Notes under the pieces: generated by a model
Told to the model about the DNA's origin: nothing
Database searches by the model: none
What the model saw: the letters and a program-made list of their open reading frames with translations, nothing else
Position numbers and translations under genes: made by a program
NCBI GenBank assembly: GCA_025201365.1
Contig: JAIXMF010000058.1
Coordinates: 1 to 51,236, forward strand
Direction: 5' to 3'
Source of the DNA: Syncephalis plumigaleata
Lineage: Eukaryota; Zoopagomycota; Zoopagomycetes; Zoopagales; Piptocephalidaceae
DNA: 51,236 nt
In this document: piece after piece, positions 1 to 51,236 of the stretch
How the letters are laid out: each line of letters starts with the position of its first letter
How positions within the stretch are numbered: position 1 is the first letter of the stretch

Positions 1-2
1 TC

Positions 3-347
3 CTATATACTGAGATGACATTGTTGGATATTGACTTGTCGTTTTGACCAGTTCACTATGGATTTGATCTTTAAGCTGTTGATCCTTGGCAGCACTTGCT
101 GAGCATAGACCTTCTCGGCATCGAGGTACGCTTTCACATCCGTACTGTCCTGGCCTTCATCCTTTATCCACTGGTAAGGATCATCGATAACCTCGCCATG
201 GTACTTGTGCTGGAATGGTTTTGCCTTGGCCACCGGTACTTGTTCCACTTGGGATATTGGAAGTGCGTGCAATGGTACGGCCGATCCAATAAGTACTGCA
301 AAGTAGGCAAGTACTACAAACTTGCTTGTAATATGATAGCAGAACAT
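3..347 (-). CDS. S9-family serine peptidase (prolyl oligopeptidase/oligopeptidase B-like), N-terminal part, possibly frameshifted
   Basis: Start of a secreted prolyl-oligopeptidase-type enzyme; the rest lies beyond the left edge. I chose the ATG at 347 because it opens a good signal peptide (MFCYHITSK then a hydrophobic core ending SAVPLHALP); the reading frame extends further up but without a signal-like start. After it come family landmarks of the S9 beta-propeller N-terminus: 'HGEVIDDPYQWIKD' and a 'YLDAEKVYAQQ' helix, corresponding to the D-P-Y-x-W-L and AEN-x-Y motifs. The catalytic domain is not in the window. Near 85-95 the frame seems to slip: the family-like helix 'KDQQLKDQIHSELVKT' is encoded one base out of frame with the upstream part. 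This is either a frameshift, a very short unrecognised intron, or a sequence error. Confidence 0.6.
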   Translation of the reverse strand: MFCYHITSKFVVLAYFAVLIGSAVPLHALPISQVEQVPVAKAKPFQHKYHGEVIDDPYQWIKDEGQDSTDVKAYLDAEKVYAQQVLPRINSLKIKSIVNWSKRQVNIQQCHLSI

Positions 348-1199
348 TCTAACAGTAAGATAATGATTGAAAAAACGTGACGTGATGTATTGATTGTATA
401 AACGTAAAAATGATAATGAGCTGTAAAACAAATAAAATAAAAGGGCGGCGCTTGAACCATCATCTACAGCAGATTGTCCTCGACGTTATAAGAGGTTTGG
501 AGTGAAGCTGTCAATGCTTCAACATCGTGCTATCTATGGCCACATTTGTCACGTCAATGTGGCGTTGCATCAAGCTATCCAGGATTAGGTATGTACTGTA
601 GTGGTTATTTCAAGTCCTGCCAATACCAATTTGACACATTCTGTCGCATGTACTTGCAATCCTTGTTATGATTGCAATGGATGTTTCATGTTGTACATGT
701 ACTCCTCAAGAGTACCTTTACCATTTGTTCGTATATTGATACATTGTGCTTCTCATATATCTATTGGTCAATGTTGAAACATGAACCAGTCATTATTCCA
801 TTCATCATACATATTTGTTCTGTATCTATTGGGAAAGGAACTGTTAATGGACAAATGGTGTTTACTTGATATTTGTTCTTGTGAAATCACTAGAGTACTA
901 TTAGTGAAGCAAGAGCATGCTTGTTTTCAGGAATGTTTGAACAATGCCGTAGAGGATGTTACTTGTACACATATCTCTTGTTTAATGATTATTATTGGAT
1001 AGTTGCTGGTTTATATTCATAGCTATAGCATCATGAATGTATTCAATAAACATAAGCGATATTGAAGTGAGTTTACATTGGTTACGGCAATTGATTATTG
1101 AAAAGTCGATAATACGACATTTATCTTACGATTACGATATATATTGTAAATCATAATATTTTATTAGAATAGACATGTTTGTCTAATTTTCTTGTATCT
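348..1199. other. Intergenic, no gene seen
   Basis: AT-rich spacer between the S9 peptidase start and the 3' end of the next minus-strand gene. Only short ORFs without family resemblance. No tRNA-like A/B boxes were found. Confidence 0.5.
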
Positions 1200-2171
1200 T
1201 CAATTTGTGACATGCAGATTTGCCGTACATGGTAGTTCGCGTTGACCCACTTGTTGCTCTAATGCGGGCGTCCAATAGATAGCCGCCACTAATAGATGCG
1301 GCTGAAATGCTTTAGCGTCAAAGATGGCATGTAATTCCGTGTCAGTCGGTGGCGGTTGCTGTTTCGCCGCACGATCACTCGCTATCTTATTCTTGAGACG
1401 CTGTTCGACTGCATCCCGCATACTTGTCCATTGGCGACTCGACACGCGCATATACCACACTTCATTAGCCGGTGCAGATGTAGTGGAGATGGTGCTAGGC
1501 GTCATACCATCAATGTTGGATGGTAGTATTTCACGAATTAGACATACAGGCCAGAATATCGTTTCCGTAATGTAGTATTCAATGGCAATGTCGTCGATTT
1601 CCTTTTTATCGATACCCGCTCGTTTTAGCCGATCGAGTTCCTCGGGCAATATAATGGTAATCCTTGCCTCTTGTGCCGGTTGTAACCGACCAATGCCGCC
1701 CAATGGACCAAGTATGCTGGTGGTCAAACGAGTGAGCGATAGGGTTGATTGATTATTATCGGTGATGCTACTCCTTGAAGTACTGAGCGTGGTGCTTCTA
1801 CCCGACTCGAAAACACTCTGTACCGCCATTAATCGTTGCTGTAATGTATCTTTTAATGTTTCGTATTTTTTATTATTTAACGCGACAGCTAATGATTGCA
1901 ATGAATCCAGATCCAACGGTTGTCTAATACGCGTTTCCTCTGGATGATACTTTACCTCGGCAGTCATAAACAATTGCTGGCTTACGTTCAATGTGGGTAG
2001 TGTAGCATTATTCGGTAGATGCGCAAGGTACGGTGCCACAAATGGCAGCCTTGTCGATGTGACCAACGAGCCATTGACAGCCAGATGGTAGAATAGTCCA
2101 AGTAGTAAATGAGTAGTTTTAAGCATAGTGATAGCGGTAATAATGGTAGTAATATGTTTGTGCATCACCAT
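1200..2171 (-). CDS. Secreted protein of unknown function, paralogue of the gene at 2582-3250
   Basis: A 323-residue intronless ORF. The N-terminus is hydrophobic; the Met at 2123 (MLKTTHLLLGLFYHLAV) is the better signal-peptide start and the upstream Met at 2171 may be used instead. The C-terminal 150 residues match the neighbouring gene: a helix 'LPEELDRLKRAGIDKKEI..IAIEYYI', then 'EVWYMRVSSRQWTSMRDAV', then 'FQPHLLVAAIYW'. The order (EVWY-x-x-V, W-x-S-x-RD, F-x-PH) recalls the fungal 2H-phosphoesterase-like domain of 'Swiss Army knife' RNA-repair-like proteins, but the expected His-x-Thr/Ser is HLL here, so activity is doubtful. The middle is Ser/Thr-rich. Function is unknown; secretion and paralogy are the supported points. 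Confidence 0.7.
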   Translation of the reverse strand: MVMHKHITTIITAITMLKTTHLLLGLFYHLAVNGSLVTSTRLPFVAPYLAHLPNNATLPTLNVSQQLFMTAEVKYHPEETRIRQPLDLDSLQSLAVALNNKKYETLKDTLQQRLMAVQSVFESGRSTTLSTSRSSITDNNQSTLSLTRLTTSILGPLGGIGRLQPAQEARITIILPEELDRLKRAGIDKKEIDDIAIEYYITETIFWPVCLIREILPSNIDGMTPSTISTTSAPANEVWYMRVSSRQWTSMRDAVEQRLKNKIASDRAAKQQPPPTDTELHAIFDAKAFQPHLLVAAIYWTPALEQQVGQRELPCTANLHVTN

Positions 2172-2581
2172 TGAATATACAAGATAATCTACAAAATACT
2201 ACTAAAAGTTAGAGACTGTTTTGTTGTTTGTTTGTTCGTCGAGTAAATCAACATTGAACTAGAATCATCTGTAAGGGGAGAGGGGGAGAGAGAGAAGGGT
2301 AAATAATGAATAACTGGTTATCTTCTTGTTATAATCGTTCATAACCTATGTATTACTAGTCGTCAGGATTCCTCAATAAAAGGGGAGGAGGAGAAGGAGG
2401 AGAAGACTAACCTACATCACAAACAGTGTATTATCCAGTTTGTTTATCATCATTAATGTGTTTTATTCTTTGCAATTATAGGTAAGAGTTTAGCAGAATA
2501 AAGGAAAACAAAAGGAAACGCACATATCAACGAGGGGATATCCACACGTTGTTGATACAGCAGTAATAAGCTTAACATTGT

Positions 2582-3250
2582 CTAGAATGGATTGCCTACA
2601 GTTCTGACATCCGCCACGCATCGACTATTAGTACCACGCGCAACTTCCTCCTCCGGTAGATCTTCACGGCCTGACTGACCAAGGACGATGTGCGGGTAAA
2701 AGTCGTCAGGGTTGAAAGCACCAGGCGTGCCATTCCTCTCCAGGTAAAGTTTAGCTACGTGATCGCGCACCGACTTCCAAACTAACGAGTCCACTTTCAA
2801 GTACCACACTTCCTGATTCTTGGTACGTGTACGTCCCAAACATTCGATGTCAAAGGTGGTGTAGATCATATAGTAGAAGGAGCCAATGTCGTAGAGCTCC
2901 TTACCGGTGAAACCTTTCTTTTCAAGTATCTTGAACTCTTCGCGAGTTATGACGGATACACCGAAATCACTGGGTAATCGTAGAGGAGTCGACCAGCCGT
3001 CGCTCGTTACTTTACCGGCCGTTTCAGTGATGATGGGTTCGCTCAAGTTTTGGAAGAGCGAGTCTGGCTGCTCAAAGTAACCAATAAGGCCGATACTTTT
3101 TAGTTTCTCGGGCACCTCGAATACTTTAGCATCATTGGCACGTCTATCGAGACTTTTCACCGGCACGTGGGTGAACTCGACCGGCTGCGCTTGTATACAC
3201 GTAGTCATGCACAAGGCCATCAATAATGATATGCTATGAAATAACTTCAT
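2582..3250 (-). CDS. Secreted protein of unknown function with 2H-like C-terminal motifs
   Basis: A 222-residue intronless protein with a textbook signal peptide (MKLFHSISLLMALCMTTCIQA, cleavage probably after QAQ). The mature part has a predicted alpha/beta module: 'SVITREEFKILEKKGFTGKEL', 'FYYMIYTTFDIECLG', 'EVWYLKVDSLVWKSVRDHV', 'FNPDDFYPHIVLG', then an acidic/Arg-rich tail. It is the tandem paralogue of the gene 410 bases downstream on the same strand. The F-Y-P-H-I-V motif sits where 2H phosphoesterases carry H-x-T/S; the hydroxyl residue is Val. Two cysteines (in 'DIECLG' and 'NSRCVAD') could pair after secretion. Could be a lineage-specific effector-like family; the family assignment is inference. 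Confidence 0.75.
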   Translation of the reverse strand: MKLFHSISLLMALCMTTCIQAQPVEFTHVPVKSLDRRANDAKVFEVPEKLKSIGLIGYFEQPDSLFQNLSEPIITETAGKVTSDGWSTPLRLPSDFGVSVITREEFKILEKKGFTGKELYDIGSFYYMIYTTFDIECLGRTRTKNQEVWYLKVDSLVWKSVRDHVAKLYLERNGTPGAFNPDDFYPHIVLGQSGREDLPEEEVARGTNSRCVADVRTVGNPF

Positions 3251-3278
3251 GGTGAAATCAATAGACTAGCGTTGTTAT

Positions 3279-3302
3279 TATTGTTGTTGTTGTTGTTGTT
3301 GT
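3279..3302. repeat. (TTG)n microsatellite upstream of the secreted protein gene
   Basis: Eight or so TTG/TTA triplets about 30 bases upstream of the start codon of the gene at 3250, probably in its 5' UTR or core promoter. Confidence 0.8.
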
Positions 3303-3935
3303 AGAATTAGTTAAAAGGACAAGGCTGCAGGAATGAAATAATGACGCCGCTTTCTGCTCCGAATGGATCGTCAATTCGTTACGAAAATGGAAGAACGCCC
3401 GCTGCAATTGGATTAACAGTGTGAAAAGGATAAAAAGACTCGTGTAAGGATGGAAAGTGTTGATTGGATCTGATAGGAATGACACGGCTAGTATTAGATA
3501 GTTGGTAAGTACAAGCAAGTTTATATAGTGAACAGGTTAATGCTTTATCATAGGAAAAGAAAAAAAGAAATAGCTTCATGTTGGTATACAATAGGCCTAT
3601 GGTATCATTCGTAAAAGCAAGCACGGCATTTATTACGAGCATTTCTAATTCATCAATTGCCACGTACAAATGGTCCGCTGACATGCTCACTTTGTTCAAG
3701 GACATGTTACTGTGATTTATTCATGTAAGAATGTTCACGGATCCTCGCCATAACACAATCATATGTACGTGTTACACCTCCCTTATCGTACACCAGTCAC
3801 AAGTTAATGGTGTATGTCAAATAATCAACTATCATTACATGTATGTTATGACTGTTTAAATAATTTTATTCAGTTTAGATGATTATTGGATAGCATAAAT
3901 AATAAGTATTCTAATGATCAATACACGTAACTGAG
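3303..3935. other. Intergenic, no gene seen
   Basis: Upstream region of the secreted protein gene and 3' flank of the Pex20-like gene. Overlapping minus-strand ORFs here show no domain resemblance and are AT-rich, low-complexity translations. Confidence 0.4.
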
Positions 3936-5069
3936 CTATGCTGGATCTTGAGTAGATTTAAATTGTAATAAAAGTTGCTCAAGACGACGACGAGATCGTT
4001 GCATAATAACATCAGTAGTAATGTCTACGCTTAATAAACCATTATCATCATTACTATAATCATTCATGTTTAGTTCGTCTAGTTGTTCCATCGATTTACC
4101 AAAATACTTCTCCCAACGCCATTCCCATTGTCGTGTTGCTAGTCCCGCGTTAGCATTCATTACGACTTGTGCTGCCTCCGATAGTTCTGTTGCCATTGTA
4201 CTGATCATTGAATGTGCTTGTGATGATGATGATTGGTGCTGTTCTTGTTGTAGAAAATCACTCGTCCAGTTTGCTGCACTGTAACACGACCTTGACAATG
4301 GCATTGATGATGATGATGATGATGATGGTAGTGGTTTGTTGTGCGAGGCATCTGACCAAGCAACATTGAAGAGTTCACGTTCATTCTGAGGAGCATGACG
4401 CAATATACTACGCTGTCCCTTATTTGTTATGTCGTATACCGAGTAAGCATCATTATTCAATACAGACGATGTCAATGCAGGACTACTAGTCTCATAATGA
4501 CCATTGCTAGGTTCACCCCATTCAATAAGCTCACCCGAGGGAACATGATGATTAGATAGAAATTCGCGTGTCATTGTCTCGTTATTCCATGCCTCACTAA
4601 ACTCCCCTTCTCCTTCTTCTCCCTCTCTTTCTTCCTCTTTGTTAAGCGTAGACATTGACAATGATATGAATGGTGGTACATCATCAGTCATGGTTGCAGC
4701 TAGTCTGTCCAATGGCATTGCTGTTCCTGTTGTTGTTGACTGATTCTGTCGATTAGTACGTGTACTCGATGATGATGATACTGCCATTGTAGTCATCGAC
4801 CATGATGTCGTCGGCATGGTCGTTTCACGTTGTTTCCGGTAAGTTTGCCATTGAGCCTCCATAGGGTCGTTCTTCGTAATTAGGGTTGTCGAACGAAATG
4901 GCGAAAATTCAAGTGTACCTCCACTACCCTGAGTATGTGTTGACACGTTCACTCGTTCGTTTCCTTCGTTCATGTGCTTCATTAGTCGTTTGAGCGAGTG
5001 TGAATCGCTTTGACTTGTTGAAGCACAGCTGGTTTCTAGTGAACTGGCATGATGATTGTCTCTAACCAT
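3936..5069 (-). CDS. Pex20/Pex5-N-terminus-like peroxisomal import (co)receptor, candidate
   Basis: A 377-residue intronless, Ser/Thr/Asn-rich, largely disordered protein. The first 40 residues hold a lone Cys followed by 'SLKRLMKHMNEG', which resembles the conserved N-terminus of Pex5/Pex20 receptors (Cys, then L-x-x-L-x-K-H). Pex20-type proteins then carry W-x-x-x-F/Y motifs that bind Pex14/Pex13; here 'WTSDF' and 'WEKYF' fit exactly, and other Trp-bearing segments (SEAWNNETM, NVAWSDA) lie between. There are no TPR repeats, as expected for Pex20 rather than Pex5, and the length agrees with fungal Pex20 (about 400). The Cys would be the monoubiquitination site used for receptor recycling. 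It is divergently transcribed from the unknown gene at 5429 across 360 bases. Moderate confidence: motif-based only. Confidence 0.5.
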   Translation of the reverse strand: MVRDNHHASSLETSCASTSQSDSHSLKRLMKHMNEGNERVNVSTHTQGSGGTLEFSPFRSTTLITKNDPMEAQWQTYRKQRETTMPTTSWSMTTMAVSSSSSTRTNRQNQSTTTGTAMPLDRLAATMTDDVPPFISLSMSTLNKEEEREGEEGEGEFSEAWNNETMTREFLSNHHVPSGELIEWGEPSNGHYETSSPALTSSVLNNDAYSVYDITNKGQRSILRHAPQNERELFNVAWSDASHNKPLPSSSSSSSMPLSRSCYSAANWTSDFLQQEQHQSSSSQAHSMISTMATELSEAAQVVMNANAGLATRQWEWRWEKYFGKSMEQLDELNMNDYSNDDNGLLSVDITTDVIMQRSRRRLEQLLLQFKSTQDPA

Positions 5070-5428
5070 GGCAATTCCTATTAAATACTCTGCACAGATA
5101 AATAGAATAGAAAAAGAAGAGAGGAACAGCCTAATAGCGCTAATAGATAGTAGCTACTTGTGTCAACAAAGAATGACAGTAATAGTGAAGGCAATACAGC
5201 CAGGAATCCTGGTAACGAAAAGAAAGGAAAGTACCGATTCCGTTCCTGTGTGATTCATCAATCTACACGTGATTTACTCCGATAACAAAATGGAATCCTA
5301 CTTTTCATTGTTGGCATTAGCAAGCATACACATGCATACATGCTATAATCCATTTACTAACTATTTACTCTACTCAAATTGAATTTAATATCAACAGATA
5401 GGTGTAGCCATATACTGATAGTGTATAC

Positions 5429-6987
5429 ATGCTAGGTACAATGGACACATTCATAAAATCATCATATAGTATAAGTCGTGAGGTTTATTTACGCATACAA
5501 TCACGTCGATTGTACGCACGATTAAAGCAAAAGTATCGAGTATCGAGTACAACAGTCGATACCGTAAACAGGCATAGTAATTGCCTTAAGCGTATGCCAC
5601 AATTAGAGGCACGCTCTATAGAGACAATTATTGTTGAACAGTCGGATCAAATGCAACATTCAATGCTCAATAACCTGTCGCCTTCCACTATAATCAATGA
5701 GATTGATACATTTGCCAATAGTTATCATACATCATTAAGCAATGAAAAGCAGAATAATAATAAGATAAAGATGACATCTAGTAATCCTATCTATTTTACC
5801 ATATCCTTTACCTAGATATTAGCATACTACTATGGTACAATATACGCTTGCATCATGTATATTACTTTGACATAGTTGATAAACAATTGTTACCAATACT
5901 CGATAGGTCAGCTAATAATATCTCGACACAAATCGAGCATATATTAGTTAATTTATCGGTGAGAATAGAAACAACTATCAATACATGTCATTACAATATT
6001 CATTATTATTATTTCATTTATTGCAAACAGCGTTGGAATACAATGGGATGCATAATCCATCGAGTAACTGATAAAGGTAAGTGATATCAACAATAGTATC
6101 AAGCTAATTAGTGTTTAGTGTTTAGCATTGCAATACATAATAATGAACGGCATTCAACTCCTGATCATCTCGATCGTGGTAGTAGTAGTAGTAACAGTAC
6201 ATTATCAGCTAGATTAAATCAAATTGAATTATGCTTGATTATTAGCTTGATGAAACACAACGATAATCACGAAGACATTTTATCATCAATGATACGAGAT
6301 AATGATATGTTGTCACTTTTAATTGAGATCACGATAGAACAAGTAATGCAACAATTGTGGTGTAAGCGATATCCGTCAGTATTTCAACCAAGTAATAATA
6401 CGGTATGTCTCATTGAGTATTGTCATCATATATATATATATATATAGGCTGATGATTATGATTGTAATCGATAGCGATTGAATACAATACAATATGAAAC
6501 TGCAACTTCTATGGCTAGTATATTTACGCGGATGACAAAACAGCGTGCATCCACGTTTGAGCAGTCTATCTCGAGTAGATTAGATGCTAATGTAATGAAC
6601 GCATATTCTGAACAAACAATAACCGAGGCATTTCATCAATTATTTGAACATCAACATAGAAAGGTAGTCTACATTGTAAAATGTATTAGCATTCTATTAA
6701 TACTAGCATTACACTAGTCATTACTATGGATAGCATCTCATTTATCTGATGAACCTTTGAATAATCAGGCATGCTCTGATACTGAATCATCATCGTTATC
6801 ATCATCATGGTGGAGTAATACTGTAACTGATTGGTGTGAATCTAGTTCAATTGCTACTGCCACATCAATGTCAATGTCATCTAGCGAACTCGTACAATCA
6901 TCACCGTATAAATCTCATCTTAACAATGACACATGGATTGAATTCAGTGATGCTACTAGTTTTACTGATAGTAATATGAGTAATTAG
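5429..6987 (+). CDS. Six-exon gene of unknown function
   Basis: I do not recognise this protein. Exons that keep one open frame: 5429-5780, 5876-5958, 6031-6076, 6119-6402, 6475-6663, 6718-6987, giving about 407 residues; introns are 42-95 bases. The first exon is basic and helical ('REVYLRIQSRRLYARLKQKY'); the middle exons are helical with 'SARLNQIELCLIISLMKH' and 'SLLIEITIEQVMQQLW'; the C-terminus is Ser-rich with scattered Trp. No membrane segment or signal peptide. Two intron ends needed the second of two possible acceptors to hold frame (6118 and 6474); the intron ending at 6474 contains a (TA)n tract. The stop codon lies only 9 bases from the convergent glutamine-synthetase-like gene, so the 3' UTRs must overlap. 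Confidence 0.6.
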
Positions 6988-6996
6988 CATGCGCAT

Positions 6997-8818
6997 TTAG
7001 ATCAATTCAAGGTAGCGACGTAATTCCCAGTCAGTCACGGTGCTCGCCCATTTCGTCCATTCATGTCGACGGGTTGCCGCGTAATGCTCTACAAATTCAT
7101 CGCCTAATACCTTACGTACAATACTATCGGGAGCGGCCAATTTCTCGGTAGCTTCGTACAAGTTACGCGATAACGACTCTACCGACCCGTGATTCGTGCC
7201 ATCTTCCGCGATGGGTGGTGGCAATTCTAGCTTCTCCCTAATACCATAGAGACCGCATGCTAAACAAGCGGCAATCGCTAAATGTGCATTAATATCGGCA
7301 CCGGTAACGCGCTAATACACAAGTGACAGATGGTTAGCTAGTATTCCCATTGATGATTGCATTAGTGAACTACCATTTCTAATCGTGTACCCGATGCCGA
7401 ACAAGTCGGTACGGTAATGGCTCGTATCGCGGCCATACGATTCTCGCGACCCCAGTTCACCGCGCCTGGTGCCCAATAACTACCTACAAGTCGTTTATAG
7501 CTATGAATATATTACATTATATTAGTATACATACATGCATGCATGCATTCATACACTATTAATAAACATTATGATTATTTACCTATTGACGGTGGGTGCC
7601 AGTATAGCAAGAACACTTGGTAGTCCCTTAATCATACCGGCCAGGAATTGTTGCATGACCTGACTCATATTGGCACTGTAGTCATTGGTGGATGATTCCT
7701 GGTCAGTATCGGCGGCGAACTTATTGGCACCGGTGGTCAGATCACGTAGACTAAAGTGCAAGTGTCCACTACAGCCTGGTAGATCATTGTACGGCTTGGC
7801 CATGAATGAAGCGATAACCCCGTGGGATAGACCGATCTGCTTGGCCGATGTCTTGAACAATTGAGCACGATCGGCCATCATAAGAGCTGGCGCATACTCT
7901 AATGCAACCTCGTAGACACCAGGACCTATATAGGTAGATAGATAGATAGATATATAGTATGTATAAGTAACATCATTATGGCCAATTGATCATCTACATG
8001 TACTTGCCAGTCTCCGTATGAAGTGCTTCCAATGGTATGCCAAATGAACGACACTTATTGATTAGATCGTAAAAGTAATCCTGCTTAAGCGTAGGACGTA
8101 ATAGTGAATAGCCAAACATGCCCGGTGTTAACGGTGCCAACTGTTGATAGTTCTTTTCCTTTAATGATGTGGGCGTTTCTTTTTTATCATAAATAATTAA
8201 TTAAACAAAGGGACGATTACAATAACCATAACAACTTACCATTGAATTGGAAAAACTCAAACTCGGCTCCACACATAGGATCGAGACCTAATTCGTGGAA
8301 TTCATTGATAATTCGCTTGAGTAGATTACGCGGACACATAGGCAATGGTGTTTTCGTGCCAGGAATGAGGAAATCTACCAGGAAGAAGGCGGTATCCTTC
8401 TCCCAAGGAATTCGTCGATAGCTGTCCAGATCCACACGAGCTAGAATATCGCCATAGCCTATAGTTCAATTGGTAAGTATGCATAGCAATTACATCAACT
8501 ACGATACAACTTACTATCATTCATATAGCTACTGGTGGGCCGTACACTATAGGATTCATCATGGATATCCCATCCGAATACAACGCTGCAAAATCCTAGT
8601 ATCACCATTGTCTTATTATAAGTATTATTATTATCAGAATGCATCATGGTCTTGCCTCACTTACCGAAGCCATCATCGAGAATGGATAAAAACTTCTTCT
8701 TTGACATGATTTTTCCGCGTAACACGCCATCAATATCAATACCGGCTACTTTAACTTGATTATCATCATGCAAGAGCCTCCCGATAGACTCTATCGTTTG
8801 ACGCTCGGTGTCACTCAT
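6997..8818 (-). CDS. Glutamine synthetase-like ATP-dependent amine:glutamate ligase (GS type I fold)
   Basis: Seven exons (8818-8665, 8595-8515, 8458-8240, 8178-8008, 7925-7583, 7479-7374, 7311-6997) join into 462 residues. Landmarks of the glutamine synthetase superfamily appear in order: N-terminal beta-grasp 'VAGIDIDGVLRGK' and 'FGWDIHDESYSVRP'; catalytic-domain metal ligands in 'CGAEFEFF' and 'HTETGPGVYEVAL'; 'GCSGHLHFSL' for ATP/metal; 'SYWAPGAVNWGRENR'; 'RVTGADINAHLAIAA'. The sequence type (R-G-K near the start, no adenylylation loop) is that of fungal GS-like proteins related to gamma-glutamyl-polyamine or FluG/lengsin-type enzymes rather than the octameric cytosolic GSII, so the amine substrate is unknown. 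The intron after 8008 begins GC, not GT. Complete, with no disrupted motif. Confidence 0.9.
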
Positions 8819-9793
8819 TATGTTAACAGAGACGATAGTGTTTCGCTACTATAAAATACACCAGTAGTGGAAGTAGCTGCAATAGCAATGGCAATAGTAG
8901 AAATGAAACAACGGATAATAAAGAAGTAGACGACGACGACGACGACTACTACTACTACTACTACTACTACTGTTCAATTCGTAAGTCAAACTAGATACAA
9001 CGACTATAAACGTATTTTGCGTAAAAGAAAAGCTAGCAACTCGCACTTTATGGTAGTCAGGCTGCAATAGGCACGGACGTACACGTCGTTGAGTTGCCTT
9101 ACATGTCATCACGTGGTTAGTGTAGCAGTGTTATTGTATGTTATTGTGTGTGCGATGAATGCCACATTCTTATTCTACAGACAGAGTATATTCGAGCCAA
9201 TCATCGTGGTTTGAAACGGCGAGCGTGGGGAGTTGTCCGCTGATTGGATGACACTTGCAATTCGTAGACACTCAAGGCGTGAAGACGCACGCTTCGTCAT
9301 CGAAGGGTTGGTGGTCAGTCAATTGGACAGTTGGTTGGTTATGTATTGTACTAACTTGGTGGTGGTCATCTTGCTCTTTCTTACTCCCTCTCCTGCTCTC
9401 TCTCTCTCTCGCGCACACATACTTACTCTCTCGTTCTTCTTTACAATTAACCTTTCATTCTTTCTCTATTTTGTTTGCTCTTATCTGATCCCAGCTCACT
9501 GTGATTATTGCTTGTTTTCTTTGGCCGTTTCACGACGTTCATCTGTCGACCAACTAAACGATCAAGCTAGCAAGCAAGTTGTGTGTACGTGATTCACACA
9601 GACAGACAAACAGACAGTTGTTCTACTATTCTACGTGATTATATCTGACATTGCTCCCGTTATTGGTCAGCGTTGTCAAGTGCTTTTATTTCTAGTATTT
9701 GCTTATTGTATACAAGCATATACACACACACACACGCAATTAGCGGCTGTTATTGTTCAAGTGCCTTGTAGTTAGTTGTTGCACAATATCAAT
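8819..9793. other. Divergent intergenic region with CT-rich promoter tract
   Basis: Separates the GS-like gene (minus) from endosulfine (plus). It holds GAC/TAC triplet repeats near 8932-8972 and a long pyrimidine-rich stretch with (CT)n at about 9385-9440, the usual look of a fungal promoter. Open frames through the CT tract (for example 9233-9592) translate to Ser/Leu runs and are not considered genes. Confidence 0.5.
8932..8972. repeat. (GAC)n/(TAC)n triplet repeat
   Basis: About six GAC units followed by about eight TAC units, 110 bases upstream of the start codon of the GS-like gene. Confidence 0.85.
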
Positions 9794-10360
9794 ATGCTTC
9801 CAGCCAAACAGAACAAGGTCGATCTTAGTGTAAGTAAACGGGAAAACAAAATAAATGGGACGGCTACTAGTTAGCGTCAACAGCAATTATTGCGCACGAT
9901 AACGCTGGATAGGCCTGTGCAAGTGTAATGTAATAAAAGTCAGCTAACGCACGATTCTATTTTAGCAATTGACCGAGGAAGAAAAAGTGATTTTCCGTAA
10001 ATTCGGAAGACTGCCCAAGCGTGATCTTATCCGCAATAAGTTCGAGGTACATTGATATAGATGGAATGAATTAACAATGAAGATGATGATGATATACATA
10101 GATATACTAATATGATAACTATGCAGGAACGTAAATATTTCGATTCAGGTGATTATGAATTAAAGAAAGCGGGACGTCCCGATGCTTCTGTGGGCGTGCA
10201 ACACCCATCGCCAGACAAGATCCCACATGCGGCCAACGCAAGTAATTTGGCAAAAACTAGCACCGCGTCAGTTCAGCGGGAGAGTAGTTTAACGCAAGAT
10301 GCCACGGAGGAGATTACGCGTGCGGTACAGGAAACTACCAAGGAAGCAGCAGCTAAATAA
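9794..10360 (+). CDS. Endosulfine family PP2A-B55 inhibitor (Igo1/2, ENSA/ARPP-19)
   Basis: Three exons (9794-9829, 9966-10046, 10127-10360) encode 116 residues. The diagnostic region is 'FRKFGRLPKRDLIRNKFEERKYFDSGDYELKKAG': basic/hydrophobic stretch plus FDSGDY. In this family the Ser of FDSGDY is phosphorylated by Greatwall/Rim15, and the phosphoprotein then binds and inhibits PP2A-B55, linking nutrient or TOR signals to quiescence and mitotic entry. All core residues are intact. The N-terminus before it is short (about 20 residues), and the C-terminal tail is low-complexity and Ala/Thr/Glu-rich. Cytosolic or nuclear small disordered protein; no other reading frame competes. Confidence 0.93.
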
Positions 10361-10811
10361 TAGTGTGCCGCACTGCCATTTACCAAAATGGCACCATTTA
10401 GATGATGGCAGACGTGTTTCGTGTCCTTTTTACAGCTCGTCTCTACTCGTGTGTACTTGAAATGATCCAAGGCAGATAGAAATATGTTGGTTGAATCCAT
10501 GCTTTATACCATCAGTAATTAAGATACGTGCCGTAAAATTTTTTAACTATTAATAGGTGCCTATTATTTTACATATGAAGCATGTGTATACGTGTACGAT
10601 GTTTATTGCAGTTATGAATTGAATTTGACATGTGATAATAATAGTGGCGGCGGTAATGTATAATTTGTGACAATGGTGATACCGGTGTTTATTCGAGTGG
10701 AATATCGTGAATACGGCAATGTATACTTTGTATCATTTAATGAATGAATTTATTAGATCATCAAGTATGTTATCTTATACAATGTGATCAACAATAATAG
10801 TAACGGGAGTA
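10361..10811. other. Convergent intergenic region
   Basis: 3' flanks of endosulfine (plus) and the epoxide hydrolase (minus); contains a short inverted motif around 'gccattt...aaatggc' at 10374-10397 just after the endosulfine stop, which could fold in its 3' UTR. Nothing else seen. Confidence 0.4.
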
Positions 10812-12112
10812 TCATTGTTCTTCATTAACTTCTTCAACATCGTTACCCTTGTCGATAAATTCACGTAGAATACCATTCACACGTTTGTAACTGCTCTCCA
10901 AACAGAAATGAGTAGCATCAGTTACGGTACAAATCTGCAAATCCTCAACAATGGCGTCGAGTCCCGTGAGACATGTATGTTCTTGTAGAGCAACATCCTT
11001 ATCGCCCCATATAACGATGGTTGGTACACGAATTGGTGCGTTAATACTTGCACCCGGCGCTAAGAGTGATCGATAATAGGCGCTGGATGAGGCAGCGACA
11101 CCGGGCAAAGCAAATGCCGCTTTATAGATCTCCATATCTTCCGCTGATGCATTACCCATATCGCTTGTCGCAAAACGAACGAACTCGTAGTCGCGCCATG
11201 TTAAATAGATGGTGGAGAATGGCCACGGCAATTGTATGATGCCAATGTAACGAGAACGATATAGCTGTCCCATGATCTCCCTTAGGGATACGTCAGGATT
11301 CTGCAGGCTAATATTACGTCCATATACCGCGATATGTGGCGCATTAATGATGGCTAGCTTCTCGATGAAATCGGGTCGTAGTGCTGCGCAATACCTGCCA
11401 CATGAACTAGGATTAGTATACTTGTTATAGCGGTCTAGGAAGAGGTTTCACTTCTTACCAAGCGACAATACCGCCCCAGTCATGACCTGCGAGAATGCAA
11501 GTGTCGTGATTTAACGCGTGCACCACCTTCTCGATGTCTTTGGCCAATTTCTGAGGAGTAAACTCGGCGGCATCCGTTGGTTTATACGTGCCACCGAAAC
11601 CCTTCATGTCGATGGCAACAACATGATAATCATCCGTGTTACCGAATTCCTCTAATTGATGTCGCCACGTATACCAACACTATACAGATATAAATAATGT
11701 TAATGCTAGTAATAAACACTCGATCATTCCTACCTGAGGGAATCCATGTAATAGTAAAATAAGTTTGCCATTAGGATTACCGGATTCAACGCAATGATAA
11801 GCGTTGCCGTCGACTTCAAATACTCGATGTTTCCCGTAGGAATGATTTCCATTTAACAGTACCTCCAAAGCTATTAATGATCATAATGTATTAATTGAAT
11901 AATTCATATTGCACCTATGTCTATTGCAACGATTAGATACCATTTAATGATGGACTGGAGCGTGTCCACGGCAATTTGAACTGAAGTGCCGAGCTTAAGC
12001 AAATACGAAAGATATAATCGTAGGTAAATAACGGTATACCAATAGTAAGCCGTACTAGTGTACGAATGATACGTGATAGAATATTGGGCTGTTCAACCGT
12101 AGACTGCACCAT
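10812..12112 (-). CDS. Membrane-anchored alpha/beta-hydrolase, epoxide hydrolase type (EPHX3/4-like)
   Basis: Four exons (12112-11941, 11870-11734, 11679-11459, 11394-10812) give 370 residues. Residues about 10-45 form a hydrophobic, positively flanked anchor (LVRLTIGIPLFTYDY). The hydrolase core follows: oxyanion-hole 'HGFPQ' split by intron 2 and continued by 'CWYTWRHQL'; nucleophile elbow 'AGHDWGGIVAW' with Asp, the residue used by epoxide hydrolases and haloalkane dehalogenases; acid 'IWGDKD'; His in 'TDATHFCLE'. HGFP-x-x-W-x-x-W and the Asp nucleophile favour an epoxide hydrolase acting on lipid or xenobiotic epoxides at the ER membrane. All triad positions are present. Each join preserves the frame (phases 1, 0, 2). 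Confidence 0.88.
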
Positions 12113-12337
12113 AGTGACCGATATAACATAAAGTTGATGTTACGAGTAAATAGCAGGATAGGCAGCTACAACTGTACGAAGAAAGAATAAGACGACGACG
12201 ACGACGAAGAGGAGAACACGGGACAGACGTGGCAGCTAATACGTCATTTCCATTTGATGTTGTCTTGCCATGAAATGACCATTCTAAACGGACATACAAC
12301 ATTAACACGTGCAACTGAAATTGTTTATAGCCAATGA

Positions 12338-12567
12338 ATGGCAGGGATACAAGTGGGCGGGGCAACGGGTGAAGAACCACAATTTGCAAGTGCTCACCCA
12401 TTCGTAACAGCCTATGCTGCGGATCCAGTATGGTGCTCATGTTCCTTGCAACAATTCCAATAAGAACGCAATTCATCTGCTTTTTTCTATTACAGATGGA
12501 TGATCAAGTTCATGGATTTAATATTCATTTGGATAAACTAAAAATCGATCTTAAATTCGAAGTGTAG
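12338..12567 (+). CDS. Possible two-exon small ORF, weak
   Basis: An ATG at 12338 opens 'MAGIQVGGATGEEPQF...AYAADP'; removing an intron from a GTATGG donor (12428 region) to the TTACAG acceptor at 12495 joins it in frame to 'MDDQVHGFNIHLDKLKIDLKFEV' ending at 12567, about 53 residues. The acceptor is convincing and the second exon looks like a structured helix or strand, but no family is recognised and the first exon is uncertain. It lies head-to-head with the epoxide hydrolase. Confidence 0.2.
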
Positions 12568-14048
12568 ACCCTGTTTATTCTGGTCTTCGCTTTCTACGGA
12601 GATCGAGACAGTAAACTAGTAATATAAACAAAGAAAGAAGATAAATAAAAGGTGGTATACAGTTGGATGAAATGACGTAAATAAAATGTAATGAGAAGAC
12701 TTGGTTAACGCCTTTATTTGATATGATATAACGTATTACATCTATTAGAGCGTAGAATATGAATATACAAACATCAATAATCATCATCACTTACAATTTA
12801 CGACAAAACCGTGTATTTACTAAATAAATTATGTTGATAATACTTACGGTTAATTGCATAGAGAGCAATGAGTGAACAAATAGAATACACGATAAACAAT
12901 GTAATAAACAAGCAGCAACTAGTAGAATGACTGACTTGTCACGAAGGAGCGAGGAATGAGCAAGGAAGGATGCATGAACACGTATGCCAGTTTATTTGAA
13001 GAAGCAGTGTATGCTTGTAGGTAGATAGAGTATGTATACGGCAGTAAACAAATAAAAATACAAATAAAAGCATGACGTAATAGTGGCATACAAACAGATG
13101 ACGGAAAAGAGCGGTAAAAGTAAAAGGTACATATTACAACGAGAGCAGTGAACGCTTAAACATTGATAAATAAGCAGGACAGTGATAGAAGACAAAGGAC
13201 TAGAACGAACAATAAACAATGCTTATTGGTATAGTAATAATAACGACAAGTGAGCATGTAGATAGGTTAGAGGAAGAGGAAAACAAAGAGATAAATAAAA
13301 GTCATAGAGATAGTATGACAGAATAGTTGCTATTGGGAATGTGTATGCTAAAGTGAAAGAGGAAGTAAGTGGAATGTGAATGACACGAAGAAGACGCGTA
13401 TTACTGAGAAAGTAAAAGAACTAGCTAGCATATAGTCAAGAGGAAGTAGACGTGTGTTGTTTAATGATAAGGGAAATGCAGTTGACATGAAGAAGACAGC
13501 ATTGATAAAGAAGTAAAGGGAAACAGCAATGAAATAGATACTCAGAAATGGATTAGTAGATCATTAATGCATTAGACACTAGTAGCAAAGCATGCAGTTT
13601 ACTATACCAACAGCTTCCCAATTGTTCATAGACTTGCATAACACATACTGAATCCTACTAGTACAATTACTAGCAATGCTCAACATTATACCATTGTCCA
13701 TGATCGTTTTCATCTATTTGTTGCTGAGCTATAGGCGGCATTATATCATTGCAGCAAAGTTACAATGGTATTAAATGATACGAAGCTTACATTGTCGTAT
13801 TCACGATACACACTCGAATAAACACAGATATTAAGCAATACATGACAATCAATTCAGCATGGAATAAAGCATTAGATACTTGCATGCCAATAATTATCAT
13901 TCAAGATAGCTGTAACATGCATAATAAGACATTAAAAGAACGAGAGCAAGATCATCATTGTGGTATACCTCGATCAGTAACTAGAAACTAAACATTTGAA
14001 GGGGAAGGGAGGTAAGTGTTCTATGCAATAGATATGACACGATGAATA
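12568..14048. other. Gene-poor AT-rich stretch
   Basis: About 1.5 kb of purine-rich top strand without a supportable gene. ORFs on the minus strand here translate to Leu/Tyr/Ser-rich low-complexity sequence. The right end (about 13977-14030) carries a 50-base motif repeated near 15745. Confidence 0.4.
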
Positions 14049-14050
14049 TA

Positions 14051-14618
14051 CAGCCTTTTCCATCCAATTTGCGCAGTTAGCCTTCTGTTTTTTATGAATA
14101 AATAATAGTTATGTTAACACTTACAACTAGCCTGTATTTTAGACGATTGACGATACAACCTGGTTAATTTGTTATTTGTTGTTTGGATCCCTCTTGATTT
14201 TGATCTTCATTTAGTGAATGCTTGGCGGATGTACTAGGCTCAGGAGGAGAAACGGCACGTCGTTGGAATTGTGTTGGAACACCCTTGTCCTTACGAACAC
14301 TACGAATAATCTGAATGAAATTCAGACATGCAGCCATATCCCGATTCCATACACGATCATTAATAGCTACTTGTAAGTACATGACATGGCAATATCCAAC
14401 TATACTAGTACACTTGTATCGTCTACCTTATAGAATTGATGATGATAGTTATCACTATCAATATAGGATCCATTACTGAATACTGAATTGTTATTATTAT
14501 CATGCTATATCAATTGGCATTTCTACGGTGATAATGGTGTTAACAATTGTGTAAATCTATTTATTAGTAAACTGCAAATGTTAAAGGGTAAATGCGCAAA
14601 TTGGATGGAAAAACACTG
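14051..14618 (-). mobile_element. 568-bp TIR element, copy A (TA-flanked, Tc1/mariner-style ends)
   Basis: Begins CAGCCTTTTCCATCCAATTT and ends with its imperfect inverted partner (AAATTGGATGGAAAAACACTG), flanked on both sides by TA, which fits a TA target-site duplication. The whole segment is present again in reverse orientation at 29476-30034 (same ends, same internal ORF, same order). It contains a minus-strand ORF fragment resembling the C-terminus of Fanzor/TnpB nucleases and no transposase, so it is non-autonomous. It lies about 70 bases upstream of the Rxt3 start codon and so forms part of that promoter or 5' UTR. Class (mariner-like) is inferred from the TA and CAG ends only. Confidence 0.75.
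14164..14418 (-). pseudogene. Fanzor/TnpB-like C-terminal fragment in element copy A
   Basis: An open frame of about 84 codons with 'KCTSIVGYCHV' (possible remnant of the Cys ribbon) followed by 'VWNRDMAACLNFIQIIRSV' and a Pro/Ser-rich tail. In TnpB and its eukaryotic Fanzor relatives the last catalytic Asp lies in an R-D-x-x-A-x-x-N motif after a zinc ribbon; WNRDMAACLNF fits. The upstream RuvC-I and RuvC-II parts and the rest of the nuclease are absent, so no cleavage activity can be expected. About 85% identical to the copy at 29674. Known background: Fanzor genes ride in many eukaryotic transposon types. The assignment rests on one motif. Confidence 0.5.
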
Positions 14619-14687
14619 TATACTAGTTTCCTCTTTTCCTTTCTCTCTCCCTTCCTTCGAAATAACTCTCCTTGCTTTTTATTTGTA

Positions 14688-15617
14688 ATGGAAGCAACAT
14701 TAATATCGCCTAGCTTGGCTAGTACACCATCCCTTAGTGAATCGGTTATAAACCAAGATTCAACTAACGCGTTAGCTAGCGTCGATAAGAACTCACAAGT
14801 GCCTGGTGAGTCTACAACGGATAGTACGTTTGTGGTAGTACGTAATTCCACCACGCTTGAACTCGCTTTACCACTTAATACGGCAATTCATCTCGGTAAG
14901 TGAATGTACCAAGCTATTATATATATATATATATATGAGTTCTAAGTAAAGAGACTAGGATTCCATCGATATGAACCGAGTAAATTGTTACCACCACTGA
15001 TTGGAAAGGAACAAGGCATTGTGGTGGTTCGCATTCCTAGCACTTGGTTAACATTTACCAATCCAGCTGTTAAACAACGTCGTATCTGGGGCACTGACAT
15101 TTATACTGACGACTCTGATGTTGTAGCAGGTAATAATAATAAATAATAATGATAGTATAGTATTGCTAATGATTTATTTCACGAATAGCGCTCATTCATA
15201 CTGGCAAGTATACGCCATTATCACCACATCCACTACTGCAGCAGGACAAAATACGAGAGACTAGACGTGGCATAATGGAGGATAAAGCACCGAATTATGA
15301 TCTTGAAGTAACGCTACGGGTTGTTTCGCGTCTACAACGTTATACAGGCACAGTACGGCATTATATACGTAGTCGTGACTGGACGGAACATGATGGCGCC
15401 AGTTTCATGATTCATAATGTGAAATGTATACAGGCAAGTGCAGAAATACAATTAGATATCTTCAGTAGAGAGAGAAAGAGAGGCATAACACATATGCATA
15501 TACATATATCTGTTGCAATAATAGTTGGGAACAGCCTATGATCGTGGAGCAGGATCCAAACGATCCAAACGGATACATACGTTTTGTGAGGCGCGAAAAC
15601 GAGCAATGCTAGTATGA
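14688..15617 (+). CDS. Rxt3-like subunit of the Rpd3/Sin3 histone deacetylase complex
   Basis: Four exons (14688-14895, 14959-15129, 15189-15433, 15525-15617) give 238 residues. The core is the Rxt3 family signature: 'RYEPSKLLPPLIGKEQGIVVVRIP' then 'RRIWGTDIYTDDSDVVAALIHTG', then 'YDLEVTLRVVSRLQRYTG' and a basic 'GSKRSKRIHTF' end. Rxt3 is an accessory subunit of the large Rpd3 deacetylase complex that represses promoters. The N-terminal 65 residues are Ser/Thr-rich and poorly conserved. The third intron starts GCAAGT, not GT. Element copy A sits in the promoter, and a diverged TIR-like segment starts 14 bases after the stop. Confidence 0.88.
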
Positions 15618-15630
15618 ATGATATCTACGG

Positions 15631-15690
15631 GACTTTTCCAGTCAATTAGCGTTGGTAGCCTTTAACTTTTGTTTTATTAATAAATAGTAT
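15631..15690 (+). repeat. Diverged TIR/subterminal fragment forming the Rxt3 3' end
   Basis: Aligns with the ends of the 14 kb and 29 kb elements: TTTTCCAGTCAATTAGCG, then TAGCCTTTAAC, then ATTAATAAATAGT. It carries the AATAAA presumably used as the Rxt3 poly(A) signal. No partner TIR was found close by. Confidence 0.6.
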
Positions 15691-15744
15691 CTTGCCTATA
15701 TAATTATGCTGTATTCTTTATAGACTATGTTAACCAGATAATAG

Positions 15745-15790
15745 AAAGTAAACATTTGAAAGGGAAGGAAGGTGAGTATGGTATAGAATA
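15745..15790. repeat. Copy of a dispersed motif also at 13977-14030
   Basis: AAACATTTGAA followed by AGGGAAGGAAGGTGAGT and TAGAATAG matches AAACATTTGAAGGGGAAGGGAGGTAAGT with a similar tail near 13990. Both lie near element-like sequence, so they may be pieces of an older repeat. Confidence 0.55.
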
Positions 15791-15867
15791 GTAAATAAGG
15801 AGTAATAAAATTTGGTTGTTTTTTTTCTTTTTTATGTTTGTACTAGCAACCTTAATTCTTTTATCTC

Positions 15868-17121
15868 ATGTCAAAAAAGTCCAATAAGCTCAAGGGTCAG
15901 GAGGGTGTGGAGAGTAGGACAGAGATAGACGAGAATGCAGCTTTACAAAAGTTGAGTGCATTCGGTGCGCAATTTATGGCAGCACTTGGTGTGGAGCATT
16001 CAGCGCCAAACGGTGAACAAGAGCAATCTAACGAGTCATCCGTTGAAAACGACGATTCCGACTCTTATGCCAGTAGTGAAGATGGTAAGGAAGTGCCTGA
16101 TGCTATCAACGTATATGTATGATTAATACTAAAGGATACAATGTAGAAGGAGAGACAACAAAGCAAGCTATTGCAAACAATCGTTCAGTAGAAGATACGA
16201 AACAAGTAGAGGTGATGGTATTCAAGGATCCAACAGTCCAACGGACGGCCACCTCGAACAGGCATGACTACAAATCATTCATGGTAATAATGATGTTGTA
16301 GCAGATAGTAGATAGCAGTGTACATGAACTAACCATATACTAGTCCTCGAAAATAGAGAAAATCAATGAGGAGAAAACGATAATGAAACCGAAAACTAAA
16401 GAGGAACAACAAGAGGAAATGTAGGCAGCTAGCTCTAATGGTCTATACTAGCTGTGTTTACACGCTAATCCTATTATTACTAGTGAGGATCGTATTCATG
16501 ACAAAGAGCTTGATGATTTATTACAAAGTTCCAATTTGATTGAACGTATTGGTAAGTATGGCACATATCAGTACCAACAGCTATATAATGATAATAATTA
16601 TGATAATAATAATGCCCTGTCAATAGCAACGGAGAAATTGGAGGGAAAGGATCGAAGAAAGTTCCTACAAGGAAAGATGGTGGAACTAGGAGCAAAGGTA
16701 AGGAGGATGATCGGTAGCGGGATAGTATACGATCTAATATGCCATTTAGCCTGTTCACGGGAAAGGTCGCTTGCCGTTTAATGTTCATGTGGGCATACAG
16801 GAGAGTAGGAAAAAGAAGGTCGATCAACAGTTGGAGGAGGCGCGCAATTTGGGCATGTATCGCAATTCACTTCGACGCGAGCTAGAGGATAGAATGGGCG
16901 TGAAACGTAAGAAGCAAGATGTTGTACGTAAAGATCGTGGCATAAAGATGGCCACGGGTAAATATAAAGATGGCGCATTGCATATTAGTACGGGTGAATT
17001 ACAAAGAATTGCACGCGATAATGGAGCATCCTCTGGAGCATCATCACATCGTCAAAAAAGAGGCGGAGGCGGTGGAGGTGGAGGAGGTAAACGAGCGAGT
17101 AAAAAGCGAAAACATAAATGA
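15868..17121 (+). CDS. FAF1/C1orf131-type (DUF4602) 40S ribosome assembly factor
   Basis: Six exons (15868-16084, 16147-16283, 16344-16420, 16484-16551, 16627-16697, 16750-17121) join into 313 residues. Family-like segments run in order: 'VMVFKDPTVQR' and 'YKSFMSSKIEKIN'; 'DKELDDLLQSSNLIERI'; 'EGKDRRKFLQGKMVELGAK'; then 'LPFNVHVGIQESRKKK' with 'EEARNLGMYRNS'. The C-terminus is highly basic with a poly-Gly run and ends KRASKKRKHK, a nucleolar-type signal. Yeast Faf1 and human C1orf131 are small-subunit processome components needed for early 18S rRNA processing. Size (about 300) fits. The acidic N-terminus is typical of a disordered region. Exon 4 needed the second TAG acceptor to keep frame. 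Confidence 0.7.
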
Positions 17122-17180
17122 GCATTCCAACCGACTAGCGTAGTTAGCCTTTAACTTTTATTCTTATCAATAAATAATGT
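17122..17180 (+). repeat. Diverged TIR/subterminal fragment forming the FAF1 3' end
   Basis: Directly after the stop codon: ATTCCAACCGACTAGCG, GTTAGCCTTTAACTTTTA, ATCAATAAATAAT. Aligns with the fragment after Rxt3 and with the TIR element ends, and again supplies AATAAA. Confidence 0.55.
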
Positions 17181-17490
17181 TGCATATTAGTTAGCATCAT
17201 TGTCATTGCCATTATGTGAATGATGCTATACTGGCCTTCCACAGTAGACAATCTGAGATGAACATGAAACAAGGCAGAGTGCGAAACTGGTTTATCGTTT
17301 AATGGTTGTTTAGAAGTCAGGAGCCTGAGTGTTTCTGTCAATGAAAAGGGGAATCGTCTATTTCATCGGTCGTCGTTTTCATTCAACTTTCTCGTCTTTC
17401 CTCGCGTTCACTTTCTTGGCACTATTATTATTAAAAAAGCAGCGCTTTTCCTTATATTCTCCATATTTCTTCGACACTTACATCGTTAAC
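17181..17490. other. Intergenic and 5' region of TVP18
   Basis: Short promoter region; the TTTCC/TCTTTCC-rich stretch at 17380-17470 looks like a 5' UTR. No gene seen. Confidence 0.4.
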
Positions 17491-18466
17491 ATGGGTTTCT
17501 TTCAAGAGCTTCGTTCGGGACAATACACCATTTATGCGCAATGGTGAGTAGAGCAGAGATGACAGTTGGAAATACAAGATAAACTAAAGTGTATCTATAC
17601 ATATTCTTCTTGGTCTTGTCATAATAATGATAATAGGTCTGCACTAATCTCGGTGCCATGTAAGTAGTTTGTGTATGTCTTGGTTGTATTCTAGCTAACG
17701 AACAGCAGTATTGATTATCCTTGGTATCTTCGAGTTGACCAATCTTCATATCTTTGCCATTCTCGCATTGTAAGTAGATCAGCTAGTCTGTGTTTACTAG
17801 TAGCTCACCTAAAGCAATATACCACGTAGTGTGTTTGCCTTTCTGATTGTTTTTAGCGAGATTCCACTATGTCTTAAGGTAGGTTGATAGCTAGTTTCAT
17901 ACCGCGCACTACTAATATAGTGGTAACATAGTGCTGTCCTACAAGTCAACGATTGTAAGTGTTGCTGAGGCTGGTTGTAGTGCGGATGCGGATGTATAGG
18001 TTTACCAAGCCTTCCTTAGCTAGTTGCAAGCAATATAGTTGTTTACCTTTGTAGTCTACTTACTAACTGTATACTTGATTATGTAATTTAGTGACAACTT
18101 CATGAGACGATTTGAAAACAACTATTTCCGCGCGGGCATGTATGGCATGTAAGTATGATGTTAGCAAATAAGCGGGCATTCATTTCTAATAGTTACAATG
18201 TACAACGATAGATTCGCACTTGTTGAATGGCTTTCATTGACGCAATCCATCACCATTATGATTCTCGGAGCAATCACTCTGACGATTGCGGCTATTTGCT
18301 ACGGTAAGCTCACGAGTATACCTATTGATGTGGCACCATTCGCTGACTACCATTCTTTTCCTTAGCATTTGCCGGTGCTAAAAATCAAGAACGAGCCACT
18401 AGTAAGATCACTGGTGGTACTGGCGTTGCTACTGCCGTAGCCACCAATGCCTATGGTATGGCATAG
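17491..18466 (+). CDS. TVP18: Tvp18-family Golgi membrane protein
   Basis: Eight small exons (17491-17543, 17637-17659, 17706-17769, 17830-17878, 17932-17954, 18092-18148, 18212-18303, 18366-18466) join without a frame break into 153 residues, close to the usual family length. The start 'MGFFQELRSGQYTIYAQW' is characteristic, followed by four hydrophobic segments, a short 'IPLCLKCCPTSQRFDNFMRRFENNY' loop between segments 2 and 3, and 'YAFAGAKNQE' after segment 4. Tvp18 is a small tetraspan protein of late-Golgi/endosomal (Tlg2) vesicles thought to help membrane trafficking. Exons 2 and 5 are only 23 bases each. Acceptor AACAGCAG before exon 3 is a NAGNAG site that could add or drop one residue. 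Confidence 0.93.
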
Positions 18467-18824
18467 GCTTATATCTACTTGATATTATATTTGTTGTTGT
18501 TATTGCCTTCAAGGCTATACTCCCTTCTTCTAAGCAATATATTCAGTAATAATTGAATTTACTATTATACATGATACTCGCCTCCCTTCCCTTTCAACTG
18601 TTTAGTTTATTGATGCTGATTAATGTATATCGCAATAATGATCTTGCTTTAGTATTTTAATAGTGACTAATTTCCCAATTGAAGGGATGATGATGTACAC
18701 AGCATGGTAGATATGGACGTATCGGTAGGCATACTTGTATTATTACTCGGTTGTGATTATTGAAATGTAAATTGGCTGCAATATGTGCTTCGCTACATTA
18801 TCAATCTTCTCTAGCATGATGCGA
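18467..18824. other. Convergent intergenic region
   Basis: 3' flanks of TVP18 and the coiled-coil gene; AT-rich, no gene seen. Confidence 0.4.
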
Positions 18825-21129
18825 CTACTCGGGATTCTTTATAGTCTTTGCATTGTCAAGCAATTCTGATATAATTCTCTAGCACATATATATGTGAGAT
18901 AAGCATGCTATAATATTTAATCCAAGTAGTATGACTTACCTGCATGTTGCTGAATAATTTACTGGTTGCGGTATCGAACGAGACGGTATCTATTTGAATC
19001 TTTGCAAGATGTTCCTATTGTTCGGTTGTTCAATGATGAAGTCAATATTTTATCGTCTTCTTGGCAATTACCTCAAAGAATTCTTTATAGTCATAGTCAG
19101 ATGATTCATCGTATGTGGCGGTAAAGTCATAAAGGTTTTGCACTCCTAGTCATCATTCGCTATGGTTAATGCGAGTAGCTTTCATCTCGTGTTATCACTA
19201 ACCTGGTACAGTGCCATTACTCTCACCATCACTCATACTATTTCCGAGTAATTTCTGATAAAGTAGTCGACTATTACGCCCGAGCCGTTTTACCTGCTCT
19301 ATTAGTCGTGTTTTCTCTTCATGATGCGTGGCATTAATTTCCTCCAACGCTTGACTGTATCGTTTGCTTTGATATTCCATTTGTTCTTTTTCCATCTTAG
19401 TCAAAATAGATTAATATTAACATTTGATCATCTAGTTACCTTGCCATTTTACACGCTCCTCAATGTATCGTTTCTCTAGGGTGCAATACCTAATCTGCCA
19501 CTCTTTCAATTTCTCTTTAGCCAACACTAGTTCTGCCTGCATCTCTAGTTAGCATAGGCATCGCAATATATATCATGTGCATGCCATACCCACATTTTGC
19601 GCTTCTCTTTGCTTTGTCAATCGTTTTTGAATGATTGACAACCGAACATGTAGATCTTGGATAGAGGATGCATTACGAATGGCCCTCCTATCGGATGGAT
19701 TACTACCGGATGTGTAATTCGCGGTGGAACACACAGTGTACGATGAACTACCACTCAAGTTGATATCTGTATTACCATTTCGTTGTTTATACACTAGCGA
19801 ACGATTGCGACCAAGTAGATTTTCTATTTGTCCAATTGCTCGGGGTATTCCGCTTGATCTCTTGCTTGAAGTACCAGATACATTATCCTTGCTTCTGTCG
19901 AATAAAGATGTAGTAGTCGGGATTCCATCGAGTGCAAAGTTACATTTGCTAGATGTTGACCCTTCTTTCGATGTTCTCACTTGGGATTCGTCTCTATATG
20001 ATTTAGTCGAATCATGCTTACTATTTTTGTTCTTATAAATAATGCTTCGTCTATCCAATGAGCTATGACGATGATGGTGCTGATGCTGACGAGTACGTGT
20101 GGAATGAGACGAGTGTGCAATAGGGAAATGATCATTTGACGTATCAACTAATGCTAATATGGTCGATCTACTCGCTCGATCAATTCGTGTTAGAGTATTT
20201 GCAGCTTGTTTGTGGTTTCCAAGTGTAAGGTCGCATCCTACGTTGATCGAACTATGCTTCAACGAGTGTCGCATTGCTCGTTTCGTTGTGGATCGCATAC
20301 TGATGTGGCCGCTTTCTACTCCTTCCTGCTTATGGTCGTGTGATTTTGATTGACGACGAGCACGATCCAGTCGAATTAGCTGCTTATGTCGCGTGACTGG
20401 AGGAAATCGAGCATGATCTACTTGGTTATTATCAATACTATTATTATCATTATGGTGTATTGGTGTATTTGTAGGCTGTTCATTCTTAGTTTTACGCGAA
20501 TGTCTACTGGCATCACTAACTGCACGACGACGAGATGACCTTTGACTCGACGACGATTTCTCGTATGAAATGTATGTCGAACTGTTTTCGTGTGATAATG
20601 CGCTATGACTTGACATTTCCTTCCGTGACTTTGATCGTAGAGGCAGCCAGTCATTCGGTCTGGTCACATCGAGGGAATGTCGCCGAGCTGGTAGTGTGGT
20701 CGGAGAGTAAGTTAAACGAGCTAGCAACTCATCCACCGAGGGATGCTGCTGGAATGCTCGCGAGTTAGTTACCTCGACACACGTATCATCATCGCTATCC
20801 TCGGGCGTGTTCCTCTGCACATCACGATCAGTGTGGGATGTATTGCGATGCTCACTATCTGCCTTCCTACTGAATAATCGATAATAAGGGCTAGACTTCT
20901 TTATCGCACTCTGTACTATTTTACTAATGGTGTCGGGTTGTTTGCATTCTTGCTCTTTACGCGGTGGTTTCACGTAGTTAGTTTGCCTTCCGGTTGATTT
21001 CTTTGTCGATTTAAATAAATACATAGGCACAATAAATAGATGGCTACCTGATGGATATGCAGCCTTGATAAAGTCACTATACAATTTTACGTACAAGTTT
21101 ACTAGCTGCTTTAACAGGTGAAGAAACAA
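18825..21129 (-). CDS. Large Ser/Arg-rich protein with C-terminal coiled coil, function unknown
   Basis: A long first exon (21129 to about 19588) encodes about 510 disordered residues rich in Ser, Arg, His and Asn. Small exons follow: one around 19545-19450, then about 19392-19203, 19145-19072, 19014-18940 and 18878-18825, the last ending in TAG. The exons after the first encode heptad-like helices ('AELVLAKEKLKEWQIRYCTLEKRY', 'QALEEINATHHEEKTRLIEQVKRL') and a final 'SELLDNAKTIKNPE'. The start is uncertain: the Met at 21129 opens a hydrophobic stretch, and the Met near 21024 (MYLFKSTKKSTG) is an alternative. The junction at about 19450/19392 is ambiguous (GTAAAA or GTAACT donor). I do not recognise a family; cytoskeletal or septal scaffold is possible but unproven. 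Confidence 0.6.
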
Positions 21130-21529
21130 GATAATCGATCAATAGCCGTAATAGCGGTTGTTGTTGTTGTTGTTGCCGTATGGAATGAATACACTTGTAT
21201 TATATTGTATGGTATTGTACTGAATATCAATGCTTGTCTCGGCAGCTATCGCGTTGTCGTAGCTTGTTGACAACCACATTGATGGTAGGCAAGATACTAG
21301 CCGCGCCCATTATAATCAAGCCTAGGCGATAAGTATACACTTGTATATTGTAGATATGACTGTAGATCATTGATATGTAACATGGTTTAAGCGATAGTGC
21401 TCTATTTCTTTTTTATTTATTTGTATTAAGATGTTGATAAAGTAGCAGCAACAAGCATGCTACAATCAAACGCAAATGCAAGTATCGCTACTGTCATTGA
21501 GACGACAGCCATCTATTCACACGGCATTA
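21130..21529. other. Divergent intergenic region
   Basis: Between the coiled-coil gene (minus) and the acidic YW-motif gene (plus). Contains a (GTT)n tract at 21156-21174 and no gene. Confidence 0.4.
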
Positions 21530-21558
21530 CAGGCTTTTTCCATTCAATTTGCTCATTG
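21530..21558 (+). repeat. Solo TIR of the 14 kb/29 kb element family
   Basis: TACAGGCTTTTTCCATTCAA followed by TTTGCTCA differs from the outer end of copy B by only a few bases and keeps the flanking TA. No opposite end was found nearby, so it is a relic or a deletion product in the promoter of the next gene. Confidence 0.65.
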
Positions 21559-21770
21559 TCATGATAAACATATCAATAACCGATGCTAGGTTGGAATATA
21601 CAATAGTAATTATACATGCATTATTAACTACGTTGACGGCTACAATTGCTTCGACGAAAGCAGGCATATGTGATACACGAATTTGTCTTTACTTTCAGGT
21701 AAACGGCGTTATAAGGCGGCTAGGGGCAATAATACGTTTTTCCCTAGTTCTTCTTCTTACAGCTGTTACA

Positions 21771-22784
21771 ATGTCACTTTTTGAATCTGCCGCCGCCGTG
21801 TTGTTAGCTCGTGCGCGCAGAGACAACGATGCGCTAATTCCACTTACTTGTGCTTCCACACGACAACGTATAGTTATCCTACGTGACTCGTTAGACCTCG
21901 GCGAATTATGGCAATGGCAACAGGAAGAGTCGGCCACCGAAGGCTGTGATGATACGCAGCTAGTAATTGAACAGCTATTCTCTCAGCCTCTAGCTCAAAT
22001 ATCGAAAATGCTATCGCCCGCCACCTTTCAAATAGTGGACGGCACCACGCGCAGAGCTCGTTTACGCTTTGCGATACGAAAACGACAAAATCCTATGGGG
22101 GACCGCAAGCATAGTGTAGCTTATGCTTATTATATCATTATGGAGCGTGAAACTGACGGTATTTGGCGCTACTTTAACACAAACATCGAACAGTATGATG
22201 CAAATGACGATAGCAATAATGACGGTGTCGTAAAATCACCAGAATCAGGGGTATGGTTTAGTTCAATTGGTATGGCAGAGGATGCAGCAAGACATGGAGG
22301 CAGACCGGTAGGTACAGATGCACCCACCATGGATATGTTAACTAATGAGCGTCATAATCATAATTAGTATGGTCAGCCCGATATATACGTTAATAATGAA
22401 ATGGTAGACGAGGATGCGGAGGATGACAATTACTGGGCAATGTATGATAGTAATACGCCGGCGAAAGGGACATCACTATCACAAACTAATAACAATAATG
22501 CAGAGGATGATTATTGGTCACGCTACGACGTTATTGATTCGCAAACACCACCACCGCGCAAGAATAATACCAAAACAACGCAGCCTAATATGCACAAGCA
22601 GGCCACCGCTAATAATAACAACAACAACATCAACAATAACAGTAATCATAGTGCATCACGTCAACTCTCAAGTATTGGCGAACCGCGTGATGTATTACTA
22701 CAAAATCTTCGCGTTTTACGTCATATGGCGAATCAAATGGGTATTACTAGGGAGGAATTCATTGAAATGGCACATCAAGCATAG
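21771..22784 (+). CDS. Acidic protein with two 'DDxYWxxYD' motifs, function unknown
   Basis: Two exons (21771-22307 and 22368-22784) give 317 residues. The N-terminal half is ordered with alternating charged and hydrophobic segments ('RQRIVILRDSLDLGELWQW', 'RRARLRFAIRKRQ', 'AYAYYIIMERETDGIWRYF'). The second exon has two tandem acidic-aromatic motifs, 'EDDNYWAMYD' and 'EDDYWSRYD', then an Asn-rich linker and a conserved-looking helix 'LLQNLRVLRHMANQMGITREEF'. Similar acidic YW motifs occur in poorly characterised fungal proteins; I cannot name a function. I chose the ATG at 21771 because the in-frame sequence upstream overlaps a solo TIR and translates to unlikely hydrophobic sequence. Confidence 0.65.
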
Positions 22785-23009
22785 GAAAGGTGTATGATGG
22801 CCTTCTTAGCAATACAGCTATTTACTAACTAAAACAGATTGATCATGTACAGCATTAATAATAAACCCAATAAACTGAGTAACTACCCTCATCATACTTG
22901 TTATTAATCGCAGTAGGCGATTTATTCTCGTTCTTATTCATCATTATTGACATTAATGATTACAGTCAATACTTAGCAATAGGCTGGTTTCAGGATAATA
23001 GATGATTCA

Positions 23010-23380
23010 TTACTCCGTGGCGAACAGTCGATTGCATTTAACGCATATGTCCTGAATGGCAACTTCTTCGATTGCCATTCGCTCAGGTAAATGACATTGC
23101 ACGCGGTTGCACAATAAAGAAATGGACTTCATACATTTTGAGCCAGTGATGATTACGGGTAAGTTGATAATTAGTCCTTGTTTATTTGAAATATTCCAAA
23201 ACTGTAAGCATAGTCATGTAATCTACCGCGCATTTACTTAATGCTACCGACCAACACTATCGATACATATCGTTGATGTAGACTATGAGTAAACAAATAA
23301 AATAGTGCATATTACCTTAACATGATGGTGTAATACAGCTTGAAATATCAGTTTCAGTAGCAGCCTGTTTAATACTCGTT
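23010..23380 (-). CDS. 3' part of a Cys-rich (probably zinc-binding) protein, unknown
   Basis: The last exon (23201-23010) reads 'FWNISNKQGLIINLPVIITG', then 'SKCMKSISLLCNRVQC', then 'DICVKCNRLFATE' and a stop. Five Cys spaced C-x8-C-x4-C ... C-x2-C suggest a zinc site. A 114-base intron with good GTAATA/TTACAG ends joins it in frame to an upstream helical exon ending at 23316 ('LLLKLIFQAVLHHHVK'). Further upstream (to about 23580) short coding-looking stretches exist (for example 'YPSRVLPDDLFAALEC'), but I could not assemble them into one frame, so the 5' end is undefined. No family recognised. Confidence 0.4.
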
Positions 23381-23823
23381 AACAATACAATTGACGCTTT
23401 TACCGAACAATTGGACTTGGCCAAACCGGTATAATCATCCGGTAATGATTATTGTTGATGCTATCCGTAAGGTCATAATAATTACAGTACAAGCGAGGGT
23501 TACACCATGCTGTTACATTCGAGTGCGGCAAATAAATCATCAGGTAACACACGGGAAGGATAGACCTAAATGTCATGTCGTATAATGAATCCCCGTAATT
23601 TATCCGCGTATTCAATGTTTCATCATTAGTAATATACCAATATTCTATAGCATACCATATAGTAATTAGTCACGCATGAATCTAGTATATATAGGATGGT
23701 GATTTATGACGAGACATGCTACATTCCATCAACAACAGCAGCAGCAACAACAACAACAATCATTCAACGCAACAAACCATCTCTACTATTGTCTCTTTCC
23801 TACTTGCTAACTAACCGGTCAAC

Positions 23824-24879
23824 ATGTCTGCCTCCGCCCTCTACAACTCCTGGAAGAACAAATACGTTCGTAGTGAATATAGCCTGGGAAGTCAGTGCAA
23901 ATTCATTGCTTTCCAACCCGATGGCAACTCTACCACTAGTGAGTCGTCTGGTTACGGTCTCCTAACCGCCGTATTAGCCAATGATCGTGAGGTATTCGAC
24001 GGGATCCTCAAATTCACCGATTACTTCAAGAACTCGAATGGATTGCTCAGCTGGAAGCAAGAACGCTCTGGTGGCAGAATGGTGTCGCAGGGCAGTAACG
24101 TGAGCAGTGCTACCGATGGCGATCTCGATTGCGTGGCCGCCTTGTGGATAGCGCATAAACGATGGGGAAATTAAGACTACGCGAATCGTGCTCGTGCATG
24201 GGGTAATGCCATTCTGGATCGTGCTGTCAATCCAAGCAATCGTAGTATCCTCCTGGGTGACTGGGCCTACAACGATGGCACAAAGAAATGGGTCACTCGC
24301 TCGTCTGACTTTATCCTCGCCCATTTGTCGATGTTCGCGAGGAGGCACACTGAGCGCTCGGGCGATTGGACTGCCGTACTTAACACTTGCAAGTCCATCA
24401 TGCGTAGCCAGTATAATCTCAACTCGAATACTGGACTCGTGGCCGACTTTTTGCAAGGTGATCCTAATGGCGGCTATCGACCATCTAATGGTCAAGTATT
24501 GGAAAAGCCCGAAGATGCCTATTACAACTGGAATGCCTGCCGTGTGCCATGGCGTCTAGCGCAATACTATCTTGTCAGTGGTGATAGCTCAATTAAATTA
24601 CACTTGGATGCCATGAACCGATTCTTTGAAAGGGCTAATAATGGCTACATTTTCACCGGCTATAAGCTCAACGGTGAGCCACTTGTCAAGTATACCAGCG
24701 TGGCATTCCTCGCCCCAGCTGCCTATTTACTCCGAGCCATGGGAAGTAGCAAGACTAGCGCTGTTGTCAACCAAATCAATCAATTGTACTCGAGCAATAA
24801 TGTCGACTATTACGCCGCATCTATTCATTTGTTAACTGTGTTGCAAGGCGAGCAGAGTGCCATTGAATTGATCCGATAA
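23824..24879 (+). pseudogene. Glycoside hydrolase family 8 (endoglucanase/chitosanase-like), interrupted by one in-frame TAA
   Basis: One continuous frame of 352 codons with a single stop (TAA, 24172-24174). It has GH8 landmarks: 'LYNSWKNKYV' at the start; 'SESSGYGLLTAVLAND' with the proton-donor Glu; 'FDGILKFTDYFKNSNGLLSWK'; 'SSATDGDLDCVAALWIAHKRWGN', then the stop, then 'DYANRARAWGNAILDR'; 'YYNWNACRVPWRLAQYYLVSGD'. The Asn-Ala-Cys-Arg form (no Asp before A-x-R) is typical of GH8 members whose catalytic base lies elsewhere. GH8 is mainly bacterial; absence of introns and higher GC than its neighbours fit horizontal transfer. No signal peptide precedes the domain. Normally GH8 enzymes cut cellulose, lichenan, xylan or chitosan outside the cell. 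The stop would remove the C-terminal two-thirds. Confidence 0.85.
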
Positions 24880-25167
24880 ACAATGGTTATTATTATTTTA
24901 ATAAACAACTTTAATGTTAACATGTCTATTTGCATATGATTCAACTTTATTAAATATTGCAACATTGAAATGTAAATGAATGGTTAAACTATACATGTCA
25001 CCATAGACGTACACGCGTGCTATTCTGAAATACATTAATTATTTTTAATATCTCGATCAAAGAATAATAACAAAATAGGTAATAAAATGTTGAACAAATG
25101 AGTCATTGAGACTACAGACTTTTTGCCTTTTGATAGTTACTTTTTTATAAGATAATTGTTAAACGTC
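24880..25167. other. Short AT-rich spacer
   Basis: 3' flank of the GH8 gene (AATAAA near 24899) and the promoter of EFL1. No gene seen. Confidence 0.4.
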
Positions 25168-28100
25168 ATGCCAGTAGTTAGTACAGACACCCTAGTTATC
25201 CTACAGAAGCGACCGACTCAGGTGCGCAACCTGTGCATTCTCGCTCATGTAGACCACGGCAAGACAACGTTATCCGATTCGTTAGTGGCGTCGAACGGTG
25301 TCATTTCGCAAAAACTAGCCGGCAAGGTTCGTTACTTGGATTCACGCGAGGACGAACAAGAACGCGGTATCACCATGGAGTCCAGCAGTATTAGTCTATT
25401 CTTTCAAGTGCAACGTCAATTGATAAAGAATACTACTAGCGCAGCATTGAATACGGGTAAGATATATATATATATGTTGACTATTTATTACGAGTAACTT
25501 ATCTATAATAAATGTACTAGATACAGCAAATAGCGATGCATCTGCCAGTGCATCATCGAGTATAACAGATGATTATCTGATCAATCTTATTGACTCACCG
25601 GGACATGTGGACTTTTCGAGCGAAGTATCCACGGCATCGCGACTATGTGATGGTGCACTCGTCCTAGTGGATGTTGTGGAGGGTGTTTGCACTCAGGTAT
25701 ATAATTCTAGATGTTAATGATGCTAATAAATGATGCTAATAAACGATGTTAATAAATTATGTTAATAAATGATGCTAAACACGTAGACGCATGCTGTATT
25801 GAGACAAGCACGTCAAGAGCGTGTTCGTCCCTTGCTCGTACTGAATAAGATCGATCGATTGGCCACGGAATTACGCTTAACGTCGATGGAGGCTTATCAG
25901 CACTTGCGTCGTATATTGGAACAAGTGAACGCGGTGATGGCTCAGCTATTCGCCGATGAACGAGTGGAGGGAGAGACGCGTAAGCATGAATTGCAAAAAG
26001 TACGTATAAACAAATGACCACTAGTTATGTAGCATTTTATTAAGTTGTTATTTTCTACCCTTACTAGGAGCAGCAACAGACGGGATTGTCGCCGTCGTCA
26101 GCATCATCGTCGGCTGTCAATACGCCAACTGTCTCCGAGGCGGGTGATTTCGAGGAGGTTAGCGAGGATGATCGATGGTTCTTTGCACCGGAACGAGGTA
26201 ACGTTCTATTTGCCAGTGCCATCGATGGTTGGGCATTTCGTGTGGAACAATTCTCGCGAATGTACGCCACTCGTCTCGGCGTGAATGAGACACTGTTACG
26301 ACGCACGTTATGGGGCGACTACTACATTGACCCGAAAACTAAACGGGTCATTGGACATAAACAATTGAAGGGACGAGTATTGAAGCCGATATTCGTACAA
26401 ATGGCCCTCGACAATATATGGGCGGTGTATCATGCGGTGGCGATTGAGCCGTAAGTATACGCAAGAGCACAAATAACTATGATAAAAATGAACATATTCC
26501 TTAATCGATTTATTTTACTTTAATAGAGACGCGGAAAAAGTACAAAAGATTGTCAAGACACTTAATGTTAAGGTGTTGCCACGCGATTTACGTAGTAAGG
26601 AGCCGCGTACACTATTATCCACCATTTTTGGTCAATGGCTCCCGTTATCCGCCAACGTATTACTGGGTGTGGTGGATCGACTACCATCACCGGTGGAGGC
26701 GCAAAAGGAACGATTGCATCATATATTGTACCCAAATGATATGGATAATGAACTAGACAACATCACCGCGCAGAATAACGTGGAATCAGCCGTCTACACT
26801 TGCGACAATAACGATAACTCACCGGTGGTGGCATTTGTTACGAAAATGCTATCGATTCCCGCGGAGCTATTACCGGAACACCGTAAACGACCGATGACCG
26901 CGGAGGAGATGCGTGAACGTGGACGACAATTACGCGAGGCACGCGCAGCCAATACAGAGAATGCAGCATCAGTATCCGTACAAATGGTGGATTCCGCCAA
27001 TAGTGAATCTACGCAGGAAGTAACGGAAGTAGCAACACTACCTACAGGCGAGGTACTTGTAGGCTATGCTCGTGTCTATAGCGGTTCGCTACGTGTAGGA
27101 CAGAGTGTACGCGTACTTGGTCCTAAATACGATACAACTCGGCCACATTTGCACACATCACGAGTAACCATTAGCTCGTTGTACATGCTAATGGGACGAG
27201 ATCTAGTGATGCTGGACGAGGTGCCTGCAGGCAACGTGTGCGGTATCGGTGGCCTAGAGGGCGTGGTATTGAAAACGGCCACGTTAACCGATCAGGAGGA
27301 GTGTCCTAGTTTCGGTACATTAAAAGGCCAGGTAAGTCAATTAGATTAATGGGATGATAATAACAATTAATAATAGTAATAATGTAAATGTAGTCAGCAC
27401 CTATTGTACGTGTGGCCGTTGAACCATCCAATCCATGTAAGTAATTTTATTAGTAGCAATAGTAGCAATAGCAATATTAATAATAATAATGATTATGATG
27501 GTGCATGCGCGTATGTATGTATACAGCTAAAATGCAAGCATTAGTGGATGGGTTGCGTTTATTAAGTCAGGCAGATCCATGTGCAGAGGTTGTACTGCAA
27601 ACCACCGGTGAACATGTATTGATGACGGCGGGTGAATTACATTTAGAGGTAAGTATCAATACTATTGAACATGTACATATCCGCGTGCGTCGATCGTGCT
27701 AATGAACAAATAGCGATGCATTAAAGATCTTCGCGAACGATTTGCCAAGATTGATATTCGTGTATCGCCGCCTATTGTACCATTCCGTGAAACGATGGTG
27801 GCACCCTCTAATGGTATGTTGCTGTCGAGTAATATGATTATACAACAATGATTAACCAATTGTATATTTGTATGTATATGTGTGTATGTATAATATTGAA
27901 TAATAGTGGATATGGAAGCTATGGCCAAATCTAAACAGTCTATCAATATGGAGGCAGCGGGCGGTCGTATCAAGATACAACTACGTGCACGGCCATTACC
28001 ACGACAAGTCGTAGAAACATTGCAAGGGCATAAGCAAGCCATTCAACTATTACAGCGTATTACATCCAACGAATTGGACGTGGAGGATATGATGATGGCA

Positions 28101-29471
28101 TCCAACAGTGCCACCAGTCTTGCTAATGAGCTTGACGTCACATTAACGGAAAGTGGCGATGGCCTATCGGAAGAGGGAAGACAGCAGGTACTTGAGTTTA
28201 AACAGCAATTGCAGGAAGCACTCCATAAGGAGAAGGACACCGTTTGGCATAGTGTATTGGACAGGCAGGTTGCTAATGAGGAATACTATCAAGTGAGATT
28301 AGCATACTAATGAATATTGTATAGCATTTGGACATTTGGTCCCAAGCGTATCGGGCCTAACCTGCTCGTCAATCATATACCAGGCTATAATCGTCGATCG
28401 TATCCTTTGCTTGTTTTCCTCTTCCTCTTACTAACCTGTCGATTCCCTTATTAATAATGGTTATACCACTAACTGTATTTACTTGATGTGATCACACGAA
28501 TAGATTATTCGATGACTTGCTACTATCTGATCATTCTACCAATGGTGACAATAATGATACCAATGCTACTAAGCAACTCGTTGATATATTTGACGAGAAT
28601 ATCGCCACCGGGTTCCAAATGGCCACTCAAGCCGGTCCATTATGTGCCGAGCCATGTGTGGGTATTTGTTGGTTCATTGAATCGCTGGATGTAGTATCCG
28701 ATCTAGATGCTAGCAACACAGTAGAAGAAGAAAAAGAAGAGAAAGAAGAGAAAGAAGAGAAAGAGGAGGAATCCCATTCGGTAACGGGACATGCTTCGCT
28801 AAGTAGATTTGGCGGACAAGTGATCACGTTAACGCGCGATGCTTGTCGTAAGGCATTCCTACAATGGTCACCTCGCCTCATGCTTGCCTATTACATTTGT
28901 GATATCCAAGCAACGAGCGAGGTACTAGGTCGAGTCTATGGCGTCGTATCACGTAGGCGTGGACGTATCGTATCTGAAGAGATGGACGAGAGTACGGCAC
29001 TATTTAGGATACAAGCCAAGCTGCCTGTAGTGGAAAGTTTCGGTTTCGGTGATGGTGAGTAATTTCGTTTTTGTTCGAATTGCTACTAAGCTTCGTGGTA
29101 TTCTGTATATAATGTGCATGATTAATATTGATTTCATTCGATGCTACGCTAGAGATTCGTAAACGTACATCGGGTGCCGCTATCCCACAGCTTATTTTCA
29201 GTGGATTCGAAATACTCGATGAGGATCCATTCTGGGTGCCTACGACCGAGGAAGAACTCGAAGATTTAGGCGAGAAATCGGACAGGGAGAATGTTGCACG
29301 ACGATACATGGATGCCGTACGCAAACGAAAGGTACGTCATCTTTACGACACGCACGATTACGTGTGTGTGTTTCTGTTTTGCTCAATTAATCATTTATGC
29401 AAATATAGGGCATGTTTGTGGAGAAGAAAATTACGGAGCATGCAGAGAAACAACGAACACTAAAGAAATAA
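25168..29471 (+). CDS. EFL1: Elongation factor-like GTPase 1 (EFL1/Ria1), 60S maturation factor
   Basis: Thirteen exons (25168-25456, 25521-25696, 25787-25999, 26068-26450, 26527-27331, 27394-27436, 27527-27648, 27714-27813, 27907-28264, 28325-28399, 28504-29054, 29153-29331, 29409-29471) give about 1118 residues, the normal family length. GTPase motifs: P-loop 'AHVDHGKTT', switch I 'ERGIT', 'DSPGHVDF', 'NKID'. Then the EF-2-like domains II-V: '[16 protein letters not shown]', 'GELHLE', 'PIVPFRETM', '[14 protein letters not shown]', '[20 protein letters not shown]'. Low-complexity Ser/Glu insertions (for example EEKEEKEEK near 28730) are lineage-specific. With Sdo1/SBDS, EFL1 evicts Tif6/eIF6 from cytoplasmic pre-60S subunits. 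The intron after 28264 must start GC (GCAGGT) to restore 'DSIWTFGP'. A transposable element begins 5 bases after the stop. Confidence 0.96.
25708..25775 (+). repeat. Degenerate 12-bp tandem repeat in EFL1 intron 2
   Basis: About five copies of GATG(C/T)TAATAAA/T fill the intron. Each unit contains a TGCTAAT/TGTTAAT branch-site-like sequence. Confidence 0.75.
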
Positions 29472-29475
29472 TATA

Positions 29476-30034
29476 CAGTGTTTTTCCATCCAATTTGCGC
29501 ATTTACCCTTTAACATTTGCGGTTTATTAATAAATAGATTAACACAATTGTTAACACCATTATTACCATAGAAATGCCAATTGATACAGCATGATAATAA
29601 TAACAATCCAGTTTAGTAATGGATCATTTATTGATAACAATAACTATCATCATCAATTCTATAAGGTAGATGATACAAGTGTACTAGTATAGTTGGATAT
29701 TGCCATGTCATGTACTTACAAGTAGCTATTGATTATCGTTTGTGGAATCGGGATATGGCAGCATGTCTGAATTTTATTCAGATTATTCGCAGTGTTCGTG
29801 AGGACAAGGGTGTTCCAACACAATTTGAACGACGTGCCGTTCCTCCTCCTGATCCTAGTACGTCCGCAAAAAATTCACTAAATGAAGATCAAGCCCAAGA
29901 GGGATCCAAACATCAAAAAACAAATTAACCAGGTTGTATCGTCAATCGTTTAAAATACAGGGTGGTTGTGTGTTAAATATTATTTATTCGTAAAGACAGA
30001 AGGCTAACTGCGCAAATTGGATGGAAAAAGCCTG
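29476..30034 (+). mobile_element. 559-bp TIR element, copy B (TA-flanked), inverted relative to copy A
   Basis: Starts CAGTGTTTTTCCATCCAATT and ends AAATTGGATGGAAAAAGCCTG, with TA on each side. The two TIRs of one element differ (GTGTTTTT versus GGCTTTTT beyond the CAG), yet each matches the corresponding end of copy A. Subterminal sequence contains AATAAA at both ends. It starts five bases after the EFL1 stop, so the EFL1 transcript must end inside it. It encodes one Fanzor/TnpB-like fragment on the plus strand and no transposase. The high similarity over the whole length to copy A points to fairly recent mobility or gene conversion. Confidence 0.75.
29674..29928 (+). pseudogene. Fanzor/TnpB-like C-terminal fragment in element copy B
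   Basis: Same content as the fragment in copy A: 'KCTSIVGYCHVMYLQ', 'LWNRDMAACLNFIQIIRSV', 'PTQFERRAV' and a Ser/Asn-rich tail. About 11 of the last 72 residues differ from copy A, yet both frames remain open, which may mean recent duplication or some constraint. A stop codon directly precedes the Tyr-Lys-Cys start, and the rest of the nuclease is missing. The single RD motif equals the third RuvC catalytic motif of TnpB/Fanzor. Confidence 0.5.
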
Positions 30035-31372
30035 TATATATAACAAGCGAAGAAGACACCGATTACGCACAGCATCGTGTAATAGTTTAGTTGTCTATCT
30101 TAATAAATGAATGTTGTCAATGATGATGATGATTGTAATGTCTATTCGTCATTACGTAGTGAAGGCCAATATTAATGATATATTCTTTGTTGTGTAACAA
30201 CCCGGTTTATAATAGGCAGTACAAATGATTCATTAATGATTGTAAGATGAACATGAGTAAAATGAAGAAATAGGATGACCGTATAACGTTTATTCATATG
30301 TATAGTATCATGTCCTATCATAACAATCTATAATGTACGCTATCTCTCTGTCATTAAAGACAATGTGCTATCATTGCGAATGGTTGGAAATAGCCTGTAC
30401 ATACCACTACTGTTCAATGAATCACATGAAATGATACAAACACACATATACGCAATGTGTTCCATACTACTAAAAATAGCGTGCTTTCCATAGTTACCTA
30501 TTATATCCATTATCCGCTGCTGCTACTACTACCGCTGCTACTTTGTGTATCTACAACAGGCAATCTAGCGGATAACATAGGGCTATCTTCGTGCCTTCGA
30601 TATCAAACAGCAACAGCAATCACGGATCTGGTGTAATCATCGCGCTACTGAATAGACAGATAATGAACGAGGGTTATCGTGAACAGTCGTTTTGATTCAT
30701 AGAAGATTAGTGATGATGGTATATGTATATGAAGGCATTATTACTATTATTCTATCGTTATCTAATAATGCATAGATTAATGAGCAAAAGAGCAAGTAGA
30801 TCAATTCTATAAATACAGTAATATTTACACATACATGAATGTACAAGGCGAATAGCATTTCTACGATCATTTATCGCATCATTTATATCGCACTACCACT
30901 ACTAGTTTATCGTCTCCTTTTATTGCTTATTCTATTCTACCCTATTCCATTCTATCCTATTCTATTCTATCCATTATCTTCTATAACCGCTATTATACCA
31001 TTTCGTTATATTTAGTTAGGCACGCATCTGATAAATAGGCAAGCGGAGATACCAGGATCTTTCTATCTTTCTAAATATATACATTCCTGGAGCGTATTCT
31101 CGTTTCTATCGTCATTATTACCCGCTGATGATAGTGACGAATAGAGGGAATGTAAGAACGTATTAGTGAGTGGACAACAAATCGATTCTATAAAAAGAAA
31201 AAACCTTCGTTTATTTTTTTTCTAATTACTTATCCTACGTAAGCTTCCTTGCACCCTTCTCTTTTCCTTCTTTTCTATCCACTTGTTCGTTCGTTCATTC
31301 TCTCTCTCTCTCTCTCCCTCTTTTACTCATTCTCTCCCCTCTCGCTCTCACTTGCTTTGTCTCCTGTTCAGG
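30035..31372. other. 1.3-kb intergenic region with repeat relics and CT-rich promoter
   Basis: Contains a weak TIR-like relic at 30376-30402 (GGTTGGAAATAGCCTGTA), a (TTCTA)n tract around 30930-30975 and a (CT)n-rich 5' UTR at 31250-31370 just before the zinc transporter. No gene seen. Confidence 0.45.
30376..30402 (-). repeat. Weak solo TIR relic
   Basis: GCGAATGGTTGGAAATAGCC then TGTA resembles the right end of copy B (GCGCAAATTGGATGGAAAAA then GCCTGTA) with several mismatches. Confidence 0.35.
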
Positions 31373-32953
31373 ATGGCGCTTTCACGTAGCGTACGTATTA
31401 CTATTTTACTTGTACTTAGTACTATATTCTTCTTCCTTGAACTTGTTGTGGGATATGCAGCGGGTTCAATTGCCCTAGTGGCGGATTCATTCCATATGCT
31501 TTCGGATATTCTATCGCTTTGTGTTGCGCTCTATGCCATTCGTTTAGCGAAGCGTACCAACCACGGTCCACGCTACAGCTATGGTTGGCAACGGGCCGAA
31601 GTGCTAGGCGCCCTTATCAACGGTGTATTCCTGCTTGCTCTTTGTTTAACCATTACCATCGAGGCTATTCAACGCTTTATCACGCCAGAACCGATAGAAC
31701 GACCGCAACTAGTCTTGATAGTGGGTACGGCAGGCTTAATAGTAAACTTGCTTGGCATGGTGCTATTCCATGAACACGGACACGGACACGGACACAGTCA
31801 TGGACATGGACACGGACATGGACACGAACACGAACACGAACACGATCACGATCATGAGGATTCATATGTAGAAGAAGAGGAGGAAGTCAGTGTAGCTGCC
31901 GTTGATCCATCATCCCTGCCAAAGAAGATTAATCATCCAAAGAGTGGTCATGGCCATGGAGCGGATGCCACCACTTCTGGTCGTGGTGGTGTATCAAGCA
32001 GTGTCAACACTTATCATGGAAGACATTCACTAGATCGATTGGGTAGCGAGGAGGAGCAACGACTTTCTCGGGCCTCCTTGCATCGACACTCGCGATCGGT
32101 CGAGGATAACATTGCCATTCTACCGGCACAGACGCGTGCCAGTATGGTTCAAGCAGCGGCCGAGGTACGCCAGCGTAATGAGGCATTGGCACTTGAGGAA
32201 TCGGACGAGGAATCCGGTCAGAATAAGGAAGAAGAGTCAACATCTAATGACCATAAGAACGGGGAAGGTCATCAACATACCATACTTACTATGGACAATG
32301 ATGATACAATTGCTGCTAGTGTCACCGCTACCGCTACTGCTTCAGCTGGCACAGACAACAATGCCACCAATACGACGAATAAACGACAGAAACGCGCTGC
32401 CAAGAAGCAGGGTGGCGCACTCAATATGCAAGGAGTATTCCTACACGTACTTGGCGATGCACTAGGCTCCATTGCCGTTATCATATCGGCCCTTGTCATC
32501 TGGCTAACCGACTGGGAGTATCGTTACTATGTCGATCCGATTATCTCACTCATTATCACGGCGATGATCATCCTGTTCACCGTTCCTTTAGTGAAGTCCA
32601 CCTGTTATATTCTACTACAGGGTGCACCCAATTCAGTACCGGTTGAAGAGGTGCGCGCGGATATCATGGAGCTGCAAGGTGTTCACTCGGTGCACGAATT
32701 GCACATCTGGCAACTAAGTGACACCAAACTTATTGCTTCCGTCCACGTACTAGTAGCGCCCGAATGCGATTACATGAAGGTCACGAAGAAGATCAAGCGT
32801 CTATTGCACTCTTATGGTATACATTCAACGACAGTGCAACCGGAACGTAGAAAGTTACTGGAACCTAATGAAATGGAAGATACAGAGAAAAGTTGCTTGT
32901 TGCGCTGTGCCGATGGATGCGTAGAGGAGAAATGTTGCACGGATGACGAGTAA
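31373..32953 (+). CDS. Zrc1/Cot1-type zinc transporter (cation diffusion facilitator)
   Basis: Intronless, 526 residues from the ATG at 31373, which follows a CT-rich leader; the in-frame extension upstream is Ser/Leu low complexity. Six membrane segments: two N-terminal ('ITILLVLSTIFFFLELVVGY' and 'ALVADSFHMLSDILSLCVAL' with the HxxxD zinc site), two more around 31590-31760, a long cytosolic loop, then two after 'VFLHVLGDALGSIAVIISAL' with HxxxD again. The loop begins with a dense His run (HGHGHGHSHGHGHGHG...) and continues with acidic, Ser-rich sequence. The C-terminal CDF domain ('GVHSVHELHIWQLSD') ends in a Cys-rich tail (CCTDDE). Known role: proton-coupled zinc (and cobalt) transport into the vacuole for tolerance. 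Confidence 0.94.
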   Translation: MALSRSVRITILLVLSTIFFFLELVVGYAAGSIALVADSFHMLSDILSLCVALYAIRLAKRTNHGPRYSYGWQRAEVLGALINGVFLLALCLTITIEAIQRFITPEPIERPQLVLIVGTAGLIVNLLGMVLFHEHGHGHGHSHGHGHGHGHEHEHEHDHDHEDSYVEEEEEVSVAAVDPSSLPKKINHPKSGHGHGADATTSGRGGVSSSVNTYHGRHSLDRLGSEEEQRLSRASLHRHSRSVEDNIAILPAQTRASMVQAAAEVRQRNEALALEESDEESGQNKEEESTSNDHKNGEGHQHTILTMDNDDTIAASVTATATASAGTDNNATNTTNKRQKRAAKKQGGALNMQGVFLHVLGDALGSIAVIISALVIWLTDWEYRYYVDPIISLIITAMIILFTVPLVKSTCYILLQGAPNSVPVEEVRADIMELQGVHSVHELHIWQLSDTKLIASVHVLVAPECDYMKVTKKIKRLLHSYGIHSTTVQPERRKLLEPNEMEDTEKSCLLRCADGCVEEKCCTDDE

Positions 32954-33902
32954 TAATAATAATAATATTTTATTAGTGGTGTAGTAAGCATGAGTCGTTC
33001 ATTAAATATACATGTTTATGTTTGAATGAATGAACTATTTCTATAATGTTACATTGTTCATTTCATATACCGTTGATTGTATCAAATGAATTAGACATAT
33101 AATGTAGTGAATAATCATCATCACAAAGTATCTATTATACCGATGATGAACTGCAGGCTTGTACCCGCATTGAATAGGAATGAAGTCACATGATGCACCC
33201 ACACAATAGCAACATCTTCGCCATTATGGCGTATCATCCTCATTATTATACCTGCAATAATGCAAGATGAACTAGAAGGGAGATGTTTGTTCACGCTCAT
33301 TCATTCCATGTAACATATTTAACCAATCACGTCATCTATTTCAGCATACACGTAGCGGACATACCGCATAAAATACCCATTAATGGTACTTGTGATGCTA
33401 CCACTACTACAGTAGTAATGAATACACGACTTTTCTGTGTTGCCCCAAAACAACAACGGCAGCAACGACGACGACGACGACGACGACGACGACATCCGAC
33501 CTTGACATAAAAAGCCTCGTCATTCCATCTTGTGCATTGTTATCCTTCCCCATTCAATTTCCTCGTCACTATTGCTACTTCTTCTTCAAAGTCCTGCTCT
33601 CTTGTCTATCCTTTATCACTACTACCACTACTCTTACTCTTATTGTTTATACAATCACGTCACTAGCTTATTTTACTCTCTTTATCTTTCTTCACAATTG
33701 ATCGGTGAGATATCTCTACTGTCCTTGCTCCTTTTTTGATCCAGCCATAAATCACCGTCACACTCTCTTTACCACTAGTAACATCATTATTAACATCATC
33801 ATCGTTGTTGTCGTCATCGTCCATCTAACTACTCCTTGATCGATTGATTCTACAGTCCATTACAAATACCTCTCACTTTATTCATTTCTATCGCGTAGCA
33901 CG
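32954..33902. other. Intergenic; CGA repeats and CT-rich promoter
   Basis: Holds a (CGA)n run at about 33464-33493 and a pyrimidine-rich stretch from 33530 to 33770 upstream of the Stf2-like gene. No gene seen. Confidence 0.4.
33464..33493. repeat. (CGA)n microsatellite
   Basis: About ten CGA triplets in the intergenic region. Confidence 0.85.
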
Positions 33903-34148
33903 ATGACTCGTACCGTACGCCAGAACAAGGATAAATTCGAGAGACAGTCTCGCAATGGCACGCCCGATGATCCACGCCAGCAAACGAAGAAACAGGGCGG
34001 TGGTCGTGGTAACTGGGGTACCATAGAGGATGACGTGGCCCTCGCCAAAGACGAAGTATTCGTGCAACCAGTACGCCAACGCAAAGTCTCCACGTCAAGT
34101 ACCCATAGCAACGATAATGAGAAGATTGTACTATCGGAATCAGTGTAA
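33903..34148 (+). CDS. Stf2-like small stress/hydrophilin-type protein
   Basis: 81 residues, intronless. Begins 'MTRTVRQNKDKFERQSRNG' and contains 'KKQGGGRGNWGTIEDD', the core of fungal Stf2/Tfs-like proteins (M-T-R-T at the start, K-K-Q-G-x-G-K/R-G-N-W-G). In yeast Stf2 was first described as an F1Fo-ATPase stabilising factor and later as a hydrophilin protecting cells during desiccation; related G-x-G-N-W-G segments occur in HABP4/PAI-RBP1 RNA-binding proteins. Highly charged and without hydrophobic core, so disordered. The Ser-rich tail could be phosphorylated. Confidence 0.85.
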   Translation: MTRTVRQNKDKFERQSRNGTPDDPRQQTKKQGGGRGNWGTIEDDVALAKDEVFVQPVRQRKVSTSSTHSNDNEKIVLSESV

Positions 34149-35015
34149 ACGATATACACCATTCCATATAGCAAGATACTACGCCTCTTATTATTATTAG
34201 TAGTAGTAGTAGTAGTAGTATCGTCGTCTTCTTTTGTGTAGTTGATTATTCGTAACTTATGAATAAACTATTACCATTCTGTCTATAGCAGCAACATTAT
34301 GCCAGTCCATTCTATGCAACTACCGCTACTATTGTTATTTTTCAAGCTCAGTTTGTCTTGTTAGCATGATTTTTATCGTTTTGATTTTTCTATTCATTTC
34401 CTATACAATACCATAGAGAACAATTGTTTAATCGTAAATGTTTATAATGTATATATATACACTATCCTATCTATTTATTCTATTTATAAATAGAACTCTA
34501 TGATTAGTAGCTGCAATCATGTCGTATAGTTTATGTAAAGTGTCGTCAGTCTTTCATCTTTCTTTCTCCCAATAATTCCTAGCTAATCAATTAATTGATA
34601 AGTTAGTGAGTATATCCGGGAATGTGTTCTGATAGCCGTAAGTGATGGGTCCGTAAACTTCCTTACCAACGAGACGGGAAAATTGGATTCATAAAAGTCT
34701 CGGTTTTGCTTCCTACCTCGTATTGTCGTCATCCAATTCTTCTATAAGCGTGGATGTTCGATGAAGGCTTACCCACGCCCACACCCTGTACACGCGCACA
34801 CACACTCACACTTTCTCGTTCTCTCGCACCTTGTTACACTACGCTTCTTTTTCTTACTTTTCTTACATACTCACTAGTTGGCTGTTTGCCTCGGTGGCAA
34901 CACCGGTTATCACTTGTCGTTGTCTCGTAGTAGTAGTAGTAGTCGATCGATCGATTGATTGATAGTGCAATAAGCTATCTCGTAGCACGTCAGTCCTCTT
35001 CCTATACACACGCCC
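34149..35015. other. Intergenic; triplet repeats and CT-rich promoter
   Basis: (AGT)n at 34198-34220 and at 34928-34945, an AT-rich palindromic stretch (TATTTATAAATA near 34477), and a CT-rich leader at 34790-34860 upstream of the kinase. No gene seen. Confidence 0.4.
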
Positions 35016-35609
35016 ATGCCCTCCTCTAACTCTAGCCAGCCTGGGCCCGTAGATACAGCATTTGTATTGGGCAGGGTTCCACATGGTGCAAGGACACATC
35101 ACCACCATTATCATCCGTTGTCAGAGAAGGAAAATGTAAATGCATCATCATCACCATCGCCGTCACCATATTATCCGCATCCGCATCCATATCATCATTC
35201 CCCTGTAACGAGAGTTAGATCCTATAACAGTGACATGCCACAACTTGCTACTACTGTTGCTCGTCCTACTCCATTGGATAAACGACCAGACCTACATCAT
35301 GCCAATAGTATTGCTGCATTACCGACAGCAAGTCATAGTAGTAGATCAACGAGTAATGCAATACCTGCTGTGTCACCTGGAACACCACCCACCAAAGCTA
35401 AATCATATTATGAGCCTGATGTAGTTCATAGTAATGTAGCAACTACGATCACTACCCTACATACTACGGCATCACCATCTATGAAGGGTGTAGTCAATAA
35501 TGTGCCACGAGAGACACATCGTAAAGAGTCACCACTAGACCCGTTACGTCGATTCTTTCATGCTCATATATCACATGGACGTGGTACACCAATAACATCT
35601 ACATCACCA

Positions 35610-35647
<38 letters not shown>

Positions 35648-36997
35648 ACAACAGCAGCAGAATCAAAGCAATACATCTATCGCTACTGTTGTTCCACCGC
35701 AACAATCACCGGCACCTTCAGTGTCAACGGAAGGATCATTACGTGACAAGTACGGTCGTCAATGTCGAGTATTAGGTCATGGCACCGGTGGTACGGTACG
35801 TGTATTCCGTCGCACTGTAGGAGGACGACCACGTATCAGTCCATTTGGTGGTGCCAACACTGGAGGATCGATGTTCAATCAACATGGTAGTGGTGGTAAT
35901 GGCACCCTACTGGGTAGCACTCGAGATGACACACAAGTGACGAAGCTTTATGCCGTTAAAGAGTTTCGTAAGCGAAATCCTAATGAGGATCAGCGTAAAT
36001 ACATTAAACGATTAACGGCGGAATACTGTATTGCATCCACGCTTCATCATGAGGTAATTATTATTAAGTAATAGTATAGCATTATTGATTAATATGTTTT
36101 ATGTATTCGATGTGTGCATATTAGAATATTATTGAGACATTAGATATTGTATTTGAGAATAATCGTGCCTACGTCGTAATGGACTATTGTCCGCATGACT
36201 TGTTCTATTTACTGGCAGGTAGTCATGCACCATCGGCATCTGACGGTGCCATCGATTGCTATTTCTCGCAACTACTTCATGGCGTGGGCTATCTACACCA
36301 AGCGGGTATCGCTCATCTCGATCTTAAATTGGAGAATTGTGTGGTGGCACCCAATGGCATCCTGAAGATCATCGATTTTGGTTGTGCCGAAGTGGTACGT
36401 GCCCCATGGGAGATGCGCACTCGTCAATGCGAGAAAGCCAAGGGTAGTCAGCCCTACGTGGCACCCGAGGTCTATCGTTCGGCTCCGTTCAATGGTCAGG
36501 AAGCGGATGCTTGGGCCGTTGGCGTCATGTTCGTTTGCATGGTGGAGCGTCATTATCCATGGCGTATAGCACGTCCATCCGTTGACGACTCTTATCGTCG
36601 TTACAGCGAGATGCGAAGTGTTTCCGATGCTGCAGAAGAGGCGGCAGAGCATAAAATGGCAGCGTTAGCGGCTGCTAATGCTACTGATGCTGTTGATGCT
36701 AATGCTAGTGAGCAGAGCGATGAAGCGTCGTTACAGGCTGGTTCCAAGGAGCAACGACCACACTCGCTGCCACCATTGGCTAGTGGCAATATCGCTGGTT
36801 ACATGCGTAAACTATTGCCTGCACGTCCCGAGGCATGGAGACTGATATCAGGCCTATTGAATACACAGCCATCTCGTCGATTGACCATTACGGAGGCATT
36901 GAATGATCCATGGGCTCGTCAAATAGAGACATGTCATGATCATCATCCTGCTACGCATCATCGTCATGTTGGCTGCGAAGGCCCACTTATCAAATAA
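35016..36997 (+). CDS. Npr1/Hal5-subfamily Ser/Thr protein kinase with Leu in place of HRD Arg
   Basis: Two exons (35016-36053, 36125-36997) give 636 residues. The first 240 are disordered: His/Pro/Ser-rich with a poly-Gln run. Kinase domain: glycine loop 'LGHGTGGTVRVF', Lys in 'YAVKEF' after an inserted Gly-rich loop, helix C region 'TAEYCIASTLHH', hinge 'VVMDYC', catalytic loop 'AHLDLKLENCVV', 'IDFGCAEV', 'PYVAPEV'. D-L-K-L-E-N and D-A-W-A-V-G-V are typical of the fungal Npr1/Hal4/Hal5 group, which controls nutrient and cation transporters at the plasma membrane. The Arg of HRD is Leu (CTC; CGC would restore Arg), making a non-RD kinase. A helical Ala/Glu-rich insert lies between the F and G helices. 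Other catalytic residues (Lys, Asp, Asn, DFG) are present. Confidence 0.9.
35609..35660 (+). repeat. CAG/CAA repeat encoding poly-Gln in the kinase N-terminus
   Basis: About 17 mixed CAA/CAG codons, coding, so length variation between strains would change the protein. Confidence 0.9.
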
Positions 36998-37834
36998 CAA
37001 TGATCATAGTAATGCTGGCTTGACTTCTCTTATCTTCATCATTGTGCTCCATTATAGGTAACGAGTACTAGCTAAACTTTAAACAAATCAAGAACCTATT
37101 CATCATCATAACCCGATTAAAGTAATAAAAATGTATAAATATTTATTATATATATATATATAATGTGGCAATATTGTATAACAAAGATGTAACTGTAACT
37201 GTAGTTGTTGTAAGCAATCAAATACAAGTTCTATTGATTAGTCATCGACTTTATTCATTAGCAACGCATTAATTCAGTATGATGAATGTGAATCTGCCAT
37301 CTGAGATACTATCGGATGTACGCATTACAGCACTTGGCTTATCCGCCAATGAAATAACGAGAATGCTCCTTCTCTTTATAGCCGTGATATTTCACGTTCC
37401 TTTTCCGTCCCTACTTTAGATTGCCATCACTGTTCTATTATACTCGCTGTATCACATTCCCCGTGAAAAGACAACTGCTCTTGCTACTGTTGCTCTTGTT
37501 ACTATCACACCTTTCGTATTCCCCAACGATTTCTATTGTCTACTTGTTCTATTTTCTCTTCCCTTCTTACTCTCTCCCTCTTCATCTTTCTCCTTTTACC
37601 CTTACTATTGCGCAATACTTTTAGTCGATAACCCTTATTCTTAGCTCACATTTACCGTGTGTGCGTGTGTATGCGTATTTGTACACGCAATCTTTGTCTA
37701 AATCTTTGTTTTAACCGTTGTGTACACTTTTGAGTATTCTTGTCTACGACTGTTGTCTCATTTACGCTTACTAGCGAGCTATCTCTTCATTATTCATACT
37801 CGGTTTACTACTCGTATCATTTTGGTCCATTTCG
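36998..37834. other. Intergenic; CT-rich promoter of adenylate kinase
   Basis: A (TA)n tract near 37146-37162 follows the kinase; pyrimidine-rich sequence covers 37370-37620. A 46-codon ORF at 37279 has no family resemblance. No gene supported. Confidence 0.4.
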
Positions 37835-38992
37835 ATGACTATAGGAGCAACTCGAGCGGTTTTAACACACTGGCGGGCCACTGCACTTGGATTTCAGCGT
37901 TATCATCATCATCATCATCATTTTAATAGGAAGAGTTCAGCATGTCGTTTGATGCATACATGTCAGCCAAGTTCTGCTCGGGCTATCGCTACGGATGAAT
38001 CACCTGATGGCATTCATTTCACATCATCATCATCATCAGCTTCCTCTTCTAATAGCAACAATAGTAATAATCAGTTGCGTATGCTACTTATTGGTGCACC
38101 AGTAAGTATCGAGATGTATAGATAATATAGATTACTTATTAATATTGATTGTTCTTACTAGGGCGCAGGCAAAGGAACTCAATCCGCACGATTACAAAGA
38201 GACTATGGCTTTGCTGCTCTGTCGAGTGGCGATCTACTACGCCGTCATGTTGCTGCACGTACACCCGTTGGCCAACAAGCAGCAGAGATTATGGCACGCG
38301 GTGAACTCGTTCCCGATGCATTGATGATCCGACTTATCCTCACAGAGCTTGCACAATTCAATCATGGGACCAACCATACAATGGCTACTACTACCACTAC
38401 ATCAGCATCATCATCATCGTCAGTATCTAATATTCATCAGGATTGGTTACTTGATGGATTCCCGCGTAACAAGGCACAAGCTGCATCATTGGATGCCACC
38501 TTGCTTAAACAAGGCACACCATTGAATATGGTGGTCAGTCTACAAGTGCCCGATGAAGTTATCCTAGAGCGTATTCTATCACGCTGGGTGCACGCACCAT
38601 CCGGACGAGTCTACAATCTGGGCTATAATCCACCACTTCATCCTGGACTCGATGATATCACCGGTGAACCGTTGACTCGCCGTCCCGATGACACAGAGTC
38701 CGTGTTCCGATCACGTATGCGTGCCTTCCGTGAAACGACCGAACCACTACTTGAACATTATGACCGGCAAGGAGTACTAGTTCAACTCAAGGGAGAGACA
38801 TCCGATATCATTTATCGGCAGTTGCAAAAGGAACTATTGGATCGTGGTCGTGTGTCTTTACTAGAGGAGGAAATGCTTGCTGACGAAGATTATACATTAC
38901 AAGATACTGCTACTGCTACTGCTACTACTGATTCGACAAGATCTGAGCTTATGTCAACGTCAACTAGTATCAATTCTACACGACATGATTAA
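37835..38992 (+). CDS. Mitochondrial-type adenylate kinase (AK3/Adk2-like, GTP:AMP phosphotransferase)
   Basis: Two exons (37835-38101, 38162-38992) give 365 residues. The first 60 or so residues are basic, Ser/His-rich and lack acidic residues at the start (MTIGATRAVLTHWRATAL), fitting a mitochondrial presequence. P-loop 'LIGAPGAGKGTQ' is split exactly by the intron (GAP/GAG). AMP-binding 'SSGDLLRRHVA' and 'LLDGFPRN' follow. The LID segment 'RWVHAPSGRVYNLGYNPP...GLDDITGEPLTRRPDD' matches the long-LID AK3/Adk2 class rather than the zinc form. An insertion of Thr/Ser-rich sequence lies between 'ELAQF' and 'DWLLDGF', and a 40-residue Thr/Ser tail ends the protein. Balances adenine and guanine nucleotides in the matrix. 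Confidence 0.92.
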
Positions 38993-39158
38993 TATAAAAT
39001 AAAGTGAACGATTGATTCTAATCATTGCCATGTAAACAATTACCAAATAATAGACATAAATATAAGAGAAACAAAGATGTGTAGTTGTTTTTTATTATCT
39101 ATGTTGTTATGACAAATCGCGCATTTATATCCATGATTAATGGATAGAAACTATAAGG

Positions 39159-39632
39159 TTATTTATTCTTGATGACAACGCAGAAGTTTCTGAACTTTGG
39201 TGTGCGATACTTAGTATCAAATTTGAAAACCACACCAGCTAAAGACGTTTTCTTATCCTTGTAGGTGTCATAGTCATTGAAGCACTGCAACGTGTAGACG
39301 ACAGTCGTCTTGAACAAAGTACCTTCTTGCATTTTAAACTTTGCAGCACATTGAGTGTTATCTCGACTGGTGTTTTGCCACGCACTAAGGGTCAATCGAG
39401 CCTGTGCTGGCTGACCGTCTAAACCCTTGAAAACTAAATCATGTTGCACGCCAGCCGGTGTAACTTCTTGCATACGCTGGGCACAGCCAACGTTGTCATA
39501 AAGATTGCCCCTGCTTTGTCCAACGATATTATTAGCGCTGGTGCTAGATGGTACTACCACTGCAGCATTGGTATTCGATATCAATGCAAAAGCACAGCTA
39601 ATCAACACAGTTGAGATCATGGAAGGCTGCAT
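39159..39632 (-). CDS. Small secreted protein with four cysteines, unknown
   Basis: 157 residues from the ATG at 39632, chosen because it opens a signal peptide (MQPSMISTVLISCAFALISNTNA); the ORF extends 23 codons upstream. The mature domain is a compact beta-rich unit: 'VGCAQRMQEVTPAGV', 'LVFKGLDGQPAQARLTLSAW', 'CAAKFKMQEG', 'TVVYTLQCFNDY', 'VVFKFDTKYR', 'NFCVVIKNK'. Four Cys in the mature part could make two disulfides. I do not recognise the family. Candidate effector or cell-surface protein. A TG-rich microsatellite sits about 75 bases upstream in the promoter. Confidence 0.7.
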   Translation of the reverse strand: MQPSMISTVLISCAFALISNTNAAVVVPSSTSANNIVGQSRGNLYDNVGCAQRMQEVTPAGVQHDLVFKGLDGQPAQARLTLSAWQNTSRDNTQCAAKFKMQEGTLFKTTVVYTLQCFNDYDTYKDKKTSLAGVVFKFDTKYRTPKFRNFCVVIKNK

Positions 39633-39703
39633 ATTGCTCGATATCTTATTGGAGATAGTAACCGTTAGAAAGCGTGTATGAAAGTGAGAGACGAAAGACA
39701 CGT

Positions 39704-39740
39704 AATGTATGTGTGTATGTGTGTGTATGTGTGTGTGTAA
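39704..39740. repeat. (TG)n/(TATG)n microsatellite in the promoter of the secreted protein
   Basis: Runs of TGTATGTGTGTG upstream of the gene at 39632. Confidence 0.8.
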
Positions 39741-40798
39741 AAAGCAGGTGAGCGAGCGAGCGTGTAAGTGAGCAAGTGCAACGATAAACAGTAAAAAAAC
39801 GAGAAATAAACATGGTATATTTATAATGGTATCTCATTCCACATAAACCATATTCTGCTGAGACCAAATGAACTCCGAATCCATTGAATGTCTCAATATG
39901 GCCAACAATCATATGGTATTGATACAGCATTACCATATATGAATGTGCCATGATTCGGTAGAATCCAGAATCATAACATCAAACAGCGTGTATGCCATGA
40001 GTACTTCCGGGTATATGTTGATAATACACGGGACCCGAACTACTATTCGAATAAGGCAAGCAACAGATGAGTATACGATCCCATTTATAGATCTAATGAC
40101 CAGTATGTCCTCTATTTATTCAGTATAGATATATACAGACAAGTGATTGAATGGATAACACTACTAATACAGCTTACTATTTATGTAGTAGAACCACGGA
40201 TTCGTACAATTATAACGATCATTTATATCCATTTGATGTTTTGTTTTAGTTGCACGTCCATTGTGTGCGGATATACCATTTGCCAAATAGAATTAGGAGG
40301 AATCCTAGTATCAGCTGTACTCTTTGAACGAAATTGAGGAGTATCACATTGAATAACAAGGTATGACAATGAAACAATGGTTTTGTATCGATTGTAATCA
40401 AGTTGACTAGAGCAACCGAGCGTTTTATTATAGTATCATTTAGCAAGATAAGTATATACAAAGTAGTAATGTATGTGTATGTATACATGATTAATCATAG
40501 CAGCAATAGAAAGTGGCATGTATATCGAATAAAATGAAAGTAAAAAAACAAGCATGAGATTGCTAGCTTGAATGGCAGCCGTAAAACTATCTGTTTACAT
40601 CACGTGTAACAATCATGATTACAAATTGATTGAATCCAGCTTATGTTGAATCAATTTAGTTTGTTTACATTTTAGTGTTGGATCACTCGCACATGCGCGT
40701 GTATGCATTTACGTCTCAATCAGTCAATCAGCCAACAACTTGTTAATCTTTTTGCTATTCCATATCTTTTCTCCTTCAAACTAAGCTGCAACAACAAT
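39741..40798. other. Divergent intergenic region
   Basis: About 1 kb of AT-rich DNA between the secreted protein gene (minus) and the telobox gene (plus). No gene seen. Confidence 0.4.
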
Positions 40799-43412
40799 AT
40801 GCCCCTTCCTGCCACATCAATAACGCATAAGCGTAGCGCTGATCACGAGGTGGACAATCCTAAAACCAAACAACTAAAGGCTTTCCAAGTAGTGGACGCA
40901 TCAACGACCACAGATCAATCTAGTACAGAAGACGCCCCGGATAGTAATAATAACAGCAACAATGAGAGCGATGAAATAGATTACGACGAAATAAAGGAAC
41001 TCTTAACGTTGGCACGTCAAGTGACACGCTACGTGTTGGCATTCGATGCGTATTATCCGGAAGCTGACTCCCATGCCAAGTCAGAAGCACTGGCAACGTC
41101 AGATAATCAAGCTATGAAACAGGCTCAGAAGGTGTATAAGAAGCTTAAACGTAAGCGTAATGATTGGCGAAGCCATTCGTCTATCGACTAACTATCTGCT
41201 AAATTATTCACATATGAATAGGTCTTAGTCGACATGTTTTCTCGAAACAGATTTCAATGCTAAGTCCAGATCAATTAAGCTCATTACCGATTAGTACCGA
41301 GGAATGCGTGAACATATGCTGGCAAATTAATCTAGGCTACATGTCGCAAATACTCTGGATAAGCGATGATGATCTGCCAATCAGTAGAAGTAAATATGGC
41401 AATTTCTTAATTGAATTGGCCGAGAACCTTAAACAAGTTGCTTCATTCATGGATGTGACATCATTTCCAGAATTAGTGGAAGTAGTAATAAGTGTTAAGA
41501 TTCAGGCAAGTATGCTTGTTAGAAGAGCGATGTTTACTATTAGTGTCATGCATTGAATACTAATGATCAATTGGAGGATAGGCCATTGCCGTATGGTTTG
41601 ATAAGCGAAGAAATATGAAACTTATCAAGGAGATGTTCCATCAAGATGAGGATCAATCGTCCGAATTAAACAGTGACGACAATGACAATGACAATGACGT
41701 AGAATGGATGCGAGAATTCAAGCGTGCACTAAAGGAGAAACAAGAGAATATATATAATGTGGCAAGTAATTATAGTCACGATATATATATATATATAGTT
41801 AGCTAATGAATTCAATATTATAGTTGACGGAAATGTCGTTGAATGAGATTAGAGAAAAGTTCTCCTATAAAGAGTTCCAAGATGCACTTAAAGATTTCAT
41901 GTATAGTATGGCAAGCTATTTACAGAGCACATTAAGTGAGGTAGGCTAGTTACTTTATTGCAACTCTACTTGTTTACTTGTTTACTAACTAATACTATTC
42001 AGTTACAAAATGAGAATACAGTTGTTGTATCACCTCAGGTCATTGGTGCCATTTATCGGGATTACCCAGATGATCTTGATAGAACATTGGATCGAATTAG
42101 AATGACTACATCAACTCATAACACATCCAGTATAATACACACGTCATTCGTTGAACTCATGGAAACGAAGCAACAAGCGAGGTTAGTGTTGTTTGTTCAT
42201 GATTATTACTGTACCAGTTATAATAACAAGATGATACAGTGATACGAATGAATCATCACACGATAGAGCATCAACAAGCTCAACACATATAACGTAAGTA
42301 ACAATGACAGTATGAATTAGACATTTGATATTAATAATAATAATAGTAAAAAGCGATATATTCACGATAGAGATGAGACTGCAACTCGTATGCAATGGTC
42401 GGATGATGATGAAGAGGAGGATGAGGAGGGTGAGGAGGATAATGAGGACGAAGATGAAGAGGATAACGTATCCGCTGCATCCTCCAAACAAACAGAAGCA
42501 GTTATAGTAACCAACAATGCTCTTGCACTCATACAAGATGAATACCATGATATGAGTAAGCAATTTGATAGTTTTGTAGAAGAGCAATCAACTACATCTG
42601 AAAGTACAGATGCTTCGAGTAAGTTGACAATAACTGATTAAGATCATGATCTGTAGTAGTTAATTCAAATGTAATTAGATCGAAGCAAATCTCATTTACC
42701 ATCAGCAAATCAAGTGGTATCAAGTAAGTTGTAGCACTATTACTATACTTGACTAGAATGAATCATTTACATGATAGTAGATACTCATACAGAGTCAGTG
42801 CAAAACAAACGTGAAGCTCTACGTTCAACGCATATTAATCAGCAAGTTGACGGCGAGGTATGTGTCATCTATGTAACAAAGATTAACAAACTAATAATAA
42901 TAACATCAATGCATTAGGAATATGAATCTGAACTATCTGTCATATCAAAGGAATCCTCCGAAGATGATGCAGAAAGCAATGCATCCTCTTATAAAACAGC
43001 AAAATCAACTGACATGGAAGGAACAGAAACAGAAACGGCACAAGCACAAGCATCATCAACATCAACAGCATTACAAGAGCCATCAAATAATCAAGAGAAT
43101 AATCAAGAGAATAATCAAGAGAATGAACAAGTAAATGACACACCGCCAACTGTACATGTTCCAGTATTCGCTAGAGCACAAAAACGACGACCATGGACAG
43201 ACGAGGAGACAAACACACTTATTAAAGGAATGAATGAGCTAGGCATTTGTTGGCGTGCCATTTGCAATAAATACGGCAAGGAGAATGGACCATTAGCGGG
43301 ACGAACTAATGTGCAACTAAAAGATAAAGCACGTAATATTCGTCTATATCGTTTACGACACAATATTGATTTGGGAATATTCGCTCTTTTAGGTCCTGAT
43401 CCATCCAAATAG
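40799..43412 (+). CDS. Telobox-type telomere-repeat binding protein (TRF/Taz1/Tbf1-like)
   Basis: Ten exons (40799-41150, 41222-41505, 41582-41761, 41824-41940, 42003-42181, 42240-42293, 42347-42618, 42679-42723, 42781-42857, 42918-43412) keep one frame and give about 684 residues, close to Taz1. The C-terminus is a Myb/SANT fold: 'RPWTDEETNTLIKGMNELGICWRAICNKYG' then 'AGRTNVQLKDKARNIRLYRL'. R-T-N-V-x-L-K-D-K-x-R-N is the telobox signature of TRF1/TRF2/Taz1/Tbf1, which contacts the double-stranded telomeric repeat. The N-terminal half is all helix ('YDEIKELLTLARQVTRYVLAFDAYYPEA', 'VNICWQINLGYMSQILWISDDD', 'LKQVASFMDVTSFPELVEVVI'), where TRFs have the TRFH dimerisation domain. The middle is acidic and disordered. 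Exon 2 ends at a GC donor; exon 3 probably also. No paralogue in the window. Confidence 0.82.
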
Positions 43413-43626
43413 TAGATTACGTATTTACTATTACTAGTCCTAATTAACGAAACTAATAATCATCTTATATGGTTGACTTATTTACTGTACTCTATCTATC
43501 TACTACTCTATGTGTGTTATGTCACATTTCTGTTTTCTCTTTCTATTTTATTTGCGTTTATAATGACTATAAATAAAGGGTTGATATTCATTACTTCTAT
43601 TAGTAATGTTATTAGTATTAGCCAAT

Positions 43627-46600
43627 CTATTGTATAATAATAATAATGCTTACCTTCATTGTTGTATTAGTTGTCATCTTGAAAGTACTTAATAGTGCTT
43701 TACCAGAACGACGACCTGATATACTCGTATTTGATGTAATACCCTGTTGACTAGTATCGACACCATCTAAGAAACGACGTCGTTTCTGCGGTGATCGATC
43801 AAGGAAGAATGGACGACGTGTAGGTTGTTGTGACTATTAAGTAATCAACTATTATTATCACTATACATGTATTACTCGAATGATTACTTACACTATTTGA
43901 TGTATGTGTAGATATTGCATCATTGACAATTGGAGCATTTGATTGTCTTGTCATTGATGATCTATTATTATTACTATTACTATTGACTAGCCAGTGATCC
44001 ACCTCGAAATCATCATCATTATCATGATTGTTATTCATTGTTAATAATGAATTGTCCTCTATTAAACGACGACTACCTCGATGCTAGTATAGTTTAGTGT
44101 ATGTACTAATGATATATTATGATTACTTACTCTATACTTTGGTCGTTGTTGTTCATCTGCATCATGTTCATCATCAGATAGAAAGTTCAATTCATTACGT
44201 TCATCTTCATTGTCATCATCATCATCGATACCCAATGCTATACGAGCAAATGCTGCTGTAGCTGGATTCTTTTCTATATATATATCATAGTAATTAATAA
44301 TAAATCGATTACAATTATATAATACACTATTGATTATTCACTTACCTAGTTGTCCTAGTTGTTCATCTATTTCATAATGATTGTCACGATGTCGTGTCTC
44401 TAACCATTCCATTGATTGATGTCGATAATGACCATTGCCATCATCATCATCATCATCATCATCATCTAGACCATATCCTTTATTGTGGAAATCTAATCGT
44501 GATCTACCTAGTGTACCTTCTTGTAAACCTTTAATTAAATTACTAACATCTGCGGCATCTTGATCATCCATCTGCTGTCTATACACATGAACATTATAAG
44601 TAAATATATATATATATATATACTAGTCATTATGATACTTACCGATGTAATGCTATTACTTGCTCTTCGTTTTCCTCTTCATCACTTAGATCATGGACAA
44701 CCATATCAATATCTTCCATATATCGATCATCTCGATCATCTTCATCATCTTCATTATTACGTTGTTGTTGATTGAGGAACCCGGTCCATTCATCTTCTTC
44801 CTCTTCGGCTTCTGCATCGAAATAGGCTGCTGTTCGTTTATTAATCGGTTTACTTGACTTCTTAATCAACTCGGTCATTAAGTGTTTCCTATTGAGTAAG
44901 CGTCGTTTATTCGATGTTTCTGTTGACTCTTCAATTTCCTGTTCACTATCACTGTCAGTATCTGTATCACTCTTAGTATCTGTATCACTGTCAGTATCTG
45001 TATCATTTACAGGATTATCATGAATAGTGAATATTGTATTATCTAGACTATTTGTAGCATTATTGTTTGTTGCTGTTGAATCCATTGTTGTTGTTGTTGT
45101 TGCTGCTGTACTCTTTTCTATGCTTGTTACTTGATCTTCTTCATCTGATTCAATTGCTAATGTACGATGTCGTCCTTTAGATCGACTAATTAATGTGGAA
45201 GTAACATCCTCCTCTTCCTCCTCTTCCTCTTCTTCCATTACATCCTCTTGATGCTCTTGTTGTTGCTCTTGTTGCTCAGTAGTAGATGTCATATTTGTAC
45301 TGTCTAATGTAGCTGTCTCTCTTTCTTTTTCTTCCTTTCCTTCTTCCTCTTCTTCACCAGAATAAATAATCTCATTATCTTCTGCTTCGTTGTCTGGATC
45401 ATATGCATCAGAGTCTTCATCAATAGTTTTATCCATTCCTACTGCTAGTTTACGTCTTTCCTTCTCACGCGCTAATTCTGATACACCTTGTGTTGGTGGT
45501 TGCCATACACCCATCTGCTTCGCTAGATCCTCAGCCTCTTGTCGAAGTTGATGTGTTTGCTGCACAATCTTTGTTACCAAAGTGCGATTAAGTTCTTGTG
45601 GTGTTAGATCTACAGTCTGTGGTCGATTCTGTACACGCTCCTTTTCTTGCCTAATCTCTAATAGTTTGCGTCGTAACTTTCTAGGTGTTGACACACTGGT
45701 AGATAAAGAGACAGCCTCGTTGAATGACTCGACAATAAGTAATTCGGTATCAGCCATATCTAATGTTGTAGTTGCTCGTCTAGGAATATGACTAAATGTA
45801 GGCAGTTTCGATTTTATAGGCTGTTTTCCCTTGGATTTGTCAGATAATGATGATACAATGTTGTTGTCATCAAATACTGTTATCTCAACCGTATCCATAG
45901 ATATAACTTCATCTTCAGCATTTGTTTGCGGTATATCCTCCATAGTAGCATCAGTTTCACTTCTATTATTGATGTATATAAGTATATGTCAATATGTCAT
46001 ATATACAATCTAGAATGATCATTACCTTGATACATTGAATGAGCGTAGAAACTCTCCCATATCCAAACAATCAGTAATTGATTCCAATTGATTTGATGTT
46101 TCTATTAGATTCAATCAGTCAGTTAGATAATAATAATAAACAATTGTGTACTGCTTACGTCGAATAAGTCTTTGCGATTCTTTATACATTTCCAATTGAT
46201 CTTTCTTATTCAATCCCTATTATGGATCTATCATTAGTATGCATATATGTATATTATATATATATTGGTAAATACACTCACCTTCTCTTTATTAGAGCGT
46301 TGTGCTTCGTTAGGTTCAGTAGAATCATGATCACTATAATCGACAGATTCCATATTATTAAATACCGAGCCATCATTAATAGCAAGTGTCGCCGTATCAT
46401 TTGTTGTTGCTGTTGTTGTTGTTGTTGTAGCTATTGATGATGCTTTCTGTAAGCATGAAATAGTTAGGTGTCTAATAGTAACATACATGCATGTATCCTC
46501 ATAGTTATAGTTACCTTTGTCTTCTTTGTTTTACGAGATGATTTCGGTTGACGTTGTCGAGGTTGACGTTCCTTGCCAGTAGATTTTACTTTAGTAGTAG

Positions 46601-47004
46601 TGGATGATTGCTCGTTTGCTATTAATTCATCACTACTTGAATCGAGCATTGCCTCGTCGATATCGGATAAATCCGAGTCAATAAGCCATGCTGCTCGCTT
46701 ATTTCCATAATGATTAGTCAATACCTATGTAAATAACAAATTCTACTTTATGAATTACCTGGCCTGGTCTAGTATGCTCAATATCTTCATCGCCTGACAG
46801 ATTGGCAATACGTGTACCGAGTTCAGATCGACGCGTGTATTCCTCGTCGCTGCCCTCACTATCGGCGTATCGGTAGAGAGACTGCCAGTCCTCGTGCACT
46901 CCCTGACTATCGGGTGCAGCAACATCGTCTACTAGATCTAATTCAGGTGAACTACAAGAAGATAATGCGCTATGCATAGCATCGTCAGCGGAATGGTCAG
47001 ACAT
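43627..47004 (-). CDS. Mrc1/Claspin-like replication checkpoint mediator
   Basis: About ten exons on minus from the ATG at 47004 ('MSDHSADDAMHSALSS'). Large coding blocks: 47004-46759, 46724 to about 46516, about 46447-46281, two short exons around 46210-46020, about 45960-44643, about 44580-44346, about 44270-44130, about 44090-43890, and a last one from about 43837. Very acidic with Ser-Gln/Asp-Ser clusters; the block 'EEEEDEWTGFLNQQQRNNEDDEDD...YMEDIDMVVHD' followed by 'QQMDDQDAADVSNLIKGLQEGTLGR' and 'RLDFHNKGYGLDDDD' matches the Mrc1-like domain order (EDEW-x-G, D-x-x-x-V-x-x-L, G-x-L-x-R-x-R). Mrc1/Claspin links the replisome to Rad53/Chk1. C-terminal 'KRRRFLDG...GRRSGKALLSTFK' resembles family ends. 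The last stop (43627) may be replaced by a further small exon at the GTAAGC site. Confidence 0.75.
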
Positions 47005-47099
47005 GTCGACACTGTAGAAGAAACAATAGGTAATAAAGAAAGTACAGTTTCGTGTATGTGTGAGAGAGACGTGAATTACACGCGTCAAATGAGATTTAT

Positions 47100-49023
47100 T
47101 TACTTTTTTTCTACCCTCTCTTTATGCCCTTTAGATTTAATAGCCAATTCAATATACACATCCTTATTATTGTTATCATTAGTAAAATGATCAGAGTAGC
47201 ACATAGATTTATTCAATAAATGGTTGATATTTATGTAATAGACCGCGAATGATCTTGTAGATATATTTCTTGATCCAAGGAATAATGACTTGAATGGCAT
47301 GGATACTAAAGGGACCTGCACCAATCCATTCTTGACTTGAATACCTATAATATCTACTTGATGATGTCCTTGTCTTGTTCTGTAGTCATAATGGATTAGT
47401 ATGGGCATGATTATTATGAATTATTACTTACTGCTTAAAGCTATCATTCCATTGATGCGAATTTTATCGCAGTTAGTATAACATTTATTGCAGTCAGAAT
47501 GATGACTTACAAGCTGTTAGACGGAAACATACGTGGATCATGAGCCATAATGCGATTAGTACATCCATGCATTGAGGTCAGAAGCATCAACTTACACCCT
47601 ATCGTATGCAAACATACGTGGATCGTGTGTTTCATAGTGTGATTAGTACGTTCATTCATTATGATCGGGAATAAAAACTTACAGGCTGACATGCAAGAAG
47701 TGCGTGGATAATGAGCCATAGTGTGGTTAGTACATTCATAGGTTATAGCCAGGTAGTAACTTACAGGCTGGCATACAGGAGTATACGTGGATCGTGTGCC
47801 ATACTGTATTTAGTACCTCATTCATTCCAGCTAGAATGATAACTTACGGTCTATCGTACAAAAACATACGTGGATCGTATGCCATAGCGTGATTAGTATA
47901 CCATAGTTATAACCGGGATGGCCACTTACCATCTATCATACACAAGCATACGTATGGGCCATACGTCGTATTGTAGTTAGCATATCACTCATTGCAGCCA
48001 GGTGGTAACTTACTTGCTATCGTCCAGGAGCATACGTGGATGATGTGCCAGATCATGGTTAGTACCTCATAGGTTACGATCAGAATAATTACTTACAACC
48101 TATCATACAGGAGCGTATGTGGATCATGAGCCATAGCGTGATTAGTGTGACATTTATTATAATCATAATGGTAACTTACGTCCTATCGTACGAAAACACG
48201 TAGTGATTATGAATCATAATGTGATTAGTACATCCATGCGTTACGGTCAGGATAGTAACTTACACCCTATCATACGTAAATGAATGCGAATCGTGTGTCA
48301 TAGGGTGATTAGTACACGTATAGATTGCAATCAGAATGGTAACTCACACCCTAGCATACGGGAGCGTATGTAAATAATGAGCCATAGTGTAATTAGTGTG
48401 GCATCAATTACGGCCAGAATGATAACTTACAAGCTGTCATGCAGGAACATATGTGGATCATGTGCCACAATAAAGTTAGTACCACGTTCATTGCAGCTAG
48501 AATGGTAACTTACAGCCTGTAATAAAAAATATACGTGGATTTTGTGCCGTAGCGTGATTAGCCTATCCATGCATTAAGAGTAGACGATAACTTACACCCT
48601 ACAATAAGAAACATACGTGAATCGTGTGCCACGTTATAATTAGCAGATCATAATAACAATAACAGCGTTAACTTACAAGTACTTGTAAGTGACATCACAC
48701 ATGATTTTGGTTTACACTACGATTAGCATAGTACTTGTTATGGTCAATAGGATAACTTACGAGGTTGTGCTAACAATTTGATAGGTAGGATAAACATTAT
48801 GATGTGATTAGCGTATCAAAACAATCATTTAATACACATGAACTTACGTTCTATCGGTAATCATCGATGGACAATGAAACAATAGGCTATGATTAGTACA
48901 TCAATTGATAGGGTCATGGCCAGACATACCACGACGAATCAATGTGGGCTTGGCCTCAACGGCGACCAGACTGGCGAGAGCGACAATGGCGACGGCAATA
49001 GCGATAACGGCAGAGAACTTCAT
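47100..49023 (-). CDS. Micro-exon gene: secreted peptide precursor built from about 18 tiny exons
   Basis: Exon 1 (49023-48930) encodes 31 residues: a signal peptide (MKFSAVIAIAVAIVALASLV, ending VEA) then KPTLIRR, and ends in phase 1 at a GTATGT donor. Downstream are exons bounded by AG and GTAAGT: 48850-48848 (AAC), 48769-48761 (nine bases), 48681-48677 (TACTT), then fourteen of exactly 3 bases: GGT, GCT, CTT, GGT, GGT, GAC, GTT, CAA, ATG, ACC, CCT, CCT, GGT, CTT (48598 down to 47511), then one near 47432 (CA or CTTTAAGCA). The last exon starts at 47379. Joined, the frame stays open: EPQPLLGALGGDVQMTPPGL follows the dibasic site. With CA as exon 18 the last exon reads 93 residues to a stop at 47100; with CTTTAAGCA a TAA ends it. 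Each intron has its own branch site and uses the first AG far enough beyond it. Function unknown; secretion plus RR suggest a Kex2-processed peptide. Expression was not tested. Confidence 0.72.
47432..48850 (-). repeat. Tandem array of about 83-bp intron-plus-micro-exon units
   Basis: Eighteen units with spacing mostly 82-84 (extremes 73 and 88). Reading the minus strand, each unit runs GTAAGTTA, a C/T-rich stretch with CATTCTG, AATG-ATG, branch TACTAAC/TACTAAT/GCTAAT followed by CAC-CTATGGC, CA-GATCCACGTATG, a T/C-rich bit, GTATGATAG or similar, then usually 3 variable bases. Flanks are similar between units while the triplet changes. The units clearly arose by tandem duplication. Edge units (48769, 48681, 47440) have longer or different exons and are more diverged. 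Confidence 0.9.
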
Positions 49024-49897
49024 GTTGATGTTGGCCTAGTGGAATGGATAGGCAGATAAGCTGACTATAACGAGAGTAGAAAGTGGTGAGAGTAGAGTAG
49101 AACGAGGATATAGGGCAGTGGTATATACGAGTAGAAGCAAATAGTAGTAGCTAGAGTAGAATAGAATAGAAGAGCGAGTATGAAAATGACAAGTCGAGTA
49201 TGTCAAAAAGTGCTCGATTTATAGCCGAGATGATGATGATGATGATGGCGGATATTCCTAGTGAACATAATATGATGATTATAGACCACAGTCAGACTAT
49301 CTTCATACGATACTCTCCTCTGTACATGGATTGTACTCGGAATGATGGAGCATCTATCGGACTGTACCTTTACCATGCCATCCATGTGGATATTGACCAG
49401 TAGCTTTGCTACATGAATGATGGCGCAATACTGCTTTAACAGGATCATGCAAATTAGGAGTGAATATTGGTATAACTGCATGGTTAATCGATTGTTTGTG
49501 GGTAGTACGCCGAGCAGATTAGTACCAATTAAATGAATGTCTGCCATATCGTGTAACCGCATGGTTTGTCCATTGTCCAATCTATACTCTAGTATTATTT
49601 TGGAATTACTCGAATACTCCACCAATAATGACACGTACACTTGTTACAACCAGCATGACTGGTTATATTCTATTGAAATGATTGTATTGAGCATCATGTA
49701 CATGAGTATAGTTGAATGTAAATCAATGCATAGCATGATGATAACAATGTGTTATTGCAACGTTGAGCTAACTCTGTAGCATTCGATTAATCTCTATTTA
49801 TTATTAAATCCGTAGAATTCACATTTATTCCTCTCGTCATCTAGCTAATCATATAGCGCGCAAAAGTATGATAATAATTATAATGCTATATTCAAGA
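49024..49897. other. Region upstream of the micro-exon gene
   Basis: Contains the promoter of the micro-exon gene (purine-rich AGTAGAGTAGA repeats at 49070-49175), a (GAT)n run at 49229-49248 and the uncertain ORF at 49203-49640. Confidence 0.4.
49203..49640 (-). CDS. Uncertain ORF, weak
   Basis: 145 codons open on minus with a coding-looking start ('SLLVEYSSNSKIILEYRLDNGQTMRLHDM') and a poly-His tail from the (GAT)n repeat. No family recognised, no clear promoter, and it lies between the WD-repeat stop and the micro-exon gene start. The first 45 codons might be an exon of a small gene; the rest looks like noise. Confidence 0.2.
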   Translation of the reverse strand: MYVSLLVEYSSNSKIILEYRLDNGQTMRLHDMADIHLIGTNLLGVLPTNNRLTMQLYQYSLLICMILLKQYCAIIHVAKLLVNIHMDGMVKVQSDRCSIIPSTIHVQRRVSYEDSLTVVYNHHIMFTRNIRHHHHHHLGYKSSTF

Positions 49898-51236
49898 CTA
49901 CAATGTAAAATCCATAAAGTTCATTGACAAGTCGGAACTGATGGAGCCTAGAACCGACTTTGTAGGATGGAATCGCACCTCAATAATACGTTTATCTATA
50001 ACAATAAAGATAGTATCGTTAGTCCACTCGTTTATCTATTCGGTGATCATTATTAAATTGATATTACCATGCGATTGAATAAGTTGACAGGGCGACGATC
50101 GAACATCTTTATACCGGATATCCCTATAAACAACATGCATTACTTGTCATTATCGCATTGTCGATCCTATACCATTTCCACTTACCATATAGATATGTGT
50201 GGCTTATCCTGTTGACCACACGCCACCATATAGCCGTCACAATGCCATGATGGTGCAATGTATCGACTGAGACGCGATTGTTGCGGGAATCCAAATCGAA
50301 GCACCGGATCGTGTGGCGTTCTATGGTCATAGAGTAATAGTTGATCTTGTGTGCCGCTCACTGTGACGAGCAACAAGTGTGGATCAATCGGGTTGCGGTG
50401 AATATGATTAATACGCTCGGTAAGTTTGTTCTGATACACCTCGCGACTCGTTGCCAAATCCCACGCTAATAAACGATTGTCGGCACCGCCCGAGTATAGC
50501 ACATTAAATGAGGACAAGTGTGCTAACGCGTAAATAGACGATGTGTGCCGTTTCGGCAGGTAGTCAACGCTTTTCAAGGTGGCCGGCGTTTGCAAGTTGT
50601 TCGAACGTGTCATATGCCATACAACGATTTGCTTGTCATTACCCGCGGTGGCAAACGAGAATTGCTCCTTATTAGTGCTCAATGGCTCAATAACATTAAT
50701 ACCATTGCTATGTGGGCGATCGTGTAAATGCTGCACTTGCGACATTAACGAATGCTATTTATGAAATAATTAATGATATGAAATAGATCAGAGAGAATAA
50801 TACGTACCCGAGATGAACTAGAAAAGTGAACTAGGGATAATTGACGTGGCACTGGTGAATCGCGTGCAGGTGCACCTACCGCCAAGATATGATCGGTAAT
50901 CCAGCTCATGGTTTCGGGCCATGTCTTTTCTAATTGCGTGTCTCTAATAATATGCTCTAGCCTATGCATAATAAAATCATTAAGCATGACTAATCTACCA
51001 TTGTACTAATTACAATCAACTTACTCTTGATGCCCGTATTTCCAGCAACGTATTTGTCTATAACAACAACAGTTAGCGCTATCCTATTGCTAGTACGTAA
51101 ACACAATTTAATTACCCATCCAATGCACTACATAGTATAATTATTAGTTAATTATTTAGCATTAATTAGTTACATATCAAATTGTACTTACCTTGCAACG
51201 ATTAAATCAATTACTATTCCTTACCCCGTGCATCAG
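49898..51236 (-). CDS. WD-repeat protein, 3' part (5' end beyond the window)
   Basis: Exons on minus with consistent phases: about 51215-51192 (partial), about 51130-51118, about 51062-51025, about 50960-50809, about 50757-50180, then about 50124-50074 and 49999-49898, ending in TAG. The protein reads 'IDLIVASALDGQIRCWKYGHQE', then 'EKTWPETMSWITDHILAVGAP', 'FSFATAGNDKQIVVWHM', 'SSIYALAHLSSFNVLYSGGADNRLLAWDLAT', 'LLLVTVSGTQDQLLLYDHRTPHDP', 'YMVACGQQDKPHISIWDIRYKDV', 'IIEVRFHPTKSVLGSISSDLSMNFMDF'. These are at least five WD repeats (G-G-A-D-N-R-L-L-A-W-D type) of a propeller scaffold. I cannot assign the subfamily. Confidence 0.8.

Follow-up and report, generated by a model that had tools for sequence, protein, structure and literature searches.

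Introduction

Micro-exon genes (MEGs) of schistosomes are described as having 10–20 exons per gene, mostly of 15 bp (6–81 bp in the text of the paper, 3–81 bp in its abstract) and separated by introns of 0.1–5 kb (PMC10526429), and the bicycle genes of aphids as having about 17 exons on average, with small internal exons that are nearly all in phase 2 (PMC9168663). Spliceosomes can include exons of 1–3 nt, as described for an isolated tiny exon of APC11 in Arabidopsis (PMC4674806), and a fungal microexon, single and regulatory, is described in the transcription factor gene Xlr2 of Trichoderma (PMC11121469). Syncephalis is named in the title of a reference in PMC10386755 as a genus of ubiquitous mycoparasites, and S. 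plumigaleata is a mycoparasite of the order Zoopagales. In 51,236 nucleotides of its DNA, the whole stretch that was analysed (hereafter the window), a first-pass annotation had proposed a gene made largely of one-codon exons, and had named schistosome MEGs and aphid bicycle genes as the closest analogies; analogies only they still are. Here, we describe this gene and its relatives in the same genome. It is very probably a functional member of a large codon-per-exon family of Syncephalis, whose one-codon cassettes would encode secreted, fast-evolving peptides, a reading drawn from genomic sequence.

The Gene in the Window

The gene lies on the minus strand, to which all its coordinates refer. 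A TATA-like box (TATAAAT, 49217..49223), read from the sequence, stands about 200 bp upstream of the ATG. Exon 1 (48930..49023; 94 nt) encodes MKFSAVIAIAVAIVALASLVAVEAKPTLIRR, ends with the first base of a further codon, and includes a putative signal peptide, judged by eye, and an Arg-Arg site. Parsed intron signals then delimit 18 internal exons, beginning with AAC in split phase (48848..48850), CACAACCTC (48761..48769) and TACTT (48677..48681), the last of which sets the frame to 0. Fourteen exons of exactly one codon follow: GGT (G, 48596..48598), GCT (A, 48514..48516), CTT (L, 48431..48433), GGT (G, 48348..48350), GGT (G, 48264..48266), GAC (D, 48180..48182), GTT (V, 48097..48099), CAA (Q, 48014..48016), ATG (M, 47930..47932), ACC (T, 47848..47850), CCT (P, 47765..47767), CCT (P, 47683..47685), GGT (G, 47596..47598) and CTT (L, 47511..47513). 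The terminal micro-exon CTTTAAGCA (47432..47440), placed by parsed signals and a frame check, is read CTT TAA GCA and so supplies an in-frame stop, which was absent from the first-pass annotation. The 19 introns (whole span 47380..48929) have GTAAGT-like donors and a TACTAAT-like branch whose A lies 32–44 nt, mostly 41–42, before the acceptor; 18 of them measure 70–84 nt, and the last 52 nt (47431-47380). The parser had called the last acceptor at 47354, and it was moved to CTACAG/AACAAG, that is, to 47380/47379, because the contiguous junction TAAGCR/RACAAGAC at intronless loci places the acceptor there. The last exon (provisionally 47250..47379) is a 3'UTR that is kept family-wide, with a 27-base core, in an alignment of 32 loci.

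The predicted product has 52 amino acids, in a frame that is clean from exon 1 to the TAA, and its predicted mature peptide has 21 residues and no Cys. The row of 18 modules claimed in the first-pass annotation is present, but its donors are not all GTAAGT, since GTGAGT follows the exon at 48350. Likewise, its fourteen three-base exons are indeed whole-codon triplets, but the split-phase AAC is a fifteenth, so that 15 of the 18 internal exons are 3 nt long. Every internal exon is flanked by an AG acceptor and a GTAAGT-like donor. Its phase sum is correct (94 + 3 + 9 + 5 = 111, or 37 codons), and the peptide that it deduced from the triplets, G A L G G D V Q M T P P G L, is the same codon by codon.

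With a triplet module defined as a branch, the first AG, 3 nt and a donor, the minus strand holds 14 modules between 47300 and 49023, whereas 2000 dinucleotide shuffles gave 0.0155 on average and never more than 2. Both strands of the whole window together hold 15, compared with 1.0 on average and at most 5 when the sequence was shuffled 100 times. Chance consensus as the source of the array was dropped on these counts (14 against at most 2). A plain minisatellite was also considered and dropped; Tandem Repeats Finder, run at score 50, gave no entry at the window array.

The window gene has a near-identical copy, L009, on contig C1; in the stretch 48930-49923, which takes in exon 1 and the DNA before it, the upstream region is 97% identical over 900 bp. 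Several other family loci likewise have near-identical copies, some of them on short contigs, and such copies may be two haplotypes in the assembly or recent duplications.

A Large Dispersed Family

The window gene belongs to a large family dispersed through the genome. Exon 1 gave 177 first-look candidates in its own genome and 40 scored matches of 88–99% identity, and a 24-base pattern from it has 85 exact matches (reversed control, 0). A protein search with P0126, which matches the genome over exon 1 only, raises the family size to at least 146 matches, and one with P0122 gave 148; in both searches nearly all matches are confined to exon 1. The 27-base core of the 3'UTR has 130 exact genome matches, and for a 23-base stretch of the terminal array intron the number is 74. 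Upstream regions matched that of the window gene in 39 of 41 cases (blastn), the exceptions being L041 and L047, and in most cases the similarity falls in two blocks inside the final 212 bp. The family N-terminus is hydrophobic by eye and has 18 invariant columns in an alignment of 10 rows, and a Pfam search with 10 family proteins (8 predicted, 2 public) assigned no family, returning two weak single-member matches (E 0.046 and 0.08).

Arrays were parsed in DNA fetched for the window and the other 39 of the 40 scored exon-1 matches, which yielded 41 models for 40 loci (L025_6718 is the cut start of the L014 gene). The parser was a signal-profile Viterbi procedure using donor, branch and acceptor profiles, without a frame rule; its exon cost of 0.06 per nt gives a slight bias to short exons. 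It replaced an earlier version that required a CTAA[CT] branch and lacked GTAGG donors, and thereby produced false introns of about 160 nt. It is weak at rare donors and branches, leaving units unsplit in L012, L016, L023 and L027, and is derailed by inserts in L019 and L047. Viterbi models were cut at 4 kb, which clipped L025 and L043, and both were extended.

Among the 1106 internal exons of these models, near-identical copies included, 940 are exactly 3 nt long, while 22 have 6 nt, 50 have 9 nt and 12 have 15 nt; the modal intron is 80 nt (parser range 40–125 nt). L043 contains 71 introns and at least 67 triplet exons up to the end of the fetched DNA, where its array is still running. Predicted mature peptides range from 13 to more than 70 residues. 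The long inserts in the L019 and L047 arrays are similar, with common stretches such as CATACTGGGAAAAAA, and are perhaps a mobile element.

Array Triplets as Codons

The array triplets behave as codons. A stop triplet occurs once among the 940, against 24 expected from base composition by position or 71 from intron trinucleotides, and this one, a TGA cassette, lies in the poorly parsed locus L015. The terminal TAAGC(R) exon is reached in 34 of the 41 models, and in 30 of these 34 its TAA is in frame with the ATG, where chance would give a third. Of those 30, 21 are clean (L042 and L045 only after the exon-1 donor had been shifted by hand from 133 to 94), and nine have an earlier stop: L010, L026, L031, L036 and L037 terminate one to three codons too soon, while L011, L012, L015 and L028 contain unsplit pieces, L015 having the TGA as well. 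In four of the 41 models, all of which contain a poorly split piece, the TAA is out of frame; seven others never reach the terminal exon, among them L025, which ends in frame at TAA once extended. The triplets of the 21 clean models comprise 481 in phase 0, 41 in phase 1 and none in phase 2; in all 41 models as parsed, the corresponding numbers are 783, 91 and 66. In addition, 13 of 32 non-redundant peptides contain the pattern C-x(4-16)-CC-x(7-14)-C, with one exon per Cys; when codon order was shuffled 2000 times, 1.5 peptides on average, and never more than 7, did so.

Some family loci are clearly broken, as would be expected if the arrays were decayed or non-coding repeats with a splice-like consensus and no protein product. 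The exclusion of stops, the closure of the frame, the ordered cysteines, and codons that are constrained and then diversify (see below) all oppose this explanation, which we regard as extremely improbable.

Codon Choice and Splicing Signals

When a codon ends in TA or CA, the GT of the donor that follows completes a YAG acceptor at the exon edge, while endings in AA or GA give AAG or GAG. Codons of the form NTA or NCA make up 6 of 753 array codons, counted after six near-identical models had been set aside, and 656 of 3701 codons in 11 open reading frames of the window, not all of which are proven genes (p about 3e-48). CAG is absent from the arrays (0/753 against 65/3701), whereas NAA and NGA codons are not depleted (130/753 against 470/3701). 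Acceptor strength decreases in the order YAG > AAG > GAG, and the depletion of YAG-making codons, but not of those making AAG or GAG, fits this order. TAC (0 of 19 Tyr codons) and TTC (2 of 24 Phe codons) are rare in one-codon exons beyond what acceptor avoidance accounts for; TCC and the majority of NCG codons, too, hardly occur in these exons.

Selection and Growth of the Arrays

Cassette codons are constrained between near-identical copies, and change faster than introns between diverged paralogues. In seven near-identical pairs, triplets differ at 1 of 429 positions and intron bodies at 367 of 11,159 (pooled, p 3e-5). In three diverged pairs the relation is reversed, with 48 of 213 against 610 of 5328 (pooled, p 7e-6), although mis-registered units could raise the codon differences here, and the division into seven and three pairs was made after the data had been seen.

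Array introns within one gene have a mean identity of about 0.70. Compared over 65 within-gene pairs, this stands against 0.59 for shuffled sequences, and with the intron ends removed the values are 0.67 and 0.58, so that the general likeness of array introns is modest. Block duplications are a stronger sign of cassette duplication: between units 4–8 and 11–15 of L010, four of five intron pairs are 84–94% identical while codons differ (GGC/GGG, AAC/AGC), and the introns of units 14 and 25 of L020 are identical. Outside the parsed spans, the 39 fetched loci contain 28 triplet modules, of which 27 continue the L019 and L043 arrays; a single module thus lies outside family arrays, in a comparison limited to these loci.

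Intronless Copies

Six loci (L048–L053) have exon 1 and the 3'UTR close together and are intronless, with further codons after exon 1. In L050, L051 and L052, the sequence TAAGCR/RACAAGAC is joined as predicted for removal of the terminal intron, and this junction is contiguous at seven loci in all, these three included. A string of 29 bases, in which the end of exon 1 is followed by six microexons (CTG, TTG, TCGAAC, GCC, GTG, CTC) and one further base, is contiguous at five loci (reversed control, 0); it arises by concatenation in the models of L028, L040, L043 and L046, and is contiguous in none of these four. L049 and L053 read open to a stop, as does a seventh intronless locus, L054, while L048, L050, L051 and L052 are frame-broken or contain a stop. 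The intronless loci may be retrocopies. Downstream of the intronless member in L054 (L054:1206-1301) lies another signal-peptide-like open reading frame (MKFTAIIAITVISIVASLATVDASPTDGRLPI) with a TATA-like sequence of its own, possibly a relative.

These copies bear on two other explanations. According to the first, the main mRNA would join exon 1 to the last exon and yield a short peptide ending in (E/G)QDKDIIK-stop, with the array as a large intron or relic. Exon 1 and the conserved last exon do read open to a conserved TAG, but conservation of the last exon continues past this TAG, stops are excluded from cassettes whose codons are under selection, and the contiguous copies contain additional codons after exon 1 and before the last exon. 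Skipping of the array is therefore very unlikely, and was dropped as the main form because of the conservation beyond the TAG.

According to the second, the order would be reversed, with intronless genes first and introner-like introns then inserted at nearly every codon boundary. Intronless members do exist in the genome, the metagenome-derived P0142 and P0145 are longer proteins, and array introns have some mutual likeness. Against this, triplet modules outside the parsed spans of the 39 fetched loci almost all continue family arrays, and duplication of cassettes is a simpler explanation than one insertion per codon boundary. Codons ending in TA or CA (YA codons) also make up only 10 of 131 in six intronless tails, below the 656 of 3701 in the window frames. 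When the tails are divided, a split made after the counts had been seen, L048, L049, L051 and L053 have 2 of 93, as expected of copies of spliced mRNA, while L050 and L054 use such codons freely (8 of 38). We therefore consider an origin of the introns after the genes quite unlikely.

Public Protein Models and Environmental Relatives

Array DNA was compared with two public proteins, P0122 and P0135. P0135 (BDF22DRAFT_657705) fits the L022 locus. Exact GT/GC-AG alignment found no path between them; with penalised non-canonical junctions allowed, and canonical donors favoured by design, the cheapest spliced alignment with exact spelling has 36 exons and a cost of 37.4. Thirty of these exons equal parsed L022 exons, 28 of them 3 nt long, whereas 20 versions with the 26-residue core shuffled cost 63.9–73.4 and had 6–12 exons in common with the parse. 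The fit requires odd exons, skips the first nine cassettes, leaves out AGA, CCT and one CAA cassette among others, and misses the stop, and public models may for these reasons be imperfect predictions rather than transcripts. P0122 reads GPPPPIHW, which corresponds to the end of exon 1 followed by GTC, CACCC, CCT, CCT, ATC, CAT and TGG in L055, where one CCT unit was read by eye after the parser had failed. Five consecutive 3-nt exons of L055 are read in this way, and one 9-nt exon and one TGC exon are left out. It thus seems that another annotation pipeline arrived at the same exons.

P0122–P0127 had been considered as possible transcript evidence, but P0123 is an intronless copy with a false intron; P0128 and P0133, judged by eye, correspond to L049 and L053, both intronless, with false introns placed in them. 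P0140, P0141, P0144 and P0146 (metagenome/ENA) contain exon 1 followed by read-through into sequence like that of intron 1 (RRGTSGHGHIN and similar), which points to the existence of the gene start in environmental relatives. P0142 and P0145, from metagenome contigs, share the start common to the family. Judging from the public models checked, gene callers miss or garble genes of this kind, which are therefore a blind spot.

The omissions in these models raise the question of combinatorial splicing, in which one array would yield many isoforms and a single gene a peptide library. Most cassettes are whole codons in phase 0 (481 triplets in clean genes), so any subset of them could be skipped without loss of frame, and P0122 does omit a 9-nt exon and a Cys codon, as the P0135 fit omits several cassettes. 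The same omissions may, however, be prediction errors. Moreover, the arrays hold almost no codons that would create a competing YAG acceptor, and near-identical copies hardly differ in their codons, which together suggest selection for accurate inclusion. A library of isoforms is thus unlikely. Inclusion of the first Cys of L055 might be regulated, since P0122 omits its TGC exon, which bears the donor GTAGGT. First-Cys cassettes with this unusual donor occur in several loci, among them L013, L014, L016 and L033.

A Model for Codon-per-Exon Genes

The first-pass reading, which took this to be a real micro-exon gene containing whole-codon exons, an exon for a signal peptide and an Arg-Arg site, and without a known counterpart among fungal genes, is supported by evidence from the genome. 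Comparable arrays, some broken, occur at 40 loci; terminal stops are in frame, selection acts at the level of codons, codon choice avoids acceptors, and contiguous copies show junctions as predicted. The further MKFSAVIA-type exons with arrays of about 83 bp that it forecast occur inside the same genome.

In the model that we prefer, of functional genes encoding peptides through one-codon cassettes, a common TATA-type promoter would drive transcription of a pre-mRNA containing a normal signal-peptide exon, an array of cassettes of about 83 bp, and the conserved 3'UTR. Each cassette would consist of one codon and one short intron. The introns would be removed by the spliceosome through intron definition, probably serially, cassette by cassette, since an exon of 3 nt leaves no room for the machinery of acceptor and donor next to each other. 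The mRNA would encode a prepropeptide with a signal peptide for secretion, an Arg-Arg site for putative dibasic processing, and a mature peptide derived mostly from one residue per exon. Arrays would grow through duplication of cassettes or cassette blocks, gaining whole codons without frameshift, and codons would diversify after duplication, with one subfamily keeping a C-CC-C scaffold. From the mycoparasitic lifestyle and by analogy with other systems, an effector-like role may be expected, in which the secreted peptides would act where the parasite meets its fungal host or its competitors.

We also lean, with less assurance, towards regarding these genes as a new kind, namely a string of one-codon cassettes in which recombination between introns would insert, delete or swap residues in a frame-safe manner, with codons limited by acceptor signals. 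If so, the lexicon of such genes would be restricted to triplets without competing acceptors, and splicing rules would shape genetic vocabulary. Recombination in non-coding DNA would be converted into frame-safe change of single residues, a route to fast peptide evolution and, for a parasite of fungi, an evolvable peptide factory. If the arrays are spliced as predicted, they also bear on the minimum size of exons and on the need for exon definition, and would provide natural substrates for testing serial splicing by intron definition.

Comparison with Known Systems

Among the matches listed in the open-licence PMC literature, neither Syncephalis microexons nor runs of one-codon exons were found, and an earlier report elsewhere is possible; no description of a gene layout with such runs was found for other organisms within the same searched literature. 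If spliced as predicted, dozens of consecutive one-codon exons would be the most extreme exon fragmentation in that literature.

Introners are many similar introns scattered over unrelated genes, and recursive splice sites stand back to back and leave zero-length exons. The Syncephalis arrays resemble the former in having many similar introns and the latter in splice sites placed back to back. Unlike introners, their introns have so far been seen in a single family, where each leaves one codon, and unlike recursive exons (AG/GT, with nothing between), 3 nt remain between acceptor and donor.

The internal exons of bicycle genes are several codons long, whereas those of Syncephalis have one codon. 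Compared by description, they also differ in phase, bicycle internal exons being in phase 2 and Syncephalis triplets mainly in phase 0. What the two have in common, following the account of bicycle genes in PMC9168663, is a large, divergent family of putative effectors that is recognisable by gene structure and has small internal exons, almost all in a single phase. The Xlr2 gene of Trichoderma likewise has a fungal microexon, but a single and regulatory one as described (PMC11121469), and APC11, as described in PMC4674806, is a cell-cycle gene with one isolated tiny exon, in contrast to the long runs of Syncephalis. Schistosoma MEGs, as portrayed in PMC10526429, are similar in having many tiny exons, mostly multiples of three. 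Their products are variable, secreted proteins that begin with a conserved signal peptide, and the Syncephalis genes would likewise encode variable, secreted peptides, with a putative signal peptide. Unlike MEG exons, which by description are mostly of 15 bp, Syncephalis exons are mostly one codon long (12 of 1106 have 15 nt); its introns of about 80 nt contrast with the 0.1–5 kb given for MEGs, and the 10–20 exons given per MEG contrast with at least 67 one-codon exons in a single Syncephalis gene.
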